Of a DNA stretch of 64,000 nucleotides, positions 1 through 64,000 are shown in pieces. Position 1 is the first letter of the stretch, and each line of letters starts with the position of its first letter. The position numbers were made by a program, and so were the translations under genes. The notes under the pieces are model-generated. The model was not told the origin of the DNA. It did no database searches and saw only the letters and a program-made list of their open reading frames with translations. This DNA comes from Streptomyces sp. NBC_01268. Lineage in GTDB: Bacteria > Actinomycetota > Actinomycetes > Streptomycetales > Streptomycetaceae. The stretch covers positions 2,418,001 to 2,482,000 of the forward strand of contig NZ_CP108454.1 of NCBI RefSeq assembly GCF_036240795.1. The letters run 5' to 3'.

Positions 1-332
1 CGCCGGACCCGTCCTCGAACCCGTACCTCGCCTTCTCCGCCCTGCTCCTCGCGGGCCTCGACGGCATCAAGAACAAGATCGAGCCCATGGAGCCGATCGA
101 CAAGGACCTGTACGAGCTGGCTCCGGAGGAGCACGCGAACGTCCCGCAGGTCCCGACCAACCTCGAGGCCGTCCTCACCGCCCTGGAGGAGGACAACGAG
201 TACCTGCAGGCCGGCGGCGTCTTCACGTCCGACCTGATCGAGACGTGGATCGACTACAAGCGCACCAACGAGATCGCCCCGATCCAGCTGCGCCCGCACC
301 CGCACGAGTTCGAGCTGTACTTCGACCTCTAG
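1..332 (+). CDS. glnA: Type I glutamine synthetase, C-terminal end (partial)
   Basis: The reading frame is open from the left edge (codons in phase with base 3) and ends at TAG 330-332, giving about 109 C-terminal residues of a GlnA enzyme (glutamate + NH3 + ATP to glutamine). Recognisable pieces are the [17 protein letters not shown] helix and the KNKIEP and ELYFDL termini of actinobacterial GlnA. The adenylylation-site Tyr segment (NLY) would lie off the left edge. GlnE, which adenylylates GlnA, is encoded in this same window at 41794-44781. A strong hairpin terminator follows. The call is confident; start and promoter are not visible. Confidence 0.95.
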
Positions 333-366
333 AGCGTGAGGCTCGTTCGAGCCGCGGACACACCTG

Positions 367-412
367 ACGGACGGGCCCCGGGCCGGCATGACGCCGCCCG
401 GGGCCCGTCCGT
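367..412. terminator. Bidirectional terminator between glnA and the surface-protein gene
   Basis: A perfect 16-bp inverted repeat (367-382 with 397-412) encloses a 14-nt loop and is followed by TTT on the + strand. It sits between the convergent 3' ends at 332 and 438, so it can stop transcription from both sides. Confidence 0.85.
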
Positions 413-437
413 TTCCGCCGTTCCCGCCCGGCTCGGC

Positions 438-1724
438 TCAGTCCAGGTCGCGGTAGCGACGCCGCCACGCGTGGACGAGGACCACGAGAGCACCGATCAA
501 GGTCAGCCCGCCGGCCGCCACGGCGACGAACCCGAGGACACTCGGGCTCCCGGTGGAGGCGAGCTCGGAGGCGCCGGCGCCGGCCGAGGACGCGGAGGCC
601 GCCGTGTCGACCGGGCCGGGGCCCGTGCCGCCGGTCGGGCCGGGGCCGGCCGTAGCGCCGGGAGAGCCCGGGTCGGCCGTCGCCCCCGGTGTGGTCGGGG
701 AAGGGGAAGCGGACGGGTCCGGGGGCGTGCTCGCCGAGTCACTCGGGTCCGGAGTGGGCGACGTCGGGGTGGTGGCCTCGGTCCAGCTCGCCTTCGCGTG
801 CGCGGTGACGGGAACGCGGTCGCCGCTCACCAGGCCCAGGGCCTGGCTGCCCTCACCGACCAGCTTGTGGCCCGTCCGGACCGGCACGGAGGCCGTCGCC
901 GAGACGGTCGCGCTGCCCGGCGGCGTACCGGCCGGCGCCTTCACGAAGAGCGACCCGCCGTCCGCGGCGGGTCGGGTCAGCTTGCCGCTGCCGTCCGAGA
1001 GGACGTTCCCCTCCCGGTCGGTCAGCGTCACCCCGGCCGCGACGGCCGCGGGGTCGAGGGAGGCGCCGACCGGGTCGCCGGCGGAGCCGATCCCGATCGG
1101 TCCGAGCACCGACCCGGCGGGCCCGGTCACCGTGCCGGGGGCGAGGGTCAGCGAGGGTGTCGGTTCCTCGACGTCGACGGCGTGTGCCACGAGGTAGTCG
1201 GCGAGATCGGCTCCGGCCGGGTTCATCGGGACCGCCTTGACGTGGTTCGTGAGGCGCCAGATGGCGGCCTGGGTCCCGCCGGCCGCCGCGTTCTTGGACA
1301 GCTTGGCGCCGATCTGCTCGCCGAGCGCCGCCTCGGTCAGGCTCGGGTACCCGTGCCGCAGGATCCAGTCGATCTTCCCCGCGTCCGGGTTGCCCTTCAG
1401 CGTGGGCACCTCGGACGCGCCGGCCTCCCGGTATGCGGCGCCCTCGCGCAGTTCGGTCAAGGCGTCGAGGCAGTACACGAACAGGGTGTCGCCGTCAGCG
1501 GTCCGCACCTTGATCAGGCCGCCGGGCAGCCCGTCGTCCTTGCCCTCGGGCTCCGTGACGTGTCCGATGTAGTCCCTCTCGCCCATCGTGAGCTCCTCGA
1601 CGACCAGCCTCCCGTCGCCCCCGGCACCGGCCTCGGCCGCGACTGCCGTCGTCGCGGCGCCGCTCGCCAGCATTCCGCTCACGAGCACGCCGCTCGCCGT
1701 ACGGATCATGCGTTTCCGCCCCAC
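438..1724 (-). CDS. Secreted thioester-domain (TIE) surface protein with LAXTG sortase signal
   Basis: About 428 residues from GTG at 1724; GTG at 1730 and ATG at 1709 are alternatives, and an AGGGAG ribosome site lies at 1735-1740. A signal peptide (MIRTASGVL...AVAAEA) is followed by a domain with a Cys in VYCLD and a Gln in GGTQAAIWRLTNH. These are the two residues that form the internal Cys-Gln thioester in TIE surface proteins, which can couple covalently to host or surface amines. A Pro/Thr/Ser-rich stalk (PTSPTPDPSDSAS...) leads to LASTG, a hydrophobic helix and an RRRYR tail, the class E sortase (LAXTG) signal typical of Streptomyces. It is monocistronic and convergent with glnA. I infer wall attachment; the ligand is unknown. 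Confidence 0.8.
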   Translation of the reverse strand: MGRKRMIRTASGVLVSGMLASGAATTAVAAEAGAGGDGRLVVEELTMGERDYIGHVTEPEGKDDGLPGGLIKVRTADGDTLFVYCLDALTELREGAAYREAGASEVPTLKGNPDAGKIDWILRHGYPSLTEAALGEQIGAKLSKNAAAGGTQAAIWRLTNHVKAVPMNPAGADLADYLVAHAVDVEEPTPSLTLAPGTVTGPAGSVLGPIGIGSAGDPVGASLDPAAVAAGVTLTDREGNVLSDGSGKLTRPAADGGSLFVKAPAGTPPGSATVSATASVPVRTGHKLVGEGSQALGLVSGDRVPVTAHAKASWTEATTPTSPTPDPSDSASTPPDPSASPSPTTPGATADPGSPGATAGPGPTGGTGPGPVDTAASASSAGAGASELASTGSPSVLGFVAVAAGGLTLIGALVVLVHAWRRRYRDLD

Positions 1725-2143
1725 TGCCACTCTTCTCCCTGTATGCGCCACTACGGACTCGAACAAAGCTATGGACGGCCGCACCGGCCCGAGGGCGGAA
1801 AGCGAGGGGAGTTCCTGCGGACCGGTGCCGCAGCTTCCTGCAGAGCGGGAGGCCGCCCGTCTATGACCCCATAGCTTCGCCTTATGGGACACCACCGGAC
1901 AGGAGTCCCCAACACCCCACACGGGCAAGCCACTTGAGGTCAGGACGTGAGCCTGCCCACGGAGCGAGCCCGGGGCGTTGGTCCTTCCGGGCACGGACCT
2001 AGGTCCCTGGGGAGAGGGGGCCGGGCCGTTGGACGATCTCCGTCCGGCAAGGGCCCCGCATTCGGGGTCGGGGCCCTTGCCCGCTCATGGACGGCCGACA
2101 GGAGAAACGGGGTGCAATCGGGGTGGGCACGGTGGAAGGCAAC
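1725..2143. other. Divergent intergenic region with three dyads
   Basis: This 419-base stretch separates the surface protein (-) from the HTH regulator (+). I see a CTATG/CATAG dyad with a 4-base spacer (1861-1874), a perfect 12-bp palindrome GGACCTAGGTCC (1995-2006), and an 11-bp GC-rich hairpin (2047-2080). No convincing -35/-10 pair and no short ORF with a good ribosome site was found. The palindromes are candidate operators. Confidence 0.4.
2047..2080. terminator. Hairpin upstream of the HTH regulator (terminator or attenuator-like)
   Basis: A perfect 11-bp stem (2047-2057 with 2070-2080) has a 12-nt loop and no U-tract. It lies about 60 bases before the chosen regulator start and within 7 bases of an upstream in-frame ATG (2087), which argues against that ATG being the start. 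Confidence 0.4.
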
Positions 2144-3097
2144 ATGCTCGCGTTCCTCGGAGTGAGCGCGGGCGAGGAGGCGGTCTACCGGACGACCCTG
2201 CGTTCACCGGGGCTCGGCATCGCCGCGATAGCCGGTGCGTGCGGGATCGACGAGGAGAGCGCCGGGGCCGCGCTCGGCAGGCTCCGGGAGCTCGGCATGG
2301 TGGCCACGGCCGACCAGCGGACGTTCACCGGCACCGACCCGGTGTCCGTGATCGACCGGCTGGCCCGCCTGCGGATACGCGGACTCCAGGGGGAGATCCG
2401 CCGCGTCGCCTCGTCGCGCCACCTCGTGGAGAGCCTGGCCGAGGACCGGCGCGCCGGGACCTGGGACCGGGCCGTCGAGCTCCAGCACGTCGAGGGCCTC
2501 GACCAGGTGATCGCGTGCGTGGACGAGTTGTCGTTCTTCGCGCGCGAGGAGCGCCTGACCACGCACCCGGGCCCGATCCTCGCCGCCGCCCTCGACGCCG
2601 TCAGGAGCTCCGACCTGAAGTACCTGCGGCGGGGCCTGCGGATGCGGACCCTCGTGCACGACGGCGCGCTCGGCTCCCCGGAGGTCGGCCGCTTCGTGTC
2701 GGAACTGACCGAGCGGGGCGCCCAGGTGCGGGGCACGGCCGGGCCGCTCGAACGCATGGTGATCTTCGACCGGCGGACCGCCCTCGTGGCGACCGACCCG
2801 GCGGACATCACGCGCGGCGCCCTGGTGGTCCGCCACCCCGCACTCGTCGGCTTCCTCCTGCCTCTCTTCGAGTCCCGTTGGTCCCGGTCCCGTGGCCTCG
2901 TGGACGACCTGCCGAGCCCCACCGAACTGCGCGTCCTGCGCGCCATGGCCCGGGTGGCCAAGGACGAGGCGGGCGCCCGCGAACTCGGCATGTCCGTCCG
3001 CACCTACCGGGGCCACGTCGCCGCCCTCATCCGCCGCCTGGACGCACCCAACCGCTTCGCCGCGGCCCTGGCGGCCCGGGAGCGGAACTGGCTCTGA
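2144..3097 (+). CDS. HTH transcriptional regulator (TrmB-like N-terminus, LuxR-like C-terminus)
   Basis: 317 residues from ATG 2144, which has GGAAGG four bases upstream; in-frame GTG 2132 and ATG 2087 are alternatives. The N-terminal ~70 residues form a winged-helix-like region (GIAAIAGACGIDEESAGAALGRLRELGMV). The middle resembles the sensor half of TrmB/PLD-like regulators (LRRGLRMRTLVHDGAL, FVSELTERGAQVRGT, MVIFDRRTALV). The C-terminus has a LuxR-type HTH (ELRVLRAMA...GARELGMSVRTYRGHVAALIRRL). There is no receiver or ATPase domain. It ends 90 bases before the Hsp90-like gene and could control it. Such orphan regulators are common in Streptomyces; the ligand is unknown. Confidence 0.75.
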   Translation: MLAFLGVSAGEEAVYRTTLRSPGLGIAAIAGACGIDEESAGAALGRLRELGMVATADQRTFTGTDPVSVIDRLARLRIRGLQGEIRRVASSRHLVESLAEDRRAGTWDRAVELQHVEGLDQVIACVDELSFFAREERLTTHPGPILAAALDAVRSSDLKYLRRGLRMRTLVHDGALGSPEVGRFVSELTERGAQVRGTAGPLERMVIFDRRTALVATDPADITRGALVVRHPALVGFLLPLFESRWSRSRGLVDDLPSPTELRVLRAMARVAKDEAGARELGMSVRTYRGHVAALIRRLDAPNRFAAALAARERNWL

Positions 3098-3187
3098 CGG
3101 ACTGCGGGGTGCCCGTCCGCGCCGCTTGCTACGTTCGTCCTTCCTGCGTGCCGCGTGCGCGTCGCAGCGGAGGAAGGGGGCGGTGAG

Positions 3188-6100
3188 GTGGAGCAGGGTG
3201 GGACCCGCAACGTCGTCGACGGCGGGGCGGTGACGGGGCCGGTGGTCCAGGCCGGGGAGATCGGTGTCCTTCATCTCCACGCGACCGTTCCCCCGCCCTC
3301 GGCCGAGGGCGGGGCACCCGCCGACCCCTGGGTGCGTGCGGTCGGCGGCTCCGCCGTGTGGGAGCACGTGGCCGGGGACCGGGACGCGCGGGTGCACCGG
3401 GAGCTGGCCGAGGCGGTGGCGGTGCGGCTGGCCGGGATGCGGGAGGGGGCGAGGCGGGGATCACGGGCGGACGTCCGCGAGGACCCCTGGGACGACCCCG
3501 GGCTTCCGACGCGCTTCCTGGCGCAGGTCGAGTGGCTGCTCGGCGAGCCGGGGGCGGGCCCCGACCTCGATCTCTACCCGGCCGAGGCGGCGCTCCTCGC
3601 GCTCTTCCCGTTCCTCTACCGGGCGCACTGTCTGCTCCGCGTCGAACAGCTCGCGGCGGTCGAGCCCTGGAGCCTGGCCCCGATGCCGGAACCGTCGGCC
3701 GACCGGCGGGCGTTCGAGGTGTTCACCGAAGGGGACGAGGCCCTCGCCCAGCGGGCCCGGCGCGCTCCGGGGGCCGAGCCGGCGGTCGGCTGGTGGCTGT
3801 TCCACCGCTGGCTGGCGCAGCAGCGGGAGTTCGCGGGCGCCGACCCCGTACGCCGGCTGCTGGACGAGCTGGGCGACACGGCGGACGGCCTCGGCGACGC
3901 GCTGGCGCCGCGCCGGGTGACGGCCCTGCTGCACGGGCTGCGGCGCGGCCCCGACGTGTGCCACCCGGAGTTCCTCACCCTGCTGCCCACCGACGACGGG
4001 GTCCGCTCCGGCCCCGGCCACCAGCGCATCCGCGACCAGCGGCTCGCCCTGCTGCTCGCGCTCGCGCACGGCATGGCGATCGAGACGACGGCGCTGCCCT
4101 CGATCGTCGCCGAGCATCTGCCCATCCCGTACCCCGTCGACCTGGACGCGCTGCGCCGCACCCTCGACGCGTCCCACTGGGGCGGTCCGCACGACCACCC
4201 CGTGCTGCGGGCGGAGTGCGGGCACGAGGCGGTGGTGGAGGGGCTGCGCGAGTACACGGCCCGCGCCGACGAACTGCTGCACACGGTGCGGCGGACCGCC
4301 CGCGACCGGATCACCCATGCGCTGCCCGAGCTGCCGACCCGGCTCTCCAGCGACGGCGTGGTGCCGAGCGAGGGCGCCTTCGACGGGTACGCGCGCTTCC
4401 GCGGCGACGGCCGCCGGGTGCTCGACCTCGCCATGGGCGTCCAGCTGTACAAGTCCCGCGACCTGGCGGTCCGCGAGCTGTACCAGAACGCCCTGGACGC
4501 CTGCCGCTACCGGCGGGCCCGCGGTGAGTACCTGGACCGTACGGGGCAGCCGGCCGCCACCCCCTACGTCGGGCGGATCGCCTTCGTGCAGGACGTCGAC
4601 GAGGACGGCCGGGAGTACCTGGAGTGCCGGGACGACGGCGTCGGCATGGGCGACGCGGAGCTCCGCGGCGTCTTCTCCCGGGCCGGCTCGCGCTTCGCCG
4701 AGCAACTGGAGTTCACCCTGGAGCGGGCCGCCTGGGAGCGCCTCGACCCGCCCGTCACCCTGTACCCCAACAGCCGCTTCGGCATCGGCGTCCTCAGCTA
4801 CTTCATGCTCGCCGACGACATCCGCGTGACGACCTGCCGGATGGGGCCCGACGGCGTCCCCGGGCCGGTGTACGAGGTGTCGGTGTGCGGGCCCGGGCAT
4901 CTGTTCCGGATCGTCCAGGTGGCGGCGCGGGGGCGGGAGCCGGGGACGCGGGTGCGGTTGTACCTGCGGCCCGGCACGGTGGAGGAGGGGTGGTCGAGCG
5001 TCGACGTGCTGGAGCGGGTGCTGGGGATCGCGGAGTTCCCGACGAGTGCGCGGCAGGGGGCGGGGCCGGAGAGTGCGTGGGTGCCGGGGGTGCTGCGGGA
5101 GCGTCAGGGCCGTCAGAGTGAAGGCTTCGCCTTCAACGCGCACGGGCGCCTGGTGCCCTGGCCCGACGCGCCGGAGGGTGTGGACGTGGTCTGGTGCGAG
5201 GCGGGCGGCGCGCTCCTCGTGGACGGCTTGTTGGTGGGGCCGCAGGTGCGCACGGGGGTCTTCGGCCGCCAGAGGTCGGGGCTGACCGGCGCCGTGGTGA
5301 ACCTCAGAGGGCCCCTGTCGCCGGGGATGCTGTCGGTGGACCGGCTGCATGTCGTCGACGACGTGGCACCGATGGTCGGTGAGCTGCTGCGGCAGGCGTC
5401 GACGACCCTCTCCTACCAGGACCCGGAGGACCTGCCGGACTTCGAGTGGGTCTGCCGGGTGGCGGACGGAAGCCCGGTCCTCGCCGACATCGTGACCTCG
5501 GCGCTCGCCGCGCGGGGGCGGACGCTGGAGTTCAGGGGCCAGGCCTTCGGCTGCCCGGAGGCAGGCTTCCTGCCGATGGACTTCTCCCTGCTGCCGGATT
5601 CCCCGGGCACCGACAGGTACGTCGCCCTTCCCTGGGCCAAGGAAGGGGGGAAGCAGCTGGACCACGTCTACTTGTGGCGGCTGCTCGCCCATCGGCACCC
5701 TGCTCTGAGGGACCTGACGGAGGTGTGCCCGGAGGTCGAGGACGCGGGACCGGTCCTGCGGGCCGTCCCGTCCGACCAGTGGCTGCTCCACGAATCAGGG
5801 GCGCGGTGGCTCCATGGCGTCCCCGGCGCGGCCCACTCCCTCCGGGACGACCCCCGCGCGCTGGCGCGGCGGATGGCCGGCCTCGGTTTCCCTGCCGTGG
5901 ACCCCGGGCACTGGGCGCCCGGAGCCCGGCTCACCGAGGCGAACGCCCGGGTCTTCGGCGACCCGTCGTCCTCTTCCGAGAGGCTTCTCCGGAACAACCG
6001 GCTCACCCCGGACGCGCTGTCGAGCGCGGCGGGCCGCATGCGGGCCGGCGTCGAGGAGGCGGCGGCACATCTGCGCCGGTTCGGGTTCACCGTCCCCGAG

Positions 6101-7111
6101 CACGTCGAGCGGCAGGCGGCGGCGTCGGACGAACTGCTCGTCGTCGCGCCGGGAACGCACAACGCCGCTCTCCTGGACCCCGAGGACGTCGTCCCACCCG
6201 GGCACATCGCAGCGGCCGCCTCCCTGTCGGGGCTGCCCGTTCCGGACGTGTGCCGTCGGCTCGCCTCGTACGGTCTGACCGTCGATCCGGGCGGTGTCCC
6301 CGAACACCCCTGCGCCGCGGACCTCGTACTGCTGAGCGCGCGGGGAAACGGCACGTCGCCCTGGCTCGACCGGTCGAAGGTGACCCCTCCCGGGCACGCG
6401 CTGGCCGTGGCGGAGCGGCTGGACCTGCCCTTGGCGGAGGTACTCGCGCGGCTCACCGGGCTCGGGTTCACCGTGCCCGCCGTGTTTCCCGCCGACGCGA
6501 GCCCCAAGGACGTGCCGTTCCTCTCGGACGTCTTCGACCGGACCTTCCTGACCCTCGCGGAACCGCCGTTGTACGCCGTCCTGCTCGACGGGGTGGACGA
6601 CCTGTCGGTCCTGCGCCGCAAGCTGGCCCGGCTGCGGGCCTACGGATTCGACGTCGCCCTGGACGTGCCCGCCCGCCCGACCGCCCTCGATCGCGAGCTC
6701 CTGCAGCCTTACCGCTCGTTCGCCTGGTGGGTCCCTGTGGGCGAGCCCGTTCCCTTCACGCACGTCCTGATGGCGGCACGCGCCCTCGGCACCACCCCCC
6801 GCGACATCGCGAAGCGCCTGCGGGCCTGCGGAGTGACGCCCACGCACGACGATCTGCCGTCGGGGGTGTCCTTCACCGAGGCCGTGGCGCTGCTCAGGCT
6901 GGACGAGGGGGAGGAGGACGAGCCTCCGCTGGCCTCCGACTTCAGCCTCCAGTACCTGCACCGCACCGCCGTCCGCCGCGACATCACCCTCACCGAGGCC
7001 GTCGACCTCATCCGCCGCCTCGGCGTCCCCCTCCCCGACCCCGCCGACACCGTCCGCGCCGCCCTCGCCCGCGTCCCCCGCCCCCCGTGCAACGAACACG
7101 CGAACAGGTGA
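3188..7111 (+). CDS. Hsp90-like (HATPase) repeat protein, conflict-system type
   Basis: 1307 residues from GTG 3188, preceded by GGAGGAAGG at 3169-3177; the open frame extends to 3155. The N-terminus carries the short motif RNVVDGGAVTGPVVQAGEI often seen in front of actinobacterial effector proteins. Residues about 90-380 are helical and resemble the inactive-HD-type region of such proteins. A GHKL/Hsp90 ATPase follows: N-box ELYQNALDA (~430), G1 DDGVGM (~482), G2 GIGVLSYFM (~532) and G3 PGTRVRLYL (~586). From about residue 890 to the end I count seven repeats of 60-66 residues, each closing with L-x-x-x-GF/GV-x-V, probably small winged helices. Known family relatives are predicted NTP-dependent conflict (defence) proteins; the function here is inferred, not shown. 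The CDPS-P450 pair follows after 117 bases. Confidence 0.75.
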   Translation: MEQGGTRNVVDGGAVTGPVVQAGEIGVLHLHATVPPPSAEGGAPADPWVRAVGGSAVWEHVAGDRDARVHRELAEAVAVRLAGMREGARRGSRADVREDPWDDPGLPTRFLAQVEWLLGEPGAGPDLDLYPAEAALLALFPFLYRAHCLLRVEQLAAVEPWSLAPMPEPSADRRAFEVFTEGDEALAQRARRAPGAEPAVGWWLFHRWLAQQREFAGADPVRRLLDELGDTADGLGDALAPRRVTALLHGLRRGPDVCHPEFLTLLPTDDGVRSGPGHQRIRDQRLALLLALAHGMAIETTALPSIVAEHLPIPYPVDLDALRRTLDASHWGGPHDHPVLRAECGHEAVVEGLREYTARADELLHTVRRTARDRITHALPELPTRLSSDGVVPSEGAFDGYARFRGDGRRVLDLAMGVQLYKSRDLAVRELYQNALDACRYRRARGEYLDRTGQPAATPYVGRIAFVQDVDEDGREYLECRDDGVGMGDAELRGVFSRAGSRFAEQLEFTLERAAWERLDPPVTLYPNSRFGIGVLSYFMLADDIRVTTCRMGPDGVPGPVYEVSVCGPGHLFRIVQVAARGREPGTRVRLYLRPGTVEEGWSSVDVLERVLGIAEFPTSARQGAGPESAWVPGVLRERQGRQSEGFAFNAHGRLVPWPDAPEGVDVVWCEAGGALLVDGLLVGPQVRTGVFGRQRSGLTGAVVNLRGPLSPGMLSVDRLHVVDDVAPMVGELLRQASTTLSYQDPEDLPDFEWVCRVADGSPVLADIVTSALAARGRTLEFRGQAFGCPEAGFLPMDFSLLPDSPGTDRYVALPWAKEGGKQLDHVYLWRLLAHRHPALRDLTEVCPEVEDAGPVLRAVPSDQWLLHESGARWLHGVPGAAHSLRDDPRALARRMAGLGFPAVDPGHWAPGARLTEANARVFGDPSSSSERLLRNNRLTPDALSSAAGRMRAGVEEAAAHLRRFGFTVPEHVERQAAASDELLVVAPGTHNAALLDPEDVVPPGHIAAAASLSGLPVPDVCRRLASYGLTVDPGGVPEHPCAADLVLLSARGNGTSPWLDRSKVTPPGHALAVAERLDLPLAEVLARLTGLGFTVPAVFPADASPKDVPFLSDVFDRTFLTLAEPPLYAVLLDGVDDLSVLRRKLARLRAYGFDVALDVPARPTALDRELLQPYRSFAWWVPVGEPVPFTHVLMAARALGTTPRDIAKRLRACGVTPTHDDLPSGVSFTEAVALLRLDEGEEDEPPLASDFSLQYLHRTAVRRDITLTEAVDLIRRLGVPLPDPADTVRAALARVPRPPCNEHANR

Positions 7112-7228
7112 CGAATTACTGCCCCTACCCCCGAGTAGAGCTCTCGCTCTCCGTGACTGATCGATAGCGTGTCGTCGTCGCGACCGCCACACCCGGAGCA
7201 CTGGGCTCCGCTGGGACTAGTTGGCGCG

Positions 7229-7969
7229 ATGAGGACTCTGAACGTGACTCAGGCGGCTTTCGCCCCTGTGGAGACGCTCCAACTCCAGCCGTACACCGCC
7301 CATTGCCGCGTCATCGCAGACGAGGGCGCACACGTGGTCATCGGCGTCTCCCCGGGGAACAGCTACTTCACGGCCCAGCGGCTGCGCGATCTGGCGCGCT
7401 GGGGGCTCGCACACTTCGAGACGGTCGACTTCGTCTACACCGACCTGCATGTCGCCGACATGTACGAGGCCCTCGGGTACGGGGCCGAGGAGGCGCGGCG
7501 GAAGGCCGTGAAGAACCTGCGGGGGGTGCGCGCGAAGGTGCACGCCGCCGTGGCCGAGGAGGATCCGTCGGGGCTGCGGCTCCGGGCCCGGGGGATGTCG
7601 GAGTTCACGGGGGTGCCGGCGTACCGGGCGCTGCACGTGGAGACCGTGGCGGCCGTGACCGGGGACCCGGCGGTGGGGCGGACGTGCGACGCGCTGGCCG
7701 GGATCTTCCTGGCCGGGAAGCTGGCGCCGGGGCAGGAGATCACCGAGCGGCAGCGGGAGGTGTGCCGGGAGTACATCTGCGCCGAGGTGCCGCTGTTCCT
7801 GGACACGCCCGCGATCCTCGGGGTGCCGTCCTCGCTGAACGTCTACCACCAGGCCCTGCCGCTCGCGGACCTGTTGTACGCCCGGGGGTCCGGACTGCGG
7901 GCCTCGCGCAACCAGGGGCACGGCATCCTCACGCCCGCCGGCCCCCGTACCGAAGGAGACCCCCGATGA
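7229..7969 (+). CDS. tRNA-dependent cyclodipeptide synthase (NYH subfamily)
   Basis: 246 residues from ATG 7229; an upstream GTG at 7169 has no ribosome site. Cyclodipeptide synthases take two aminoacyl-tRNAs and release a 2,5-diketopiperazine. The family fingerprint is complete: the GVSPGNSYF loop carries the nucleophile Ser41 and Asn44, YICAEVP carries Tyr182 and Glu186, and NVYH carries Tyr206 and His207. Every one of these sits at AlbC numbering plus 4 (Ser37, Asn40, Tyr178, Glu182, Tyr202, His203), which places the enzyme in the NYH subfamily. Its TGA overlaps the P450 ATG (ATGA at 7966-7969), so the two are translationally coupled. By the partner P450 I predict cyclo(Tyr-Tyr) or a close relative; substrate choice cannot be read safely from sequence. 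Confidence 0.93.
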   Translation: MRTLNVTQAAFAPVETLQLQPYTAHCRVIADEGAHVVIGVSPGNSYFTAQRLRDLARWGLAHFETVDFVYTDLHVADMYEALGYGAEEARRKAVKNLRGVRAKVHAAVAEEDPSGLRLRARGMSEFTGVPAYRALHVETVAAVTGDPAVGRTCDALAGIFLAGKLAPGQEITERQREVCREYICAEVPLFLDTPAILGVPSSLNVYHQALPLADLLYARGSGLRASRNQGHGILTPAGPRTEGDPR

Positions 7970-9153
7970 CGGCGAGCACCGTCGAGACCCTGCCCGCCTT
8001 CCCGTTCGACTGGGACGGCACCCGGCTGCCCGCGGAGGTCGAGCGGCTGCGCGCGGAGCCCGTGCGGAAGGTGCGGACCATCGCGGGGGCGGAGGCCTGG
8101 CTGGTCTCCTCGTACGGGCTGTGCCGGCAGGTCCTGGAGGACCCGCGGTTCAGCCTGAAGGACACCTCCGCCCCGGGCGCGCCGCGGCAGTACGCGCTGA
8201 CGATCCCGCCGCACGTGGTGAACAACATGGGCAACATCACCGGCGCGGGGCTGCGCAAGGCGGTGATGAAGGCGCTCAATCCGAAGGCGCCCGGTCTGGA
8301 GGAGTGGCTGCGGGCGCGGGCCGGTTCGCTGGTGGACGCGCTGGTCGGCGAGGGGGCGCCCGGGGAGCTGCGGGGCGGGTTCGCCGATCCGTACTCGGCG
8401 GGGCTGCACTGCCGTCTGCTCGGCATCCCCGAGGAGGACGGGCCGAGGCTGCTGCGCAGCCTGGACGTGGCGTTCATGAACGCGCCGCGCGAGATCGAGG
8501 CGGCGCGGCTCCACTGGGACCGCGACCTCGCGTACATGGTGGAGCGGCTCGACGATCCGGCGACCGGCGGGCTGATGGCAGAGCTGGCGGCGCTGCGGGA
8601 CGACCCCGAGTACGCGCATCTGACGGACGAGATGCTGGCGACGGTCGGCGTGACGCTGTTCGGGGCCGGGGTGATCTCCACCGCCGGGTTCCTGACGATG
8701 GCGCTGGTGTCGGTGCTGACCCGGCCGGACGTGCGGGAGGCGCTGGCCGGGGGCGGGGTCGCCGGGGCGATGGACGAGCTGCTGCGGGTGAACCTGTCGA
8801 TCGGCGACGGGCTGCCGCGGATCGCGCTGGAGGACGTGTGGCTGGGTGACGTGCTCGTGCGGGCCGGTGAGCTGGTGCTGGTGCTCGTCGAGGCGGCCAA
8901 CCACGACCCGGAGCACTTCGCCGAGCCGCTGGCCTTCCGGCCGGGCCGGGAGAACGCGGCCGACCACCTCTCCTTCGGCGGCGGCCGGCACTACTGCCCG
9001 GCCACCGCGCTCGGCAAGCGGCACGCGGAGATCGCCCTGGAGACGGTGCTGGAACGGCTGCCCGGGCTGCGGCTCGCGGTGCCGGTCGAGCAGCTGGTGT
9101 GGCGCACCAACTTCATGAAGCGGCTGCCCGAGCGGCTGCCCGTGGCCTGGTAG
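7966..9153 (+). CDS. Cytochrome P450, CYP121-like (cyclodipeptide oxidase)
   Basis: 395 residues; ATG 7966 has GAAGGAG 8 bases upstream and overlaps the CDPS stop. The heme loop FGGGRHYCPAT puts the ligand at Cys344; the K-helix ExxR is ELLR. Compared with Mycobacterium tuberculosis CYP121 from memory, long blocks agree: PPxVVNNMGNI, GLRKAVMKA, the I-helix FGAGVIST, DGLPR, GDVLVRxGELVLVL and the VWRT...PERLPV-W tail. CYP121 couples the two Tyr rings of cyclo(Tyr-Tyr) to mycocyclosin and also lies next to a CDPS. A visible difference is near the C-terminus: Met-Lys here where CYP121 has Gln385-Arg386, a pair reported to contact substrate. So the substrate or chemistry may differ slightly. No ferredoxin gene lies nearby. 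Confidence 0.92.
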   Translation: MTASTVETLPAFPFDWDGTRLPAEVERLRAEPVRKVRTIAGAEAWLVSSYGLCRQVLEDPRFSLKDTSAPGAPRQYALTIPPHVVNNMGNITGAGLRKAVMKALNPKAPGLEEWLRARAGSLVDALVGEGAPGELRGGFADPYSAGLHCRLLGIPEEDGPRLLRSLDVAFMNAPREIEAARLHWDRDLAYMVERLDDPATGGLMAELAALRDDPEYAHLTDEMLATVGVTLFGAGVISTAGFLTMALVSVLTRPDVREALAGGGVAGAMDELLRVNLSIGDGLPRIALEDVWLGDVLVRAGELVLVLVEAANHDPEHFAEPLAFRPGRENAADHLSFGGGRHYCPATALGKRHAEIALETVLERLPGLRLAVPVEQLVWRTNFMKRLPERLPVAW

Positions 9154-9176
9154 GGCGCGACCCAGGTGTACGGAGA

Positions 9177-9207
9177 GCGCCGCCCGGCACGCGTGGCCGG
9201 GCGGCGC
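9177..9207. terminator. Terminator between the P450 and the small basic-protein gene
   Basis: A perfect 12-bp stem (9177-9188 with 9196-9207) with a 7-nt loop lies between convergent genes ending at 9153 and 9218. It closes the CDPS-P450 operon and works in either direction. Confidence 0.8.
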
Positions 9208-9217
9208 CCTTTCCGGA

Positions 9218-9493
9218 TCAGCGGCCGTAGCGGATCAGGGCCCGGACCATGTGGCAGGTGGTGTCGGAGGGCGGGTGGATGCCGAGCTGGACGGCGGTCG
9301 TGCGGATCTTCGCGTTGGTGGCCCGCGACGGGATGTAGACCCCGGCGTCGAGCAGGGCTATCGCGAGGCGCATGGCCTTCAGTCGGCGGTTGTGGGTGAC
9401 GTACCACTCGCGGGGGCGGCCCGCGGGGAGCGGCTGCTTCTGGAGCGGCTTCCAGGGTTCGAGGGACGGTGTCCGGATCACGGCGAGAGCCAT
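9218..9493 (-). CDS. Small basic conserved protein of unknown function
   Basis: 91 residues from ATG 9493, preceded by AGGAGG with a 6-base spacer; the frame extends to 9577 but without a better start. It is rich in Arg/Lys and Pro at the N-terminus (RTPSLEPWKPLQKQPLPAGRPRE), followed by a helical segment (RLKAMRLAIALLDAGVYIP) and a possible HTH-like stretch (NAKIRTTAVQLGIHPPSDTTCHMVRALIRYGR). That layout suggests nucleic-acid binding, but I do not recognise a family. It has no signal peptide or membrane segment. It is a single gene between two + strand genes. Confidence 0.6.
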   Translation of the reverse strand: MALAVIRTPSLEPWKPLQKQPLPAGRPREWYVTHNRRLKAMRLAIALLDAGVYIPSRATNAKIRTTAVQLGIHPPSDTTCHMVRALIRYGR

Positions 9494-9641
9494 GCGCGAC
9501 CTCCTGGCGAACGGTGGGCGAGAGCCCTCCCCGGGACCCTCACCTTCACCCCCGATTTTAGTCGCGACCACTGACAATCGCCCCTGGCCAGACCGGCTTT
9601 AGTGGCTCGTTGGGCGGCCCTTCGGGCGGTACGTTGGGGGC

Positions 9642-10001
9642 ATGGAGATCTGGATCAATCCCGCCTGTTCGAAGTGCCGCAGCGCGCTGACCCTGCTGGA
9701 CGCCGAGGGCGCCGACTACACCGTGCGGCGCTACCTGGAGGACGTTCCGACCCCGGACGAGATCCGGGCCGTGCTCGACCGGCTCGGCCTGGAGCCGTGG
9801 GACATCACGCGGACGCAGGAGGCGGACGCGAAGGAGCTCGGGCTCAAGGACTGGCCGCGGGACGCGGCGGGCCGGGACCGCTGGGTGGAGGCGCTGGCCG
9901 CGCATCCGAAGCTGATCCAGCGGCCCATCATCACCGCGGAGGACGGCTCGGCCGTCGTCGCCCGCACCGAGGAGGCCGTGCGGGACGCGCTGTCCCGCTG
10001 A
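9642..10001 (+). CDS. ArsC-family thioredoxin-fold protein
   Basis: 119 residues from ATG 9642, the usual length of the ArsC/Spx family. The N-terminal NPACSKCRSAL holds a CxxC pair in the position of the family's catalytic Cys. PTPDEIRAVLDRLGL and the KLIQRPIIT turn with its cis-Pro are also typical. Members reduce arsenate with glutaredoxin or act as redox proteins of unclear substrate. No ars genes neighbour it here, so a specific arsenate role is not supported. The short spacing after GTACGTTGGGGGC suggests a weak ribosome site. Confidence 0.85.
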   Translation: MEIWINPACSKCRSALTLLDAEGADYTVRRYLEDVPTPDEIRAVLDRLGLEPWDITRTQEADAKELGLKDWPRDAAGRDRWVEALAAHPKLIQRPIITAEDGSAVVARTEEAVRDALSR

Positions 10002-10018
10002 CCGTCCGCCGTCCCGGC

Positions 10019-10966
10019 TCAGGCGGACGCCGCCTCCGCCTCCGCCTCCGCCTCCGCCTCCGCCTCCGCCTCCGCCTCCGCCTCCGCCTCCGCCAGGATC
10101 TCGGTGAGCCGTGCTCCGAAGCGCACGTCGCAGGCGTGCGGCTCACCGCTGCGGACGGCTTCCAGGAGGGCGTCCACCGCTCCCCCGAAGGCGCCCAGGG
10201 CGCCGTCCCAGCCCGGCATGGTCACCCGCCCCCGCTTTCCGTACAGCGAGAGCGCGGCCTCGGCGGCCTCGGGCGGGGCGCCGAGGGTGAGGGTGGCGGT
10301 GCTGCTGGCGCCCGAGGTGTGGCGCAGGACCAGGTGGCGGGTGTCCTCGGGGCCGGGGACGCACGTCACGGAGGTGACGTCGCCGAGGACCGGCAGGTAG
10401 ACGGAGAGGACGTGGGGACCGACGTCCCACAGGCCGCCCTTCTCGCGCCGCCACGGCGAGGCCGCGTACGCGCTCCGGGAGCCGGGTGCGAAGAGGGAGC
10501 CCAGCCAGTGCGCCTCGCCCAGGAACCAGCCGCCCGCCGCGGCCTGTTCGTCGATCCAGCGGGCGGTGGGCTCCGCGAACCGCAGGGTGCAGAAGACCAC
10601 GGAGGCGACGCCCGCCGCCGTGACGGCCGCCGCCAGGTCGCGGGCCGTCCCGGCCGAGGTCGCCACCGGCTTGTCGAGGATCACGTGGCAGCCGGCGGCC
10701 GCCGCCCGGGCCGCGAGCGGGGCCTGGACGTCCGGCGGCAGCGCGAGGGCGACGGCGTCGCTCGCCTCGAACAGGGCGTCGACGTCCTCGTACGCCCGCG
10801 TCCCGAACCCGGCGGCCAGCGCCGCCGCGGCCTCGGGCCGTCTGCCCCACACCCCGCTGAACTCCACGCCCGTGTGCGCCGCCAGCGCGGGCGCGTGGGT
10901 GCGCTCGGCCCAGGGGCCGGTGCCGAGCAGTCCGATACGGGGCTTCACGCCGGGGATCTTCGCCAT
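10019..10966 (-). CDS. Gfo/Idh/MocA-family NAD(P)-dependent oxidoreductase with (Glu-Ala)n tail
   Basis: 315 residues from ATG 10966. The Rossmann fold begins with IGLLGTGPWAERTHAPAL (GxGxxG-type). The conserved dinucleotide/active-site DKPVAT follows at about residue 96, and the C-terminal GFO domain has WDVGPHVLS with its conserved His. Substrates of the family are usually sugars, inositols or biliverdin; none can be assigned here. The last ~30 residues are EA repeats encoded by a 6-bp microsatellite (10031-10090), unlike family members, which normally end soon after the last helix. It stands alone and is convergent with the ArsC-like gene, 17 bases apart. Confidence 0.85.
   Translation of the reverse strand: MAKIPGVKPRIGLLGTGPWAERTHAPALAAHTGVEFSGVWGRRPEAAAALAAGFGTRAYEDVDALFEASDAVALALPPDVQAPLAARAAAAGCHVILDKPVATSAGTARDLAAAVTAAGVASVVFCTLRFAEPTARWIDEQAAAGGWFLGEAHWLGSLFAPGSRSAYAASPWRREKGGLWDVGPHVLSVYLPVLGDVTSVTCVPGPEDTRHLVLRHTSGASSTATLTLGAPPEAAEAALSLYGKRGRVTMPGWDGALGAFGGAVDALLEAVRSGEPHACDVRFGARLTEILAEAEAEAEAEAEAEAEAEAEAASA
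10031..10090. repeat. Hexanucleotide tandem repeat (10 copies of CGCCTC)
   Basis: Ten uninterrupted copies of a 6-bp unit lie in frame inside the 3' end of the oxidoreductase gene and encode Glu-Ala dipeptides. Copy-number change would lengthen or shorten the tail without a frameshift. Confidence 0.95.
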
Positions 10967-11096
10967 GCCCCCAGTCTGCCGCCCGGCGCGGACATCCGGC
11001 CCCGGGGGGCCGCGGATCCTCTCCGGGGAGCCGGGGAACCGCCCCGGAAACCCGGCCCGTATACGACCCGGACCCCGGATAAGGAGGGAAGCTGAG

Positions 11097-11134
11097 TAAC
11101 ACGGGGTTCACAATCGGGCAACCATCGGGAAATC
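11097..11134 (+). promoter_or_regulatory. Candidate GlnR/GlnRII binding site upstream of glnII
   Basis: Four 5-mers are spaced exactly 6 bases apart: GTAAC (11097-11101), TTCAC (11108-11112), GCAAC (11119-11123) and GAAAT (11130-11134). The Streptomyces GlnR site is gTnAC-n6-GaAAC repeated twice; boxes 1 and 4 match well, 2 and 3 partly. It lies 113-150 bases before the glnII GTG, where a nitrogen regulator would be expected. Confidence 0.65.
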
Positions 11135-11246
11135 CGATATTGCGATGCTGCGCGCAGACACCGCCACCGCAGCTCTCGCAGCGTCGCGAGCGTAGCGAGG
11201 CGCGGTGCACCGAGCACCCGCAGCGCACGCCAAAGGATGAGGCCCC

Positions 11247-12278
11247 GTGACCTTCAAGGCTGAGTACATCTGGATCGACGGAACCGAGCCGACCGCCAAG
11301 CTCCGTTCGAAGACGAAGATCATGCCCGGCACGGGGGTCGCCCTGGAGGAGCTGCCGATCTGGGGCTTCGACGGTTCCAGCACCAACCAGGCCAAGGGGC
11401 ACGCCTCGGACCGCGTCCTCAAGCCGGTCTTCTCCTGCCCGGACCCGATCCGCGGCGGCGACGACGTGCTGGTGCTGTGCGAGGTCCTGAACACGGACAT
11501 GACGCCGCACGAGTCCAACACGCGTGCCGCGCTGGCCGAGGTGTACGCGCAGTACGCCTCCCAGGAGCCGATCTTCGGCATCGAGCAGGAGTACACCTTC
11601 TTCGACGGCGAGCGTCCGCTCGGCTTCCCGGTCGGCGGCTTCCCGGCCCCGCAGGGCGGCTACTACTGCGGTGTCGGCGCGGACGAGATCTTCGGCCGTG
11701 ACGTCGTCGAGGCGCACCTGGAGAACTGCCTGACCGCGGGTCTCGGCATCTCCGGCATCAACGCCGAGGTCATGCCCGGCCAGTGGGAGTTCCAGGTCGG
11801 CCCGCTGGCGCCGCTCGAGGTCGCCGACCAGCTGTGGGTGGCCCGCTGGCTGCTCTACCGCACCGCCGAGGACTTCAAGGTCACCGCGACGCTGGACCCG
11901 AAGCCGGTGAAGGGCGACTGGAACGGCGCCGGCGCGCACACCAACTTCTCCACGAAGGCGATGCGCGAGGGCTACGACGCGATCATCACCGCGTGCGAGT
12001 CGCTGGGCGAGGGCTCGAAGCCGCTCGACCACGTGAAGAACTACGGCGCGGGCATCGACGACCGGCTGACCGGTCTGCACGAGACCGCCCCGTGGGACAA
12101 GTACCACTACGGCGTCTCCGACCGCGGTGCCTCGGTCCGCATCCCGTGGCAGGTCGAGCAGGACGGCAAGGGCTACATCGAGGACCGCCGTCCGAACGCC
12201 AACGTGGACCCGTACGTGGTGACCCGCCTCCTGGTGGACACCTGCTGCGAGGCCCTCGAGCGGGCCGGCCAGGTCTGA
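11247..12278 (+). CDS. glnII: Type II glutamine synthetase
   Basis: 343 residues from GTG 11247, with AAGGATGAGG upstream. This is the eukaryote-like GSII: MTFKAEYIWIDG at the start, LPIWGFDGSSTNQA in the beta-grasp domain, EQEYTFF with catalytic Glu residues, MPGQWEFQVGP, the NGAGAHTNFST ATP-binding stretch and a C-terminal SVRIPWQVEQDGKGYIEDRRPNANVDPY. GSII is a heat-labile octamer/decamer in Streptomyces, not adenylylated by GlnE, and induced under nitrogen limitation. The upstream GlnR-type boxes and the nearby glnRII-like gene fit that control. A strong terminator follows. Confidence 0.97.
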   Translation: MTFKAEYIWIDGTEPTAKLRSKTKIMPGTGVALEELPIWGFDGSSTNQAKGHASDRVLKPVFSCPDPIRGGDDVLVLCEVLNTDMTPHESNTRAALAEVYAQYASQEPIFGIEQEYTFFDGERPLGFPVGGFPAPQGGYYCGVGADEIFGRDVVEAHLENCLTAGLGISGINAEVMPGQWEFQVGPLAPLEVADQLWVARWLLYRTAEDFKVTATLDPKPVKGDWNGAGAHTNFSTKAMREGYDAIITACESLGEGSKPLDHVKNYGAGIDDRLTGLHETAPWDKYHYGVSDRGASVRIPWQVEQDGKGYIEDRRPNANVDPYVVTRLLVDTCCEALERAGQV

Positions 12279-12289
12279 TCCGCACGCAC

Positions 12290-12334
12290 CCGGAAGGGGC
12301 GTCCACCGTTCCCCACGGTGGGCGCCCCTTCCGG
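12290..12334. terminator. glnII terminator
   Basis: A 20-bp stem with one G-U type mismatch (12290-12309 with 12315-12334) and a 5-nt loop begins 12 bases after the glnII stop. Confidence 0.88.
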
Positions 12335-12422
12335 CATGTGGGAAACACATGAGGGCGCAACGACAGGGCTTTTGGCCGACCGAGGGCTGCCCACCGCACT
12401 TCCCTCCTGGTTTAATAGGGAT

Positions 12423-12545
12423 ATGGCCAGCATCGAGAACGACACCGCGAAGGGTCGCCACGACCTCGAGCCGTTCTGGCCTTCCCGTCAGCACCATGAC
12501 TTCGACCGGTGCTGTCGACGCGTGAGGAACGCGTCGGCCCTCTAA
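12423..12545 (+). CDS. 40-residue Cys-Cys peptide between glnII and glnRII
   Basis: The peptide begins MASIENDTAKG and contains DLEPFWPSRQHHDFDR followed by a Cys-Cys pair and RVRNASAL. The start ATG 12423 follows TTTAATAGGGAT, so an AT-rich -10-like element 7-8 bases upstream could give a leaderless message; there is no good ribosome site. The strongly patterned sequence (FWPSR, HH, CC) looks like a conserved Streptomyces small ORF rather than chance, and it ends 98 bases before the wHTH gene. Function is unknown. It could be a leader peptide or a metal-binding micro-protein. Confidence 0.5.
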   Translation: MASIENDTAKGRHDLEPFWPSRQHHDFDRCCRRVRNASAL

Positions 12546-12643
12546 AGCCCCCGACCGGTAGGTCCGGTCCTCCGGCCTTCGGCCGACGCGCATGACGTAC
12601 GACGCCTGTCCGTCCGTAACTCGCGCGAAAGAGTTGAGCTTTC

Positions 12644-13195
12644 ATGGCCCATACCCAGGCTGCCGCCACCCTCACCGCCCTCCGCCCCCGCGTCGAGCGC
12701 GCCGACCGGCACCGGCTGCGCGCCGTCGACCCCGACGAGGCCGCCGGTCTCGCGCGGGTCGCCGACTTCCTTCCGCCGGGCGCCACGCTGCTGCCCGCGC
12801 CCCAGCACACCCTGCCGGCGCTGCCCGGCCGGCCGCCGATGGTCGGCTATCTGGTGCTGCTCCCCGCCGACCAGCAGCAGCCCGCCCCGGTGGCGGCGGA
12901 GCCGGCCGGCGAGCAGGGCCCGGTGGCCATCGACGGGGTCCAGCGGGTCGCCGTCGTGGACGGGCGGCCGCTGGACCTGACGTATCTGGAGTTCGAACTG
13001 CTCGCCCATCTGGTGGCCCACCCGCACCGGGTGCACACCCGCGACCAGTTGGTCACGACGGTGTGGGGGTACGGGCACGTCGGTGACGGCCGGACCGTCG
13101 ACGTCCACGTGGCGCGGCTGCGCCGCAAGCTGGGCGCCGAGCACCGCCACACGATCCAGACCGTGCGGCGGGTCGGCTACAAGTACACCCCCTGA
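12644..13195 (+). CDS. glnRII: OmpR-type winged-helix regulator, GlnRII-like
   Basis: 183 residues from ATG 12644. The N-terminal ~90 residues are Ala/Pro-rich and lack the Asp and Lys of a receiver domain. Residues ~95-183 form an OmpR/PhoB winged helix: VVDGRPLDLTYLEFELLAHLVAHP, the WGYGHVGDGRTVDVHVARLRRKLG recognition region and the wing RRVGYKY. In S. coelicolor the orphan regulator GlnRII (SCO2213) lies next to glnII and binds the same nitrogen promoters as GlnR; position and domain layout support the same identity here. Having no phosphorylation site, it probably responds by other means. Its TGA abuts the stop of the convergent PepSY gene with no gap. Confidence 0.7.
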   Translation: MAHTQAAATLTALRPRVERADRHRLRAVDPDEAAGLARVADFLPPGATLLPAPQHTLPALPGRPPMVGYLVLLPADQQQPAPVAAEPAGEQGPVAIDGVQRVAVVDGRPLDLTYLEFELLAHLVAHPHRVHTRDQLVTTVWGYGHVGDGRTVDVHVARLRRKLGAEHRHTIQTVRRVGYKYTP

Positions 13196-14665
13196 TCAGG
13201 CGGTTCCGGCGGGGTCCGGGCCACCGCGCCCGGCCCGGACCTTCGCCACGACCCCGGTCGTCACGTCCACGGCCACGAACAGCAGCAGGCTGAGGCCGAG
13301 CAGCGGGACGAACCAGGCCACCAGGGCCGTCCCGGCGAGCAGCGGCAGCAGCAGCGTCGGCGGGACCCTGCGCCAGGCACCCCGGGCGACCGGGCGGCCC
13401 GGCCGGCGCAGCCACCACATGCGGTAGCCCCACAGGACGAGCAGGACGAGCGCGAGCCCGAGGGCCGCGAGCGCCAGCTGGTTGAACAGGCCGAGGAAGA
13501 CGCCCATGTGGGCGTCGATGCCGACCCGGGTGAGCTGCGCGAGCAGCGGGTAGTCGGCGAAGCGCAGCTCGTCGAGGACGGTGCCGTCGGCCGGGTTCAC
13601 GGCCACCGAGTCCAGCTCGACGGGGAACTGCTTGTCGGTCTCCTTCACCACGTAGCCGGCGCCCTGAGCCGGCAGCACGACGGTGATCGAGGGGCTGTCG
13701 ATGCCGGCCGCACGGGCCGCGTCGACCGCCTTGTCGAGGCCGATGTCCGCACCCTTGGGCGCGGCCGGTGCCGACTGGTGGCCGGCGCCGTGTCCCGCGT
13801 GCTCGCCGGCCCCGGCCCCGGCCGGGCCGCCGGCCGTGATCTCCGCGGAGAGCGCCGGGGTCGCGCCGCCGAGCCGGTCCTGGACGGAGCCGATGTTCTC
13901 GCCCGCATACCGCGACCAGGTCAGACCGGTGGCGGAGAGCGCCACGAGACCGGCCACCGTCCACAGGCCGACCGTGCCGTGCCAGGAGAGCGTGCGGCGG
14001 CGGGACTTCGGGCCGCCTTCGGGCAGGAACAGCGCGCGCCGGTTCTTGCGGCGGCGCCCGATCCACAGCAGCAGGCCGCCGAGCGCGACCACCCACAGCC
14101 AGCTGGCGGCCAGCTCGCTGTAGTTGCGGCCGAGCTCGCCGAGGTGCAGGTCGACGTGGAGCCCGGAGATCCAGGTGCGCAGCGGGAGCGCGCCCGAGCT
14201 GCCGTAGCTGGGCAGCTGTCCGCGTATGTCGCCGGTGTACGGGTCGACGAACACGCCCATGGAGGTGCCCTCGGGGGCCTCCGGGTCGTCCATCAGGACC
14301 CGGGTGGTGGCGCCGGGTTCGGCGCCGGGCCACACGGCGGTGACGGTGCCGTCGGGGTTGGCCGCGCGGGCCAGCTCGACCTGGCGGGAGAGCGGCAGGG
14401 CCGTGGCGTCGGCGGGCACCGGGACTTCGAGCTCGTGCGCGTAGACCAGCTTCTCGGCCGGTACGGACAGGGCGTAGAGCAGGCCGCTGACGGCGGCGAC
14501 GAGGAGGAACGGGGCGACGAGGACGCCCGCGTAGAAGTGCAGGCGCAGGACGAGCGGCCGCAGGGCCGCCCAGCCGCGCGGCCGGGCCGGGGAGTCGGTG
14601 GCGCGTGCCTCGGGGGTTTCCGGTGTGTCCGGTGTCTCCGGGCGCGCGAGGTCGTCGATGGTCAT
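13196..14665 (-). CDS. PepSY-domain transmembrane protein
   Basis: 489 residues from ATG 14665 (AGGA six bases upstream). Four or more membrane helices are seen: LHFYAGVLVAPFLLVAAVSGLLYAL near the N-terminus, LAASWLWVVALGGLLLWIG, WHGTVGLWTVAGLVALSATG and two near the C-terminus. Two PepSY-like extracellular segments hold conserved VDPYTGDI and VNPADGTVLDELR. The LHxY, WISGLHVDLHLG and WHG histidines are those of the PepSY_TM family, whose members take part in metal or iron reduction and uptake. An insert at about residue 290 is His-rich (EHAGHGAGH). It is the second gene after the Met/His-rich protein at 14748-15461, so a copper role is likely but unproven. Confidence 0.82.
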   Translation of the reverse strand: MTIDDLARPETPDTPETPEARATDSPARPRGWAALRPLVLRLHFYAGVLVAPFLLVAAVSGLLYALSVPAEKLVYAHELEVPVPADATALPLSRQVELARAANPDGTVTAVWPGAEPGATTRVLMDDPEAPEGTSMGVFVDPYTGDIRGQLPSYGSSGALPLRTWISGLHVDLHLGELGRNYSELAASWLWVVALGGLLLWIGRRRKNRRALFLPEGGPKSRRRTLSWHGTVGLWTVAGLVALSATGLTWSRYAGENIGSVQDRLGGATPALSAEITAGGPAGAGAGEHAGHGAGHQSAPAAPKGADIGLDKAVDAARAAGIDSPSITVVLPAQGAGYVVKETDKQFPVELDSVAVNPADGTVLDELRFADYPLLAQLTRVGIDAHMGVFLGLFNQLALAALGLALVLLVLWGYRMWWLRRPGRPVARGAWRRVPPTLLLPLLAGTALVAWFVPLLGLSLLLFVAVDVTTGVVAKVRAGRGGPDPAGTA

Positions 14666-14747
14666 GACGGTCCTAGGAGGGTGCGTCGGCATGCCCGTGT
14701 CGGCATGCGCGTGTCGGCAGGGGGAAGCGGCCCCCGGGCCGATCACG

Positions 14748-15461
14748 TCAGACGCGTGCTCCGAGGGCCGTGGCGCGGGGTACGGCACGGCGGGGCGGGC
14801 CGCGCCGGGAGACCGACCGCGCGAGGACGGCACCGCGCGGCCGGCGGGTGGACGGAGTGGTGCGTACCGGCCGGAGGGCCGGCGGCACGGGGGCGAGGGC
14901 GCGTACGACGGCGAGCGCGAGGCGCAGCGGCGTGAACGCGGTCGCGGCGACGGCGCGGGCCAGGGCGAACAGCGCGGCCTCGCCGTGGGCGAGCCAGAGT
15001 CCGCAGGCCAGGGCGGCGAACAGGTGCGCGGCGAGCATGCCGACGTCGGAGCCGGATCCGGAGCCGGATCCGTGGCCGGAGGCACCGGATCCGGCCATGG
15101 TCATGGTGTGGGCCATGGAGCCCATGTGCTCCATGGCGCTCATGTGCTCCATGGCGCTCATCGAGTCCATCTCGCCCATCGAGCCCATGGCCTCGGTCAT
15201 CGACCCGTGTTCACCCGCCCCGAAGAGGAGGTGCAGCGCCCCCTGTACGGCGGTGAGGCCGATCGCGATGGCGAGGGAGCCGCGGCGGCGGCCGGCGGCG
15301 GCCCAGGCGAGGGCGGCCGTCACGGCGAAGGCCAGGAGGAGCGAGCGCTCCGGGATCGCATGGGCAGACATGGACGAATGCCCCACGGCTGCCAAAGTGA
15401 CGCACACCGCCGCGAACAGTGCGGCACGGAGGGCGCGCAGCGGCGACCTGGGGTGCGTCAT
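14748..15461 (-). CDS. Met/His-rich membrane protein, probably copper-related
   Basis: 237 residues from ATG 15461. There are about four membrane helices (ALRAALFAAVCVTLAAVG, SLLLAFAVTAALAWAAA, SLAIAIGLTAVQGALHLLFG, VGMLAAHLFAALACGLWLAHG). A loop between helices 3 and 4 carries many Met and His residues (EMDSMSAMEHMSAMEHMG), followed by a Gly-Ser linker; the Met/His pattern is that of Cu(I)/Cu(II) ligands. The C-terminal ~60 residues are Arg-rich and cytoplasmic. The loop is built from an 18-bp tandem repeat. It lies 82 bases before the PepSY gene in the same direction. Confidence 0.72.
   Translation of the reverse strand: MTHPRSPLRALRAALFAAVCVTLAAVGHSSMSAHAIPERSLLLAFAVTAALAWAAAGRRRGSLAIAIGLTAVQGALHLLFGAGEHGSMTEAMGSMGEMDSMSAMEHMSAMEHMGSMAHTMTMAGSGASGHGSGSGSGSDVGMLAAHLFAALACGLWLAHGEAALFALARAVAATAFTPLRLALAVVRALAPVPPALRPVRTTPSTRRPRGAVLARSVSRRGPPRRAVPRATALGARV
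15123..15158. repeat. Two 18-bp tandem repeats in the Met/His loop
   Basis: Two perfect copies of an 18-bp unit encode the duplicated six-residue motif MSAMEH. A 12-bp duplication around 15050-15073 encodes the neighbouring Gly-Ser run. Confidence 0.9.
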
Positions 15462-15571
15462 GGTGCGCCCATGCTGTCATCCGCGCGCCCGGCCCGGGAG
15501 ACCGCCCCCGGCACGCATCGGCTACGGTGAGCGGGAAACTGCTTTTGTACCGGTTTCGGAGGAGTCGACGC

Positions 15572-16372
15572 ATGCCCGCCATCCCCGCCGCCACCGTCGC
15601 CAACCTCCGCGGCCTCGGCACCCTCCCGCTCGGCGAGGGCCGCAGCGTCCGCGAGGGCCTGGTCTTCCGCTCCGGGCAGCTCGACCGGCTGGATCCGGCC
15701 GATCCGGTGGTGGCCGCGCTCGGCATCCGTACCGTCGTCGACTTCCGCACCGCCGCCGAACGGGCCGAGCGGCCCGACCACGTGCCGGCGGGCGGGCGGC
15801 TGCTCGTCGCGGACGTGCTCGCGGACTTCCTGGCGACCAGTGGACTGCCGCCCGCCGCCCGGCTGAAGACCCTGCTCTCCGACCCGGCGCTCGCCGAGGA
15901 GCACCTGGGCGGCGGCCGGGCGCAGGCGGCGTTCCGGCGGACCTACCGGGCCTTCGTGAACACCGAGTCGGCGCGCGCCTCGTACGGGGCCTTCCTCACC
16001 GAGCTGGGCGACCCGTACGCCGGTCCGCTGCTCTTCCACTGCACGGCCGGCAAGGACCGCACGGGCTGGGCCGCGGCGGTCGTGCTCTCGCTGCTCGGCG
16101 CGGACGAGGAGACGGTCATGGCGGAGTTCCTGGCGGTCAACCCGGCGGTCCGGCAGGCCTTCGCCCCGCTCATCGAGGGCTTCACGGCCCAGGGCGGCGA
16201 CCCGGACCTGGCGCTCGCGCTGATCGGGGTCGTGCCGGAATACCTGGAGGCGGCGCTCGACGAGGTCACGGTGCGGTACGGGTCGATGGACAAGTACGTA
16301 CGGGACGGGCTCGGCGTCCCCGACGAGGTGACCGCGCTGATCCGGGAGCGGCTCACGGTGTACGCGGCCTGA
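15572..16372 (+). CDS. Tyrosine-protein phosphatase (DSP/PTP superfamily)
   Basis: 266 residues from ATG 15572, preceded by GGAGGAG (15558-15564); upstream in-frame codons are discounted. The P-loop HCTAGKDRTG has nucleophile Cys157 and Arg163 (C-x5-R). NLRGLGTL, VFRSGQL and TVVDFRTAAER are the N-terminal signature of the bacterial MptpB/IphP-like family, which dephosphorylates phosphotyrosine and sometimes phosphoinositides. There is no signal peptide, so it is cytoplasmic as encoded, though some relatives are exported. It is divergent from the copper-type pair, 110 bases apart. The physiological substrate is unknown. Confidence 0.88.
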   Translation: MPAIPAATVANLRGLGTLPLGEGRSVREGLVFRSGQLDRLDPADPVVAALGIRTVVDFRTAAERAERPDHVPAGGRLLVADVLADFLATSGLPPAARLKTLLSDPALAEEHLGGGRAQAAFRRTYRAFVNTESARASYGAFLTELGDPYAGPLLFHCTAGKDRTGWAAAVVLSLLGADEETVMAEFLAVNPAVRQAFAPLIEGFTAQGGDPDLALALIGVVPEYLEAALDEVTVRYGSMDKYVRDGLGVPDEVTALIRERLTVYAA

Positions 16373-16483
16373 GCCGGCACCGCGCGCGCGGGGGCCCGGA
16401 CCGGCCCGCTCCGGGGACCGGCCGCGCCCGTTCGGGGGACCCCTCCGGGGTGACCATCGCACGATTCGCTCGTTCTGCTGAAC

Positions 16484-18412
16484 GTGAGCACCCAGGAACT
16501 CGCCCCCTCCTCAGGCCCCTCCCCCGACTCCCCCGGCCCCGTCGACGTGGAGCAGGCCGAGGCCGCGCTCGTCGAGCACTACCCGCGGCTCGTCCGCATC
16601 GCGTACCTCGTCCTGCCGCCCTCGCTGGGCCGCAACCGCCGGGTGCTGACCGCGCACGCGCTCGTGCAGCGCTCGCTGCCGCGCCGCCGCACCTCGGGCG
16701 GGGTCGTGCCGGGAGCCCGGCGGGCGGAGGACGCCGTCGACCCGGGGTACGCGTACGTGCGGGGCGAGGTGCTGCGGCAGGCGCTGGTGGCCGGGCTGCC
16801 GCTGCGGCGGCGCGCGCTGCCGCGGCGGGCCCAGTTCCCGCCGCTGCTGCCGCAGGTGTGGGGGCTGCGACTGTTCCCGCGGGCGGGCGGCGCCGACGAA
16901 CTGGCCCTGGACCAGCGCCTCTCGGCGCTCTCCGGGCCGGGGCGCGCGGCGTACGTGCTGCGCGGCCTGGAGCGGCAGGGCGACCCGGAGGTGCTGCGGG
17001 TCCTGGCCGCGGCCGGGGCCGAGGAGCCCGAGGCGGCGCTCGCGGAGGCGGACGGGGTCGAGGCGCAGAGCGCGCTCCTGGAGTCGCCCGAGTTCGACCC
17101 CTGCTCGCTCCAGGCCCGCCCGCCGGACCTCATGCGGCGCCGGCAGCACGGCCGGGCGGCGCTCGCGGCGGCCGCGGCGGTGGTGGTGTGCGGGACGCTG
17201 CTCGGGCTGCCGGGCGACGGCTGGGGCAGGAACGGCGCGGCGGCCCCCTCGTACGCCCGCAATCCGGCGGCGGAGGCGGCGCTCGACCCGGGCGGGGTGA
17301 AGCGGGTCGAGGCGGCGGCGTGGCGGGCGTCCACCCGGACGGACTTCTCGGTGTGGCCGGCGCGGGGCGGGCTCACCGGCGACACGGCGCTGCTGCGGCG
17401 GGCGCTCGCGGTGTGGGCGCGGCCCGGCCCGTCCGTGCACGCTTCGGCGACGCCCGGGACGCCGTCGGGGCCGCCGATGGGATCGCCGCAGCTGCTGTAC
17501 GCGGGGCAGGTGGACGCGGTGCGCGTGGTGCTGTTCCACGACGGCCTGCGGGTGGTGCGGTACGCGGAGCCGGTCGGGGACGCGAGCGGGGCGGCGCTGG
17601 ACTTCGCACGGACGGACGGGGCGGACGCGGTCGGCTCGGCGGCGCTCGTGGTGTCGCGGGCCGCGGGCAACGTGCGCTATCTGACGGCGCCTTGGGTGAG
17701 GGAGACGTCGGTCGTCGACCTCCTGGCGCCCGCGAAGGCGGCGTGGCCGCTGCCCCGGGACGCGGCCGGGGTGACCGAGCCGCTGCCGAGTCCGGCGACG
17801 GCCCGGACCTGCGCGAGCTGGAACGCCCTCCAGGTGCGCGACGGGACGGGCGTCCGGCTCCTGGGCGATCTCGGCGAACTGGCCCCGGCCCGGCTGACCT
17901 CCGGCCCGCCGTCCGCGCCCGTGGACGCGACGGGCCCGGCGGCACGGGAGGCGTGGGCCCGGACGGCCTGCCAGCTCTCGGCGGTGCGCTCGCACGGGGT
18001 GCGGGCGGTGAACTCCTGGGCGTTCGCCGGGCAGGCGCTGCCGGAGTCCGGCGGGCAGGCCGAGTGGCTGTGCGCCCGCGCGGAGACCTGGCGGGGGACG
18101 GGCAGCCGCGCCCTGGCCCTGTTCCGCGCGCCGGGCGCGACCGGCACGGCGGCCCTGGCGGCCCGCTCCGAGTCCACCCCGGCCTGCGGGGTGCGGGATC
18201 CCCGGGTGCTGGCGGGCGTGGTCTGGCAGGCCCGGAGCGGGCAGTGGTACGTGGTGGCGGCGGGCACGGGGGACTTCGCCTCGCTGAGCCTGTCGGGCGG
18301 CGTGAAGGGGCGGGTCCAGGGGCATCTGCTCGCGGTGAAGGCGGCGCCGGGCAGCCGGGCGGACCTGACGGGGACGCTGGCGGACGGGACCCGGGTGAGC
18401 GCCCTGAGGTGA
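16484..18412 (+). CDS. Large membrane-anchored protein with sigma-like N-terminus
   Basis: 642 residues from GTG 16484. The first ~220 residues resemble a degraded ECF sigma factor layout (VEQAEAALVEHYPRLVRIAYLVLP..., later LSALSGPGRAAYVLRGLERQGDPEVLRVLAAAG). A single membrane helix (GRAALAAAAAVVVCGTLLGL) sits near residue 230. The remaining ~390 residues are outside the cell and have no motif that I recognise; they include scattered Cys residues that could pair. This would place a sigma-like domain in the cytoplasm tethered to an extracellular sensor, but DNA-binding ability is not evident. I recall similar Streptomyces proteins annotated only as hypothetical. Confidence 0.7.
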   Translation: MSTQELAPSSGPSPDSPGPVDVEQAEAALVEHYPRLVRIAYLVLPPSLGRNRRVLTAHALVQRSLPRRRTSGGVVPGARRAEDAVDPGYAYVRGEVLRQALVAGLPLRRRALPRRAQFPPLLPQVWGLRLFPRAGGADELALDQRLSALSGPGRAAYVLRGLERQGDPEVLRVLAAAGAEEPEAALAEADGVEAQSALLESPEFDPCSLQARPPDLMRRRQHGRAALAAAAAVVVCGTLLGLPGDGWGRNGAAAPSYARNPAAEAALDPGGVKRVEAAAWRASTRTDFSVWPARGGLTGDTALLRRALAVWARPGPSVHASATPGTPSGPPMGSPQLLYAGQVDAVRVVLFHDGLRVVRYAEPVGDASGAALDFARTDGADAVGSAALVVSRAAGNVRYLTAPWVRETSVVDLLAPAKAAWPLPRDAAGVTEPLPSPATARTCASWNALQVRDGTGVRLLGDLGELAPARLTSGPPSAPVDATGPAAREAWARTACQLSAVRSHGVRAVNSWAFAGQALPESGGQAEWLCARAETWRGTGSRALALFRAPGATGTAALAARSESTPACGVRDPRVLAGVVWQARSGQWYVVAAGTGDFASLSLSGGVKGRVQGHLLAVKAAPGSRADLTGTLADGTRVSALR

Positions 18413-18487
18413 CGGGCCGCCCGGGGCCGGGGAAATGGGCGTGCGCGACCCCTGGCCCTCGTGCCTACCCCTCAGTACATTGACGCC

Positions 18488-19375
18488 ATGTCTAATACGC
18501 AGCCTGCACCGGTGGCGTCGGAACACATCGAGCTCAAGGCCCGCAAGGTCTCCTTCGACTGGGAGGAGACCCCGCTGCACTGGGTTCCCGGCGACCCGTT
18601 CACCACCCACACCATCAACGTGCTGCACCTGCTGCTCCCGGCCGGTGAGCGCTGGTTCGTGCACGTCTACAAGCAGGTCCTCCCGTACATCACCGACGAC
18701 CGGCTGCGTGCGGACGTCATCGGCTTCATCGGGCAGGAGGCCGTCCACTCCCAGGCCCACGACGACGTGCTGCCGCACCTCAAGCGGCTCGGGCTCGACC
18801 CCACCCCGTACACCGCGCAGGTCGACTGGTTCTTCGAGAAGCTGCTCGGCGACCGGACGCTGCCGCCGGGCCGGCCGCGCCGCTGGTGGCTGATGGAGCG
18901 GGTCGCGCTGATCGCCGCGATCGAGCACTACACCGCCTTCCTCGGCAACTGGGTGCTCAACGCCGAGGAGCTCGACCGGGTCGGCGCCGACCCCGTCATG
19001 CTGGACCTGCTGCGCTGGCACGGCGCCGAGGAGGTCGAGCACCGCTCGGTCGCCTTCGAGCTCTTCCTGCACCTGGACGGCGGCTACCGGCGGCGCGTCC
19101 GCACCTGGGCGGCGGCGTTCTCCGCGCTCGCGTTCCTCTGGCAGCGCGGGGTGCGCTTCTTCATGGAGAACGACCCCGGCGTGCTCGACGCCAAGCCGAG
19201 CGTGGGCCAGTTCGTCCGCAAGGGCCGCGAGGGCGTGCTGCCCTCCACGCCCGACATGCTGCGCTCCATCCCCCGCTACCTGAGCCGCAGTTACCACCCC
19301 ACCCAGGAGGGCTGCACCGCACAGGCCGCCGCCTACCTGGCGAGCTCCCCCGGCGCCAACGGAGGCCGTCCCTGA
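18488..19375 (+). CDS. Metal-dependent hydrolase (YbcI/PF10118-type)
   Basis: 295 residues from ATG 18488; the frame is open to 18461 but TACATT at 18475-18480 suggests a -10 and a leaderless start. The family's metal-binding pattern is visible: GQEAVHSQAHD, AAIEHYTAFLGNWVL and WHGAEEVEHRSVAFEL, giving Glu and His ligands of a diiron-type four-helix bundle. It overlaps the next gene by one base (TGATG), a ferredoxin reductase that could feed electrons to such a centre. Members are annotated as predicted metal-dependent hydrolases without a known substrate; the pair looks more like an oxygenase or desaturase system. Confidence 0.85.
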   Translation: MSNTQPAPVASEHIELKARKVSFDWEETPLHWVPGDPFTTHTINVLHLLLPAGERWFVHVYKQVLPYITDDRLRADVIGFIGQEAVHSQAHDDVLPHLKRLGLDPTPYTAQVDWFFEKLLGDRTLPPGRPRRWWLMERVALIAAIEHYTAFLGNWVLNAEELDRVGADPVMLDLLRWHGAEEVEHRSVAFELFLHLDGGYRRRVRTWAAAFSALAFLWQRGVRFFMENDPGVLDAKPSVGQFVRKGREGVLPSTPDMLRSIPRYLSRSYHPTQEGCTAQAAAYLASSPGANGGRP

Positions 19376-20436
19376 TGCCCCGACTGCGTACCGTCGTCCT
19401 GCTCGCCGGGGCCGCGCTGCTCGCCAAGCGGGCCCTGCGGCGCCGGATCGACGCCTCGCCGCTCTGGCCCATGCCCGCGCTCGACGAGCCGGTCTCGGGC
19501 CGCGGGCGCGGCTCCACCGTCACCCTGCGCGTCCTGGTCGCCGAGCGCCGCGAGCCCGCCGCCGGCGTCGTCCAACTGCGCCTGGAGGGCAGCGCGCTGC
19601 CCGCCTGGCAGCCCGGCGCGCACATCGACCTCGTGCTGCCCTCCGGCGCCGTGCGCCAGTACTCGCTCTGCGGCGACCCGGCCGAGCGGGACGTCTACAC
19701 GATCGCCACCCGGCTGATCGAGGCCGAGCAGGGCGGCCGGGGCGGCTCCCGCGAGGTGCACGAACAGCTGCACGTCGGCACCGAGATCGAGATCCGCGGG
19801 CCGCGCAACCGCTTCCCGCTGGCCCCCGCCCCCGCCTACGTCTTCGTCGCCGGCGGCATCGGGATCACTCCGATCCTGCCCATGGTGCGGGCCGCCGAGG
19901 CGGCCGGGGCGGACTGGCGGCTGCTGTACTGCGGGCGCCACCGCGCCACCATGCCGTACGTGCACGAGGCGGAGAAGCTGGGGCGCGGCCGGACGACGGT
20001 GGTCACCGAGCACGAGAGCGGGCTCCCCGACCTGTCCTTCCTCGGCGGGCTGCCCGCCGAGACCGCCGTCTACTGCTGCGGGCCCGAGGGGCTCATGGAC
20101 GCGGTGGGCGCGGCGCTGCCGGACGGCCGGGTCCCCACCCTGGAACGCTTCTCCGCCGCGCGGACCGAGGGCGGCGCGCCCTTCGAGGTCGAACTGCGGC
20201 GCTCCGGGCGTACGTTGACGGTGGCGGCCGACCAGTCGGTGCTGTCCGCGGTCCGCGAGGCCGTGCCGGGGGTCCTGTACTCCTGTCGGCAGGGCTTCTG
20301 CGGGACCTGCCGGCAGGGTGTCCTGGAGGGCGAGGTCGACCACCGGGACGAGCTGCTCACCGACGCGGAGCGGGCCGACTCGATGCTGATCTGCGTGTCG
20401 CGGTGCGCGGGCGAACGGCTGGTCCTGGACCTGTAG
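19375..20436 (+). CDS. PDR/VanB-type flavin reductase with C-terminal 2Fe-2S ferredoxin
   Basis: 353 residues, ATG 19375 overlapping the previous stop. A short hydrophobic N-terminus (VVLLAGAALLAKRAL) may associate with membrane. The flavin domain has RQYSLCGDP, the NAD domain has VFVAGGIGITPILPM and YCCGPEGLM, and the C-terminal plant-type ferredoxin has Cys in SCRQGFCGTC plus a later Cys (LICVSRC). This order, reductase then ferredoxin, is the phthalate-dioxygenase-reductase/VanB type. It passes electrons from NAD(P)H to a partner metalloenzyme, most simply the coupled diiron-like protein upstream. Confidence 0.9.
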   Translation: MPRLRTVVLLAGAALLAKRALRRRIDASPLWPMPALDEPVSGRGRGSTVTLRVLVAERREPAAGVVQLRLEGSALPAWQPGAHIDLVLPSGAVRQYSLCGDPAERDVYTIATRLIEAEQGGRGGSREVHEQLHVGTEIEIRGPRNRFPLAPAPAYVFVAGGIGITPILPMVRAAEAAGADWRLLYCGRHRATMPYVHEAEKLGRGRTTVVTEHESGLPDLSFLGGLPAETAVYCCGPEGLMDAVGAALPDGRVPTLERFSAARTEGGAPFEVELRRSGRTLTVAADQSVLSAVREAVPGVLYSCRQGFCGTCRQGVLEGEVDHRDELLTDAERADSMLICVSRCAGERLVLDL

Positions 20437-20500
20437 TCCGTCAGCTCGGCGGGTCCGCCGGCCGGCCGCCGCCCGGGCCGCATGCCTGCCGGTCAGCCGG

Positions 20501-20839
20501 TCAGGGAAGGACCAGCCAGTCCAGGGCGAACGCGGTCAGCAGGCCGCCGGTCAGCAGCCAAGTGGCGAGCCGCGTGCGCCCGTTGCGGGAGAGCTCGATG
20601 ACGACTCCGCACAGGATCATGGCGAGCCCGTACACGCCGACGACGAGGACGGACGTGTGGTTCGCCAGGCGGACCGCCAGCACCGCGGCCGTCACGACGA
20701 GCAGGACCGAACCGGCGACGACCCGCAACAGGCGCGCCTGCTTCGGGGTGAGGCCCGCGGCCTCGTCCGGGTCGGCGGGCTCCCCGGGCTCGTCAAGCTC
20801 CGCCACGGTGTCCGGGGTGTCCTGCTCAGAAGCGCTCAT
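20501..20839 (-). CDS. Small three-helix membrane protein
   Basis: 112 residues from ATG 20839. An acidic N-terminus (DTVAELDEPGEPADPDEAAG) precedes three hydrophobic segments (LLRVVAGSVLLVVTAAVLAVRLA, SVLVVGVYGLAMILCGVVIEL, LATWLLTGGLLTAFALDWLVL). No family is recognised. It is divergent from the TetR gene at 20878 with a shared 38-base promoter region that contains a palindrome, so it may be that regulator's target. Confidence 0.7.
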   Translation of the reverse strand: MSASEQDTPDTVAELDEPGEPADPDEAAGLTPKQARLLRVVAGSVLLVVTAAVLAVRLANHTSVLVVGVYGLAMILCGVVIELSRNGRTRLATWLLTGGLLTAFALDWLVLP

Positions 20840-20851
20840 GTGCCGGGAGCG

Positions 20852-20867
20852 TAACGGACTCCCGTTA
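20852..20867. promoter_or_regulatory. Candidate TetR operator TAACGG-n4-CCGTTA
   Basis: A perfect 6-bp inverted repeat with a 4-base spacer occupies the centre of the 38-base divergent region between 20839 and 20878. It overlaps the likely -10 of the TetR gene, consistent with autorepression. Confidence 0.5.
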
Positions 20868-20877
20868 GGCTGTTCGC

Positions 20878-21594
20878 ATGACGACCGGGGTACGCCGCAG
20901 GATGGGCGTCGAGGAGCGCAAGCAGCAACTGATCGGGGTGGCCCTCGAGCTGTTCAGCCACCGCTCCCCCGACGACGTCTCGATCGACGAGATCGCCGCG
21001 GCCGCGGGCATCTCGCGGCCGCTGGTCTACCACTACTTCCCCGGCAAGCAGTCGCTGTACGAGGCCGCGCTGCGGCGGGCCGCCGACGACCTGGCCGGGC
21101 GGTTCGTGGAACCGTCCCGGGGTCCGCTGGGCGCGCGGCTGCTGCGGGTGATGGGGCGCTTCTTCGACTTCGTCGACGACCACGGCCCCGGTTTCGCCGC
21201 GCTCATGCGGGGCGGTCCCGCGGTCGGTTCCTCGACCGCCCACGCGATGATCGACGAGGTGCGGCAGGCCGCGTACGAGCAGATCCTGGCCCATCTGGAG
21301 GTGACCGGCCCCTCCGCCCGGCTCGAACTGGTCGTCCGCTCCTGGGTGTCGCTCGCCGAGTCGACGGCGCTGCTGTGGCTGGACGGGCGCCGGGTGCCGC
21401 GCGCGGAGCTGGAGCGCCAGCTCGTGCACGACTTCGCGGCGCTGGCGGCGGTGAGCGCCGTGTACGACGAGGGGATGGCGGAGATCCTGGTCCGGATCCT
21501 CGCCGACGAGCCGGCGGACGGGCCGTTCGGTGAACTGGTGGGGCGCCTGATCGCCCTGGCGCCGCCGCGGGAGCCGGAGCAGCGCTCCTCGTAG
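20878..21594 (+). CDS. TetR/AcrR-family transcriptional regulator
   Basis: 238 residues from ATG 20878. No ribosome site precedes it; TAGGCT nine bases upstream could be the -10 of a leaderless message. The N-terminal HTH reads LIGVALELFSHRSPDDVSIDEIAAAAGISRPLVYHYFPGKQSLYEAAL, the standard TetR layout. The C-terminal ligand domain includes ARLELVVRSWVSLAESTALLWLDG and a final helical region ending in EPEQRSS. The divergent small membrane protein and the shared palindrome suggest that it controls that promoter and its own. The ligand is unknown. Confidence 0.9.
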   Translation: MTTGVRRRMGVEERKQQLIGVALELFSHRSPDDVSIDEIAAAAGISRPLVYHYFPGKQSLYEAALRRAADDLAGRFVEPSRGPLGARLLRVMGRFFDFVDDHGPGFAALMRGGPAVGSSTAHAMIDEVRQAAYEQILAHLEVTGPSARLELVVRSWVSLAESTALLWLDGRRVPRAELERQLVHDFAALAAVSAVYDEGMAEILVRILADEPADGPFGELVGRLIALAPPREPEQRSS

Positions 21595-21600
21595 CGGGCG

Positions 21601-21633
21601 GGAGGCCCACCGTCGCCGTGACGGTGGGCCTCC
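21601..21633. terminator. Bidirectional terminator between TetR and amylopullulanase
   Basis: A perfect 14-bp stem (21601-21614 with 21620-21633) with a 5-nt loop lies between the convergent stops at 21594 and 21640. Confidence 0.88.
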
Positions 21634-21639
21634 GCGCGG

Positions 21640-26940
<5,301 letters not shown>

Positions 26941-26968
26941 GAGGGTGCTCCCAGGGGTACGGGAATCG

Positions 26969-26992
26969 GGGCCGCCCCGGTCGGGGCGGCCC
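26969..26992 (-). terminator. Hairpin after the alpha-amylase gene
   Basis: A 10-bp GC-rich stem (26969-26978 with 26983-26992) with a 4-nt loop sits in the 70-base gap between the amylase stop and the amylopullulanase start, so the two secreted enzymes may be partly uncoupled in transcription. Confidence 0.65.
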
Positions 26993-27010
26993 TGGGACGC
27001 GGGAGACGCG

Positions 27011-28699
27011 TCAGTTGCGGAAGGTGTCGTTCAGGACGGTCTGGCCGGAGGCGGAGACGGTCGCGGTGCGGTTGGCGCCGGACTCCCAGGTGACGTTCCC
27101 GGCGGCGTCCTTGCGGACGTACTTGTACTCGAAGGCGGTGCCCGCGGGCAGGGTGACGGCCAGCTTCCAGACGGGGTACGCGGCCGGGTCCAGCTTGAGG
27201 GCGGCGGCGGGGGCCCAGTTGCCGAGCTCGGGGCGGTTGCCGGTGACGTAGATGTCCTGGCCGAGGGTGGTGGTGGCGTTGACGTTGAAGGCCGCGCCGG
27301 CCGTGGCGGGCTGCGTCGTTCCGCAGGTGGTGGCGCCGGTGTGGAGGGCGAGTGCGGTGTTCGCGCCTAGGGTGGCGGTGAACTGGCCGGAGGAGTTGAC
27401 GCTCACCGCCGTGTTCGACTGCACGTCGCAGTAGGAGCCGGCGGGCAGGGAGGTCTGGAAGGTGCGGGTGAGGGCCGAGCTCTCGTGGTTGATCGCCACG
27501 TAGGCCTTGGTGCCGCGGCCGAACGCGATCGCGTTGTTGCCGTTGTCCCACCAGTCGGTGACGGCCTGTCCGCGGGCGGTGTTGCGGAAGGCGACCATGG
27601 AGGCTATCTCGCGCCAGGCGTGCTGGCACTTCCAGCCGTTGCTGTAACAGGCGGTGACCTGGTGCCCGTTGGGGGCGCCGGCGTCCTTGTCGGTCCACTC
27701 GTAGCCGGAGTGGACGTCCGGGGAGCCGTAGGGCCAGGCCAGCATGAAGACGGAGGCGAGGGTGTAGTCGGCGCCGTTCTTGTAGTTGAGGGTGTCGCCG
27801 CCGCGCTCGGTGTCGTGGTTGTCGACGAAGACGGCGGACTGGCCGGAGGGCATGTAGCCCCAGGCCTCGCCGAAGTTCTTCAGGTAGGAGAGCTTCTCGC
27901 CCTGGAGGACCCGCTTGAGGTCGCGGGCGTAGCGGAACTCCTGGACGTCGCCGTTGCCGAGGTACTCGCTGGGCGAGACGGCCTCGCCGGCGCCGTAGAT
28001 GGCCTCCTGCTTCCAGTAGACGGAAGGATTCGTCAGCCGGGACTTGATGTTGGCGAGGTCGGCGGCCGGCATGTGCTTGGCGGCGTCGACGCGGAAGCCG
28101 TCGACGCCGAGCGAGAGCAGGTCGTTGAGGTATCCGGCGATCTTGCCGCGGACCCAGTCCTCGCCGGTGTCCAGGTCGGGCAGGCCGACGAGTTCGCAGT
28201 TCTGGACGTTGGCGCGGTCCTGGTAGTTCGAGATGGTGGCGCGGCAGTCGTCCATGTCGGCGCCGGAGTAGAGGCCCGGGTAGTCGTACTTGGAGAACGC
28301 CGTGCCGCCGGTCCCGGTGCCGGAGGAGTTCGCCATGTGGTTGACGACGGAGTCGGCGACGACCTTCACCCCGGCGGCGTGGCAGGTGTCGACCATGCTC
28401 TTGAAGGCGGCGCGGTCGCCGAGCGGGCCGGCGATCTTGTAGCTGACCGGCTGGTAGGCGGTCCACCAGGCGGAGCCCTGGATGCGTTCCTGGGGCGGGG
28501 AGACCTGCACGTACCCGTAGCCCGCGGGGCCCAGCTGGTCGGTGCAGGCCTTGGCCACCGAGGCGAAGTTCCACTCGAACATCACCGCGGTGACGTCCTT
28601 GGTCCCGGGGGCCGCGGCCTGCGCCACCGGGGTTCCCGTCACGGCCACAGCGGCTCCCGCCACGAGGGCGAGTGCGGCAGCCACGGTCTTTCTTGCCAT
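27011..28699 (-). CDS. aml: Secreted alpha-amylase with C-terminal starch-binding domain
   Basis: 562 residues from ATG 28699 with GGAGG four bases upstream. The signal peptide ([26 protein letters not shown]) ends near residue 29. The catalytic GH13 barrel has [19 protein letters not shown] (Asp ~201), WKQEAIYG (Glu ~228) and FVDNHDTER (Asp ~292), the actinobacterial/animal-like subfamily. After a domain C and linker, the last ~100 residues form a CBM20 starch-binding module ([25 protein letters not shown]). It hydrolyses internal alpha-1,4 bonds of starch to maltodextrins. Direct CTTGC repeats upstream are probably sites for the MalR-type repressors encoded nearby. Confidence 0.95.
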
Positions 28700-28720
28700 G
28701 TTTCCTCCTGTACGACGTCC

Positions 28721-28845
28721 CTGTCGCAAGAGCGGGTTCGCAAGAAGTTGCCGAAAATGACAGCAACTGTTTTCAGCCGCGACCGTAGGGGCGTACAGAC
28801 GTGCGGTCAACCCTTCCGGCACCGCAATGCAAGGGATTGCGCAAG
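28721..28845 (-). promoter_or_regulatory. CTTGC repeat operators upstream of the amylase gene
   Basis: On the minus strand four CTTGC boxes occur as two direct-repeat pairs: 28744 and 28730 (14 bases apart), and 28845 and 28833 (12 bases apart). The first pair lies 25-45 bases before the amylase ATG. CTTGC direct repeats are the known control elements of Streptomyces amylase promoters and match the boxes before malE. Confidence 0.55.
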
Positions 28846-28848
28846 GAG

Positions 28849-29907
28849 TTACACGGCCGGCTGGGGCGACTGCGCGGTGGAGCCGCGCACGACCAGCTCG
28901 GGCTGGAACACGAACTCCGTGCGCTGGACCGGGTTTCCCTCGATCTCCTCCAGGAGCGCGCCGACCGCCGCCGTCGCCATCGCCTGCACCGGCTGGCGCA
29001 CGGTGGTCAGCGGCGGGTCGGTGAACGCGATCAGCGGGGAGTCGTCGAAGCCCACCACGGACACGTCCCGGGGCACGTCGAGGCCCCGGGCACGGGCCGC
29101 CCTGACCACCCCGAGGGCCATCAGGTCCGAGCCGCACACGATGCCCGTGCACCCCTCGGCCAGCAGCAGGTCGGCGGCGGCGTGCCCGCCCTCCACGCCG
29201 AACAGCGTGGGCCGTACGAAGCGTTCGGCCTCGGCCCGCTCGATGCCCAGCTGCTCGCGCAGCTCGGCCGCGAAGCCCTCCGCCTTGCGCCGCGAGGGCA
29301 CGTAGCGGGTCGGCCCGATGGCGAGCCCGATCCGCTCGTGGCCGAGTTCGACCAGGTGCCGTACGGCCATCCTGGCCGCGGCCCGGTCGTCGGGGGAGAC
29401 GAAGTTGGCGTCGATGTGCTCGTTGAAGCCGTTGATGAGGACGAAGGGCACGCCCCGGGCGGCCAGCCGCGTGTAGCGGGCCGGATCGGCGGTGGCGTCC
29501 GCGTGCAGCCCGGACAGGAAGACGATGCCCGCCACCCCGCGCTCCACCAGCTGCTCGACCAGCTCGTCCTCGGTGGCCCCGCCCGGCATCTGGGTGCAGA
29601 GCACCGGCGTGTATCCGTGCCCGGCGAGGACCTGCTCCACGACCTGCGCGAAGGCCGGGAAGATGGGGTTGGTCAGCTCGGGCACGACCAGGCCGATCAG
29701 GCCCGCGCTGCGCCGTTTGAGCCGCACGGGCCGTTCGTAGCCCAGCACGTCCAGCGCGGCCAGCACCTTGTGCCGGGTCGCGCCGGCCACCCCCGCCTTG
29801 CCGTTGAGGACCCGGCTGACGGTGGCCTCGCTCACCCCGGACTGGGCCGCGATGTCCGAGAGCCGCGGGGCGCCGTGACCGGCGCCCCGCGGCAGGGGGA
29901 TCGTCAC
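28849..29907 (-). CDS. LacI-family maltose regulator, MalR paralogue
   Basis: 352 residues from GTG 29907, whose GTGA overlaps the aglA stop by four bases. The N-terminal LacI HTH is [25 protein letters not shown] with hinge [12 protein letters not shown]. The periplasmic-binding-like core has [36 protein letters not shown] and a C-terminal [25 protein letters not shown]. It aligns throughout with the regulator at 35210-36232 (I estimate two-thirds identity by eye), so it is a recent-looking paralogue. Being last gene of the malEFG-aglA operon and just before the amylase promoter boxes, it could give feedback on both. Whether both paralogues bind the same operators is not shown. Confidence 0.9.
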
Positions 29908-31583
29908 ACCGCCCACCAGACGGTGGTGTCGGCGGGCAGCTCCACCGTGCCCTCGCCGTGCGAGACGGGCGCGCTGGAGAGGAGGAACCGGCCGGGCAGC
30001 GGGACGGAGATGGCCCGGCCGGTGGTGTTGGCGGTGCAGACGAACCCGTCGCGGCGGAAGGCCAGGACGCCCTCGGGCGCCGTCAGCCACTCGATGCCGT
30101 TGTGGGGTTCGCCCGCGCCGAGTCCGGGCTGGGCGCGGCGCATGGCCAGCGCCTCGCGGTACAGCTCCAGGGTGGAGGCGGGGTCGCCGGTCTGCGCCTG
30201 GACGCTGAGCCCGCCCCAGGTGGCGGGCTGCGGCAGCCAGGAGCCGCCGGCCCCGAAGCCGTACGAGGAGCCCTCGACGGTCCACGGGATCGGCACCCGG
30301 CAGCCGTCGCGGAAGCCGTCCTGGCCGGTGGCCCGGAAGAACGACGGGTCCTGGCGGACCTCGTCGGGCAGGTCGGTGACGTCCGGCAGGCCGAGCTCCT
30401 CGCCCTGGTAGACGTAGGCGGAGCCGGGCAGCGCCAGCATCAGCAGCGTCGCCGCGCGGGCCCGGCGCAGGCCGAGCGCACGGTCGCCGGGGGTGCGCAG
30501 CTGGGTGCCGAGGCCCGGCGGGTTGGCGAAGCGCGTGGCGTGCCGGGTGACGTCGTGGTTGGACAGCACCCAGGTGGTGGGGGCGCCGACGGGCTCCATC
30601 GCGAAGAGCGAGGCGTCGATGACCTGGCGGAGCTCGGCCGCGTCCCAGGAGGTGCCCAGGTACTGGAAGTTGAAGGCCTGGTGCATCTCGTCGGGGCGCA
30701 CGTAGTTCGCGGTGCGCTCGACGGTCGGCGTCCAGGCCTCGGCGACGAGGACGCGCTCGCCGTCGTACTCGGAGAGCACGGCGCGCCAGGAGCGGTAGAT
30801 CTCGTGGACGCCGTCCTGGTCGAAGAAGGGCATGACGTCGTTGCCGAGCAGCTTCAGCTGGTCGTGGCTGCCGATGTCGGGCAGGCCGGCGGCCTTGACC
30901 AGGCCGTGGGCGACGTCCACGCGGAAGCCGTCGACGCCCATGTCGAGCCAGAAGCGCAGGATCGAGCGGAACTCGTCGCGGACGGCCGGGTGGTCCCAGT
31001 CGAAGTCGGGCTGCTCGGGCGCGAAGAGGTGCAGGTACCAGTCGCCGGGGGTGCCGTCGGGGTTCTCCGTGCGGGTCCAGGCGGGGCCGCCGAAGATGGA
31101 CTCCCAGTCGTTGGGCGGGAGTTCGCCGCTCTCGCCCTTGCCGGGGCGGAAGTGGTAGCGCTCGCGCAGCGGGGAGCCGGGGCCCTCGCGCAGGGCGCGC
31201 TGGAACCACTCGTGCTGGTCGGAGGAGTGGTTGGGGACGAGGTCGACGATGATCCTCAGGCCCAGGTCGTGGGCCTCGCGGATGAGGGCGTCGGCGTCGA
31301 GGAGGGTGCCGAACATGGGGTCGATGGCCCGGTAGTCGGCGACGTCGTACCCGGCGTCGGCCTGCGGGGAGGCGTAGAAGGGCGAGAGCCAGACGGCGTC
31401 GACGCCGAGCTCCTTCAGGTACGGCAGCCGGCTGCGAACGCCTTCCAGGTCGCCCATGCCGTCGCCGTTGCCGTCGGCGAAGCTGCGCGGATAGACCTGG
31501 TAGATCACCGCGTCTCTCCACCAGCCCGAGTGCGTGCCGGTGGTCGGAGCGGCGGCGGCGGGAGTGGCGAGGTGCTGGGTCAT
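29904..31583 (-). CDS. aglA: Intracellular alpha-glucosidase (GH13)
   Basis: 559 residues from ATG 31583 with AAGGAAG upstream and no signal peptide, so cytoplasmic. GH13 oligo-1,6/alpha-1,4-glucosidase layout: [26 protein letters not shown] at the start, [20 protein letters not shown] (nucleophile Asp ~221), LVAEAW (acid Glu ~278) and LSNHDVTRH (Asp ~340). QPDFDWDHP is the usual QPDLNW region. It releases glucose from imported maltose and maltodextrins. It is fourth in the order malE-malF-malG-aglA and is coupled to the downstream regulator. The 86 bases after malG contain a GC-rich dyad but no clear terminator. Confidence 0.94.
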
Positions 31584-31669
31584 GTCTTCCTTGAGTCGTA
31601 AGGAGATTACGGACACGGGTTCGGGCACGGGTGCGGGCCCCGGCGCGGTGTGCGGCGCCGGCGTGCGGC

Positions 31670-32539
31670 TCAGCCCTTGACGGCGCCGGCGGACATGCCG
31701 GTCACCAGGTGGCGCTGGGCGAACAGGAACACCAGGGCCGCCGGGACGGCGATGAGCACGGAGGCCGCGGACATCGGGCCCCACTGGGCGCCGTACTGGT
31801 TGACGAACTTCTGCAGTCCGCCGGCGAGGGTCAGGTTCTCGTCGCCGACCATGAACGCGGAGGCGTAGGCGACCTCGCTCCAGGCGGTGATGAAGGAGTA
31901 GAAGGCGGTGACCGCGATGCCCGGCTTGGCGAGCGGCAGGATCAGCCGCCAGAAGGTGCCGAAGGGGGTGAGGCCGTCGACGTACCCCGACTCGTCGATC
32001 TCGCGCGGGATGGTGTCGAAGAAGCCCTTCATCATCCAGGCGCAGAACGGCACGGCGATCGTCAGGTAGGTGATGACCAGGCCGGCCGGGCTGTTGAGCA
32101 GGCCCATCGAGGCCATGATGTTGTAGATCGGCACGATGAGGACGGCGACCGGGAACATCTGGGTGATGAGCAGCGTCCACATCAGCCCGCGCTTCCCGGG
32201 GAAGCGGAAGCGGCTGACGGCGTAGCCGGTGGTGGACGAGACGAAGACGCCGAGCACCGTGGTGAGGGCGGCGACGAGCAGCGAGTTGCCGAACCAGGTG
32301 AGGAACGGGGTGTCGCTCAGCAGGTTCGTGTAGTTCTCGAACGTCGTGTCTTTGAAGAAGTCGGTGCTGGTCGCGAACTTCGCCGGCTTGAGCGAGGTCA
32401 GCAGGACCCACAGCACCGGGAAGACCGCGATCACGGAGGCCACGATCAGGGTGAGGTGCAGCCCGGCCGAGCTGAGCGGCGAACGGCGGCCGCGGCGGGG
32501 GGCGTTGACGGCGCGGACGGTGGGGCTGGTCGTGGTCAC
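31670..32539 (-). CDS. malG: Maltose/maltodextrin ABC transporter permease MalG
   Basis: 289 residues from GTG 32539, overlapping the malF stop by four bases. Six membrane helices are expected; the first is LTLIVASVIAVFPVLWVLLTSL. The cytoplasmic EAA loop reads EIDESGYVDGLTPFGTFWRLILPLAKPGI, the docking site for the ATPase. It forms the membrane channel with MalF. No ATPase gene lies in the locus; Streptomyces sugar importers of this type use the shared MsiK encoded elsewhere. Confidence 0.94.
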   Translation of the reverse strand: MTTTSPTVRAVNAPRRGRRSPLSSAGLHLTLIVASVIAVFPVLWVLLTSLKPAKFATSTDFFKDTTFENYTNLLSDTPFLTWFGNSLLVAALTTVLGVFVSSTTGYAVSRFRFPGKRGLMWTLLITQMFPVAVLIVPIYNIMASMGLLNSPAGLVITYLTIAVPFCAWMMKGFFDTIPREIDESGYVDGLTPFGTFWRLILPLAKPGIAVTAFYSFITAWSEVAYASAFMVGDENLTLAGGLQKFVNQYGAQWGPMSAASVLIAVPAALVFLFAQRHLVTGMSAGAVKG

Positions 32540-33549
32540 CAGACTTCTCCCTGCTTGCGGAGGACTCGCCGGTAGACCGCGGCGAAGACCATCAGGAGGA
32601 TCAGGATCAGCACGCCCCACGTGGAGGACTGGGCGTAGTCGCGCGGGCTGATCTCGAAGGAGAACTTGTAGGCCTGGGTCACCAGGATCTGGGTGGCCTC
32701 GCCGGGACCGCCCCGGGTGAGCAGGAAGATCACCGGGAACATGTTGAAGGTCCAGATGGTGGAGAGCAGGATCACCGTCGTGGACACCGAGCGCAGCCCG
32801 GGCAGGGTGATGTGCCGGAAGCGCTGGAGGGGGCCCGCGCCGTCCATCTCGGCGGCCTCGTAGAGCTCGCCGGGGATGGACTGCAGACCGCCGAGCAGGG
32901 CGACCATCATGAAGGGGACGCCGAGCCAGACGTTGACGGCGATGACCGAGAACTTCGCCCAGCTGGGGTCGTTCAGCCACGGGACGGCGTCGATGCCGCC
33001 GCCGGCGAGGACCTTGTTGAGCAGACCGTTGTCCTCGTTGTAGAGGAAGCGCCAGGCGAAGACGGAGACGAAGCCGGGCACGGCCCAGGGCAGGATCAGC
33101 AGCATCCGGTAGACGGAGCGGCCGGCGATCCGGCGGTTGAGCAGGTTGGCGAGACCGAGGCCGAGGGCGAAGGTCACGGAGACACAGGAGACCGTCCACA
33201 CCAGGGTCCAGCCCAGGGTGGAGAGGAACTGGCTCCCGGTGAGCGCGTCGACGTAGTTGTCCACGCCCACGAACTCGTAGGTCGCGGGTATGTGGTTGAC
33301 GCCGATGGAGCGCTCGACGTTGCGCTCGTTGGCGTCCGTGAGCGACAGCCAGATGCCGCGGACCAGCGGATAGCCGATGATCACGCCGATCACGATCACC
33401 ACCGGGGCGACCATCGCCCAGGCGTACCAGTGAGTGGAGAGCGAACGCTTCACCGCTCGCTGCCGGTTGCCAGTTCCGCGGCTCCGGCCGCGGGCGACGT
33501 TCTCGCCCGCGGCCTTCGCCACCGACTGGCTGCTGGTGTCCACAGCCAT
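32536..33549 (-). CDS. malF: Maltose/maltodextrin ABC transporter permease MalF
   Basis: 337 residues from ATG 33549 (GGAAGG upstream), 31 bases after malE. The first membrane helix is MVAPVVIVIGVIIGYPLVRGI, and a further five follow, including MLLILPWAVPGFVSVFAWRF. The EAA loop is ELYEAAEMDGAGPLQRFRHITLPGL. Unlike enterobacterial MalF it has a short N-terminus and lacks the large periplasmic P2 loop, as usual in Gram-positives. It pairs with MalG to import maltodextrins delivered by MalE. Confidence 0.94.
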   Translation of the reverse strand: MAVDTSSQSVAKAAGENVARGRSRGTGNRQRAVKRSLSTHWYAWAMVAPVVIVIGVIIGYPLVRGIWLSLTDANERNVERSIGVNHIPATYEFVGVDNYVDALTGSQFLSTLGWTLVWTVSCVSVTFALGLGLANLLNRRIAGRSVYRMLLILPWAVPGFVSVFAWRFLYNEDNGLLNKVLAGGGIDAVPWLNDPSWAKFSVIAVNVWLGVPFMMVALLGGLQSIPGELYEAAEMDGAGPLQRFRHITLPGLRSVSTTVILLSTIWTFNMFPVIFLLTRGGPGEATQILVTQAYKFSFEISPRDYAQSSTWGVLILILLMVFAAVYRRVLRKQGEVW

Positions 33550-33580
33550 CAGCCGGTCTGCCTTCCTTCCCGCTTCCTTG

Positions 33581-34858
33581 TTACTTCCAGTCCTTCAGCA
33601 GCTTGCGGTAGGACTCGCCCGCCGTCTTGGCTCCCTGCTCCGGGGTGGTCTGGTGGGTGAGGACCTTGGTGTACTCGGTGACCAGCGGGGCGAAGAGGCT
33701 GCCGCCCTCGGGGATCCAGGGGCGCTCGACGGCCTTGTCGACGACCGGCTTGAAGAACGTGATCATCTCGTTCATCGCCACGTCGGACTTGCCGTAGACC
33801 GAGCTGCGGGTCGGGAGCAGGCTCAGCTCCTTGGCGACCTGGGTCTGCACCTCGGGCGAGCTCATGTAGTCGACGAAGGCGTAGGAGGCGTCCAGGTTCT
33901 TGGAGCCCGCGTAGACGGCGAGGTTGTGGCCGCCCTGCGGAGCGCCCTGGCCGCCGGAGCCGGCCGGGACCGGGGCGATGCCCAGGTTGGCCTTGTCGGC
34001 GAACTCCTTGCCGGCGTAGGTGTCGGTGACGGCCCACGGGCCGTTGATCATCATGGCGACCTTGCCGTCCTTGAAGGCCGTCTGCATGTTGTTCCAGCCG
34101 TCGGTGGCGTCGGTCTTGGCGGCGCCCGAGTCGACGAGGTCCTTGACGGTCTTGAAGGCCTTGACGCCGGCCGCGTTGTCGATCGTGACGGTCTTGGTGT
34201 CGGCGTTGACCATGTCGCCGCCCTCGCCGTACAGGAAGGACAGGAACCAGTAGGCGTCGTCGCCGCGCAGGTAGAGGCCGGTCTTGCCGGTCTTCTGCTT
34301 GATCTTGGCGGAGACGGACTTCAGCTCGTCGATGGTCTTGGGGACCTCGACGCCGGCGTCCTTGAAGATCTTCTTGTTGTAGAAGATGCCCATGGAGTCG
34401 ATGACCTGCGGCACCGCGTAGGTCTTGCCGTTGTACTTGGTGGACGCGGCGGCCTGCTTGAGGAAGTCGTCCTTGTCCTTCAGGGCGGCGGTGCCGTCCA
34501 GCGGGGCGAGGTAGCCGAGGTTCGCGAAGTCCGGGGTCCAGGCGACCTCGGAGCGGATCACGTCGGGGGCGCCGGAGCCGGACTGCGCGGCGTTCTTGAA
34601 CTTGTTCTGGGCGTCGCCGAAGGGCACGTTCACGTACTTGACCGTGACCTTGGGGTGCTTCTTCGTGAAGTCCTCGGCGATCTTCTTGAAGACCTTGTCC
34701 TCGGAACCGACGGTGGAGGTGTCCCACCAGGTGACGGTGCCGGACAGCTCACCCGAGCCCTTCGAGCCGCCGCCGGTGGATCCGTCGCCGCTTCCGCACG
34801 CCGCCAGGGACACACCCAGGGCCGCGACCAGCGCGGTGGCCGCTATGCCACGCCGCAT
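33581..34858 (-). CDS. malE: Maltose/maltodextrin-binding lipoprotein MalE
   Basis: 425 residues from ATG 34858, with AAGGAG six bases upstream. A lipoprotein signal peptide ends in the lipobox LAAC, so the mature protein starts at about Cys21 and is anchored outside the membrane. The solute-binding fold is seen in GTVTWWDTST, KVTVKYVNVPFG, VPQVIDSMGIFYNKKIFKDAGV and MMINGPWAVTD. The Trp-rich segments fit sugar stacking. It is the first gene of the operon and divergent from malR across a 351-base region with repressor-type boxes. Confidence 0.95.
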   Translation of the reverse strand: MRRGIAATALVAALGVSLAACGSGDGSTGGGSKGSGELSGTVTWWDTSTVGSEDKVFKKIAEDFTKKHPKVTVKYVNVPFGDAQNKFKNAAQSGSGAPDVIRSEVAWTPDFANLGYLAPLDGTAALKDKDDFLKQAAASTKYNGKTYAVPQVIDSMGIFYNKKIFKDAGVEVPKTIDELKSVSAKIKQKTGKTGLYLRGDDAYWFLSFLYGEGGDMVNADTKTVTIDNAAGVKAFKTVKDLVDSGAAKTDATDGWNNMQTAFKDGKVAMMINGPWAVTDTYAGKEFADKANLGIAPVPAGSGGQGAPQGGHNLAVYAGSKNLDASYAFVDYMSSPEVQTQVAKELSLLPTRSSVYGKSDVAMNEMITFFKPVVDKAVERPWIPEGGSLFAPLVTEYTKVLTHQTTPEQGAKTAGESYRKLLKDWK

Positions 34859-35209
34859 GTGAACTCCTTCAACTGATCCCGGATTGGACGAGGGTCTCGA
34901 ACAACTTCCTCATGCGACCGCTCCCTCGCGGCGCCCCGGGTTGCCAGGAACGTAACAGGGATGAAAACGCGCCGAAAGAGCTTGCGGGAACTTTCTGCAA
35001 GACCCGGCGATCGTTACATTTGCGTGTCCTGAAGGTTGCCGACGGGCCGCTTGACAGCCCCGACACCCCTTCGCCTCTTGCAAGAACTTGCGAAACCCGA
35101 CCGGCGGGCGGCCGGTATCCGACGGGCGGCCGGGGCCCGGCCGGGTCCGCGGCGACCGGAATCCGCGCTCGGTGGGCAATCCGACGGGCGACCGGTACAG
35201 TCCACTCCC
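34859..35209. promoter_or_regulatory. malE-malR divergent control region with MalR-type operators
   Basis: Two operator candidates stand out. The first is a 21-bp imperfect palindrome (34981-35001), CTTGC...GCAAG, with 8 of 10 arm bases matching around a central C. The second is a 10-bp direct repeat (35077-35086 and 35087-35096), CTTGCAAGAA then CTTGCGAAAC. Both fit the CTTGCAG-like element reported for MalR in Streptomyces. TACAGT at 35196-35201 is a possible -10 for malR, giving a leaderless start at 35210. No small ORF is seen in the region. Confidence 0.65.
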
Positions 35210-36232
35210 ATGACCGCGCGGCTCGCCGACATCGCAGCCCAGGCGGGGGTCAGTGAAGCCACAGTCAGCCGCGTGCTCAACGGCAAGCCCGGTGTGGCCG
35301 CGGCCACCCGTGAATCCGTCCTTGCCGCACTCGACGTGCTCGGCTACGAGCGTCCCGTGCGCCTGCGCCAGCGCAGCGCGGGACTGGTCGGCCTCATAAC
35401 CCCCGAACTGGACAACCCGATCTTCCCCGCGCTCGCGCAGGTCATCGGGCAGGCCCTCACCCGCCAGGGGTACACCCCGGTGCTCGCCACCCAGACCCCC
35501 GGCGGGTCCACGGAGGACGAGCTCACCGACATGCTGGTGGAGCGCGGGGTGTCCGGCATCATCTTCGTCTCGGGGCTGCACGCCGACACCACGGCCGACA
35601 CCACCCGCTACGACCAGCTGCGCGGCAAGGGCGTCCCGTACGTCCTCATCAACGGCTTCTCCCCCAGGGTCCAGGCCCCCTTCGTCTCTCCCGACGACCG
35701 GGCCGCGATGGTCCTGGCGGTGACGCACCTGGCGGCGCTCGGGCACACCCGGATCGGTCTCGCCGTCGGGCCCAAGCGGTTCGTGCCGGTGCTGCGCAAG
35801 ATCGAGGGTTTCCGCAAGGGCATGCAGGAGCGCTTCGGCCTCACCCCCGAGGAGTCCGAGGAGCTCATCCAGCACTCGCTCTACACGCTGGAGGGGGGCC
35901 AGGCGGCGGCCGCCGCGCTCGTCTCCAAGGGGTGCACCGCGATCGTCTGCGCCAGCGACATGATGGCGCTCGGCGCGATCCGGGCCGCGCGGCAGCAGGG
36001 GCTCGAGGTGCCCCGGGACGTGTCGGTGGTCGGCTTCGACGACTCCCCGCTCATAGCGTTCACCGATCCGCCGCTGACCACCATCCGCCAGCCCGTGCAG
36101 GCGATGGGGCAGGCGGCGGTCCGGGCACTCCTGGAGGAGGTCGGCGGTACGCCGGCCCCGCACAGCGAGTTCGTCTTCATGCCCGAACTGGTCGTTCGCG
36201 GTTCCACTGCCTCGGCTCCCCTAAGGGACTGA
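35210..36232 (+). CDS. malR: LacI-family maltose repressor MalR
   Basis: 340 residues from ATG 35210; the frame is open upstream to 35036 but the LacI HTH begins right at the chosen start ([28 protein letters not shown]). The hinge [12 protein letters not shown] and the sugar-binding core ([61 protein letters not shown]) follow. Position and sequence fit MalR, which represses malEFG until maltose or a derivative binds. The gene at 28849-29907 is a close paralogue. No ribosome site is visible, so translation may be leaderless. Confidence 0.92.
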   Translation: MTARLADIAAQAGVSEATVSRVLNGKPGVAAATRESVLAALDVLGYERPVRLRQRSAGLVGLITPELDNPIFPALAQVIGQALTRQGYTPVLATQTPGGSTEDELTDMLVERGVSGIIFVSGLHADTTADTTRYDQLRGKGVPYVLINGFSPRVQAPFVSPDDRAAMVLAVTHLAALGHTRIGLAVGPKRFVPVLRKIEGFRKGMQERFGLTPEESEELIQHSLYTLEGGQAAAAALVSKGCTAIVCASDMMALGAIRAARQQGLEVPRDVSVVGFDDSPLIAFTDPPLTTIRQPVQAMGQAAVRALLEEVGGTPAPHSEFVFMPELVVRGSTASAPLRD

Positions 36233-36319
36233 GGTCAGCCCTGAGGCGGAGCGGGTGCGCTCCGAACCCGACCGAGGGATGATCGGTCGGAGGAAAGGGA
36301 TCTGGCAGACTCTCCTCCC

Positions 36320-37258
36320 ATGGGTGAAACGACCGTGAAGAGTTTGGAAAACCGGACGACCCCGTCGTCACCCATCGTGACCGACGGAAGATTCGCGCGC
36401 CTGCGCGCCCGGACGCCTCGGCGCCCCACGATCTGGTTCGAGATCGCGCTCATCGCGATCAGCTACTGGACCTACTCCCTCATCCGCAACGCGGTGCCGG
36501 AGCAGAAGGCCCAGGCGCTGAAGAACGCCGACTGGATCTGGCAGGCCGAGCACTCCCTCGGGCTCGCGTTCGAGCACACCGTCAACCAGGCCGTGAACTC
36601 GGTGACCTGGCTGATCGTGTCGATGAACTACTACTACGCCACCCTGCACTTCGTCGTGACCATCGGTGTGCTCGTGTGGCTGTACCGATGGCAGCCGGGC
36701 CGTTACGCGGCGTTCCGCACGGTCCTGTTCGCCACCACCGGTGTGGCCCTGGTCGGTTACTACCTGTACCCGCTCGCTCCGCCGCGGCTGATGAACGGCC
36801 AGAACTTCGTCGACACCGTGCTCGTGCACCACACCTGGGGCTCGATGGCCTCGGGCAACCTCAAGCACATGTCGAACCAGTACGCGGCGATGCCGTCGAT
36901 GCACATCGGCTGGTCCCTGTGGTGCGGCGTGACCATCTTCCTGCTGGCCAAGGCGCCCTGGGCGCGGATCCTCGGTCTGCTCTACCCGACGGCGACCCTG
37001 GTCGTCATCGTGGCCACCGCCAACCACTTCTGGATGGACGCGGTCGGCGGCATGGTCTGCCTGGCCTTCGGCTTCGGCGTCTCGTACCTCTGGTACGGCT
37101 CCCGCCCGCACAGGCTGCCCAAGCTGGTGGAGCCGGCCGCTCCGGTCGCCCTGAGCGGCCCGGCCCCGACGAAGGCGGCCGGGGCCGCCGAGGCCGCCGG
37201 GGCCGCCGGGGCCGCCGAGGCGGAGCAGCAGCGCGTCAGCTCCGGCTCCGGTAAGTGA
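36320..37258 (+). CDS. PAP2/inositolphosphotransferase-like membrane protein
   Basis: 312 residues from ATG 36320. About six membrane helices lie between residues 35 and 260. The PAP2-type active site is present as MPSMHIGWSLW (SxxxHxxxx) and the later NHFWMDAVGG (H-x3-D), with APPRLM as the K/R motif region. This is the AUR1/IPT-like branch rather than the soluble phosphatase branch, so lipid phosphate or phospho-alcohol transfer is likely. The C-terminal ~45 residues are an Ala/Gly/Glu low-complexity tail (AAGAAEAAGAAGAAEAE). Its stop codon lies inside the end of the convergent amidohydrolase gene, a 23-bp overlap. Confidence 0.82.
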   Translation: MGETTVKSLENRTTPSSPIVTDGRFARLRARTPRRPTIWFEIALIAISYWTYSLIRNAVPEQKAQALKNADWIWQAEHSLGLAFEHTVNQAVNSVTWLIVSMNYYYATLHFVVTIGVLVWLYRWQPGRYAAFRTVLFATTGVALVGYYLYPLAPPRLMNGQNFVDTVLVHHTWGSMASGNLKHMSNQYAAMPSMHIGWSLWCGVTIFLLAKAPWARILGLLYPTATLVVIVATANHFWMDAVGGMVCLAFGFGVSYLWYGSRPHRLPKLVEPAAPVALSGPAPTKAAGAAEAAGAAGAAEAEQQRVSSGSGK

Positions 37259-38825
37259 TCCTTCCGCCGGCCACCGTGAGCCGGACCGGGGCCTGAGCGG
37301 TCTCGTCCGCCGGGGCCGTCGTGGGGTCGAGGGTGAAGGCCGTGAGGTCCGCCCGGTGGCCCGGTGCGATCCGGCCGGCGACCGCCTCCTCCCCCGCCGC
37401 GAGCGCCGCGTGCGTCGTCATGCCCTCCAGCGCCATGAGTCCGGTGAGCCCGGGCCGGGCCGCGGCCGCGCCGCGCGGGGCCTGTGCGGTGGCGAGGACC
37501 TGGCGGGCGTCGTAGGGGGCGATGGGCCAGTCCGAGCCGAGCGCGAGGCGGGCCCCGGCGTCCCTGAGGTCGCGGCAGCGCCAGGCCCGGCCGGCCCGCT
37601 CGTCGCCGAGCCGCCTGGACCACTCGTCGGTGCGGTCGGCGCGGGTGTACGCGGTGTGCGGAGGCTGCATCGAGGCCACGACGCCGAGCGCCGGGAAGCG
37701 GGCGAGCTGGTCGTCGGGGACGGTCTCGATGTGCTCGATCCGGTGGCGGGGGCCGGTGCCGGCGCCGAGGCCCTCCACGGTGTCCAGCACGTGCCGTACG
37801 GCCGCGTCGCCGATGGCGTGGGTGGCGGTGCCGACACCGGCGCGGTGCAGCCGCCGTACGGCGGCGGAGTACGCGGCCGGGTCGGGCCAGAAGGCGTCGG
37901 TGCCCTGGCCGTGGCAGTCGGCGTGCTCCAGCCAGGCGGTGCCGCCCTCGACGGTGCCGTCCATGAAGAACTTGACGCCGCCGATCCGCCACAGCCGCCC
38001 GGCGCGGTCCTGCAGCCGGATCAGTTCGTCCAGCTCCTCGGGGGTGGCGCCGGGCATGCACCAGGGGGCGAGGCGCAGGCGCAGCGGCAGGCCGCCGTCG
38101 GCCTCGACGGCGGCGAGCAGGCCGGGGACGTCGTGGCCGCCGAGGTCCATGACGTGGGCGCCGGTGAGTCCGGTGGCGGCCATGGCGGTGAGCAGCTCGA
38201 CGAGCCGGTCGCGGCGTTCGGCGAAGCCCTGGGCGGGGAGGACCGGGGTCATCAGGTCCATGGCGGCGTGCTCGTTGAGGTGCCCGGTGGGGCGGCCCTC
38301 AGCGTCGCAGACGATCTCGGAGCGCTGGGTGAAGGCGCGCGGTCCGTCGATGCCGGCGGCCCGCAGGGCGGCGCCGCTGGCGAGGGCGGAGTGCCCGTCG
38401 TAGAGGCGCAGGAAGGCGGGGGCGCCGTCGAGGGCCTCCTCGACGAGGTCGCGGTGGATGGGGCGCCCGCCGAAGACGTTGTGGTCGAGGCCGAAGCCGA
38501 TCACCCAGCCGGAGCGGCGTGCGGCGGCCTTGAGCGCGGCCCGCAGCCCGTCGAGGTCGGTGACGGCCGAGAGGTCGGTGCCGGCGGACATCTCCAGGCC
38601 CCAGACCGGGTGGCTGTGGGCGTCGGTGAGTCCGGGGGTGAGGGTGGCGCCGCCGAGGTCGACGACCTCGGTGCGGGGGCCTCGCCAGGCGCGGGCGTCG
38701 GTGTCGTCGCCGAGGGCGGTGATCAGTCCGTCGCGGACGGCGACAGCGGTGTGGCGGGAGGGGGCGGGGGTACGGAGGCGGGCGTCGACGAGGACGAGGT
38801 CGGGTGCGGCGTGCTCTGCGGACAC
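37236..38825 (-). CDS. TIM-barrel amidohydrolase (family 3, YtcJ-like)
   Basis: 529 residues from GTG 38825 with GGAG upstream. Metal ligands fit the amidohydrolase 3 family: TDAHSHP near residue 70, GVKFFMDGTVEGG with the carbamate-region residues, THAIGDAA, HRIEHIE and LGSDWPI. Such enzymes hydrolyse amide or imine bonds of small metabolites; YtcJ-type substrates are mostly unknown. It follows an APC permease gene on the same strand and overlaps it by 103 bases, so import and hydrolysis of one amide- or amino-acid-like compound is plausible. The divergent TetR gene probably controls both. Confidence 0.88.
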   Translation of the reverse strand: MSAEHAAPDLVLVDARLRTPAPSRHTAVAVRDGLITALGDDTDARAWRGPRTEVVDLGGATLTPGLTDAHSHPVWGLEMSAGTDLSAVTDLDGLRAALKAAARRSGWVIGFGLDHNVFGGRPIHRDLVEEALDGAPAFLRLYDGHSALASGAALRAAGIDGPRAFTQRSEIVCDAEGRPTGHLNEHAAMDLMTPVLPAQGFAERRDRLVELLTAMAATGLTGAHVMDLGGHDVPGLLAAVEADGGLPLRLRLAPWCMPGATPEELDELIRLQDRAGRLWRIGGVKFFMDGTVEGGTAWLEHADCHGQGTDAFWPDPAAYSAAVRRLHRAGVGTATHAIGDAAVRHVLDTVEGLGAGTGPRHRIEHIETVPDDQLARFPALGVVASMQPPHTAYTRADRTDEWSRRLGDERAGRAWRCRDLRDAGARLALGSDWPIAPYDARQVLATAQAPRGAAAARPGLTGLMALEGMTTHAALAAGEEAVAGRIAPGHRADLTAFTLDPTTAPADETAQAPVRLTVAGGRITYRSRS

Positions 38826-40291
38826 GAGGGGTCTCCGGGTTCCAGGGGCTCGGTGGGCGGTTCTTCGGCGAAGTGGGCGTAGACCTCGGGGCGGGTGCGG
38901 CGGAGCCGGTGCGCGAGCAGGAGGCCGAGGACGAAGACGGCGGGGACGACGGCGACGAGGACGGTGTCGACGGTGTCCGAGGCGCCGGTGAAGAGCTGGA
39001 CCTTGGAGGCGACCAGCCAGATCGCGACGGCCAGCAGGAGGGCGGCGGTGCCGGGGGCGACGAGGGTGCGCAGGGCGCCCTCGCGGTGCGGGACGCGGCG
39101 GAAGTAGCGGACCACGGCGAGGGCGGCGAGCAGCATCAGCGCCATGAGCCCGAGCATGCCGGGGGTGTTCACCCAGAGCAGCAGCTGGGCGTACGGGTCG
39201 GCGCCCGCGGCGGCGAAGCCGAGGACGACGGCGGCGCCGAGCACGGTCTGGACGGCACCGGCGACGTACGGGGAGCGGTGGCGGGGGTGGATCCGGCCGA
39301 GCGCGGCGGGCAGGACGCCCTCCTCGGCGAGGGCGAGGCCGTAGCGGTTGATCGCGTTGTGGAAGGCGAGCAGCGAGGCGATGATGCTGGTCACGATGAA
39401 GACGTGCATCAGGTCGGCGGCCCAGGGGCCGACGTACGTGGTGATCGCGGCGAAGAAGAGGCCGCCGGGGTCGTCGGTGGCGGCTGCGACGACCCGGTCG
39501 TCGCCGAAGGCCTGGATGACGGTCCAGACGACGAACGCGTAGAACAGGCCGAGGAAGGCGACCGCGATGTAGGTGGCGCGGGGGATGGTGCGGTCGGGGT
39601 CGCGGGCCTCGCGGCGGTAGATCACCGTGGACTCGAAGCCGGTGAAGGCCGAGAAGGCGAAGGCGAGGACGGCCGCGGTGCCGGGGACGAGCACGTTGCC
39701 GGGGGCGAAGGAGGCGAGCGAGAGTCCGCCGGCGCCGCCCCGGAGCAGGACGCCGCCGGCCAGCAGCAGGAGTATGCCGGTCTCGGCGACGAGCAGGACG
39801 CCGAGGACCTTGGCGCCGAAGTCGATGGAGCGGTAGCCGCCGTACCAGACGAGCAGCAGGCCGGCGAGGGCGATCGGCAGCCAGGGCAGGTCGACGCCCC
39901 CCAGGGCGTGGGCGGTGTCGGCGGTGGCGGAGCCGAGGAGTCCGTAGACGCCGATCTCCATGCCGTTGTAGCCGACCATGGCGACGAGGGCGGCGGCGAT
40001 GCCGACGGGCTTGCCGAGGCCCTGGGCGATGTACGCGTAGAAGGCGCCGCCGCTGCGGACGTGGCGGCTCATGGTGGTGAAGCCGACGGCGAAGACGGCC
40101 AGGGTGACGCCGGCCAGGAGGTAGCCGACGGGGGTGCCGATGCCGCCGAGGACGAGGGCTATGGGGGCGACTCCGGCCATCACGGTGAGCGGGGCGGCGG
40201 CGGAGACGACGAAGAAGGAGATGTCGGCGGTGGTGAGGCTGCCGGTCCTCAGCTCGGGTCGTGGTGGCTCGTCGGCGGTGCGGGAGGACAT
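38723..40291 (-). CDS. APC-superfamily amino acid/amine permease
   Basis: 522 residues from ATG 40291. Twelve membrane helices are expected, beginning ISFFVVSAAAPLTVMAGVAPIALVLGGIG; the segment SGGAFYAYIAQGLGKPVG and the helix containing FSAFTGFESTVIYRREARDPDRTIP are signatures of the amino acid/polyamine permease family. The C-terminal ~50 residues (EEPPTEPLEPGDPS, then a Ser/Pro-rich tail) are read from DNA that also encodes the start of the amidohydrolase in another frame. That tail may be non-native, caused by loss of an earlier stop. The promoter region shared with the TetR gene carries a good palindrome. Confidence 0.9.
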   Translation of the reverse strand: MSSRTADEPPRPELRTGSLTTADISFFVVSAAAPLTVMAGVAPIALVLGGIGTPVGYLLAGVTLAVFAVGFTTMSRHVRSGGAFYAYIAQGLGKPVGIAAALVAMVGYNGMEIGVYGLLGSATADTAHALGGVDLPWLPIALAGLLLVWYGGYRSIDFGAKVLGVLLVAETGILLLLAGGVLLRGGAGGLSLASFAPGNVLVPGTAAVLAFAFSAFTGFESTVIYRREARDPDRTIPRATYIAVAFLGLFYAFVVWTVIQAFGDDRVVAAATDDPGGLFFAAITTYVGPWAADLMHVFIVTSIIASLLAFHNAINRYGLALAEEGVLPAALGRIHPRHRSPYVAGAVQTVLGAAVVLGFAAAGADPYAQLLLWVNTPGMLGLMALMLLAALAVVRYFRRVPHREGALRTLVAPGTAALLLAVAIWLVASKVQLFTGASDTVDTVLVAVVPAVFVLGLLLAHRLRRTRPEVYAHFAEEPPTEPLEPGDPSCPQSTPHPTSSSSTPASVPPPPPATPLSPSATD

Positions 40292-40324
40292 GGGTGGGGA
40301 GGCCCTTCTGCGGCAGGAGCAGGA

Positions 40325-40343
40325 AACCTAAAGCCTTTCGGTT
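40325..40343. promoter_or_regulatory. Candidate TetR operator AACC-n-AAAG-n-CTTT-n-GGTT
   Basis: A 19-bp near-perfect palindrome with arms AACCtAAAG and CTTTcGGTT around a central C has a single mismatch pair. It lies in the 111-base divergent region between the permease ATG (40291) and the TetR ATG (40403), the expected place for repression of both. Confidence 0.65.
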
Positions 40344-40402
40344 GGCGCAATGTAGCCTCGGGTCCAACGATCCGGGAAGACCTGAACAGGGGGAAAACCT
40401 TC

Positions 40403-41017
40403 ATGGGCCGGCCGCGCACACCCCTCCTCGACCGGGAGCGCATCACCACCACGGCGCTCGAACTCGTCGACGAGCAGGGCGACTTCAGCGTGCCGCAGAT
40501 CGCCCGGAGACTGGGCGTGCAGACGGCCTCGGTGTACCACCATGTGGACGGCCGGGACGGCATCGTCGAGTTGCTGCGGGAGCGGGTCTGCGACGCGATC
40601 GACGGCGGCGCGCTCGACCGGGAGCCCTGGGACACGGCCATGGCCGCCTGGGCCCGCTCCTACCGCGCCGCCTTCGCCGCCCACCCGCGCGCGATCCCGC
40701 TCCTCACCACCTCGCCGGTGCGCGCGCCCAGGGTGCTCCTCCAGTACGAGAAGGCCGTCGTCCGGCTCCTGGGCGCGGGCTTCCCGCTCGCGGACGTGAT
40801 GCCGGTGATCATCGCCCTGGAGAACCTGGTGCTCGGCTCGGCCCTCGACATGGCCGCACCCGAGGCCATGTGGGAGCTCACCGACGAGACGGCCACGCCC
40901 CAACTGGCCCGCGCGCTGGCCGAGGTCGCCGAGGGACGCACGGACGCGGCCTTCGAGCTGGCGCTCGCGGGCTACCTGGAACACTGCCGGAGACGGCTCG
41001 ACGCCGCCACCCCCTGA
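40403..41017 (+). CDS. TetR-family regulator (TetR_C type)
   Basis: 204 residues from ATG 40403 (GGGGGAA upstream). The HTH reads LDRERITTTALELVDEQGDFSVPQIARRLGVQTASVYHHVDGRDGIVELL, and the C-terminal part is of the TetR_C class (WDTAMAAWARSYRAAFAAHPRAIPLL, MPVIIALENLVLGSALDMAAPEAMW). It is divergent from the permease-amidohydrolase pair and most likely senses their substrate or product. The small membrane gene at 41035 follows after 17 bases and may be cotranscribed. Confidence 0.9.
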   Translation: MGRPRTPLLDRERITTTALELVDEQGDFSVPQIARRLGVQTASVYHHVDGRDGIVELLRERVCDAIDGGALDREPWDTAMAAWARSYRAAFAAHPRAIPLLTTSPVRAPRVLLQYEKAVVRLLGAGFPLADVMPVIIALENLVLGSALDMAAPEAMWELTDETATPQLARALAEVAEGRTDAAFELALAGYLEHCRRRLDAATP

Positions 41018-41034
41018 CCAAGGAGAACAGCACC

Positions 41035-41244
41035 GTGGCCATCCTCATCCTGTCCGTCCTCGTCGTCCTCGCCGCCCTGGGCTGCGGCTGTGTCGTCTGG
41101 GCGGCCCGGGGCGGCCCGCGCTGGGCGCGCGGCGTGGCCGCCACGACCCTGGCGGCGGGCGAACTGGCGCGCGGCGTCAGCCGGTCGAGCCGGAAGTGGA
41201 ACGGCGGCGAGGGCGTGGACGGCGACGGGAGCGGCGGGGCGTAG
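41035..41244 (+). CDS. 69-residue single-helix membrane protein
   Basis: GTG 41035 has AAGGAG at about 41019-41024. One hydrophobic helix (ILILSVLVVLAALGCGCVVWAA) is followed by a basic, Gly-rich cytoplasmic tail (RGGPRWARGVA...SRKWNGGEGVDGDGSGGA). It contains two close Cys residues within the helix end (CGC). No family is recognised. Placement right after the TetR gene suggests an operon; coding status is likely because of the good ribosome site and hydrophobic pattern. Confidence 0.55.
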   Translation: MAILILSVLVVLAALGCGCVVWAARGGPRWARGVAATTLAAGELARGVSRSSRKWNGGEGVDGDGSGGA

Positions 41245-41361
41245 GAGCCTGCCGGGTCCGACGGGGCCGGGTCCAGGTGGGGCCGGTCCGGGCGGGGGGG
41301 CTCGGCGGCGCCGGTCGCGACGGCCCGGCAGGGGTACGGCCACCCCACTATGCACCCCATG

Positions 41362-41380
41362 TATACACACTACGTATAGT
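41362..41380 (+). promoter_or_regulatory. -10 element and overlapping dyad before the 151-residue membrane protein
   Basis: TATAGT at 41375-41380 lies seven bases before ATG 41388, the geometry of a leaderless promoter. It overlaps a TATAC-n7-GTATA dyad (41362-41378), which could be a repressor site. No clear -35 is seen. Confidence 0.45.
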
Positions 41381-41387
41381 CCCGCGC

Positions 41388-41843
41388 ATGACCACCGTCT
41401 CACGCCCGTTCAAAGCTCTGGCCGTCTCCTCGCTCGGCGTCGCCGCCTCGCATCTGATCCTCTCCGACACCCTCTACCTGGGCTTCGCCGGACAGGCCTC
41501 GGCGACGCTGGGCGGCGGGCCGGCCTACTCCGCGGACCAGGCGTTCACCACGGCGCTCGTGAACACGGCGCTCGTGATGCCGCTGGTGCTCTGGATCGGT
41601 CTGCGGATCTCCGGCGAGCGGCGGCTGTGGCTGACCGTGACGACGGGGACCTTCGCCTGGATCTGCGCGGTGTGGAACGGCGTCGACCACCTCGACGACG
41701 CCCCCGGCGCGCTGCTGCCGCTGCGCTCGATGCTCCTCGTGGCGGCCGTGACCGCGGTCGCCTCGCTGATCCCGACGAGCGCCCTGCGCCGCGCTACGCG
41801 CCGTAGAAGCGCTCCTCCACCACCGCCCGCGCCCGGCGCGTGA
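41388..41843 (+). CDS. Four-helix membrane protein of unknown function
   Basis: 151 residues from ATG 41388, probably leaderless. Hydrophobic segments: FKALAVSSLGVAASHLILSDTLYLGF, TTALVNTALVMPLVLWIGLRI, LWLTVTTGTFAWICAVWNGVDH and SMLLVAAVTAVASLIPTSAL. The tail is Arg/Pro-rich (RRATRRRSAPPPPPAPGA). No known family is recognised. The last 50 bases overlap the 3' end of the convergent glnE gene, and the Pro-rich tail is the product of that overlap, so the gene may once have ended earlier. Confidence 0.65.
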   Translation: MTTVSRPFKALAVSSLGVAASHLILSDTLYLGFAGQASATLGGGPAYSADQAFTTALVNTALVMPLVLWIGLRISGERRLWLTVTTGTFAWICAVWNGVDHLDDAPGALLPLRSMLLVAAVTAVASLIPTSALRRATRRRSAPPPPPAPGA

Positions 41844-44781
41844 TCCGGCGGTAGTCGTCGACCATCTCGCCGACGTGGCCCGGGCCGTAGCCCAGATAGC
41901 GCCCGACCGCGGCCAGTTCGCGCGGCTCGGAGGGGAAGGTGTCGCCGGGGCGGCCGCGGACCAGCATCACCGCGTTGCGCACCCGGGTCGCCAGGACCCA
42001 GGCCTCGTCCAGGATCTGGGCCTCGTCCGTGGCGATCAGCTCCGCCGCGTGGGCCGCGGCCAGCGCCTCGCGGGTCCGGGTGGTGCGCAGACCGGGCTCG
42101 GCCCAGCCGTGCCGCATCTGGAGCAGCTGCACCGTCCACTCGACGTCGCTCAGGCCGCCACGGCCCAGCTTGGCGTGGAGGGTCGGGTCGGCGCCGCGCG
42201 GCAGCCGCTCGGTCTCCATCCGGGCCTTGAGCCGCCGGATCTCGCGCACCGCGTCCTCACGCAGCCCCTCCACGGGGTAGCGCAACGGGTCGGCGAGCTC
42301 GACGAACCGGGCGCCCAGCTCGGCGTCGCCGGCCATCGGCTCGGCGCGCAGCAGGGCCTGGCTCTCCCAGACCAGCGACCAGCGCCGGTAGTAGGCCTCG
42401 TAGGACTTGAGGGTGCGGACCATGGGGCCGCTCTTGCCCTCCGGCCGCAGATCGGCGTCGATGAGCAACGGCGGGTCGGCGGTGGGGAGTTGGAGCAGTC
42501 TGCGCATCTCGGCGACGACCCGGTTGGCGGCCCGGGAGGCCTCCTGCTCGTCGACGCCCTCGCGCGGCTCGTGCACGAACAGCACGTCCGCGTCGGAGCC
42601 GTAGCCGAGTTCGTGTCCGCCGAAGCGGCCCATGCCGATCACCGCGAACCGGGTGGGCAGTTCGTCGCCCCACTCGGCCCGCACGGCGGCCCGGAGCGCG
42701 CCGGCGAGGGTGGCCGCGTTGAGGTCGGTGACGGCCTTGCCGACCCGGTCCACGAGGGCGCCGGGGTCGGGTTCGCGGGGGCTGTCCTCCGTGCCGTACG
42801 AGCGGATGAGGTCGGCGGCGGCGGTGCGGAACAGTTCCCGGCGGCGCACACCGCGGGCCGCGGCCACCGCCTGCTCGGCGCCGTCCGCGCGGCCGACGGC
42901 GGCGAGCACCTCCTGCTCCAGGTGTTCCCTTCCGCGCGGCTTGAGGCCCTCCGGGTCGCCGAGGATCGCGACCGCCTCGGGGGCACGCAGCAGCAGGTCG
43001 GGGGCGAGCCGGCCGGCGGACAGGACCCGGGCCAGGTTCTCGGCGGCGGCGCCCTCGTCGCGCAGCAGCCGCAGGTACCAGGGGGTCTTGCCGAGCGCGT
43101 CGGAGACCTTGCGGAAGCCGAGCAGGCCGGCGTCCGGGTCGGCGGAGTCGGCGAACCAGCCGAGCAGCACCGGCAGCAGGGTGCGCTGGATGGCGGCCTT
43201 GCGGCTGACGCCGGAGGACAGCGCCTCCAGGTGGCGCAGGGCGGCGGACGGGTCGGCGTAGCCGAGCGCTTCGAGGCGCTGGCCGGCCGCCTTGGGGCTG
43301 AGCCGGATCTCGCCGGGGGCGAGCTGGGCGACGGCGTCGAGGAGCGGGCGGTAGAACAGCTTCTCGTGCAGGCGGCGCACCACGGCCGCGTGCCGCTTCC
43401 ACTCCTTGTTGAGCTCGGCGACCGGGTCGGTGCGCAGACCCAGGGAGCGCCCGAGGCGGCGCAGGTCGGCCTCGCCCTCCGGGACGAGGTGGGTGCGGCG
43501 CAGCCGGTAGAGCTGGATGCGGTGTTCCATCGCGCGCAGGAAGCGGTACGCGTCGTCGAGCTGGGCGGCGTCGGCGCGGCCGACGTAGCCGCCGGCGGCG
43601 AGGGCGGCGAGCGCGTCGAGGGTGCTGCCGCTGTGCAGGGTGGCGTCGCTGCGGCCGTGCACGAGCTGGAGGAGCTGGACGGCGAACTCGACGTCCCGCA
43701 GACCGCCGGGGCCCAGCTTCAGCTCGCGTTCGACCTGGGCGGCGGGGATGTTGTCGACCACCCGGCGGCGCATCTTCTGCACGTCGGGGACGAAGTTCTC
43801 GCGCTCGGCGGCGTGCCAGACGAGCGGGGAGACGGCGTCGATGTAGGCCGCGCCGAGCTCGGGGTCGCCGGCCACCGGGCGCGCCTTCAACAGGGCCTGG
43901 AACTCCCAGGTCTTGGCCCAGCGCTGGTAGTAGGCGAGGTGGGAGGAGAGGGTGCGCACGAGCGGGCCGTTGCGCCCCTCGGGGCGGAGGTTGGCGTCGA
44001 CCGGCCAGATGGTGCCCTCGACGGTGGTCTCGGAGCAGATCCGCATGAGGTGGGAGGCGAGCCGGGTCGCGGCCTGGATCGCCTTGCCCTCGTCCGCGCC
44101 CTCGGCCGGCTCGCCGACGAAGATGACGTCGACGTCGGAGACGTAGTTGAGTTCGCGGCCGCCGCACTTGCCCATGGCGATGACGGCGAGCCGGCACAGG
44201 GCGGCGTCCTCGGGCGCGTCGGCCGAGGCCAGGGCGAGGGCGGCGCGCAGGGTGGCGGTGGCGAGGTCGGCGAGCTCGGCGGCGGTCTGGGCGACCAGGG
44301 TGGTGCCGCACACGTCGCGGGCGGCGATGGCCAGCAGGCAGCGCCGGTAGGCGACCCGCAGCGAGACCGGGTCGGTGGCCTCGGCGAGGCCCCGCTCGAA
44401 GTCGGCGACGCCCGGGTGCAGGTCGGCGGCCTCGTACGTGACGAGGGCCTGCCAGTCGTGCGGATGGCGGGCCAGGTGGTCGGCGAGCGCCTCGGAGGCG
44501 CCGAGCACGCCGAGCAGCCGGTCGCGGAAGGGCTTGGCGGAGAGCAGCGTGGTGGTGAGCGCCGGGCGCTCGGCCTCGGGCTGCGCCTCGACGAGCCGGA
44601 CCAGGCCGCGCAGCGCGAGGTCGGGGTCGGCGGTGCCGCCGAGGGCGTCGAGGAGCACCGGATCGCCGCGCAGGGCGGCCAGCTCGTCCAGGTCGAGCAG
44701 TCGTTCGGCGGCGGACGGATCGGTGAACCCGTGCCGCAGCAGCCTGCTGAACGTGCTGCTCCTGCGTCCCGGCACCGTCAT
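41794..44781 (-). CDS. glnE: Glutamine-synthetase adenylyltransferase/deadenylylase
   Basis: 995 residues from ATG 44781, with GGAGGGAG upstream. It has the two nucleotidyltransferase halves of GlnE: the first carries GKCGGRELNYVSDVDVIFVGE near residue 206, and the second carries GRFGGHELGYGSDADVLFVHE near residue 720. Each includes the G-x11-DxD metal site. Linker segments such as LRDVEFAVQLLQLVHGR and LSDVEWTVQLLQMRHG are also repeated. It adds or removes AMP on the conserved Tyr of type I GlnA according to nitrogen state. GlnII lacks that site. It is monocistronic and divergent from the VOC gene. Confidence 0.97.
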   Translation of the reverse strand: MTVPGRRSSTFSRLLRHGFTDPSAAERLLDLDELAALRGDPVLLDALGGTADPDLALRGLVRLVEAQPEAERPALTTTLLSAKPFRDRLLGVLGASEALADHLARHPHDWQALVTYEAADLHPGVADFERGLAEATDPVSLRVAYRRCLLAIAARDVCGTTLVAQTAAELADLATATLRAALALASADAPEDAALCRLAVIAMGKCGGRELNYVSDVDVIFVGEPAEGADEGKAIQAATRLASHLMRICSETTVEGTIWPVDANLRPEGRNGPLVRTLSSHLAYYQRWAKTWEFQALLKARPVAGDPELGAAYIDAVSPLVWHAAERENFVPDVQKMRRRVVDNIPAAQVERELKLGPGGLRDVEFAVQLLQLVHGRSDATLHSGSTLDALAALAAGGYVGRADAAQLDDAYRFLRAMEHRIQLYRLRRTHLVPEGEADLRRLGRSLGLRTDPVAELNKEWKRHAAVVRRLHEKLFYRPLLDAVAQLAPGEIRLSPKAAGQRLEALGYADPSAALRHLEALSSGVSRKAAIQRTLLPVLLGWFADSADPDAGLLGFRKVSDALGKTPWYLRLLRDEGAAAENLARVLSAGRLAPDLLLRAPEAVAILGDPEGLKPRGREHLEQEVLAAVGRADGAEQAVAAARGVRRRELFRTAAADLIRSYGTEDSPREPDPGALVDRVGKAVTDLNAATLAGALRAAVRAEWGDELPTRFAVIGMGRFGGHELGYGSDADVLFVHEPREGVDEQEASRAANRVVAEMRRLLQLPTADPPLLIDADLRPEGKSGPMVRTLKSYEAYYRRWSLVWESQALLRAEPMAGDAELGARFVELADPLRYPVEGLREDAVREIRRLKARMETERLPRGADPTLHAKLGRGGLSDVEWTVQLLQMRHGWAEPGLRTTRTREALAAAHAAELIATDEAQILDEAWVLATRVRNAVMLVRGRPGDTFPSEPRELAAVGRYLGYGPGHVGEMVDDYRRITRRARAVVEERFYGA

Positions 44782-44934
44782 GCCGCCGCTCCCTCCACCG
44801 GTCGTTCCAGCCCCCGGACGAGCCTATCCGGCGAACGGCCGACTTGGCGTTTCGAGGTGCGTGGCGGGCGTGCTTCGGACACGGTGGTACGGCCGGAACC
44901 GCACCGGACACCGCACCGACCGAGGAGCCCGAAC

Positions 44935-45366
44935 GTGAACTGGACCCTGGAAGTCGTCCCCGTCCCCGTCACCGACCTGGACCGGGCCAAGGAGTTCTAC
45001 GCCGACCAGTGCGGTTTCAAGGTCGATCTGGACCAGGAGGTGGCGCCGGGCATCCGGATCGTCCAGATCACCCCGCCGGGCTCGCGCTGTTCGCTCACGC
45101 TGATCCAGGGCATGCCGCCGTTCCCCGGCACCCGCGAGATGGCCCCCGGCACCCTGCACGGCCTCCAGCTCTGCGTGACCGACATCGAGGGGGCCCGGAA
45201 CGAGCTCGTCGAGGCGGGCGTGGACGTGTCCCCGGTGATGCACGTGGGCGCGACGGGCTGGGAGGAGGGCAAGGGCCAGACCTGGAACTCGTTCCTGACC
45301 TTCGCGGACCCGGACGGCAACGGCTGGGTGGTCCAGGAGGCCCCGTCGGATCTGTCCGAGCGCTGA
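44935..45366 (+). CDS. VOC/glyoxalase-superfamily protein
   Basis: 143 residues from GTG 44935 with GAGGAG upstream. The fold begins VVPVPVTDLDRAKEFYADQCGFKVD, and the second half has LCVTDIEGARNELVEAGVDV and DPDGNGWVVQEA, the usual betaalphabetabetabeta VOC layout. The typical metal ligands are partly conserved (His in TLHGLQLCVTD and Glu near the C-terminus). Function could be glyoxalase, dioxygenase or resistance protein; neighbours give no hint. It is divergent from glnE and convergent with the GNAT gene, only 3 bases apart. Confidence 0.85.
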   Translation: MNWTLEVVPVPVTDLDRAKEFYADQCGFKVDLDQEVAPGIRIVQITPPGSRCSLTLIQGMPPFPGTREMAPGTLHGLQLCVTDIEGARNELVEAGVDVSPVMHVGATGWEEGKGQTWNSFLTFADPDGNGWVVQEAPSDLSER

Positions 45367-45369
45367 GCC

Positions 45370-45879
45370 CTACCGCTCCTGGAGGACGATCCGGTAGTTC
45401 CGCACGGTCTCGTCCTCGCCCTCGTACGCCATCCCCGCGCGCTCCATCACCCGCTGCGAGGCGACGTTGTCCAGGTTCGCGTCGCCCCGCACGGCCGTGG
45501 CACCGGCCTCGCGGGCACGGCCGATCAGGGCCCGCAGCGCCTCGGTCGCGAAGCCCTGCCCCCGGAACGCCGGCACGAGCCCGTACCCGACGGTGACGAC
45601 CCCGTCCGGCCCGGGCGGCCGGTGGAACCCGATCCCCCCGATGACGACGTCGTCCTCGTCGCGCACGCGTATGGCGTACGGCCGGTAGGCACCGGGGTCG
45701 CCGCGCTCGGCGACCCCGGCGAGGAAGGCCCGCGCGCTGGCGACGTCCCCGACCCCCGGATACTCCGCGGCCCAGCGCTCCCCGGCCGCGGGCCGGGCGT
45801 CGACGATGCGCTGCGCGTCGCCGAAGGAGAGCGGGTGCAGGACCAGCCGGCCCGTTTCGATGATCTTCGTTTCCCTCAC
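45370..45879 (-). CDS. GNAT-family N-acetyltransferase (RimJ-like)
   Basis: 169 residues from GTG 45879. The start TGRLVLHPLSFGDAQRIVDAR is typical of the RimJ/RimL branch. The acetyl-CoA site is VGYGLVPAFRGQGFATEALRALI (Q/RxxGxG/A), followed by DANLDNVASQRVMERAGM. It could acetylate a protein N-terminus, an amino-sugar or an amine. It lies between a VOC gene and glnA2 on the glnA2 strand, 74 bases after glnA2, and may be cotranscribed with it. Confidence 0.88.
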   Translation of the reverse strand: MRETKIIETGRLVLHPLSFGDAQRIVDARPAAGERWAAEYPGVGDVASARAFLAGVAERGDPGAYRPYAIRVRDEDDVVIGGIGFHRPPGPDGVVTVGYGLVPAFRGQGFATEALRALIGRAREAGATAVRGDANLDNVASQRVMERAGMAYEGEDETVRNYRIVLQER

Positions 45880-45953
45880 GCGCCGAAGTCTCGGCCGACC
45901 GGCGGCCGGGCGCAACGGAATTGCCCGGCCGTTCCCGCACGGCGCCGCGGCGC

Positions 45954-47327
45954 CTACAGCACCGGCAGGTTCTTCCGCAGCTCGAAGGCGGTGACCTCGG
46001 AGCGGTACTCCTCCCACTCCTGCTTCTTGTTGCGGAGGAAGAAGTCGAACACGTGCTCGCCGAGGGTCTCCGCGACCAGTTCGCTGCGTTCCATCAGGGC
46101 GATGGCCTCGCCCAGGTTCTGCGGGAGGGGCTCGATGCCCATCGCGCGGCGTTCGGCGTCGCTGAGGGCCCAGACGTCGTCGTCGGCGCCGGCCGGGAGC
46201 TCGTAGCCCTCCTCGATGCCCTTGAGACCGGCGGCGAGGAGGACCGCGTAGGTCAGGTAGGGGTTGGCGCCCGAGTCGATGGAGCGGACCTCGACCCGGG
46301 AGGAGCCCATCTTGCCGGGCTTGTACATCGGGACGCGGATCAGCGCGGAGCGGTTGTTGTGGCCCCAGCAGATGTACGCGGGGGCCTCGCCGCCGGAACC
46401 GGCGGTGCGGCCCGAGCCGCCCCAGATGCGCTTGTACGAGTTGACCCACTGGTTGGTGACGGCCGAGATCTCGCCCGCGTGCTTCAGGAGGCCCGCGATG
46501 AAGGAGCGGCCCACCTTCGAGAGCTGGTACTCGGAGCCCGACTCGTAGAAGGCGTTGCGGTCGCCCTCGAAGAGGGAGAGGTGGGTGTGCATGCCCGAGC
46601 CGGGGTAGTCCGAGAACGGCTTCGGCATGAAGGTCGCCTGGACGCCCTGTTCGAGGGCGACCTGCTTCATGACCAGGCGGAAGGTCATGATGTTGTCGGC
46701 GGTGGAGAGGGCGTCCGCGTAGCGCAGGTCGATCTCCTGCTGGCCCGGCGCGCCCTCGTGGTGGGAGAACTCGACCGAGATGCCCATGGATTCGAGCATG
46801 GTGATCGCCTGGCGGCGGAAGTCCATGCCCACGTTCTGCGGGGTGTGGTCGAAGTAGCCCGAGTTGTCGGCCGGGGTGGGCCGGCTGCCGTCGAGCGGCT
46901 TGTCCTTCAGGAGGAAGAACTCGATCTCGGGGTGGGTGTAGAAGGTGAAGCCCAGGTCCGAGGTCTTGGCGAGGGCCCGCTTCAGGACGTAGCGCGGGTC
47001 CGCGAAGGACGGCGAGCCGTCGGGCATGAGGATGTCGCAGAACATCCGGGCCGTGCCGGGGGCCTCCGCGCGCCAGGGCAGGATCTGGAAGGTGCCCGGG
47101 TCCGGCTTGGCGATCATGTCGGACTCGTACACGCGGGCGAAGCCCTCGATCGCGGAGCCGTCGAAGCCGATGCCCTCGTCGAAGGCCTGCTCCAGCTCGG
47201 CGGGTGCCACGGCCACCGACTTCAGGAAGCCCAGCACGTCGGTGAACCACAGACGCACGAAGCGGATGTCGCGCTCCTCGAGCGTACGGAGCACGAATTC
47301 CTGCTGCTTGTCCATTTCCACACCCAT
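45954..47327 (-). CDS. glnA2: Glutamine-synthetase-like gamma-glutamylpolyamine synthetase GlnA2
   Basis: 457 residues from ATG 47327 (ATG 47315, MDKQQE, is an alternative start). It has the type I GS fold: GIGFDGSAIEGFARV, FYTHPEIEFFLL, EFSHHEGAPGQQEIDLRYADAL, GSGMHTHLSLFEG, GHNNRSALIRVP and RVEVRSIDSGANPYLTYAVLLAAG. The adenylylation Tyr motif of GlnA is absent from the corresponding C-terminal area, so it should escape GlnE. The S. coelicolor orthologue (SCO2241) is reported to glutamylate polyamines rather than ammonia. No pauAB-like polyamine genes lie near, and no clear GlnR box was seen upstream. Confidence 0.9.
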   Translation of the reverse strand: MGVEMDKQQEFVLRTLEERDIRFVRLWFTDVLGFLKSVAVAPAELEQAFDEGIGFDGSAIEGFARVYESDMIAKPDPGTFQILPWRAEAPGTARMFCDILMPDGSPSFADPRYVLKRALAKTSDLGFTFYTHPEIEFFLLKDKPLDGSRPTPADNSGYFDHTPQNVGMDFRRQAITMLESMGISVEFSHHEGAPGQQEIDLRYADALSTADNIMTFRLVMKQVALEQGVQATFMPKPFSDYPGSGMHTHLSLFEGDRNAFYESGSEYQLSKVGRSFIAGLLKHAGEISAVTNQWVNSYKRIWGGSGRTAGSGGEAPAYICWGHNNRSALIRVPMYKPGKMGSSRVEVRSIDSGANPYLTYAVLLAAGLKGIEEGYELPAGADDDVWALSDAERRAMGIEPLPQNLGEAIALMERSELVAETLGEHVFDFFLRNKKQEWEEYRSEVTAFELRKNLPVL

Positions 47328-47552
47328 CCTCGCTGGTCAGGCCGCCTGCTCCCACCGCCTCGGGCACATCGGGGGGCACCTGAGCATCCCACCACATGGT
47401 TTCGTGCACGTTGCCTACCCATAGTGCCTGCTCCGCTGTGACTGAGGTAACGGGAAAGCGGCCGGAAAGCGGCGCCGGTCAGGCATCTTTCCGGTACCGA
47501 GTGGTCCCCCGTTCGGCCCAAGGGACCCTTTCAACCACTACGATCGGCGCCC

Positions 47553-47942
47553 ATGGGAGCCTCCCGGCTCATCGGCCCGCCGCGACACGCGCGTCCCCTG
47601 GCACTGGCGAGTGCCGTGGCGACGCTCATCGGCGCGCTCTTCCTCTGTCTGGGGGTCGGCGACCCGGCCGGCGCCGACCGGGACCCCGCCGCCCACGAGC
47701 AGGTCCTGCGCCACCACACCTCCGTCGTCGACGAGTACGTGTGCCCGTACGACCCCGGCGGCTGCTCCCTCTTCCCGTCCCTCTCCCCCGCGGTACTCAG
47801 CGCCCCGCCGCTGGACCCGCCGCTGCACACGGAGGGACGGCTGCCGCGCCTCGACGCGCCGCACCACTCCGGCCTGGCGCCCCGCCCCGGCGCACAGCCC
47901 CGTGCGCCGGACCTCCACGTCCTTCAAGTGCTGCGGACGTAA
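47553..47942 (+). CDS. Small secreted protein of unknown function
   Basis: 129 residues from ATG 47553. An N-terminal hydrophobic segment (RPLALASAVATLIGALFLCLGVGDPAGA) looks like a signal peptide or anchor. The rest is short, Pro/His-rich, with a Cys pair (VCPYDPGGCSLF) that could form a disulfide. No family is recognised. It is divergent from glnA2 and 81 bases before the DUF3105 gene, so it may be the first gene of an operon with the DUF3105/DUF305 pair. Confidence 0.65.
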   Translation: MGASRLIGPPRHARPLALASAVATLIGALFLCLGVGDPAGADRDPAAHEQVLRHHTSVVDEYVCPYDPGGCSLFPSLSPAVLSAPPLDPPLHTEGRLPRLDAPHHSGLAPRPGAQPRAPDLHVLQVLRT

Positions 47943-48023
47943 GCGGCCGGGTCATCCCCACAGTTCGTTTGCACCGTTCGCATTTCCCCTTACTTCCGAA
48001 CTTCCGAGAAGGACGACATCACC

Positions 48024-48701
48024 ATGGCCGCGAACCGCTCCACCACCTCCGACCGCCGCGCCAAGATAGAGGGGCTGCGCCGCGCCGAGCAGGCCCGTGA
48101 GCGCCGCAACCGTCTGCTGACGATCGGTCTCTCCACCGTCGTCGTGCTCAGCCTCGTCGGCTTCGGCGGCTGGGTGATCACCAAGGAGAACAAGGAGCAG
48201 GAGAAGACGGAGGCGGCCGCCAAGGCCCCCATCAAGGGCGAGAAGGACTGGGACGCCAAGAAGCTGGGCCGCAACCACGTCACCACCCCGGTGAAGTACG
48301 ACATGAAGCCGCCGGTCGGCGGGGACCACAACCCCGTCTGGCAGAACTGCAACGGCGACGTCTACGACAAGGCGGTCAACGACACCAACGCGGTGCACTC
48401 CCTGGAGCACGGCGCCGTCTGGGTGACGTACAACAAGAAGGCGTCCCCCGCCGACGTCGAGAAGCTGAGCGCGAAGGTCAAGAAGACCCCGTACTCGCTG
48501 ATGAGCCCGGTCGACGACCAGAGCGGCGCCATCATGCTCAGCGCCTGGGGCAAGCAGGTGACCGTGGACGGCGCGAGCGACCCGCGGGTCGACGTGTTCT
48601 TCACCAAGTACGTCAACGGCCCGCAGACCCCCGAGCCGGGCGCCGCGTGCACCGGCGGGGTCGGCGCGGAGGGTCAGGGCGGCGCCGGGATGGGCCAGTG
48701 A
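48024..48701 (+). CDS. DUF3105 membrane-anchored protein
   Basis: 225 residues from ATG 48024 (GAGAAGGACG upstream). A basic cytoplasmic N-terminus (RRAKIEGLRRAEQARERRNR) is followed by one membrane helix (LLTIGLSTVVVLSLVGFGGWVI). The extracellular part has VTTPVKYDMKPPVGGDHNPVWQNC, NAVHSLEHGAVWVTY and DVFFTKYVNG, the DUF3105 signature with conserved His residues (likely metal ligands). Function is unknown. It overlaps the DUF305 gene by four bases (GTGA), a pairing common in actinobacteria. Confidence 0.92.
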   Translation: MAANRSTTSDRRAKIEGLRRAEQARERRNRLLTIGLSTVVVLSLVGFGGWVITKENKEQEKTEAAAKAPIKGEKDWDAKKLGRNHVTTPVKYDMKPPVGGDHNPVWQNCNGDVYDKAVNDTNAVHSLEHGAVWVTYNKKASPADVEKLSAKVKKTPYSLMSPVDDQSGAIMLSAWGKQVTVDGASDPRVDVFFTKYVNGPQTPEPGAACTGGVGAEGQGGAGMGQ

Positions 48702-49324
48702 AGCTGAACCGGACGCAGTGGGCGTCCGTCACCGCCGTGGTCCTGGCCCTGCTGTTCGCCGGAGGCGCCGTCACCGTCGCCTCCGCGGACCGCGACGAGG
48801 GCCCCGGCACGCCCACCGCGGAGTCGGCGGACGCGGGCTTCGCCCGTGACATGGCCGTCCACCACCAGCAGGCCGTCGAGATGTCCTTCATCGTCCGCGA
48901 CCGCACCGAGGACGAGGAGGTGCGCCGCCTCGCGTACGACATCGCCAACACCCAGGCCAACCAGCGCGGCATGATGCTGGGCTGGCTCGACATGTGGCGG
49001 CTGCCCAAGGTGCAGTCCGGCGTGGAGCCGATGACCTGGATGGGCATGGGCGGCATGGCCATGGGCGGCGAGGACGGTGAGCTCATGCCGGGCATGGCCA
49101 CCCGCGCCGAGCTGGAGCAGCTGCGCAAGGCCTCCGGCCGGGACGCCGAGGTGCTGTACCTGAAGCTCATGACCGAGCACCACAAGGGCGGCATCCACAT
49201 GGCCCAGGGCTGTGTGGAGCGGTGCGTGCCCGGCGTCGAGCGCGACCTCGCGCAGGGCATGGTCGACGGGCAGCAGTCCGAGATCAAGCTGATGGCGGAC
49301 ATGCTCAAGCAGCGCGGCGCCTAG
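48698..49324 (+). CDS. DUF305 secreted/anchored His-Met-rich protein
   Basis: 208 residues from GTG 48698. A signal anchor (WASVTAVVLALLFAGGAVTVASA) precedes the DUF305 ferritin-like repeats: MAVHHQQAVEMSFIV and MTEHHKGGIHMAQG, each with the HHxxA/G-x-x-M pattern. A central Met-rich stretch (MGMGGMAMGGEDGELMPGMA) suggests copper or other metal binding. It is coupled to the DUF3105 gene and closed by a terminator. A role in extracellular metal handling is inferred from residues only. Confidence 0.92.
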   Translation: MKLNRTQWASVTAVVLALLFAGGAVTVASADRDEGPGTPTAESADAGFARDMAVHHQQAVEMSFIVRDRTEDEEVRRLAYDIANTQANQRGMMLGWLDMWRLPKVQSGVEPMTWMGMGGMAMGGEDGELMPGMATRAELEQLRKASGRDAEVLYLKLMTEHHKGGIHMAQGCVERCVPGVERDLAQGMVDGQQSEIKLMADMLKQRGA

Positions 49325-49369
49325 CCGCCCCGTACCGCGCCCTCCCGCGCGTACCCGCGCCGATGCGCC

Positions 49370-49400
49370 GGCCCCCGTGACCCCAGCGGTCGCGGGGGCC
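49370..49400. terminator. Terminator after the DUF305 gene
   Basis: A 13-bp stem with one wobble pair (49370-49382 with 49388-49400) and a 5-nt loop starts 46 bases after the DUF305 stop. Confidence 0.78.
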
Positions 49401-49489
49401 GCGTCGTGACCGGAGAATGGTGGTGCTCGGGGATCCCGTACGCACGTCCGACGTCCGACGTCAGGCGTTCGACGAAAGGTACGCACCCC

Positions 49490-49909
49490 ATGACCACGGC
49501 GAAGGACATCATGCACGCGGGAGCCCAGTGGATCCCCGCACACGAGACCCTCGACCGCGCCGCCCAGCTGATGCGCGACCTGAACGTGGGCGCCCTGCCC
49601 ATCGCCGATCAGAACGAACGGCTCTGCGGCATCATCACGGACCGCGACATCGTCGTGGGCTGTGTGGCCATGGGCCACGATCCCGCCAAGATCACCTGCG
49701 GGGAGATGGCCCAGGGCACCCCGCGCTGGATCGACGCGGGCGCCGACGTGGGCGCGGTCCTGGAGGAGATGCAGAGTCACCAGATCCGGCGGCTGCCCGT
49801 CGTCGAGAACAAGAAGCTGGTCGGCATGATCAGCGAGGCCGATCTGGCCCAGCAGCTGTCGGACGAGCAGCTGAAGGCCTTCTGCGCGAGCGTGTACGCC
49901 GCCTCCTGA
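49490..49909 (+). CDS. CBS-domain protein
   Basis: 139 residues from ATG 49490 (GAAAGG upstream). It consists of two CBS motifs: ARDIM-like KDIMHAGAQWIPAHETLDRAAQLMRDLNVGALPIAD...GIITDRDI, and EMAQGTPRWIDAGADVGAVLEEMQSHQIRRLPVVENKKLVGMISEADL. There is no other domain, so it is a free-standing Bateman module that binds adenosine nucleotides. In Streptomyces such proteins are often induced by stress. The promoter region contains repeated ACGTCCG blocks (49443-49460). Confidence 0.92.
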   Translation: MTTAKDIMHAGAQWIPAHETLDRAAQLMRDLNVGALPIADQNERLCGIITDRDIVVGCVAMGHDPAKITCGEMAQGTPRWIDAGADVGAVLEEMQSHQIRRLPVVENKKLVGMISEADLAQQLSDEQLKAFCASVYAAS

Positions 49910-49916
49910 GGCGGCC

Positions 49917-50747
49917 TCAGCCTCCCAGCGCGGCCCGGGCCACGGCGTCCGGGCGGTCCAGCATGACCAGATGGCCCGACGGCTCGGCCGCCTCGTAGCG
50001 GGCGCCGAGCCGTCGGGCCAGCGCGCGTTGGCGCCGCTCCCAGCGGGCGGAGCCGTCGGGCGCGGCGAGCACGGTGACGGGCAGGCCCGGCGGCAGCGGC
50101 ACGCGCGCGCGCAGGGCGAGGAGTTCGGCGGCGACGGCGCCGTAGCGGGCGTTCTCGTCGAGGGTGCCGCGCAGCACGCGCGAGGTGCGGTAGACGCGGC
50201 GGACCAGGGCGGGCGGCGCCGGGTCGTGCCGTACGGCCAGTGCGCGGGCGGCCGGCCCCAGCGCGGCCGGCGCGCCGAGGGCGGACAGCAGCGCGCCCAG
50301 CAGCCGGGCCCGGGCGGGCGCGGTGCGGGAGGCGCGCGGGTGCTCCTCCACGGAGGAGTCGACGAGGACGAGCGCGGCGGTACGGTCCGGGTGGAGGCGT
50401 GCGAAGGCCTCCGCGTGGAACCCGGCGAGGGAGTGGCCGACGACCGCGGCGGGCCCGGGCAGGCGCAGCGCGTCGAGCACGGCGGCGATCCGGTCCGCCT
50501 CGCCCGCGGCGGTGGAGGGCCCGGAGGCGGGGGCGGAGAGGCCGTGCCCGGGCCGGTCGAACCGGACGACCGTGCGGTACGGGGTGAGCAGCGGCACGAC
50601 CGGCTGCCAGTCGAACCAGCTCATGCCGAGCCCCGCGGACAGGACGCAGACGGGCCCCGCCCCGTCGACGACGACGTGGTGGGGGACGCCGCCGATCCGG
50701 ACGAAGCGGGGGGCGGGGCCGGGGACCGGGGCGGGGGTGGGGGTCAT
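49917..50747 (-). CDS. Alpha/beta-hydrolase
   Basis: 276 residues from ATG 50747, overlapping the DUF998 gene by four bases (ATGA). The fold is clear: oxyanion region VCVLSAGLGMSWFDWQPV, RFDRPGHGLS, the nucleophile elbow VVGHSLAGF (Ser) and the C-terminal catalytic His in EPSGHLVMLDRPDAV. The acid should be the Asp in AAPDGS. Such enzymes are esterases, thioesterases or haloperoxidase-like; the substrate is unknown. It is transcribed with the DUF998 membrane protein. Confidence 0.88.
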   Translation of the reverse strand: MTPTPAPVPGPAPRFVRIGGVPHHVVVDGAGPVCVLSAGLGMSWFDWQPVVPLLTPYRTVVRFDRPGHGLSAPASGPSTAAGEADRIAAVLDALRLPGPAAVVGHSLAGFHAEAFARLHPDRTAALVLVDSSVEEHPRASRTAPARARLLGALLSALGAPAALGPAARALAVRHDPAPPALVRRVYRTSRVLRGTLDENARYGAVAAELLALRARVPLPPGLPVTVLAAPDGSARWERRQRALARRLGARYEAAEPSGHLVMLDRPDAVARAALGG

Positions 50748-51526
50748 GGGCGCTGTCCTTCCGTCCGTACGGCCCGCTCGGCCCGCGTCGCCGCGTCCTC
50801 TCCCCGCTCGCGGTACACCGACCACGCGAGCACCGCCAGCCACACCGCCACGAGGAGGATCTGCAGGCGCTGACCCGCGCCCAGGGACCACAGGCCCCTG
50901 CCCGCCTCGAAGGCGGCCACGGCGGCGAGGGTCCAGGCGGTGGCGGCGAGTTCGAGGGCGACGAGGGCGGGTCCGGTGCGGGCGAGGGGGCGCCACAGGG
51001 AATAGCGGCGGGCGGCCAGGGTCAGGGCGAGCATCGCGGTCAGCGCACCCGCCATGGCGAGGCTGGAGCTGACGGCGTGGGCGGTGTGGGTGGCGGGCAC
51101 GAGCCCGGCGGTCTCGCGGGCGGCGCACTCGGGGTCCGAGGTGGGGGCGCAGCTGAGCGGGAGCCGGGAGTCGACGGCGGTGGCGGCTCCGAAGAGCGCG
51201 AGGGCGAGCCAGCCGACGAGCAGCCAGGGCCGGCGCGGGCCGGGTTCGCGCCGGGCCCAGGAGGTCGGGGCCGGTTCGGCGGGGCGGCCGGGCCGGCCGG
51301 TCGCCGCGAGGCCGGTCAGCGCGCCCGCGAGGACGAGCAGCCCGGCGGTGAGGTCGGTCGCGCGGAACAGGCCGCCGAGCGGCTGGTCGGCGGCGGCGAG
51401 CTCGGAGACGTAGGCCCGGACCGGGTCGAGCCCGGTCCGGACGACGACTTCGAGCACCCAGGCGGTGTACGCGAGCGCGCCGAGCGCGAGGAGGACGGCG
51501 GCGGCCTGCGTGGCTTTCCTGGACAC
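50744..51526 (-). CDS. DUF998 membrane protein
   Basis: 260 residues from GTG 51526. Six hydrophobic segments are visible, starting AAAVLLALGALAYTAWVLEVVV. The stretch GLDPVRAYVSELAAADQPLGGLFRATDL is the DUF998 signature, and VDSRLPLSCAPTSDPEC plus THTAHAVSS are conserved loops. Function of the family is not known. It is followed by an alpha/beta-hydrolase with a four-base overlap. The Cys-rich outer loop may hold a disulfide. Confidence 0.85.
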   Translation of the reverse strand: MSRKATQAAAVLLALGALAYTAWVLEVVVRTGLDPVRAYVSELAAADQPLGGLFRATDLTAGLLVLAGALTGLAATGRPGRPAEPAPTSWARREPGPRRPWLLVGWLALALFGAATAVDSRLPLSCAPTSDPECAARETAGLVPATHTAHAVSSSLAMAGALTAMLALTLAARRYSLWRPLARTGPALVALELAATAWTLAAVAAFEAGRGLWSLGAGQRLQILLVAVWLAVLAWSVYRERGEDAATRAERAVRTEGQRP

Positions 51527-51538
51527 ACTCGTCCTACG

Positions 51539-53029
51539 TCAGGGCGTGGTGGAAGGTTCCCGGTGGTCCGGGTGGATCCAGCCCGGCTTGCGGTATTTGA
51601 GCAGGGCTCCGGGGATGACGAGGCCGAGGACGAGCAGCCCACCGCCGACGATCAGGAGGTAGCGCCACAGCGGCTGGTCGCCGAACTGGTCGGGCGGTAC
51701 GAAGCCGATGACGAGGGCGGCGACGGAGGAGACGAAGCCGACGCCGGCGACCCAGGCGACGGCGGGGACGCGGAAGCCGCGCTCCACGGCGGGCTGGGTC
51801 CTGCGCAGTCGGACGACGGCCGCGAACATCAGCAGGTAGGCGATGAGGTAGATCTGCACGGTGATCACGGAGAACATCCAGTACGCGCTGGAGACGTTGT
51901 CGCTGAAGGCGTAGAGGACGCCGATCAGGGTGGTGACGACGCCCTGCGCGACCATGATGTTCACGGGGGCGCCGGCCTGGTTGAACTTCTGGAACGCGGG
52001 CGGCAGGTAGCCCTCCTGCCGGGAGAGCAGGACGAGGCCCCTGGCGGGTCCGGAGAGCCAGGTGAGCATGCCGCCGAGGGCGGCGCAGACCAGCATGACG
52101 CCGACGACCTTCGTCATCCAGCCGATCGAGAAGTGGTCGAAGAAGGCCTGGAAGGCCTGCATGAGACCGGCGGTCAGGCTGAGCTGCTCGGCGGGCATCA
52201 CCCAGGCGATGGCCAGGGCCGGGAGGATGAAGATCAGCAGGACGAGGCCGGTCGCCAGGAACATCGACCGGGGGTACTCGCGCTTGGGTTCGCGCAGCGA
52301 GGAGACGTGGACGCCGTTCATCTCCATGCCGGCGTAGGACAGGAAGTTGTTGACGATGAGGACCAGGCTGGCGAGGCCGGTCCACGGCGGCAGCCAGTGG
52401 TCGGCGGTCATGGGCTGCGCGGAGGGGTTGCCCTGGCCGAGGAAGACGATGCCGAGGACGACGAGCAGGACGCCGGGGACGAGGGTGCCGACGACGAGGC
52501 CGAAGGAGGACAGGCCGGCGATCGTCTTCGTACCGCGCGCGGAGATCCAGACCCCGGACCAGTAGATGACGACGATGACGATCGCGACGTAGAGGCCGTT
52601 CTCCGCGAGGGAGGGGTCGATGACGTACGCGAAGGTCGAGGCCACGTAGGCGAGCAGGCTCGGGTAGTACGCGATGGTCATGGCGAACTGGCACCAGACG
52701 GCGAGGAAGCCGAGCGGTTTGCCGAGCGCCTCGCTGACCCAGCGGTAGATGCCGCCCTCCCAGCCGGAGGCGAGCTCGGCGCCGACCAGGGCGGTGGGCA
52801 GCAGGAACACGAGGGCGGGCAGCAGGTAGAGGAAGATCGCCGCGAGTCCGTAGAGGGCCATGGACGGCGAGGGCCGCAGCGAGGCGACGGACGCGGTGGT
52901 CATGAACGCGAGCGTCAGCCAGGAGATGAACTGCCGCTTGGTGCCGTCGTCCTGGCGGAGCTCGGCTTCCGTCGGGGAGCCCGCGACGGTGTTCCCCGCC
53001 GGCTCTGCCGGATCGTCAGTGGTCGTCAT
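51539..53029 (-). CDS. APC-superfamily amino acid permease (glutamate/GABA antiporter-like)
   Basis: 496 residues from ATG 53029. Twelve helices are expected; the first is ISWLTLAFMTTASVASL. GASxxxP-like TTASVASLRPSPSM and the segment ELASGWEGGIYRWVSEALGKPLGFLAVW, together with LSYAGMEMNGVHVSSLREPKREYPRSMF, resemble the GadC/YjeM amino-acid antiporter group. No decarboxylase gene is adjacent, so an acid-resistance role is not supported. It is alone, upstream of the DUF998 gene with a 12-base gap. Confidence 0.88.
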   Translation of the reverse strand: MTTTDDPAEPAGNTVAGSPTEAELRQDDGTKRQFISWLTLAFMTTASVASLRPSPSMALYGLAAIFLYLLPALVFLLPTALVGAELASGWEGGIYRWVSEALGKPLGFLAVWCQFAMTIAYYPSLLAYVASTFAYVIDPSLAENGLYVAIVIVVIYWSGVWISARGTKTIAGLSSFGLVVGTLVPGVLLVVLGIVFLGQGNPSAQPMTADHWLPPWTGLASLVLIVNNFLSYAGMEMNGVHVSSLREPKREYPRSMFLATGLVLLIFILPALAIAWVMPAEQLSLTAGLMQAFQAFFDHFSIGWMTKVVGVMLVCAALGGMLTWLSGPARGLVLLSRQEGYLPPAFQKFNQAGAPVNIMVAQGVVTTLIGVLYAFSDNVSSAYWMFSVITVQIYLIAYLLMFAAVVRLRRTQPAVERGFRVPAVAWVAGVGFVSSVAALVIGFVPPDQFGDQPLWRYLLIVGGGLLVLGLVIPGALLKYRKPGWIHPDHREPSTTP

Positions 53030-53230
53030 GGGCTCATGATCAGCGGACCGGACCAGCTTCGCATGTCGGCCGAAAGAGGTGGAATCCCGCCCGTTCGACC
53101 CCCCGTGCTGATCACGAACACATATCGTTCACAAATCAACTGGGTCCTTCACGCATGACTGGCCTACGGTCGTGATCTCCAGGGGTGGGGCGGTCTTGCC
53201 ATGCCCCGAACCGCCTGCGAAGGACACCGC

Positions 53231-54055
53231 ATGACCATGCCCACCCACTCCCCCGACCAGCAGCCCTGGGGCGCGCCGGGGATGCAGCCCCCGGTCCAGC
53301 CCCGCAACGGGCTCGGCACCTCGGCACTGGTGCTCGGCATCGTGGGCCTGCTCTTCGCGATCATCCCCTTCCTCTTCTGGCTGGGCGGGATCCTGGGCCT
53401 GCTGGCCCTGATCTTCGGCATCGTCGGCGCCTCGCGGGCCGGCAAGGGTCTGGCGACGAACAAGGGCATGGCCGTGACCGGCCTGGTCCTGGGCGCCCTC
53501 TCGATCCTCGTCTCGATCATCTGGACCGTCGTCATCGCCACGGCGGTCAAGGACGTCGCCGACGAGATCGAGAAGTCGGGCGGCCTGCCGACCGCCACGT
53601 CCTCCGCCAAGCCGGGCGCGGGCAGCACCGCCGAGCCCTCGGCCGACGCGACCCCCGGGGCGCTGAAGTTCGGCGAGACCTTCGCCTACGAGGACGGCCT
53701 CAAGGTCACCGTCTCCAAGCCGCGCGCCCACAAGCCCGACGCCTTCGCCGCCGGGTACACCAAGGGCAACAAGGCCTTCCAGGTGACCATCACCATCGTC
53801 AACGGCGGCAAGGAGGCGGTCGACGTCACCGCCGCCCTGCCGAACGCCAGCGACGCCAACGGCGCCGCGGCCGAGATGGTCTTCGACGGCAGCAACGCCA
53901 CCAAGCCCTTCGAGGGCAAGGTGCTCCCCGGCAAGCAGGCCAAGGCCGACTTCACCTTCGCCATGGCGCCCGACGCCGCCGGCGAGCTCCAGGTGGAGAT
54001 CGCCCCGACCGTCCTGGACCACGAGTCCGCGGTCTGGACCGGCTCGACCAAGTAG
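53231..54055 (+). CDS. DUF4190/DUF4352 membrane protein
   Basis: 274 residues from ATG 53231 (GAAGGAC upstream). A short Pro/Gln-rich cytoplasmic N-terminus precedes a two-helix DUF4190 domain (LGTSALVLGIVGLLFAIIPFLFWLGGILGLLALIFGIVGASRAGKG and MAVTGLVLGALSILVSIIWTVVIAT). A linker rich in Ser/Ala follows, then a DUF4352-type beta domain outside the cell (GETFAYEDGLKVTVSKPRAHK, FQVTITIVNGGKEAVDVT). The DUF4352 fold is immunoglobulin-like and usually binds ions or protein partners. Function is unknown; it lies 60 bases before nadE. Confidence 0.88.
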   Translation: MTMPTHSPDQQPWGAPGMQPPVQPRNGLGTSALVLGIVGLLFAIIPFLFWLGGILGLLALIFGIVGASRAGKGLATNKGMAVTGLVLGALSILVSIIWTVVIATAVKDVADEIEKSGGLPTATSSAKPGAGSTAEPSADATPGALKFGETFAYEDGLKVTVSKPRAHKPDAFAAGYTKGNKAFQVTITIVNGGKEAVDVTAALPNASDANGAAAEMVFDGSNATKPFEGKVLPGKQAKADFTFAMAPDAAGELQVEIAPTVLDHESAVWTGSTK

Positions 54056-54115
54056 GGCGGCGACGGCACCCATTCCCCAGGACATAGCGTCGAATTGACG
54101 ATTAGACTGGGGGGC

Positions 54116-55873
54116 GTGCCTCAACTACGCCTCGCTCTGAATCAGATCGACTCGACGGTCGGCGACCTCGCCGGCAACGCCGAGGCCGTCGTCCAGTGGA
54201 CCCGGCACGCCGCCGAGCAGGGAGCGCACCTCGTCGCGTTCCCCGAGATGGTGCTGACCGGCTACCCCGTCGAGGACCTGGCGCTGCGCCCCTCGTTCGT
54301 CGAGGCCTCCCGGGCCGCCCTGCGGGCGCTCGGGCGGCGCCTCGCGGACGAGGGCCTCGGCGAGCTGCCGGTCGTCGTCGGCTACCTCGACCGGTCCGAG
54401 CGGGACCGGCCCCGGCTCGGCCGGCCCGCCGGCTCCCCGGAGAACGCCGCCGCCGTGCTGCACCGGGGCGAGGTGGTGCTGCGCTTCGCCAAGCACCACC
54501 TGCCCAACTACGGCGTCTTCGACGAGTACCGCTACTTCGTCCAAGGCGACACCCTGCCCGTCCTGCGCGTCCACGGCGTCGACGTGGCCCTGGCGATCTG
54601 CGAGGACCTGTGGCAGGACGGCGGCCGGGTCCCGGCGGCCCGCACCGCGCGGGCCGGGCTGCTGCTCTCGGTCAACGCCTCCCCGTACGAGCGGAACAAG
54701 GACGACACCCGGCTCGAACTGGTCCGCACCCGGGCCCGGGAGGCCGGCTGCACCACCGCGTACCTGGCGACCACCGGCGGCCAGGACGAGCTGGTCTTCG
54801 ACGGCGACTCGATCGTCGTCGACGCCTCGGGCGAGGTGATCGCGCGCGCCCCGCAGTTCGCCGAGGGCAGCGTGATCCTGGACCTGGACCTCCCGGCGGC
54901 CGTGCCGGACGCCCCCGAAGGGACCGTCGACGACGGGCTGCGGATCGACCGGGTGGTGCTCTCCGAGGAGCCGCTGCCCCCGTACGAGCCGGAGGTCACC
55001 GGCGGTTACGCGGAGCGGCTCGACGACGACGAGGAGGTCTACTCCGCGCTGGTCGTCGGCCTGCGGGCGTACGTCGCCAAGAACGGCTTCCGGTCGGTCC
55101 TGGTCGGCCTGTCCGGCGGCATCGACTCCGCCCTGGTCGCCGCGCTCGCCTGCGACGCGGTCGGCGCGGCCAACGTGCACGGCGTGTCCATGCCCTCGAA
55201 GTACTCCTCGGACCACTCGCGCGGGGACGCCGCCGAACTGGCCCGCCGCACCGGCCTGGACTTCCGCACCGTCTCCATCGAGCCGATGTTCGACGCCTAC
55301 ATGGGCTCCCTCGGCCTGACCGGCCTCGCCGAGGAGAACCTGCAGTCCCGGCTGCGCGGCACGCTGCTCATGGCGCTCTCCAACCAGGAGGGCCACCTCG
55401 TCCTCGCACCGGGCAACAAGTCCGAGCTGGCGGTGGGCTACTCGACCCTGTACGGCGACTCCGTCGGCGCGTACGGCCCGATCAAGGACGTCTACAAGTC
55501 GGACGTCTTCCGGCTGGCCCGCTGGCGCAACCGGGCCGCCGAGGAGCGCGGCCAGCTGCCGCCGATCCCGGAGAGCTCGATCAGCAAGCCGCCGAGCGCC
55601 GAGCTCCGCCCGGACCAGGTCGACACCGACTCGCTGCCCGACTACGGGGTCCTGGACCGGATCCTGGAGCTGTACGTCGACCGCGACCGGGGCAAGGACG
55701 AGATCGTCGCGGCCGGCTTCGACGAGGAGCTGGTGACCCGCACGCTGCGGATGGTGGACACGGCGGAGTACAAGCGCCGCCAGTACCCTCCGGGCACCAA
55801 GATCTCCGCGAAGGGCTTCGGCAAGGACCGCCGCCTGCCCATCACCAACCGCTGGCGGGAGACCCCTTCCTGA
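54116..55873 (+). CDS. nadE: Glutamine-dependent NAD+ synthetase
   Basis: 585 residues from GTG 54116; TAGACT eight bases upstream suggests a leaderless start. The N-terminal amidase has the nitrilase triad Glu44 (FPEMVLTGYP), Lys126 (RFAKHHLPNYG) and Cys162 (ICEDLW), and feeds ammonia to the C-terminal synthetase with P-loop GLSGGIDSALVAALAC (~340) and SNQEGHLVLAPGNKSELAVGYSTLYGD. It makes NAD from nicotinate adenine dinucleotide, ATP and glutamine, the last step of NAD synthesis. It is single-gene here, followed by a convergent EEP-family gene. Confidence 0.95.
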   Translation: MPQLRLALNQIDSTVGDLAGNAEAVVQWTRHAAEQGAHLVAFPEMVLTGYPVEDLALRPSFVEASRAALRALGRRLADEGLGELPVVVGYLDRSERDRPRLGRPAGSPENAAAVLHRGEVVLRFAKHHLPNYGVFDEYRYFVQGDTLPVLRVHGVDVALAICEDLWQDGGRVPAARTARAGLLLSVNASPYERNKDDTRLELVRTRAREAGCTTAYLATTGGQDELVFDGDSIVVDASGEVIARAPQFAEGSVILDLDLPAAVPDAPEGTVDDGLRIDRVVLSEEPLPPYEPEVTGGYAERLDDDEEVYSALVVGLRAYVAKNGFRSVLVGLSGGIDSALVAALACDAVGAANVHGVSMPSKYSSDHSRGDAAELARRTGLDFRTVSIEPMFDAYMGSLGLTGLAEENLQSRLRGTLLMALSNQEGHLVLAPGNKSELAVGYSTLYGDSVGAYGPIKDVYKSDVFRLARWRNRAAEERGQLPPIPESSISKPPSAELRPDQVDTDSLPDYGVLDRILELYVDRDRGKDEIVAAGFDEELVTRTLRMVDTAEYKRRQYPPGTKISAKGFGKDRRLPITNRWRETPS

Positions 55874-55904
55874 CGGCGCCTCCGGGCGGCCCGGGCGGAG
55901 CGGG

Positions 55905-56930
55905 TCAGAACGTCACGCGGGCCGCGACCGGCAGGTGGTCGCTCTTCGTCTCCGGCAGCGTCCAGGAGGAGAGCGGCTCCACGCCCTTCACCATGATCTG
56001 GTCGATGCGGGCCATCGGGAAGGACGCCGGCCAGCTGAAGCCGAAGCCGTCGCCGGCCGCGCCCTGCGTGGAACGCAGCTGCGAGGTCACCGCGTTGAGC
56101 GAGCGGTCGTTCATGGTGCCGTTGAGGTCGCCGAGCAGCACGATCCGCTGGTGCGGGTCGTGCGAGATGGCCTCGCCGAGGGCGTTGGCGCTGTCGTCGC
56201 GCTGGTTGGCGGTGAAGCCGGCGTTCAGCTTGACCCGTACGGAGGGGAGGTGGGCCACGTAGACGGCCACGTCCCCGGCGGGGGCGGCGACGGTGGCGCG
56301 CATGGCGCGGGTCCAGCCCATCCGGATGTCGACCGGCCGCGGGTCGCGCAGCGGGTACTTGCTCCACAGGCCGACCGTGCCCTGCACCGAGTGGTACCGG
56401 TACGTGTCGGCCAGGCCCCGCTCGTAGGCGGGCACCACGTCGCCCTTCAGCTCCTCCAGGGCGATCACGTCCGCGCCGGAGGCCGCGATCTGACGGGCCG
56501 TGCCCTCCGGGTCGGGGTTGTCGGCGTTCACGTTGTGGCTCACCACGGTGAGGCCCTCGCCGGGCTCGGACTTGTCGACGATCAGGCCGCCGAAGAGGTT
56601 GACCCAGACCACGGCCGGCAGCAGCAGGGCGATCAGCGCGGTCGCGGAGCGGCGCAGCAGGGCGAGGACGAGGAGCACCGGCACGAAGAGGCCGAGCCAG
56701 GGCAGGAAGGTCTCGGTCAGGCTGCCGAGGTTGCCGATCCGGTTGGGGATGTCGGAGTGGAACACCATCAGGAGCGTCAACAGCACCGCGCACAGGGCGA
56801 GGAGGATGCCGCGCCGCCAGATCCCGCGGTCGCCGCGCAGGGCCCGCAGGCGGTCCGCGAGCCGGGAGGCGGGGCCCTTGTCGTGCGGCGCGCCGCCGTT
56901 CTCGGTCTCCGTCATGTCCACCCGCGTCAT
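55905..56930 (-). CDS. Endonuclease/exonuclease/phosphatase-family membrane protein
   Basis: 341 residues from ATG 56930. Two or three N-terminal membrane helices (GILLALCAVLLTLLMVF, LPWLGLFVPVLLVLALL, ALIALLLPAVVWVNLFGGLI) precede an EEP catalytic domain outside the cell: VVSHNVNADNPD, IALEELK (metal Glu), VAHLPS, LLGDLNGTMND and SDHLPVAAR (catalytic His). Relatives are phosphodiesterases, phosphatases or nucleases; the substrate is not evident. The 181-base gap to the next gene holds no clear feature. Confidence 0.88.
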   Translation of the reverse strand: MTRVDMTETENGGAPHDKGPASRLADRLRALRGDRGIWRRGILLALCAVLLTLLMVFHSDIPNRIGNLGSLTETFLPWLGLFVPVLLVLALLRRSATALIALLLPAVVWVNLFGGLIVDKSEPGEGLTVVSHNVNADNPDPEGTARQIAASGADVIALEELKGDVVPAYERGLADTYRYHSVQGTVGLWSKYPLRDPRPVDIRMGWTRAMRATVAAPAGDVAVYVAHLPSVRVKLNAGFTANQRDDSANALGEAISHDPHQRIVLLGDLNGTMNDRSLNAVTSQLRSTQGAAGDGFGFSWPASFPMARIDQIMVKGVEPLSSWTLPETKSDHLPVAARVTF

Positions 56931-57111
56931 CGCTGCCCGTCCTCACTGCCTTGCTCTGCGACCCGGACTCGACCCTAGGCGATTCCGGTTCGGTCGTACT
57001 CCCCGAGGGACGACAGAGCCGCGTGGCGGGTTCCTGCAGGTGGCGAGAGGCGTCCTGCTGTGACAGAACGCGCACATTCGTACGACTCGTCCGGTCGGAC
57101 GTCGCGCCTGG

Positions 57112-58044
57112 TCAGCGGCGCGGGCGCACGCCCTCCAGAACGGCGTCGACGACCCGCTCGGCGAGGTCCGGTTCCAGGGTGGCACCGGGGCGGATGACGG
57201 TACGCAGCAGCAACGGGCCGGTGAAGAGGTCGTTGACCAGCTCGACGTCGAGGTCGTCGCGGATCTCGCCGAGCTCCATCCCGCGCCGGACGACGTCCAG
57301 ACCGAGGCGGCGGCGGGGGTCGATGACGGTCTGGTGGTACGCGTCCCACAGCTTCGGGTAGCTCTGCATCTGCGAGAACACGTTGTGGAGCAGCGCCGAG
57401 TTCCGCTTGGCGAGTCCTCGCCGCCGGATCGACTCCATGAGCGCGACGAGGTCGTCCCGGACCGAGACGCCGGGAAGCACCGGATCCGGGGCCTCGACGG
57501 AGCGCAGCAGGTCGACGAAGAGCTCCTCCTTGCCGGGCCAGCGACGGTAGATGGTGGCCTTGCCGACCCCGGCGGTGCGGGCGATCTTCTCGATCGACAG
57601 CTCGGTCAGCGGCGTCCCGCCCTCCAGCAGCCCGATCGCCGCGTCGAAGATCGCCTGCTCCGCCGCCTCGCTCCGCGGCCGCCCGCGCCGGGCGGACCCG
57701 GCGCAGTCGTCGGCGGCGGACGGAGTGGCCGAGGCCGCGGGCGGGGTGGCCGGGGCCGCGGACGGGGTGGCCGGGGCCGCGGGCGGGGTGGCCGGGGCCG
57801 CCGGGGTGCCCGGAGCCGTGGACGCGGCGCGCGGGCCGCGTGCGGCGCTCGGCGCGCCTTCGACGGTGCCCTCGGCCCGCGGCGCGTCCGTGTCCGGGGC
57901 CGTGTCCGGGGCCGGGGCCGTGTCCGGGGCCGGGCCGCGTGCGGCGCTCCCGGTCCGTCGTCCGGATCCCGGGCTCGTCGCCCGTGCCCCGCCGTTCTCC
58001 TGCGCCACGTCCGCTCCGCCTCTCCGTCCGGGCCCCTGGGCCAC
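57112..58044 (-). CDS. TetR-family regulator of the adjacent MFS exporter, long low-complexity N-terminus
   Basis: 310 residues from GTG 58044; GTG 58008, with GGCGGAG upstream, is an alternative start. The first ~115 residues are Ala/Pro/Thr-rich and unlike TetR proteins; a 21-bp repeat (57743-57805) encodes part of it. The HTH starts at about residue 120 (GRPRSEAAEQAIFDAAIGLLEGG...LSIEKIARTAGVGKATIYRRWPGKEELFVDLL), and the C-terminal domain is TetR-like (ALLHNVFSQMQSYPKLWDAYHQ). It lies 17 bases after the MFS gene in the same direction. The perfect palindrome at 59695-59723 before that gene is the likely target. Confidence 0.85.
   Translation of the reverse strand: MAQGPGRRGGADVAQENGGARATSPGSGRRTGSAARGPAPDTAPAPDTAPDTDAPRAEGTVEGAPSAARGPRAASTAPGTPAAPATPPAAPATPSAAPATPPAASATPSAADDCAGSARRGRPRSEAAEQAIFDAAIGLLEGGTPLTELSIEKIARTAGVGKATIYRRWPGKEELFVDLLRSVEAPDPVLPGVSVRDDLVALMESIRRRGLAKRNSALLHNVFSQMQSYPKLWDAYHQTVIDPRRRLGLDVVRRGMELGEIRDDLDVELVNDLFTGPLLLRTVIRPGATLEPDLAERVVDAVLEGVRPRR
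57743..57805. repeat. Three 21-bp near-perfect tandem repeats
   Basis: Copies start at 57743, 57764 and 57785 and encode a seven-residue Ala-Pro-Thr unit of the TetR protein's N-terminal tail. Confidence 0.85.
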
Positions 58045-58061
58045 CGCCGCCGCCTCTGCCG

Positions 58062-59675
58062 CTACCTCGTCACCGATTCTCCCGCCTCTGCTCGGTCACC
58101 GGGAACGGAGGAGCGCGCCGCGGGGGGCGCCGGGGTGCGGCCGGGGAGGAAGAGGGCCACGACGACGGCGCCCAGGAGGGCGACGGCGGCGGAGCCGATG
58201 GCGGTGACGTGCATGGCGTCGAGGAAGGCGTCGTACGCGGGGGCGACCAGGCCGCGCCCGGCCGGGCCCAGCTTCTCGGCGACGGCCAGGGTGGCCTCCA
58301 GGGACTCGCCGGCCGCGTCGCGCAGCCCGGGCGGGACCGCGCCGAGGTGGTCCTCGATGCCGCCGCGGTAGGTGGAGGACAGGACGGAGCCGAGCACGGC
58401 CACGCCGAGCGCCCCGCCGACCTGGCGGAAGGTGTTGTTGATCGCCGAGCCGGAGCCGGCCTTCTCGCGGGGCAGCGCCTGCATCACGGCGACGGTGACC
58501 GGCGGCATGATGTGCGCCATGCCGGCGCCCTGGACGAAGAAGACGACTTCGAGGACCCAGACCGGGGTGTCGGCGTCGAAGAAGGCGAACGCGCCCAGGC
58601 CGACGGCGACGGCGAGCATGCCGGCCGTGCACACGGCCTTCGCGCCGAAGCGCTCGACGACCAGCCGGGCCCGCGGCGAGAACAGCACCTGGGCGACGGC
58701 CAGCGGCAGGATCAGCAGGCCCGACTGCAGGGCGCTGTAGCCGCGGACGCTCTGCAGGTAGAAGGCGGAGAAGAAGGTCACGCCGAGCAGGGCGAAGAAG
58801 ACCAGCGCGATGGCGGCGACGGCGGCCGAGAACGCGGGCTTGCGGAAGTACGAGATGTCGAGCGCCGGGTGGTCGGCGCGCTTCTCGTACAGCACGAACC
58901 CGGTGAGGACCGCGATGCCGGCCAGCGCGGGCACGAGGACGGTGACGTCGGTGACGCTCGCCAGCTCGCCGCCGCGGATGATGCCGTACACCAGCAGGAC
59001 CAGGCCGAGGACGGAGAGCAGCACGCCGGGCAGGTCGATCCGGCCGGGCTTCGGGTCCTTGGAGTCGGGCACGAGCCACGCCATGAGGACGAGCGCGAGC
59101 AGCACGACGGGCACGTTGACCAGGAAGATCGAGCCCCACCAGAAGTGCTCCAGGAGGATGCCGCCGGTGATGGGGCCGACGGCGATCGCGAGGCCGACGC
59201 TGCCGGCCCAGATGCCGATGGCCTTGGGCTGTTCGTCGCGTTCGAAGACGTTCATCAGGACGGCGAGGGTGGCCGGCATGACGAAGGCGGCGCCGAGGCC
59301 CATGAGGGCCCGGTAGGCGATGAGCTCGCCCGGGGAGCCGGAGAGCGCGGCGAGCGCGGAGGCGATGCCGAAGACGGTGATGCCGAAGAGGAGCACCTTC
59401 TTGCGGCCCAGGCGGTCCCCGAGGAGTCCGGAGGTGAAGAGGAGCCCGGCGAAGACGAGCGTGTAGGAGTTGATCGACCACTCCAGCTCGCTCTGGGTGG
59501 CGCCGATGCCGGTGGGCGCGGGGCTCGCGATCGTCTTGACGGCGACGTTCAGGATCGAGTTGTCGAGCACGACGATCAGCAGGCTGAGCATCAGGACGCC
59601 GAGGATCGCCCAGCGGCGGCGGTGCACGGCCTCGGGTATCCGAGGCAGGGTGAGGTCAGGGGACGGCTGAGACAT
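58062..59675 (-). CDS. MFS drug exporter (DHA2, 14-helix type)
   Basis: 537 residues from ATG 59675. Fourteen helices are expected. [10 protein letters not shown] is the DHA2 motif D1, [13 protein letters not shown] is motif A, and [12 protein letters not shown] with [21 protein letters not shown] is the antiporter motif C. It exports lipophilic drugs by proton antiport. It is transcribed from a promoter holding a perfect 29-bp palindrome and is followed by its TetR gene, the standard efflux-regulator unit. The natural substrate is unknown. Confidence 0.93.
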
Positions 59676-59694
59676 GGCCCTCACCCTAGACCCA

Positions 59695-59723
59695 TTTCGA
59701 TACGAGACCGTCTCGTATCGAAA
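59695..59723. promoter_or_regulatory. Perfect 29-bp palindromic operator of the MFS-TetR operon
   Basis: Arms of 13 bp (TTTCGATACGAGA and its exact reverse complement) flank a 3-base centre, 20 bases before the MFS ATG (59675). TetR-family operators have this form; the cognate regulator is most likely the gene at 57112-58044. Confidence 0.85.
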
Positions 59724-59884
59724 AACCAAGACGGTTTCTTTACCGACACCGCGACGCGGCCCGTCGCGGGGGTGTGAACAGCACCACTCCGCCCCACTTC
59801 CCCGGCCCCCCGGCGAAGTGCCACCATGGACATGGTCCGGGGACGCCACAGGGCGCCTCGAGATGACAAAAGGAGCCGTTCACC

Positions 59885-60748
59885 ATGACGCTTCAGGCTG
59901 CCCAGAAACCGCCCGCCGACAGCAGCAAGGCGCTGTACGGAGGGAAGGGCACCCGCCGCATCACCGTCCACGACATCGCCGCCGCCAAGACCCGCGGCGA
60001 GAAGTGGCCCATGCTCACCGCCTACGACGCCATGACCGCGTCCGTCTTCGACGAGGCCGGCATCCCGGTGGTCCTCGTCGGCGACTCGATGGGCAACTGT
60101 CACCTCGGCTACGACACCACCGTGCCCGTCACGATGGACGAGATGACGCTGCTCTCCGCCGCCGTCGTACGGGGCACCCGGCGCGCCCTCGTCGTCGGCG
60201 ACCTGCCCTTCGGCTCGTACCAGGAGGGTCCGGTCCAGGCCCTGCGCAACGCCACCCGGCTGGTCAAGGACGCGGGGGTCGGCGCGGTCAAGCTGGAGGG
60301 CGGCGAGCGCTCCCTCCCCCAGACCGAGCTGCTCGTCCAGGCCGGCATCCCCGTCATGTCCCACCTGGGCCTCACCCCCCAGTCCGTGAACACCATGGGC
60401 TACCGGGTGCAGGGCCGCTCCGACGAGGCCGCCCACCGGCTGCTCAGCGACGCCAAGGCGGCGCAGGACGCGGGCGCCTTCGCCGTGGTCCTGGAGCTCG
60501 TCCCGGCCGAGCTGGCCGCCGAGGTCACCCGCTCGCTGCACATCCCGACGATCGGCATCGGCGCCGGCCCCGACACGGACGCTCAGGTCCTCGTCTGGAC
60601 CGACATGGCCGGTCTGACCGGAGGCAAGGTGCCGCGCTTCACCAAGCAGTACGCCAACCTGCGCGAGACGCTCGGCGACGCCGCGCGCGCCTTCGCCCAG
60701 GACGTCACCGGCGGGGCGTTCCCCGCCGAGGAGCACAGCTTCCACTAG
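59885..60748 (+). CDS. panB: 3-methyl-2-oxobutanoate hydroxymethyltransferase
   Basis: 287 residues from ATG 59885 with AAAGGAG 9 bases upstream. PanB transfers a hydroxymethyl group from methylene-THF to 3-methyl-2-oxobutanoate to give ketopantoate, the first step of pantothenate/CoA synthesis. The TIM-barrel motifs are intact: MLTAYDAMTASVFDEAGI, VVLVGDSMGNCHLGYDTTVPVT (metal Asp), AVKLEGG, PVMSHLGLTPQSVN and the Glu in VVLELVPAELA. It is a single gene with a strong terminator; panC and panD are not adjacent. Confidence 0.96.
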   Translation: MTLQAAQKPPADSSKALYGGKGTRRITVHDIAAAKTRGEKWPMLTAYDAMTASVFDEAGIPVVLVGDSMGNCHLGYDTTVPVTMDEMTLLSAAVVRGTRRALVVGDLPFGSYQEGPVQALRNATRLVKDAGVGAVKLEGGERSLPQTELLVQAGIPVMSHLGLTPQSVNTMGYRVQGRSDEAAHRLLSDAKAAQDAGAFAVVLELVPAELAAEVTRSLHIPTIGIGAGPDTDAQVLVWTDMAGLTGGKVPRFTKQYANLRETLGDAARAFAQDVTGGAFPAEEHSFH

Positions 60749-60774
60749 GCCCCACCGGACCTTCCCGGAAAGAA

Positions 60775-60812
60775 CGACAGCCCGCCGACCGTCCCCCGTC
60801 GGCGGGCTGTCG
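60775..60812. terminator. panB terminator
   Basis: A perfect 15-bp stem (60775-60789 with 60798-60812) with an 8-nt loop lies 26 bases after the panB stop. Confidence 0.88.
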
Positions 60813-60837
60813 CCCTTCCGGCACCCCCCGACACTCC

Positions 60838-60888
60838 TGTCGGTGGCTGTAGGCGGTGCTGTCGGTCGGCTGTCGGTGCGTTGTCGGT
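60838..60888. repeat. Helically phased TGTCGGT direct repeats before the exporter genes
   Basis: TGTCGGT occurs at 60838, 60860, 60871 and 60882, with a degenerate TGTAGGC at 60848, so copies fall every 10-12 bases on the same face of the helix. They lie 23-73 bases before the ABC ATG and could be an activator or repressor site. Confidence 0.6.
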
Positions 60889-60910
60889 GGCGCCGTGTTC
60901 CCTGGTGGAC

Positions 60911-61911
<1,001 letters not shown>

Positions 61912-61915
<4 letters not shown>

Positions 61916-62769
61916 GCACCACCACCCTGCCCCAGTCCCCGGTGGACACCCCCGGCCCCACGCCCGCCCGGCAGGCGTCCGGCGACGCCGACGGCCGCAT
62001 CGGCCTGCGGGCCAACCTGCGCCACATCGGCGCCCTGGTCCGGCGCAACGCGCTCCAGATCAAGCAGGACCCGGAGTCGATGTTCGACGCCGTCCTGATG
62101 CCGATCATCTTCGTGCTGCTCTTCGTGTACGTCTTCGGCGGCGCGATCGCCGGCAAGGGCAACAACGACCAGTACGTGAACTACGTCGTGCCCGGCCTGA
62201 TGGCCATGATGGGCATGAACATCGCGATGGGCGTCGGCACCGGCATCAACGACGACTTCAAGAAGGGCGTCATGGACCGGTTCCGGACCATGCCGATCGC
62301 CCGCTCCTCGGTGCTCATCGCGAAGATAGTCGTCGAGCTCGGCCGCATGCTGATCGCCACCGCGATCCTGCTGGGCATGGGCTTCCTGCTCGGCCTGCAG
62401 ATCCACACCTCGGTGCTCCACCTGTTCGCCGCGATCGGCCTGTCCGCGGTCTTCGGCGCCGCCCTGATGTGGATCTTCATCCTGCTCGGTCTCACCATGA
62501 AGACGGCCCAGGCCGTCCAGGGGATGGCGATGCTCGTGCTGATGCCGCTGCAGTTCGGGTCCTCGATCTTCGCCAAGCCGACCACGATGCCCGGCTGGCT
62601 GCAGACCTTCACCGACTACAACCCGCTGTCCAACCTCGCCGACGCCGCCCGCGGCCTGATCAACGGCGGCCCCGTCGCCCACTCGGTGTGGATGACGCTC
62701 GCCTGGGCGGCCGGCCTCACCGTGGTCATGGCGCCGCTCGCGGTCGCCAAGTTCCGCAAGAAGACCTGA
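61912..62769 (+). CDS. ABC exporter permease (DrrB/ABC-2 type)
   Basis: 285 residues from ATG 61912 with AGGAGG upstream, coupled to the ATPase. Six ABC-2 helices are seen: MFDAVLMPIIFVLLFVYVFGGAI, VVPGLMAMMGMNIAMGVG, RMLIATAILLGMGFLLGL, LFAAIGLSAVFGAALMWIFILLGL, AVQGMAMLVLMPLQFGSSIFA and WMTLAWAAGLTVVMAPLAV. FKKGVMDRFRTMPIARSSVL is the conserved cytoplasmic loop. Such pairs give resistance to a natural product or export one; the cargo is unknown. It is convergent with the TPR regulator, 13 bases apart. Confidence 0.93.
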
Positions 62770-62782
62770 TCCTCAGGGGGAC

Positions 62783-64000
62783 TCAGGACTCGGCGCGCCC
62801 GTTGATCGCGTCGGCGCGTACGAGCAGGGCGGCGGCCTCCTCCAGGGAGAGGCCGCCGCCTTCGGCGTACGCGGCCTCGAACTCCGCCCCGTCGCCGAGC
62901 GCGGCACGGGCCAGCTCGGAGGCGCGCGCCAGGTTCTCCCGCTCGATGGGCGGGGACAGGTGCCCCGGTGGACGCAGTCCCTGGGCCGCGCCGAGCAGCA
63001 CGGCCGCCGTGCGGGCCCCGGGGCCGCCGAGCCCCGCCAGCGCCCAGGCGGCGGTCATGAGATGGACCGAGGGCATCTGCGGCGCGACCATCAGCGACAG
63101 GGCGCCCAGGGAGCGCTCGTAGGCCCGCCGGGCGAGCCCGAAGGCCACGTCGTACCGCTCGTCGAGGTTCTCCACCCAGCCCAGGCTGCCGAGGGTGAAG
63201 CCCTCGAAGATGGAGAGGGTCTGCGAGCGGAACTCGTCGAGCAGCCGCTCCAGATGGCTCCGGGCCTCCTCCAGGCGCCCGGTCCGGCCGAGCAGCATCG
63301 CCAGGAAGATCCGGGCGGCGAGCATCGGCTCGTGGCCGCGCCCGTGTTCGCCCTCGACGACCTCGCGCAGGATCTTCTCGGCCTCCTCCACGCGTCCGGT
63401 CTCGATCAGCATGTCGGCGTAGCGGGCGCGCAGCAGCGCCATCTGGGACTGGGCGCCGACCCGCCGCGCGTAGTCGATGGCGGCCGCGAAGTCCTCGGCG
63501 GCGCCGTGGAACTCCAGGCGCCGCTCGCGCGCCTCGGCTCGCGAGGACAGCGCCTCGGCCGCGCCCCAGGCGTCGTCGAGCCGGACGAAGATCCGCAGGC
63601 TCTCCTCGGCGTCGGCGGCGGCCTGTCCGGCCAGGTCGGCCCGGTTGGCGAGCAGGTTGGCGCGCAGCTGCAGGGCGTTGCCCAGCTCCCAGTCGTACCC
63701 GTAGCGGCGGCAGGCGGCGACATGGGCGTCCAGGGCCTCGCCCATGCGTCCCGGTTCGGCGATGAGCAGGACGGCGAAGACGGCGAAGGACCCGGGCAGC
63801 CGGCAGGTCTGGGGCAGCCCCGGTGGATACAGCTCGTTGATCCGGCGCAGCCGCACGATCCCCTCCGGGGTGGTCCACCGCCCCGTCTCGTGGTCCATGT
63901 TGAGCAGTTCGATCAGGCGCACGCCACGCCGCGCCTCCCACAGCCGGTCCTCGTCGAGCGGCGGGGGCCCGGCCGTGATCGGCTCGTCCAGCGGTACGAC
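62783..64000 (-). CDS. AfsR/SARP-like TPR regulator, C-terminal part (partial)
   Basis: The frame is open to the right edge (codons in phase from 64000), so at least 405 C-terminal residues are seen; GTG 63922 is only an internal codon. The segment is all-alpha with repeated helix pairs of TPR type (LGNALQLRANLLANRADLAGQAAADAEESLRIF, AAEALSSRAEARERRLEFHGAAEDFAAAIDYARR, MLAARIFLAMLLGRTGRLEEARSHLERLL). It ends with a small domain (RTAAVLLGAAQGLRPPGHLSPPIERENLARA...EAAALLVR), typical of the C-terminus of AfsR-, LuxR- or SARP-type ATPase regulators. The DNA-binding and ATPase domains would lie off the window. Family choice is inferred. Confidence 0.75.
   Translation of the reverse strand, partial: VVPLDEPITAGPPPLDEDRLWEARRGVRLIELLNMDHETGRWTTPEGIVRLRRINELYPPGLPQTCRLPGSFAVFAVLLIAEPGRMGEALDAHVAACRRYGYDWELGNALQLRANLLANRADLAGQAAADAEESLRIFVRLDDAWGAAEALSSRAEARERRLEFHGAAEDFAAAIDYARRVGAQSQMALLRARYADMLIETGRVEEAEKILREVVEGEHGRGHEPMLAARIFLAMLLGRTGRLEEARSHLERLLDEFRSQTLSIFEGFTLGSLGWVENLDERYDVAFGLARRAYERSLGALSLMVAPQMPSVHLMTAAWALAGLGGPGARTAAVLLGAAQGLRPPGHLSPPIERENLARASELARAALGDGAEFEAAYAEGGGLSLEEAAALLVRADAINGRAES

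What the first reader, a model, noticed from the sequence alone, without database searches (positions are those of the whole stretch)
7229..9153. CDPS plus CYP121 orthologue: a mycocyclosin-type pathway in a Streptomyces
The CDPS has every catalytic residue at AlbC numbering plus 4 and is of the NYH type. The coupled P450 shares long blocks with M. tuberculosis CYP121, including VVNNMGNI, FGAGVIST and the PERLPV tail. In Mycobacterium the equivalent pair makes cyclo(Tyr-Tyr) and then mycocyclosin. The Gln385-Arg386 pair of CYP121 appears as Met-Lys here, so the product may be a variant.
Basis: partly seen in the sequence, partly recalled or inferred. Interest (0 to 1): 0.78.

Follow-up and report, generated by a model that had tools for sequence, protein, structure and literature searches.

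The report
Tyrosine-dipeptide operon with conserved RNA leader
This Streptomyces carries a known kind of two-gene pathway that fuses two tyrosines into a ring and then cross-links the ring or attaches a DNA-type base to it; the surprise is a small, apparently folded RNA at the start of its message, shared by nearly all relatives of this pathway that were checked in its genus and not matched in the RNA catalogue searched.

Summary
In detail: an intact cyclodipeptide synthase (CDPS) gene overlaps an intact CYP121-like P450 gene by 4 bases. The nearest characterised enzyme is not CYP121 (59.8% identity) but Streptomyces GymB1 (71.1%). The gym operons are published (PMC10092475, passages): six, expressed in S. 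albus, gave mycocyclosin and also cyclo(Tyr-Tyr) joined to guanine or hypoxanthine (guatyromycines). The Met-Lys pair is no local variant: 98 of 98 gym-like P450s have it, as do both crystal structures of that clade; five proteins of the mycobacterial clade have Gln-Arg or Ala-Arg. The CDPS passes NCBI's cyclodityrosine-synthase cut-off. The enzymes are a new member of a known kind.

New here: a ~66-nt covarying element between promoter and ribosome-binding site (7171-7237). A covariance model finds it upstream of 50 of 53 P450 hits of this superclade in 199 Streptomyces genomes (the other 3 are 46-51% identical), once in this genome, and before small LuxR-family regulators in six genomes without such a P450. 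Four mycobacterial-type loci lack it. The stretches tested matched no Rfam 15 family. Its function is unknown; ribosome-site masking was tested and not supported. The CDPS start is probably GTG 7244.

The parts
7165..7170 (+). putative -10 box TAGCGT
   Evidence: TANNNT starting 2-7 nt before the leader model in 60 of 69 leaders; 9.5 expected in shuffles, highest 17. The generic sigma-70 scan found nothing here.
7171..7237 (+). conserved 5' leader element, probably RNA (model positions 1-66)
   Evidence: R1 59.2 bits, only match at E<=1 in the 8.5-Mb genome; covariation; no Rfam match overlapping it
7181..7187 (+). outer helix, 5' strand (alignment columns 11-17)
   Evidence: 79.8% of cells paired over 58 leaders; in the window itself the pairing runs with bulges; RNAalifold prefers another register
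7194..7199 (+). inner hairpin, 5' strand CGGAGC
   Evidence: 89.6% of cells paired, 4 of 6 pairs with changes on both sides
7205..7210 (+). inner hairpin, 3' strand GCUCCG
7213..7219 (+). conserved GGGACUA of the internal loop, opposite CCACACC (7187-7193)
   Evidence: mostly nearly invariant columns; the regular expression that collected the leaders asked for parts of both
7220..7227 (+). outer helix, 3' strand
7231..7235 (+). ribosome-binding site GAGGA, 8 nt before GTG 7244
7244..7969 (+).
7349..7351 (+). catalytic Ser codon (AlbC Ser37)
7966..9153 (+). CYP121/GymB-type cytochrome P450 gene, overlapping the CDPS stop by 4 nt
8995..8997 (+). heme-ligand Cys codon (CYP121 Cys345)
9115..9120 (+). 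Met-Lys at CYP121 Gln385-Arg386, the gym-like signature
   Evidence: 98 of 98 gym-like P450s

Best explanation
A gym-type two-gene operon. The CDPS takes two Tyr-tRNAs and makes cyclo(Tyr-Tyr). The P450 oxidises a tyrosine ring: the oxidised (radical) intermediate closes within the molecule to mycocyclosin, or is trapped by guanine or hypoxanthine to give guatyromycines. The message begins at a small conserved element that ends at the ribosome-binding site of the CDPS gene and probably acts as a regulatory RNA, by an unknown signal. Shown by computation: gene identity, clade, signature residues, a conserved covarying leader and its linkage to these operons. Taken from the literature on orthologues: the reactions and products. 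Inferred: the radical trapping by nucleobases, that this copy is active, its product ratio, and that the leader is a regulatory RNA.
For: P450: GymB1 610.5, 8q6x 548.3, CYP121 517.7, PtmB 469.2 bits; identities 71.1, 66.6, 59.8, 58.1%; gym+CYP121 clade 100/100. CDPS: NF052540 385.2 bits with cut-off 300, while 4 of 4 CDPSs tested beside gut-type or far P450s fall below (269.2, 293.8, 247.4, 205.0); 19 of 22 listed positions equal Rv2275, among them V33, M119, L185, N200 and Q204 (AlbC numbering, choice of positions recalled), whereas three gut-type CDPSs have L33, L119, F185, A/S200. Published: six gym operons in S. albus gave mycocyclosin and guatyromycines A and B (PMC10092475, passages of section 7). 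Leader: 84.3% of cells paired against 78.7% in shuffles (0/500) and 30-47% when slid; 77 double-change cells against 34 and 2-22; TANNNT at a near-fixed place in 60 of 69; model upstream of 50 of 53 P450 hits in 199 genomes.
Against: No chemistry or expression was measured. Which gym products a given sequence makes cannot be read from it. No redox partner is among the six flanking proteins scanned. For the leader: masking of the ribosome-binding site is no stronger than with the 5' flank shuffled (0.61 against 0.61), though the window's own value is 0.80; single-sequence folding is significant in only some (z from -3.92 to 0.00 over six); 'further pair types' does not exceed shuffles in A1 (214/500); A2 is fitted to the model and leans towards the structure; the leaders for A1 were collected with a regular expression naming parts of the conserved loops, so conservation there is partly by construction; over all 13 pairs of A2, mismatches other than G-U (115 cells, 79 of them at the two end pairs) outnumber G-U wobbles (43). 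An insertion of about 6.8 kb just upstream may have changed expression here.
Confidence: 0.8

Rival explanations
1. A strict mycocyclosin pathway as in mycobacteria: the P450 only closes the ring and adds no nucleobase.
For: Same clade as CYP121; Trp182, Phe168, Asn85, Thr77, Ser237 and Ala233 conserved with CYP121.
Against: Closer to GymB1 by score and identity; Met-Lys, Leu62, Tyr74 and Ile280 shared with GymB1 and 8q6x, not with CYP121 (the last three also with PtmB); a clade with the mycobacterial proteins alone rejected (p 0.0008).
Confidence: 0.15
2. A cyclo(Trp-Trp)/guanitrypmycin (gut) pathway.
For: P450 58.1% identical to PtmB; the leader element is shared with gut-type loci.
Against: Separate clade, 100/100; CDPS letters and NCBIfam score are of the cYY type; Met-Lys, not Ile-Lys.
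Confidence: 0.03
3. The leader is a DNA operator (palindrome) for a protein, such as the small LuxR-family regulator that carries the same element, not an RNA.
For: The inner helix is a palindrome; the element precedes LuxR-family genes in other genomes, which could be autoregulation; G-U wobbles are not commoner than other mismatches over all pairs.
Against: Nested helices around asymmetric conserved loops; at pair 16-52 all departures are G-U (6 of 58 in A1); near-fixed place between a -10 box and the ribosome-binding site; no homologue of that LuxR protein at E<=1e-20 in this genome.
Confidence: 0.2

Closest known systems
gym operons / GymA-GymB (mycocyclosin and guatyromycines, Streptomyces)
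   Same: Two-gene CDPS-P450 locus, cyclodityrosine-type CDPS, P450 in the same clade (71.1% to GymB1), Met-Lys signature
   Different: Products of this copy unmeasured; about 6.8 kb inserted upstream; no leader RNA is mentioned in the review passages I saw (original paper not held)
Rv2275 / CYP121 (mycocyclosin, Mycobacterium)
   Same: CDPS 61.1% and P450 59.8% identical; 19 of 22 listed CDPS positions the same; same clade
   Different: Gln-Arg in place of Met-Lys (Ala-Arg in two relatives); no leader element at the four mycobacterial-type loci held
gut / ptm operons (cyclo(Trp-Trp) plus guanine or hypoxanthine)
   Same: Same architecture, related P450, same leader element in gut-type loci
   Different: Different CDPS letters, Ile-Lys signature, separate clade
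Riboswitch candidates of Streptomyces that take in the ribosome-binding site (e.g. the dauA motif, PMC11109978, passages only)
   Same: Conserved leader at the ribosome-binding site
   Different: No Rfam 15 match for ours; different genes; ligand unknown

Membership tests
gym operon (GymA-GymB) | Adjacent CDPS and P450, orthologous to gym | tested here: met
   4-nt overlap; clade with GymB1 and CYP121
gym operon (GymA-GymB) | CDPS makes cyclo(Tyr-Tyr) | tested here: inconclusive
   By sequence only: NF052540 over cut-off, letters as Rv2275 at 19 of 22 positions
gym operon (GymA-GymB) | P450 both cross-links cYY and couples nucleobases | not testable with these tools
   Published for orthologues
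CYP121 / mycocyclosin synthase | Same clade as CYP121 | tested here: met
   gym+CYP121 100/100; sister or nested not resolved, AU p 0.353
CYP121 / mycocyclosin synthase | Gln385-Arg386 | tested here: not met
   Met-Lys; two of the five mycobacterial-clade proteins themselves have Ala-Arg
gut / guanitrypmycin operon | P450 in the PtmB clade, cWW-type CDPS | tested here: not met
any Rfam 15 RNA family (for the leader) | match at gathering score | tested here: not met
   0 matches in 6 sources; relaxed scans of three short stretches gave only sub-threshold matches elsewhere or on the other strand, or none
riboswitch | conserved structured 5' leader with covariation | tested here: met
riboswitch | binds a small molecule and switches expression | not testable with these tools
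   ribosome-site masking not above control

The most novel reading that the evidence does not exclude
The leader is an undescribed class of cis-regulatory RNA, perhaps a compact riboswitch, that controls nucleobase-coupling cyclodipeptide operons of both the cyclo(Tyr-Tyr) and cyclo(Trp-Trp) kinds, lone P450s of this family, and a family of small LuxR regulators. A ligand common to these pathways, such as a purine or a finished product, would explain why unlike CDPSs share it; direct binding of the CDPS, itself an enzyme that handles tRNA, would be autoregulation.
Probability: 0.5. Interest if true: 0.75.

Novelty: new variant of a known kind. Interest (0 to 1): 0.55.

Why it matters
The enzymes extend a published family. 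Two points are useful: a lysine at CYP121 position 386 (Met-Lys in gym-like, Ile-Lys in 13 of 14 gut-like P450s) against arginine in the mycobacterial clade is a testable handle on why some of these enzymes couple nucleobases; and the leader gives these operons a candidate switch. A regulatory RNA class in front of natural-product operons would show what signal turns them on and offer a way to wake silent ones.

Tried and rejected
A pure mycocyclosin reading and a cyclo(Trp-Trp) reading were weighed and set below the gym reading. Whether CYP121 is sister to or nested in the gym family could not be settled (AU p 0.353; the quick tree, with one long CYP121 branch, nested it). Masking of the ribosome-binding site: not above control. 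A generic promoter/terminator scan found nothing. A first motif script was far too permissive (810 hits) and was replaced by one anchored upstream of the P450 and then by a covariance model. PADLOC gave nothing for the upstream HSP90-like protein. No structure was predicted.

Of 13 model matches without a P450 hit: six precede small LuxR-family genes (L177, L179, L180, L183, L186, L191); one lies before a P450-like gene broken over two frames (L176); one before a CDPS-start-like stretch and a P450 scrap (L181), one 1.6 kb before a P450 scrap (L182), one near neither (L178); three look like chance (L184, L185, L192; E 0.003-0.01). No CDPS was found by tblastn in any of these 13 stretches, nor in L124 or L128.

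Rows dropped: 13 (12 identical to others, L129 too short). Of 69 candidate leaders, alignment A1 took 57, three with corrected positions, plus L124; left out were six script errors (L089, L125, L127, L128, L135, L139) and six near-duplicates.

Full report
1. The observation. Two genes lie on the + strand: a CDPS ending at 7969 and a P450 from 7966 to 9153, overlapping in ATGA. The window lies in an 8.5-Mb single-contig genome with one CDPS hit; its nearest relatives are Streptomyces.

2. Start codon. In 23 rows (window and 22 close loci, some the same locus from two collections) a GTG or TTG at window position 7244, 7-9 nt after GAGGA, is present in 23; the ATG of 7229 is in frame in 14, out of frame in 6 and replaced in 3. 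I therefore prefer GTG 7244 (241 aa); it is not proven.

3. What the CDPS is. NCBIfam's cyclodityrosine-synthase model gives 385.2 bits with a cut-off of 300. Three further gym-type CDPSs also pass (390.3, 431.7, 416.0); four CDPSs beside gut-type or far P450s do not (269.2, 293.8, 247.4, 205.0). It is 61.1% identical to Rv2275 over 226 positions. Of 22 positions listed (choice recalled from AlbC work) 19 equal Rv2275, including 33, 119, 185, 200 and 204; 101, 155 and 159 differ and also vary among other gym-type CDPSs. Three gut-type CDPSs have Leu33, Leu119, Phe185 and Ala or Ser200.

4. What the P450 is. Best solved relatives: GymB1 610.5 bits, 8q6x 548.3, CYP121 517.7, 9o4d 469.3, PtmB 469.2. 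Identities: 71.1, 66.6, 59.8, 58.8, 58.1%. In a careful tree of 59 proteins, gym and mycobacterial-clade proteins form one clade and gut proteins another, both 100/100. Holding the window's close group together with the mycobacterial clade alone is rejected (p 0.0008); a gym clade excluding CYP121 is not (p 0.353). Met-Lys at 385-386 occurs in 98 of 98 gym-like P450s (the window counted, the crystal structures not) and in both gym-clade crystal structures; Ile-Lys in 13 of 14 gut-like. CYP121 and two relatives have Gln-Arg, two more Ala-Arg. The relatives come from a genus the tool does not name; I take it to be Mycobacterium because one CDPS (L139) is 87.9% identical to Rv2275.

5. What is known. 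I saw passages of PMC10092475: a widely distributed 'gym' locus; six of these two-gene clusters in S. albus gave mycocyclosin, guatyromycine A (guanine on the phenolic oxygen) and guatyromycine B (hypoxanthine ortho). The original paper is not held; I saw only its title in a reference list. From PMC7954767 I read parts 1-2 of 4: CYP121 shares high homology with nucleobase-coupling P450s. From PMC13122648 I read part 1 of 3: GutD and PtmB products.

6. Spread. P450 relatives at E<=1e-80 (gym, gut and further types together): 45 of 199 genus genomes, 46 of 150 family genomes, 9 of 296 class genomes, 1 of 201 in another family, 1 of 100 in a third, and 4 of 248 in the genus of the CYP121-like proteins. 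The named-genome search kept the best 80 of 104 relatives; in all 80 a CDPS hit accompanies the P450. Of 129 loci examined (the window's own twice, some shared between collections), 127 had both, always on one strand; 115 overlapped.

7. Surroundings. In 4 of 5 relatives compared by DNA, window 1-331 matches (91.5-95.1%) the 3' end of a glutamine synthetase gene, and only 95-261 nt lie between that match and the point where homology to the CDPS promoter region resumes. The gene in L034 is type I GlnA (665 bits, cut-off 429). In the window 332 to about 7091 is extra, including a 1318-aa iHD-CE/HSP90-like gene; this protein hit 1 of 80 relatives' loci (L052, 35%, elsewhere). Downstream, a 119-aa gene and an ArsC-like gene are matched in 14 of 80, and GlnII (675 bits) in 13.

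8. The leader element. Aligning upstream regions showed a block of about 66 nt conserved beyond its surroundings: upstream columns average 0.42-0.43 identity without gaps, while the block has 12 invariant and 15 nearly invariant columns in 58 sequences. Part of that is by construction, because the sequences were collected with a regular expression naming parts of the loops; but of 109 leader rows examined, 103 matched a similar expression, of which L081 and L142 were false hits, and three of the six misses (L005, L009, L013) show the element with small changes. It can fold as an outer helix, an internal loop with CCACACC opposite GGGACUA, and an inner hairpin with a five-base loop. Named pairs are formed in 84.3% of cells, against 78.7% in shuffles and 30-47% when slid; cells changed on both sides 77 against 34 and 2-22; covariation score 0.254 against 0.156. 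The number of further pair types did not exceed shuffles (214/500). A second alignment of 70 matches agrees but is fitted to the model; over all its pairs, mismatches other than G-U (115 cells, 79 at the two end pairs) outnumber G-U (43). RNAalifold prefers another register for the outer helix and adds two nearly invariant C-G pairs, so the outer helix is less certain than the inner. In six single sequences z ran from -3.92 to 0.00; the window's is -2.03.

9. It is probably transcribed. A TANNNT box starts 2-7 nt before model position 1 in 60 of 69 leaders, where shuffles gave 9.5 on average and 17 at most; 8 of 13 printed upstream stretches also show TTGACA or TTGACG about 18 nt before it, the window not among them. 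The leader would thus be the first part of the message and end at the ribosome-binding site.

10. Linkage. In 199 genus genomes it hits 51; the second hits 53, with 63 matches. Fifty matches lie within 1.5 kb upstream of a P450 hit; 50 of 53 P450 hits have one, and the three without are the 46-51% identical ones. By genome: both 42, RNA only 11, P450 only 3, neither 143; Fisher p 3.6e-29, not corrected for relatedness, and many of these loci had supplied the model. In a class-wide sample the second model hits 7 of 246 genomes: six have a P450 hit and one (G056) is a LuxR case. No match at the four mycobacterial-type loci at E<=5, and only a chance-level one (13.9 bits) among L125-L127.

11. 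Beyond the pathway. Two of the proteins were scanned and both are GerE. A search with one of them found 11 homologues in 8 of 150 genomes, none in this genome; the second model places the element at 5 of the 11 with 33 bits or more (four of these had trained it) and at 3 more with 19-28 bits. Three loci (L124, L128, L176) have the leader before a P450 with no CDPS found.

12. Novelty of the leader. No Rfam 15 match at gathering score in six sources; relaxed scans of three short stretches gave nothing credible. Paper searches for cyclodipeptide synthase with riboswitch (8 papers, all listed), Streptomyces structured-RNA terms (8 papers, 7 listed) and cyclodipeptide with RNA-motif terms (108 papers, 10 listed) listed no title or abstract start naming such a leader; I saw passages of two papers. 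The library holds open-licence papers only.

13. Mechanism. Masking of the ribosome-binding site was the obvious guess and is not supported: mean paired probability 0.61 over 69 leaders, control 0.61; the window's own is 0.80. A ligand, the CDPS itself, or another protein remain open.

Noticed in passing
window 332-7091: About 6.8 kb present here but not in 4 of 5 relatives compared, between a type I glutamine synthetase gene (3' end at 1-331) and the CDPS promoter; holds a 1318-aa iHD-CE/HSP90-like gene (3155-7111) whose end abuts the CDPS promoter region.
   Followed up: partly
L177, L179, L180, L183, L186, L191: The leader element also precedes small (about 115-125-aa) LuxR-family regulators in genomes without a P450 hit of this family.
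   Followed up: partly
L139, L142, L143, L144: CYP121-CDPS pairs in only 4 of 248 genomes of one genus, with Gln-Arg or Ala-Arg at 385-386 and no leader element.
   Followed up: partly
L124, L128, L176: CYP121-type P450 loci with the leader element but no CDPS found; the P450 of L176 is split over two frames.
   Followed up: partly
L181, L182, L178: Leader copies beside scraps of the P450 (L181, L182) or no pathway gene found (L178), suggesting operon loss.
   Followed up: partly
G085 (L018, L128 and two matches not fetched): One genome with four P450 hits of this family, each with the leader element.
   Followed up: no
L125, L126, L127: More distant P450s (46-51% identical) with a CDPS gene upstream but no leader element; perhaps different products.
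   Followed up: no
window 9221-9577 (-): Conserved 119-aa protein without a Pfam or NCBIfam match at E<=0.001, next to the P450 in 14 of 80 relatives.
   Followed up: no
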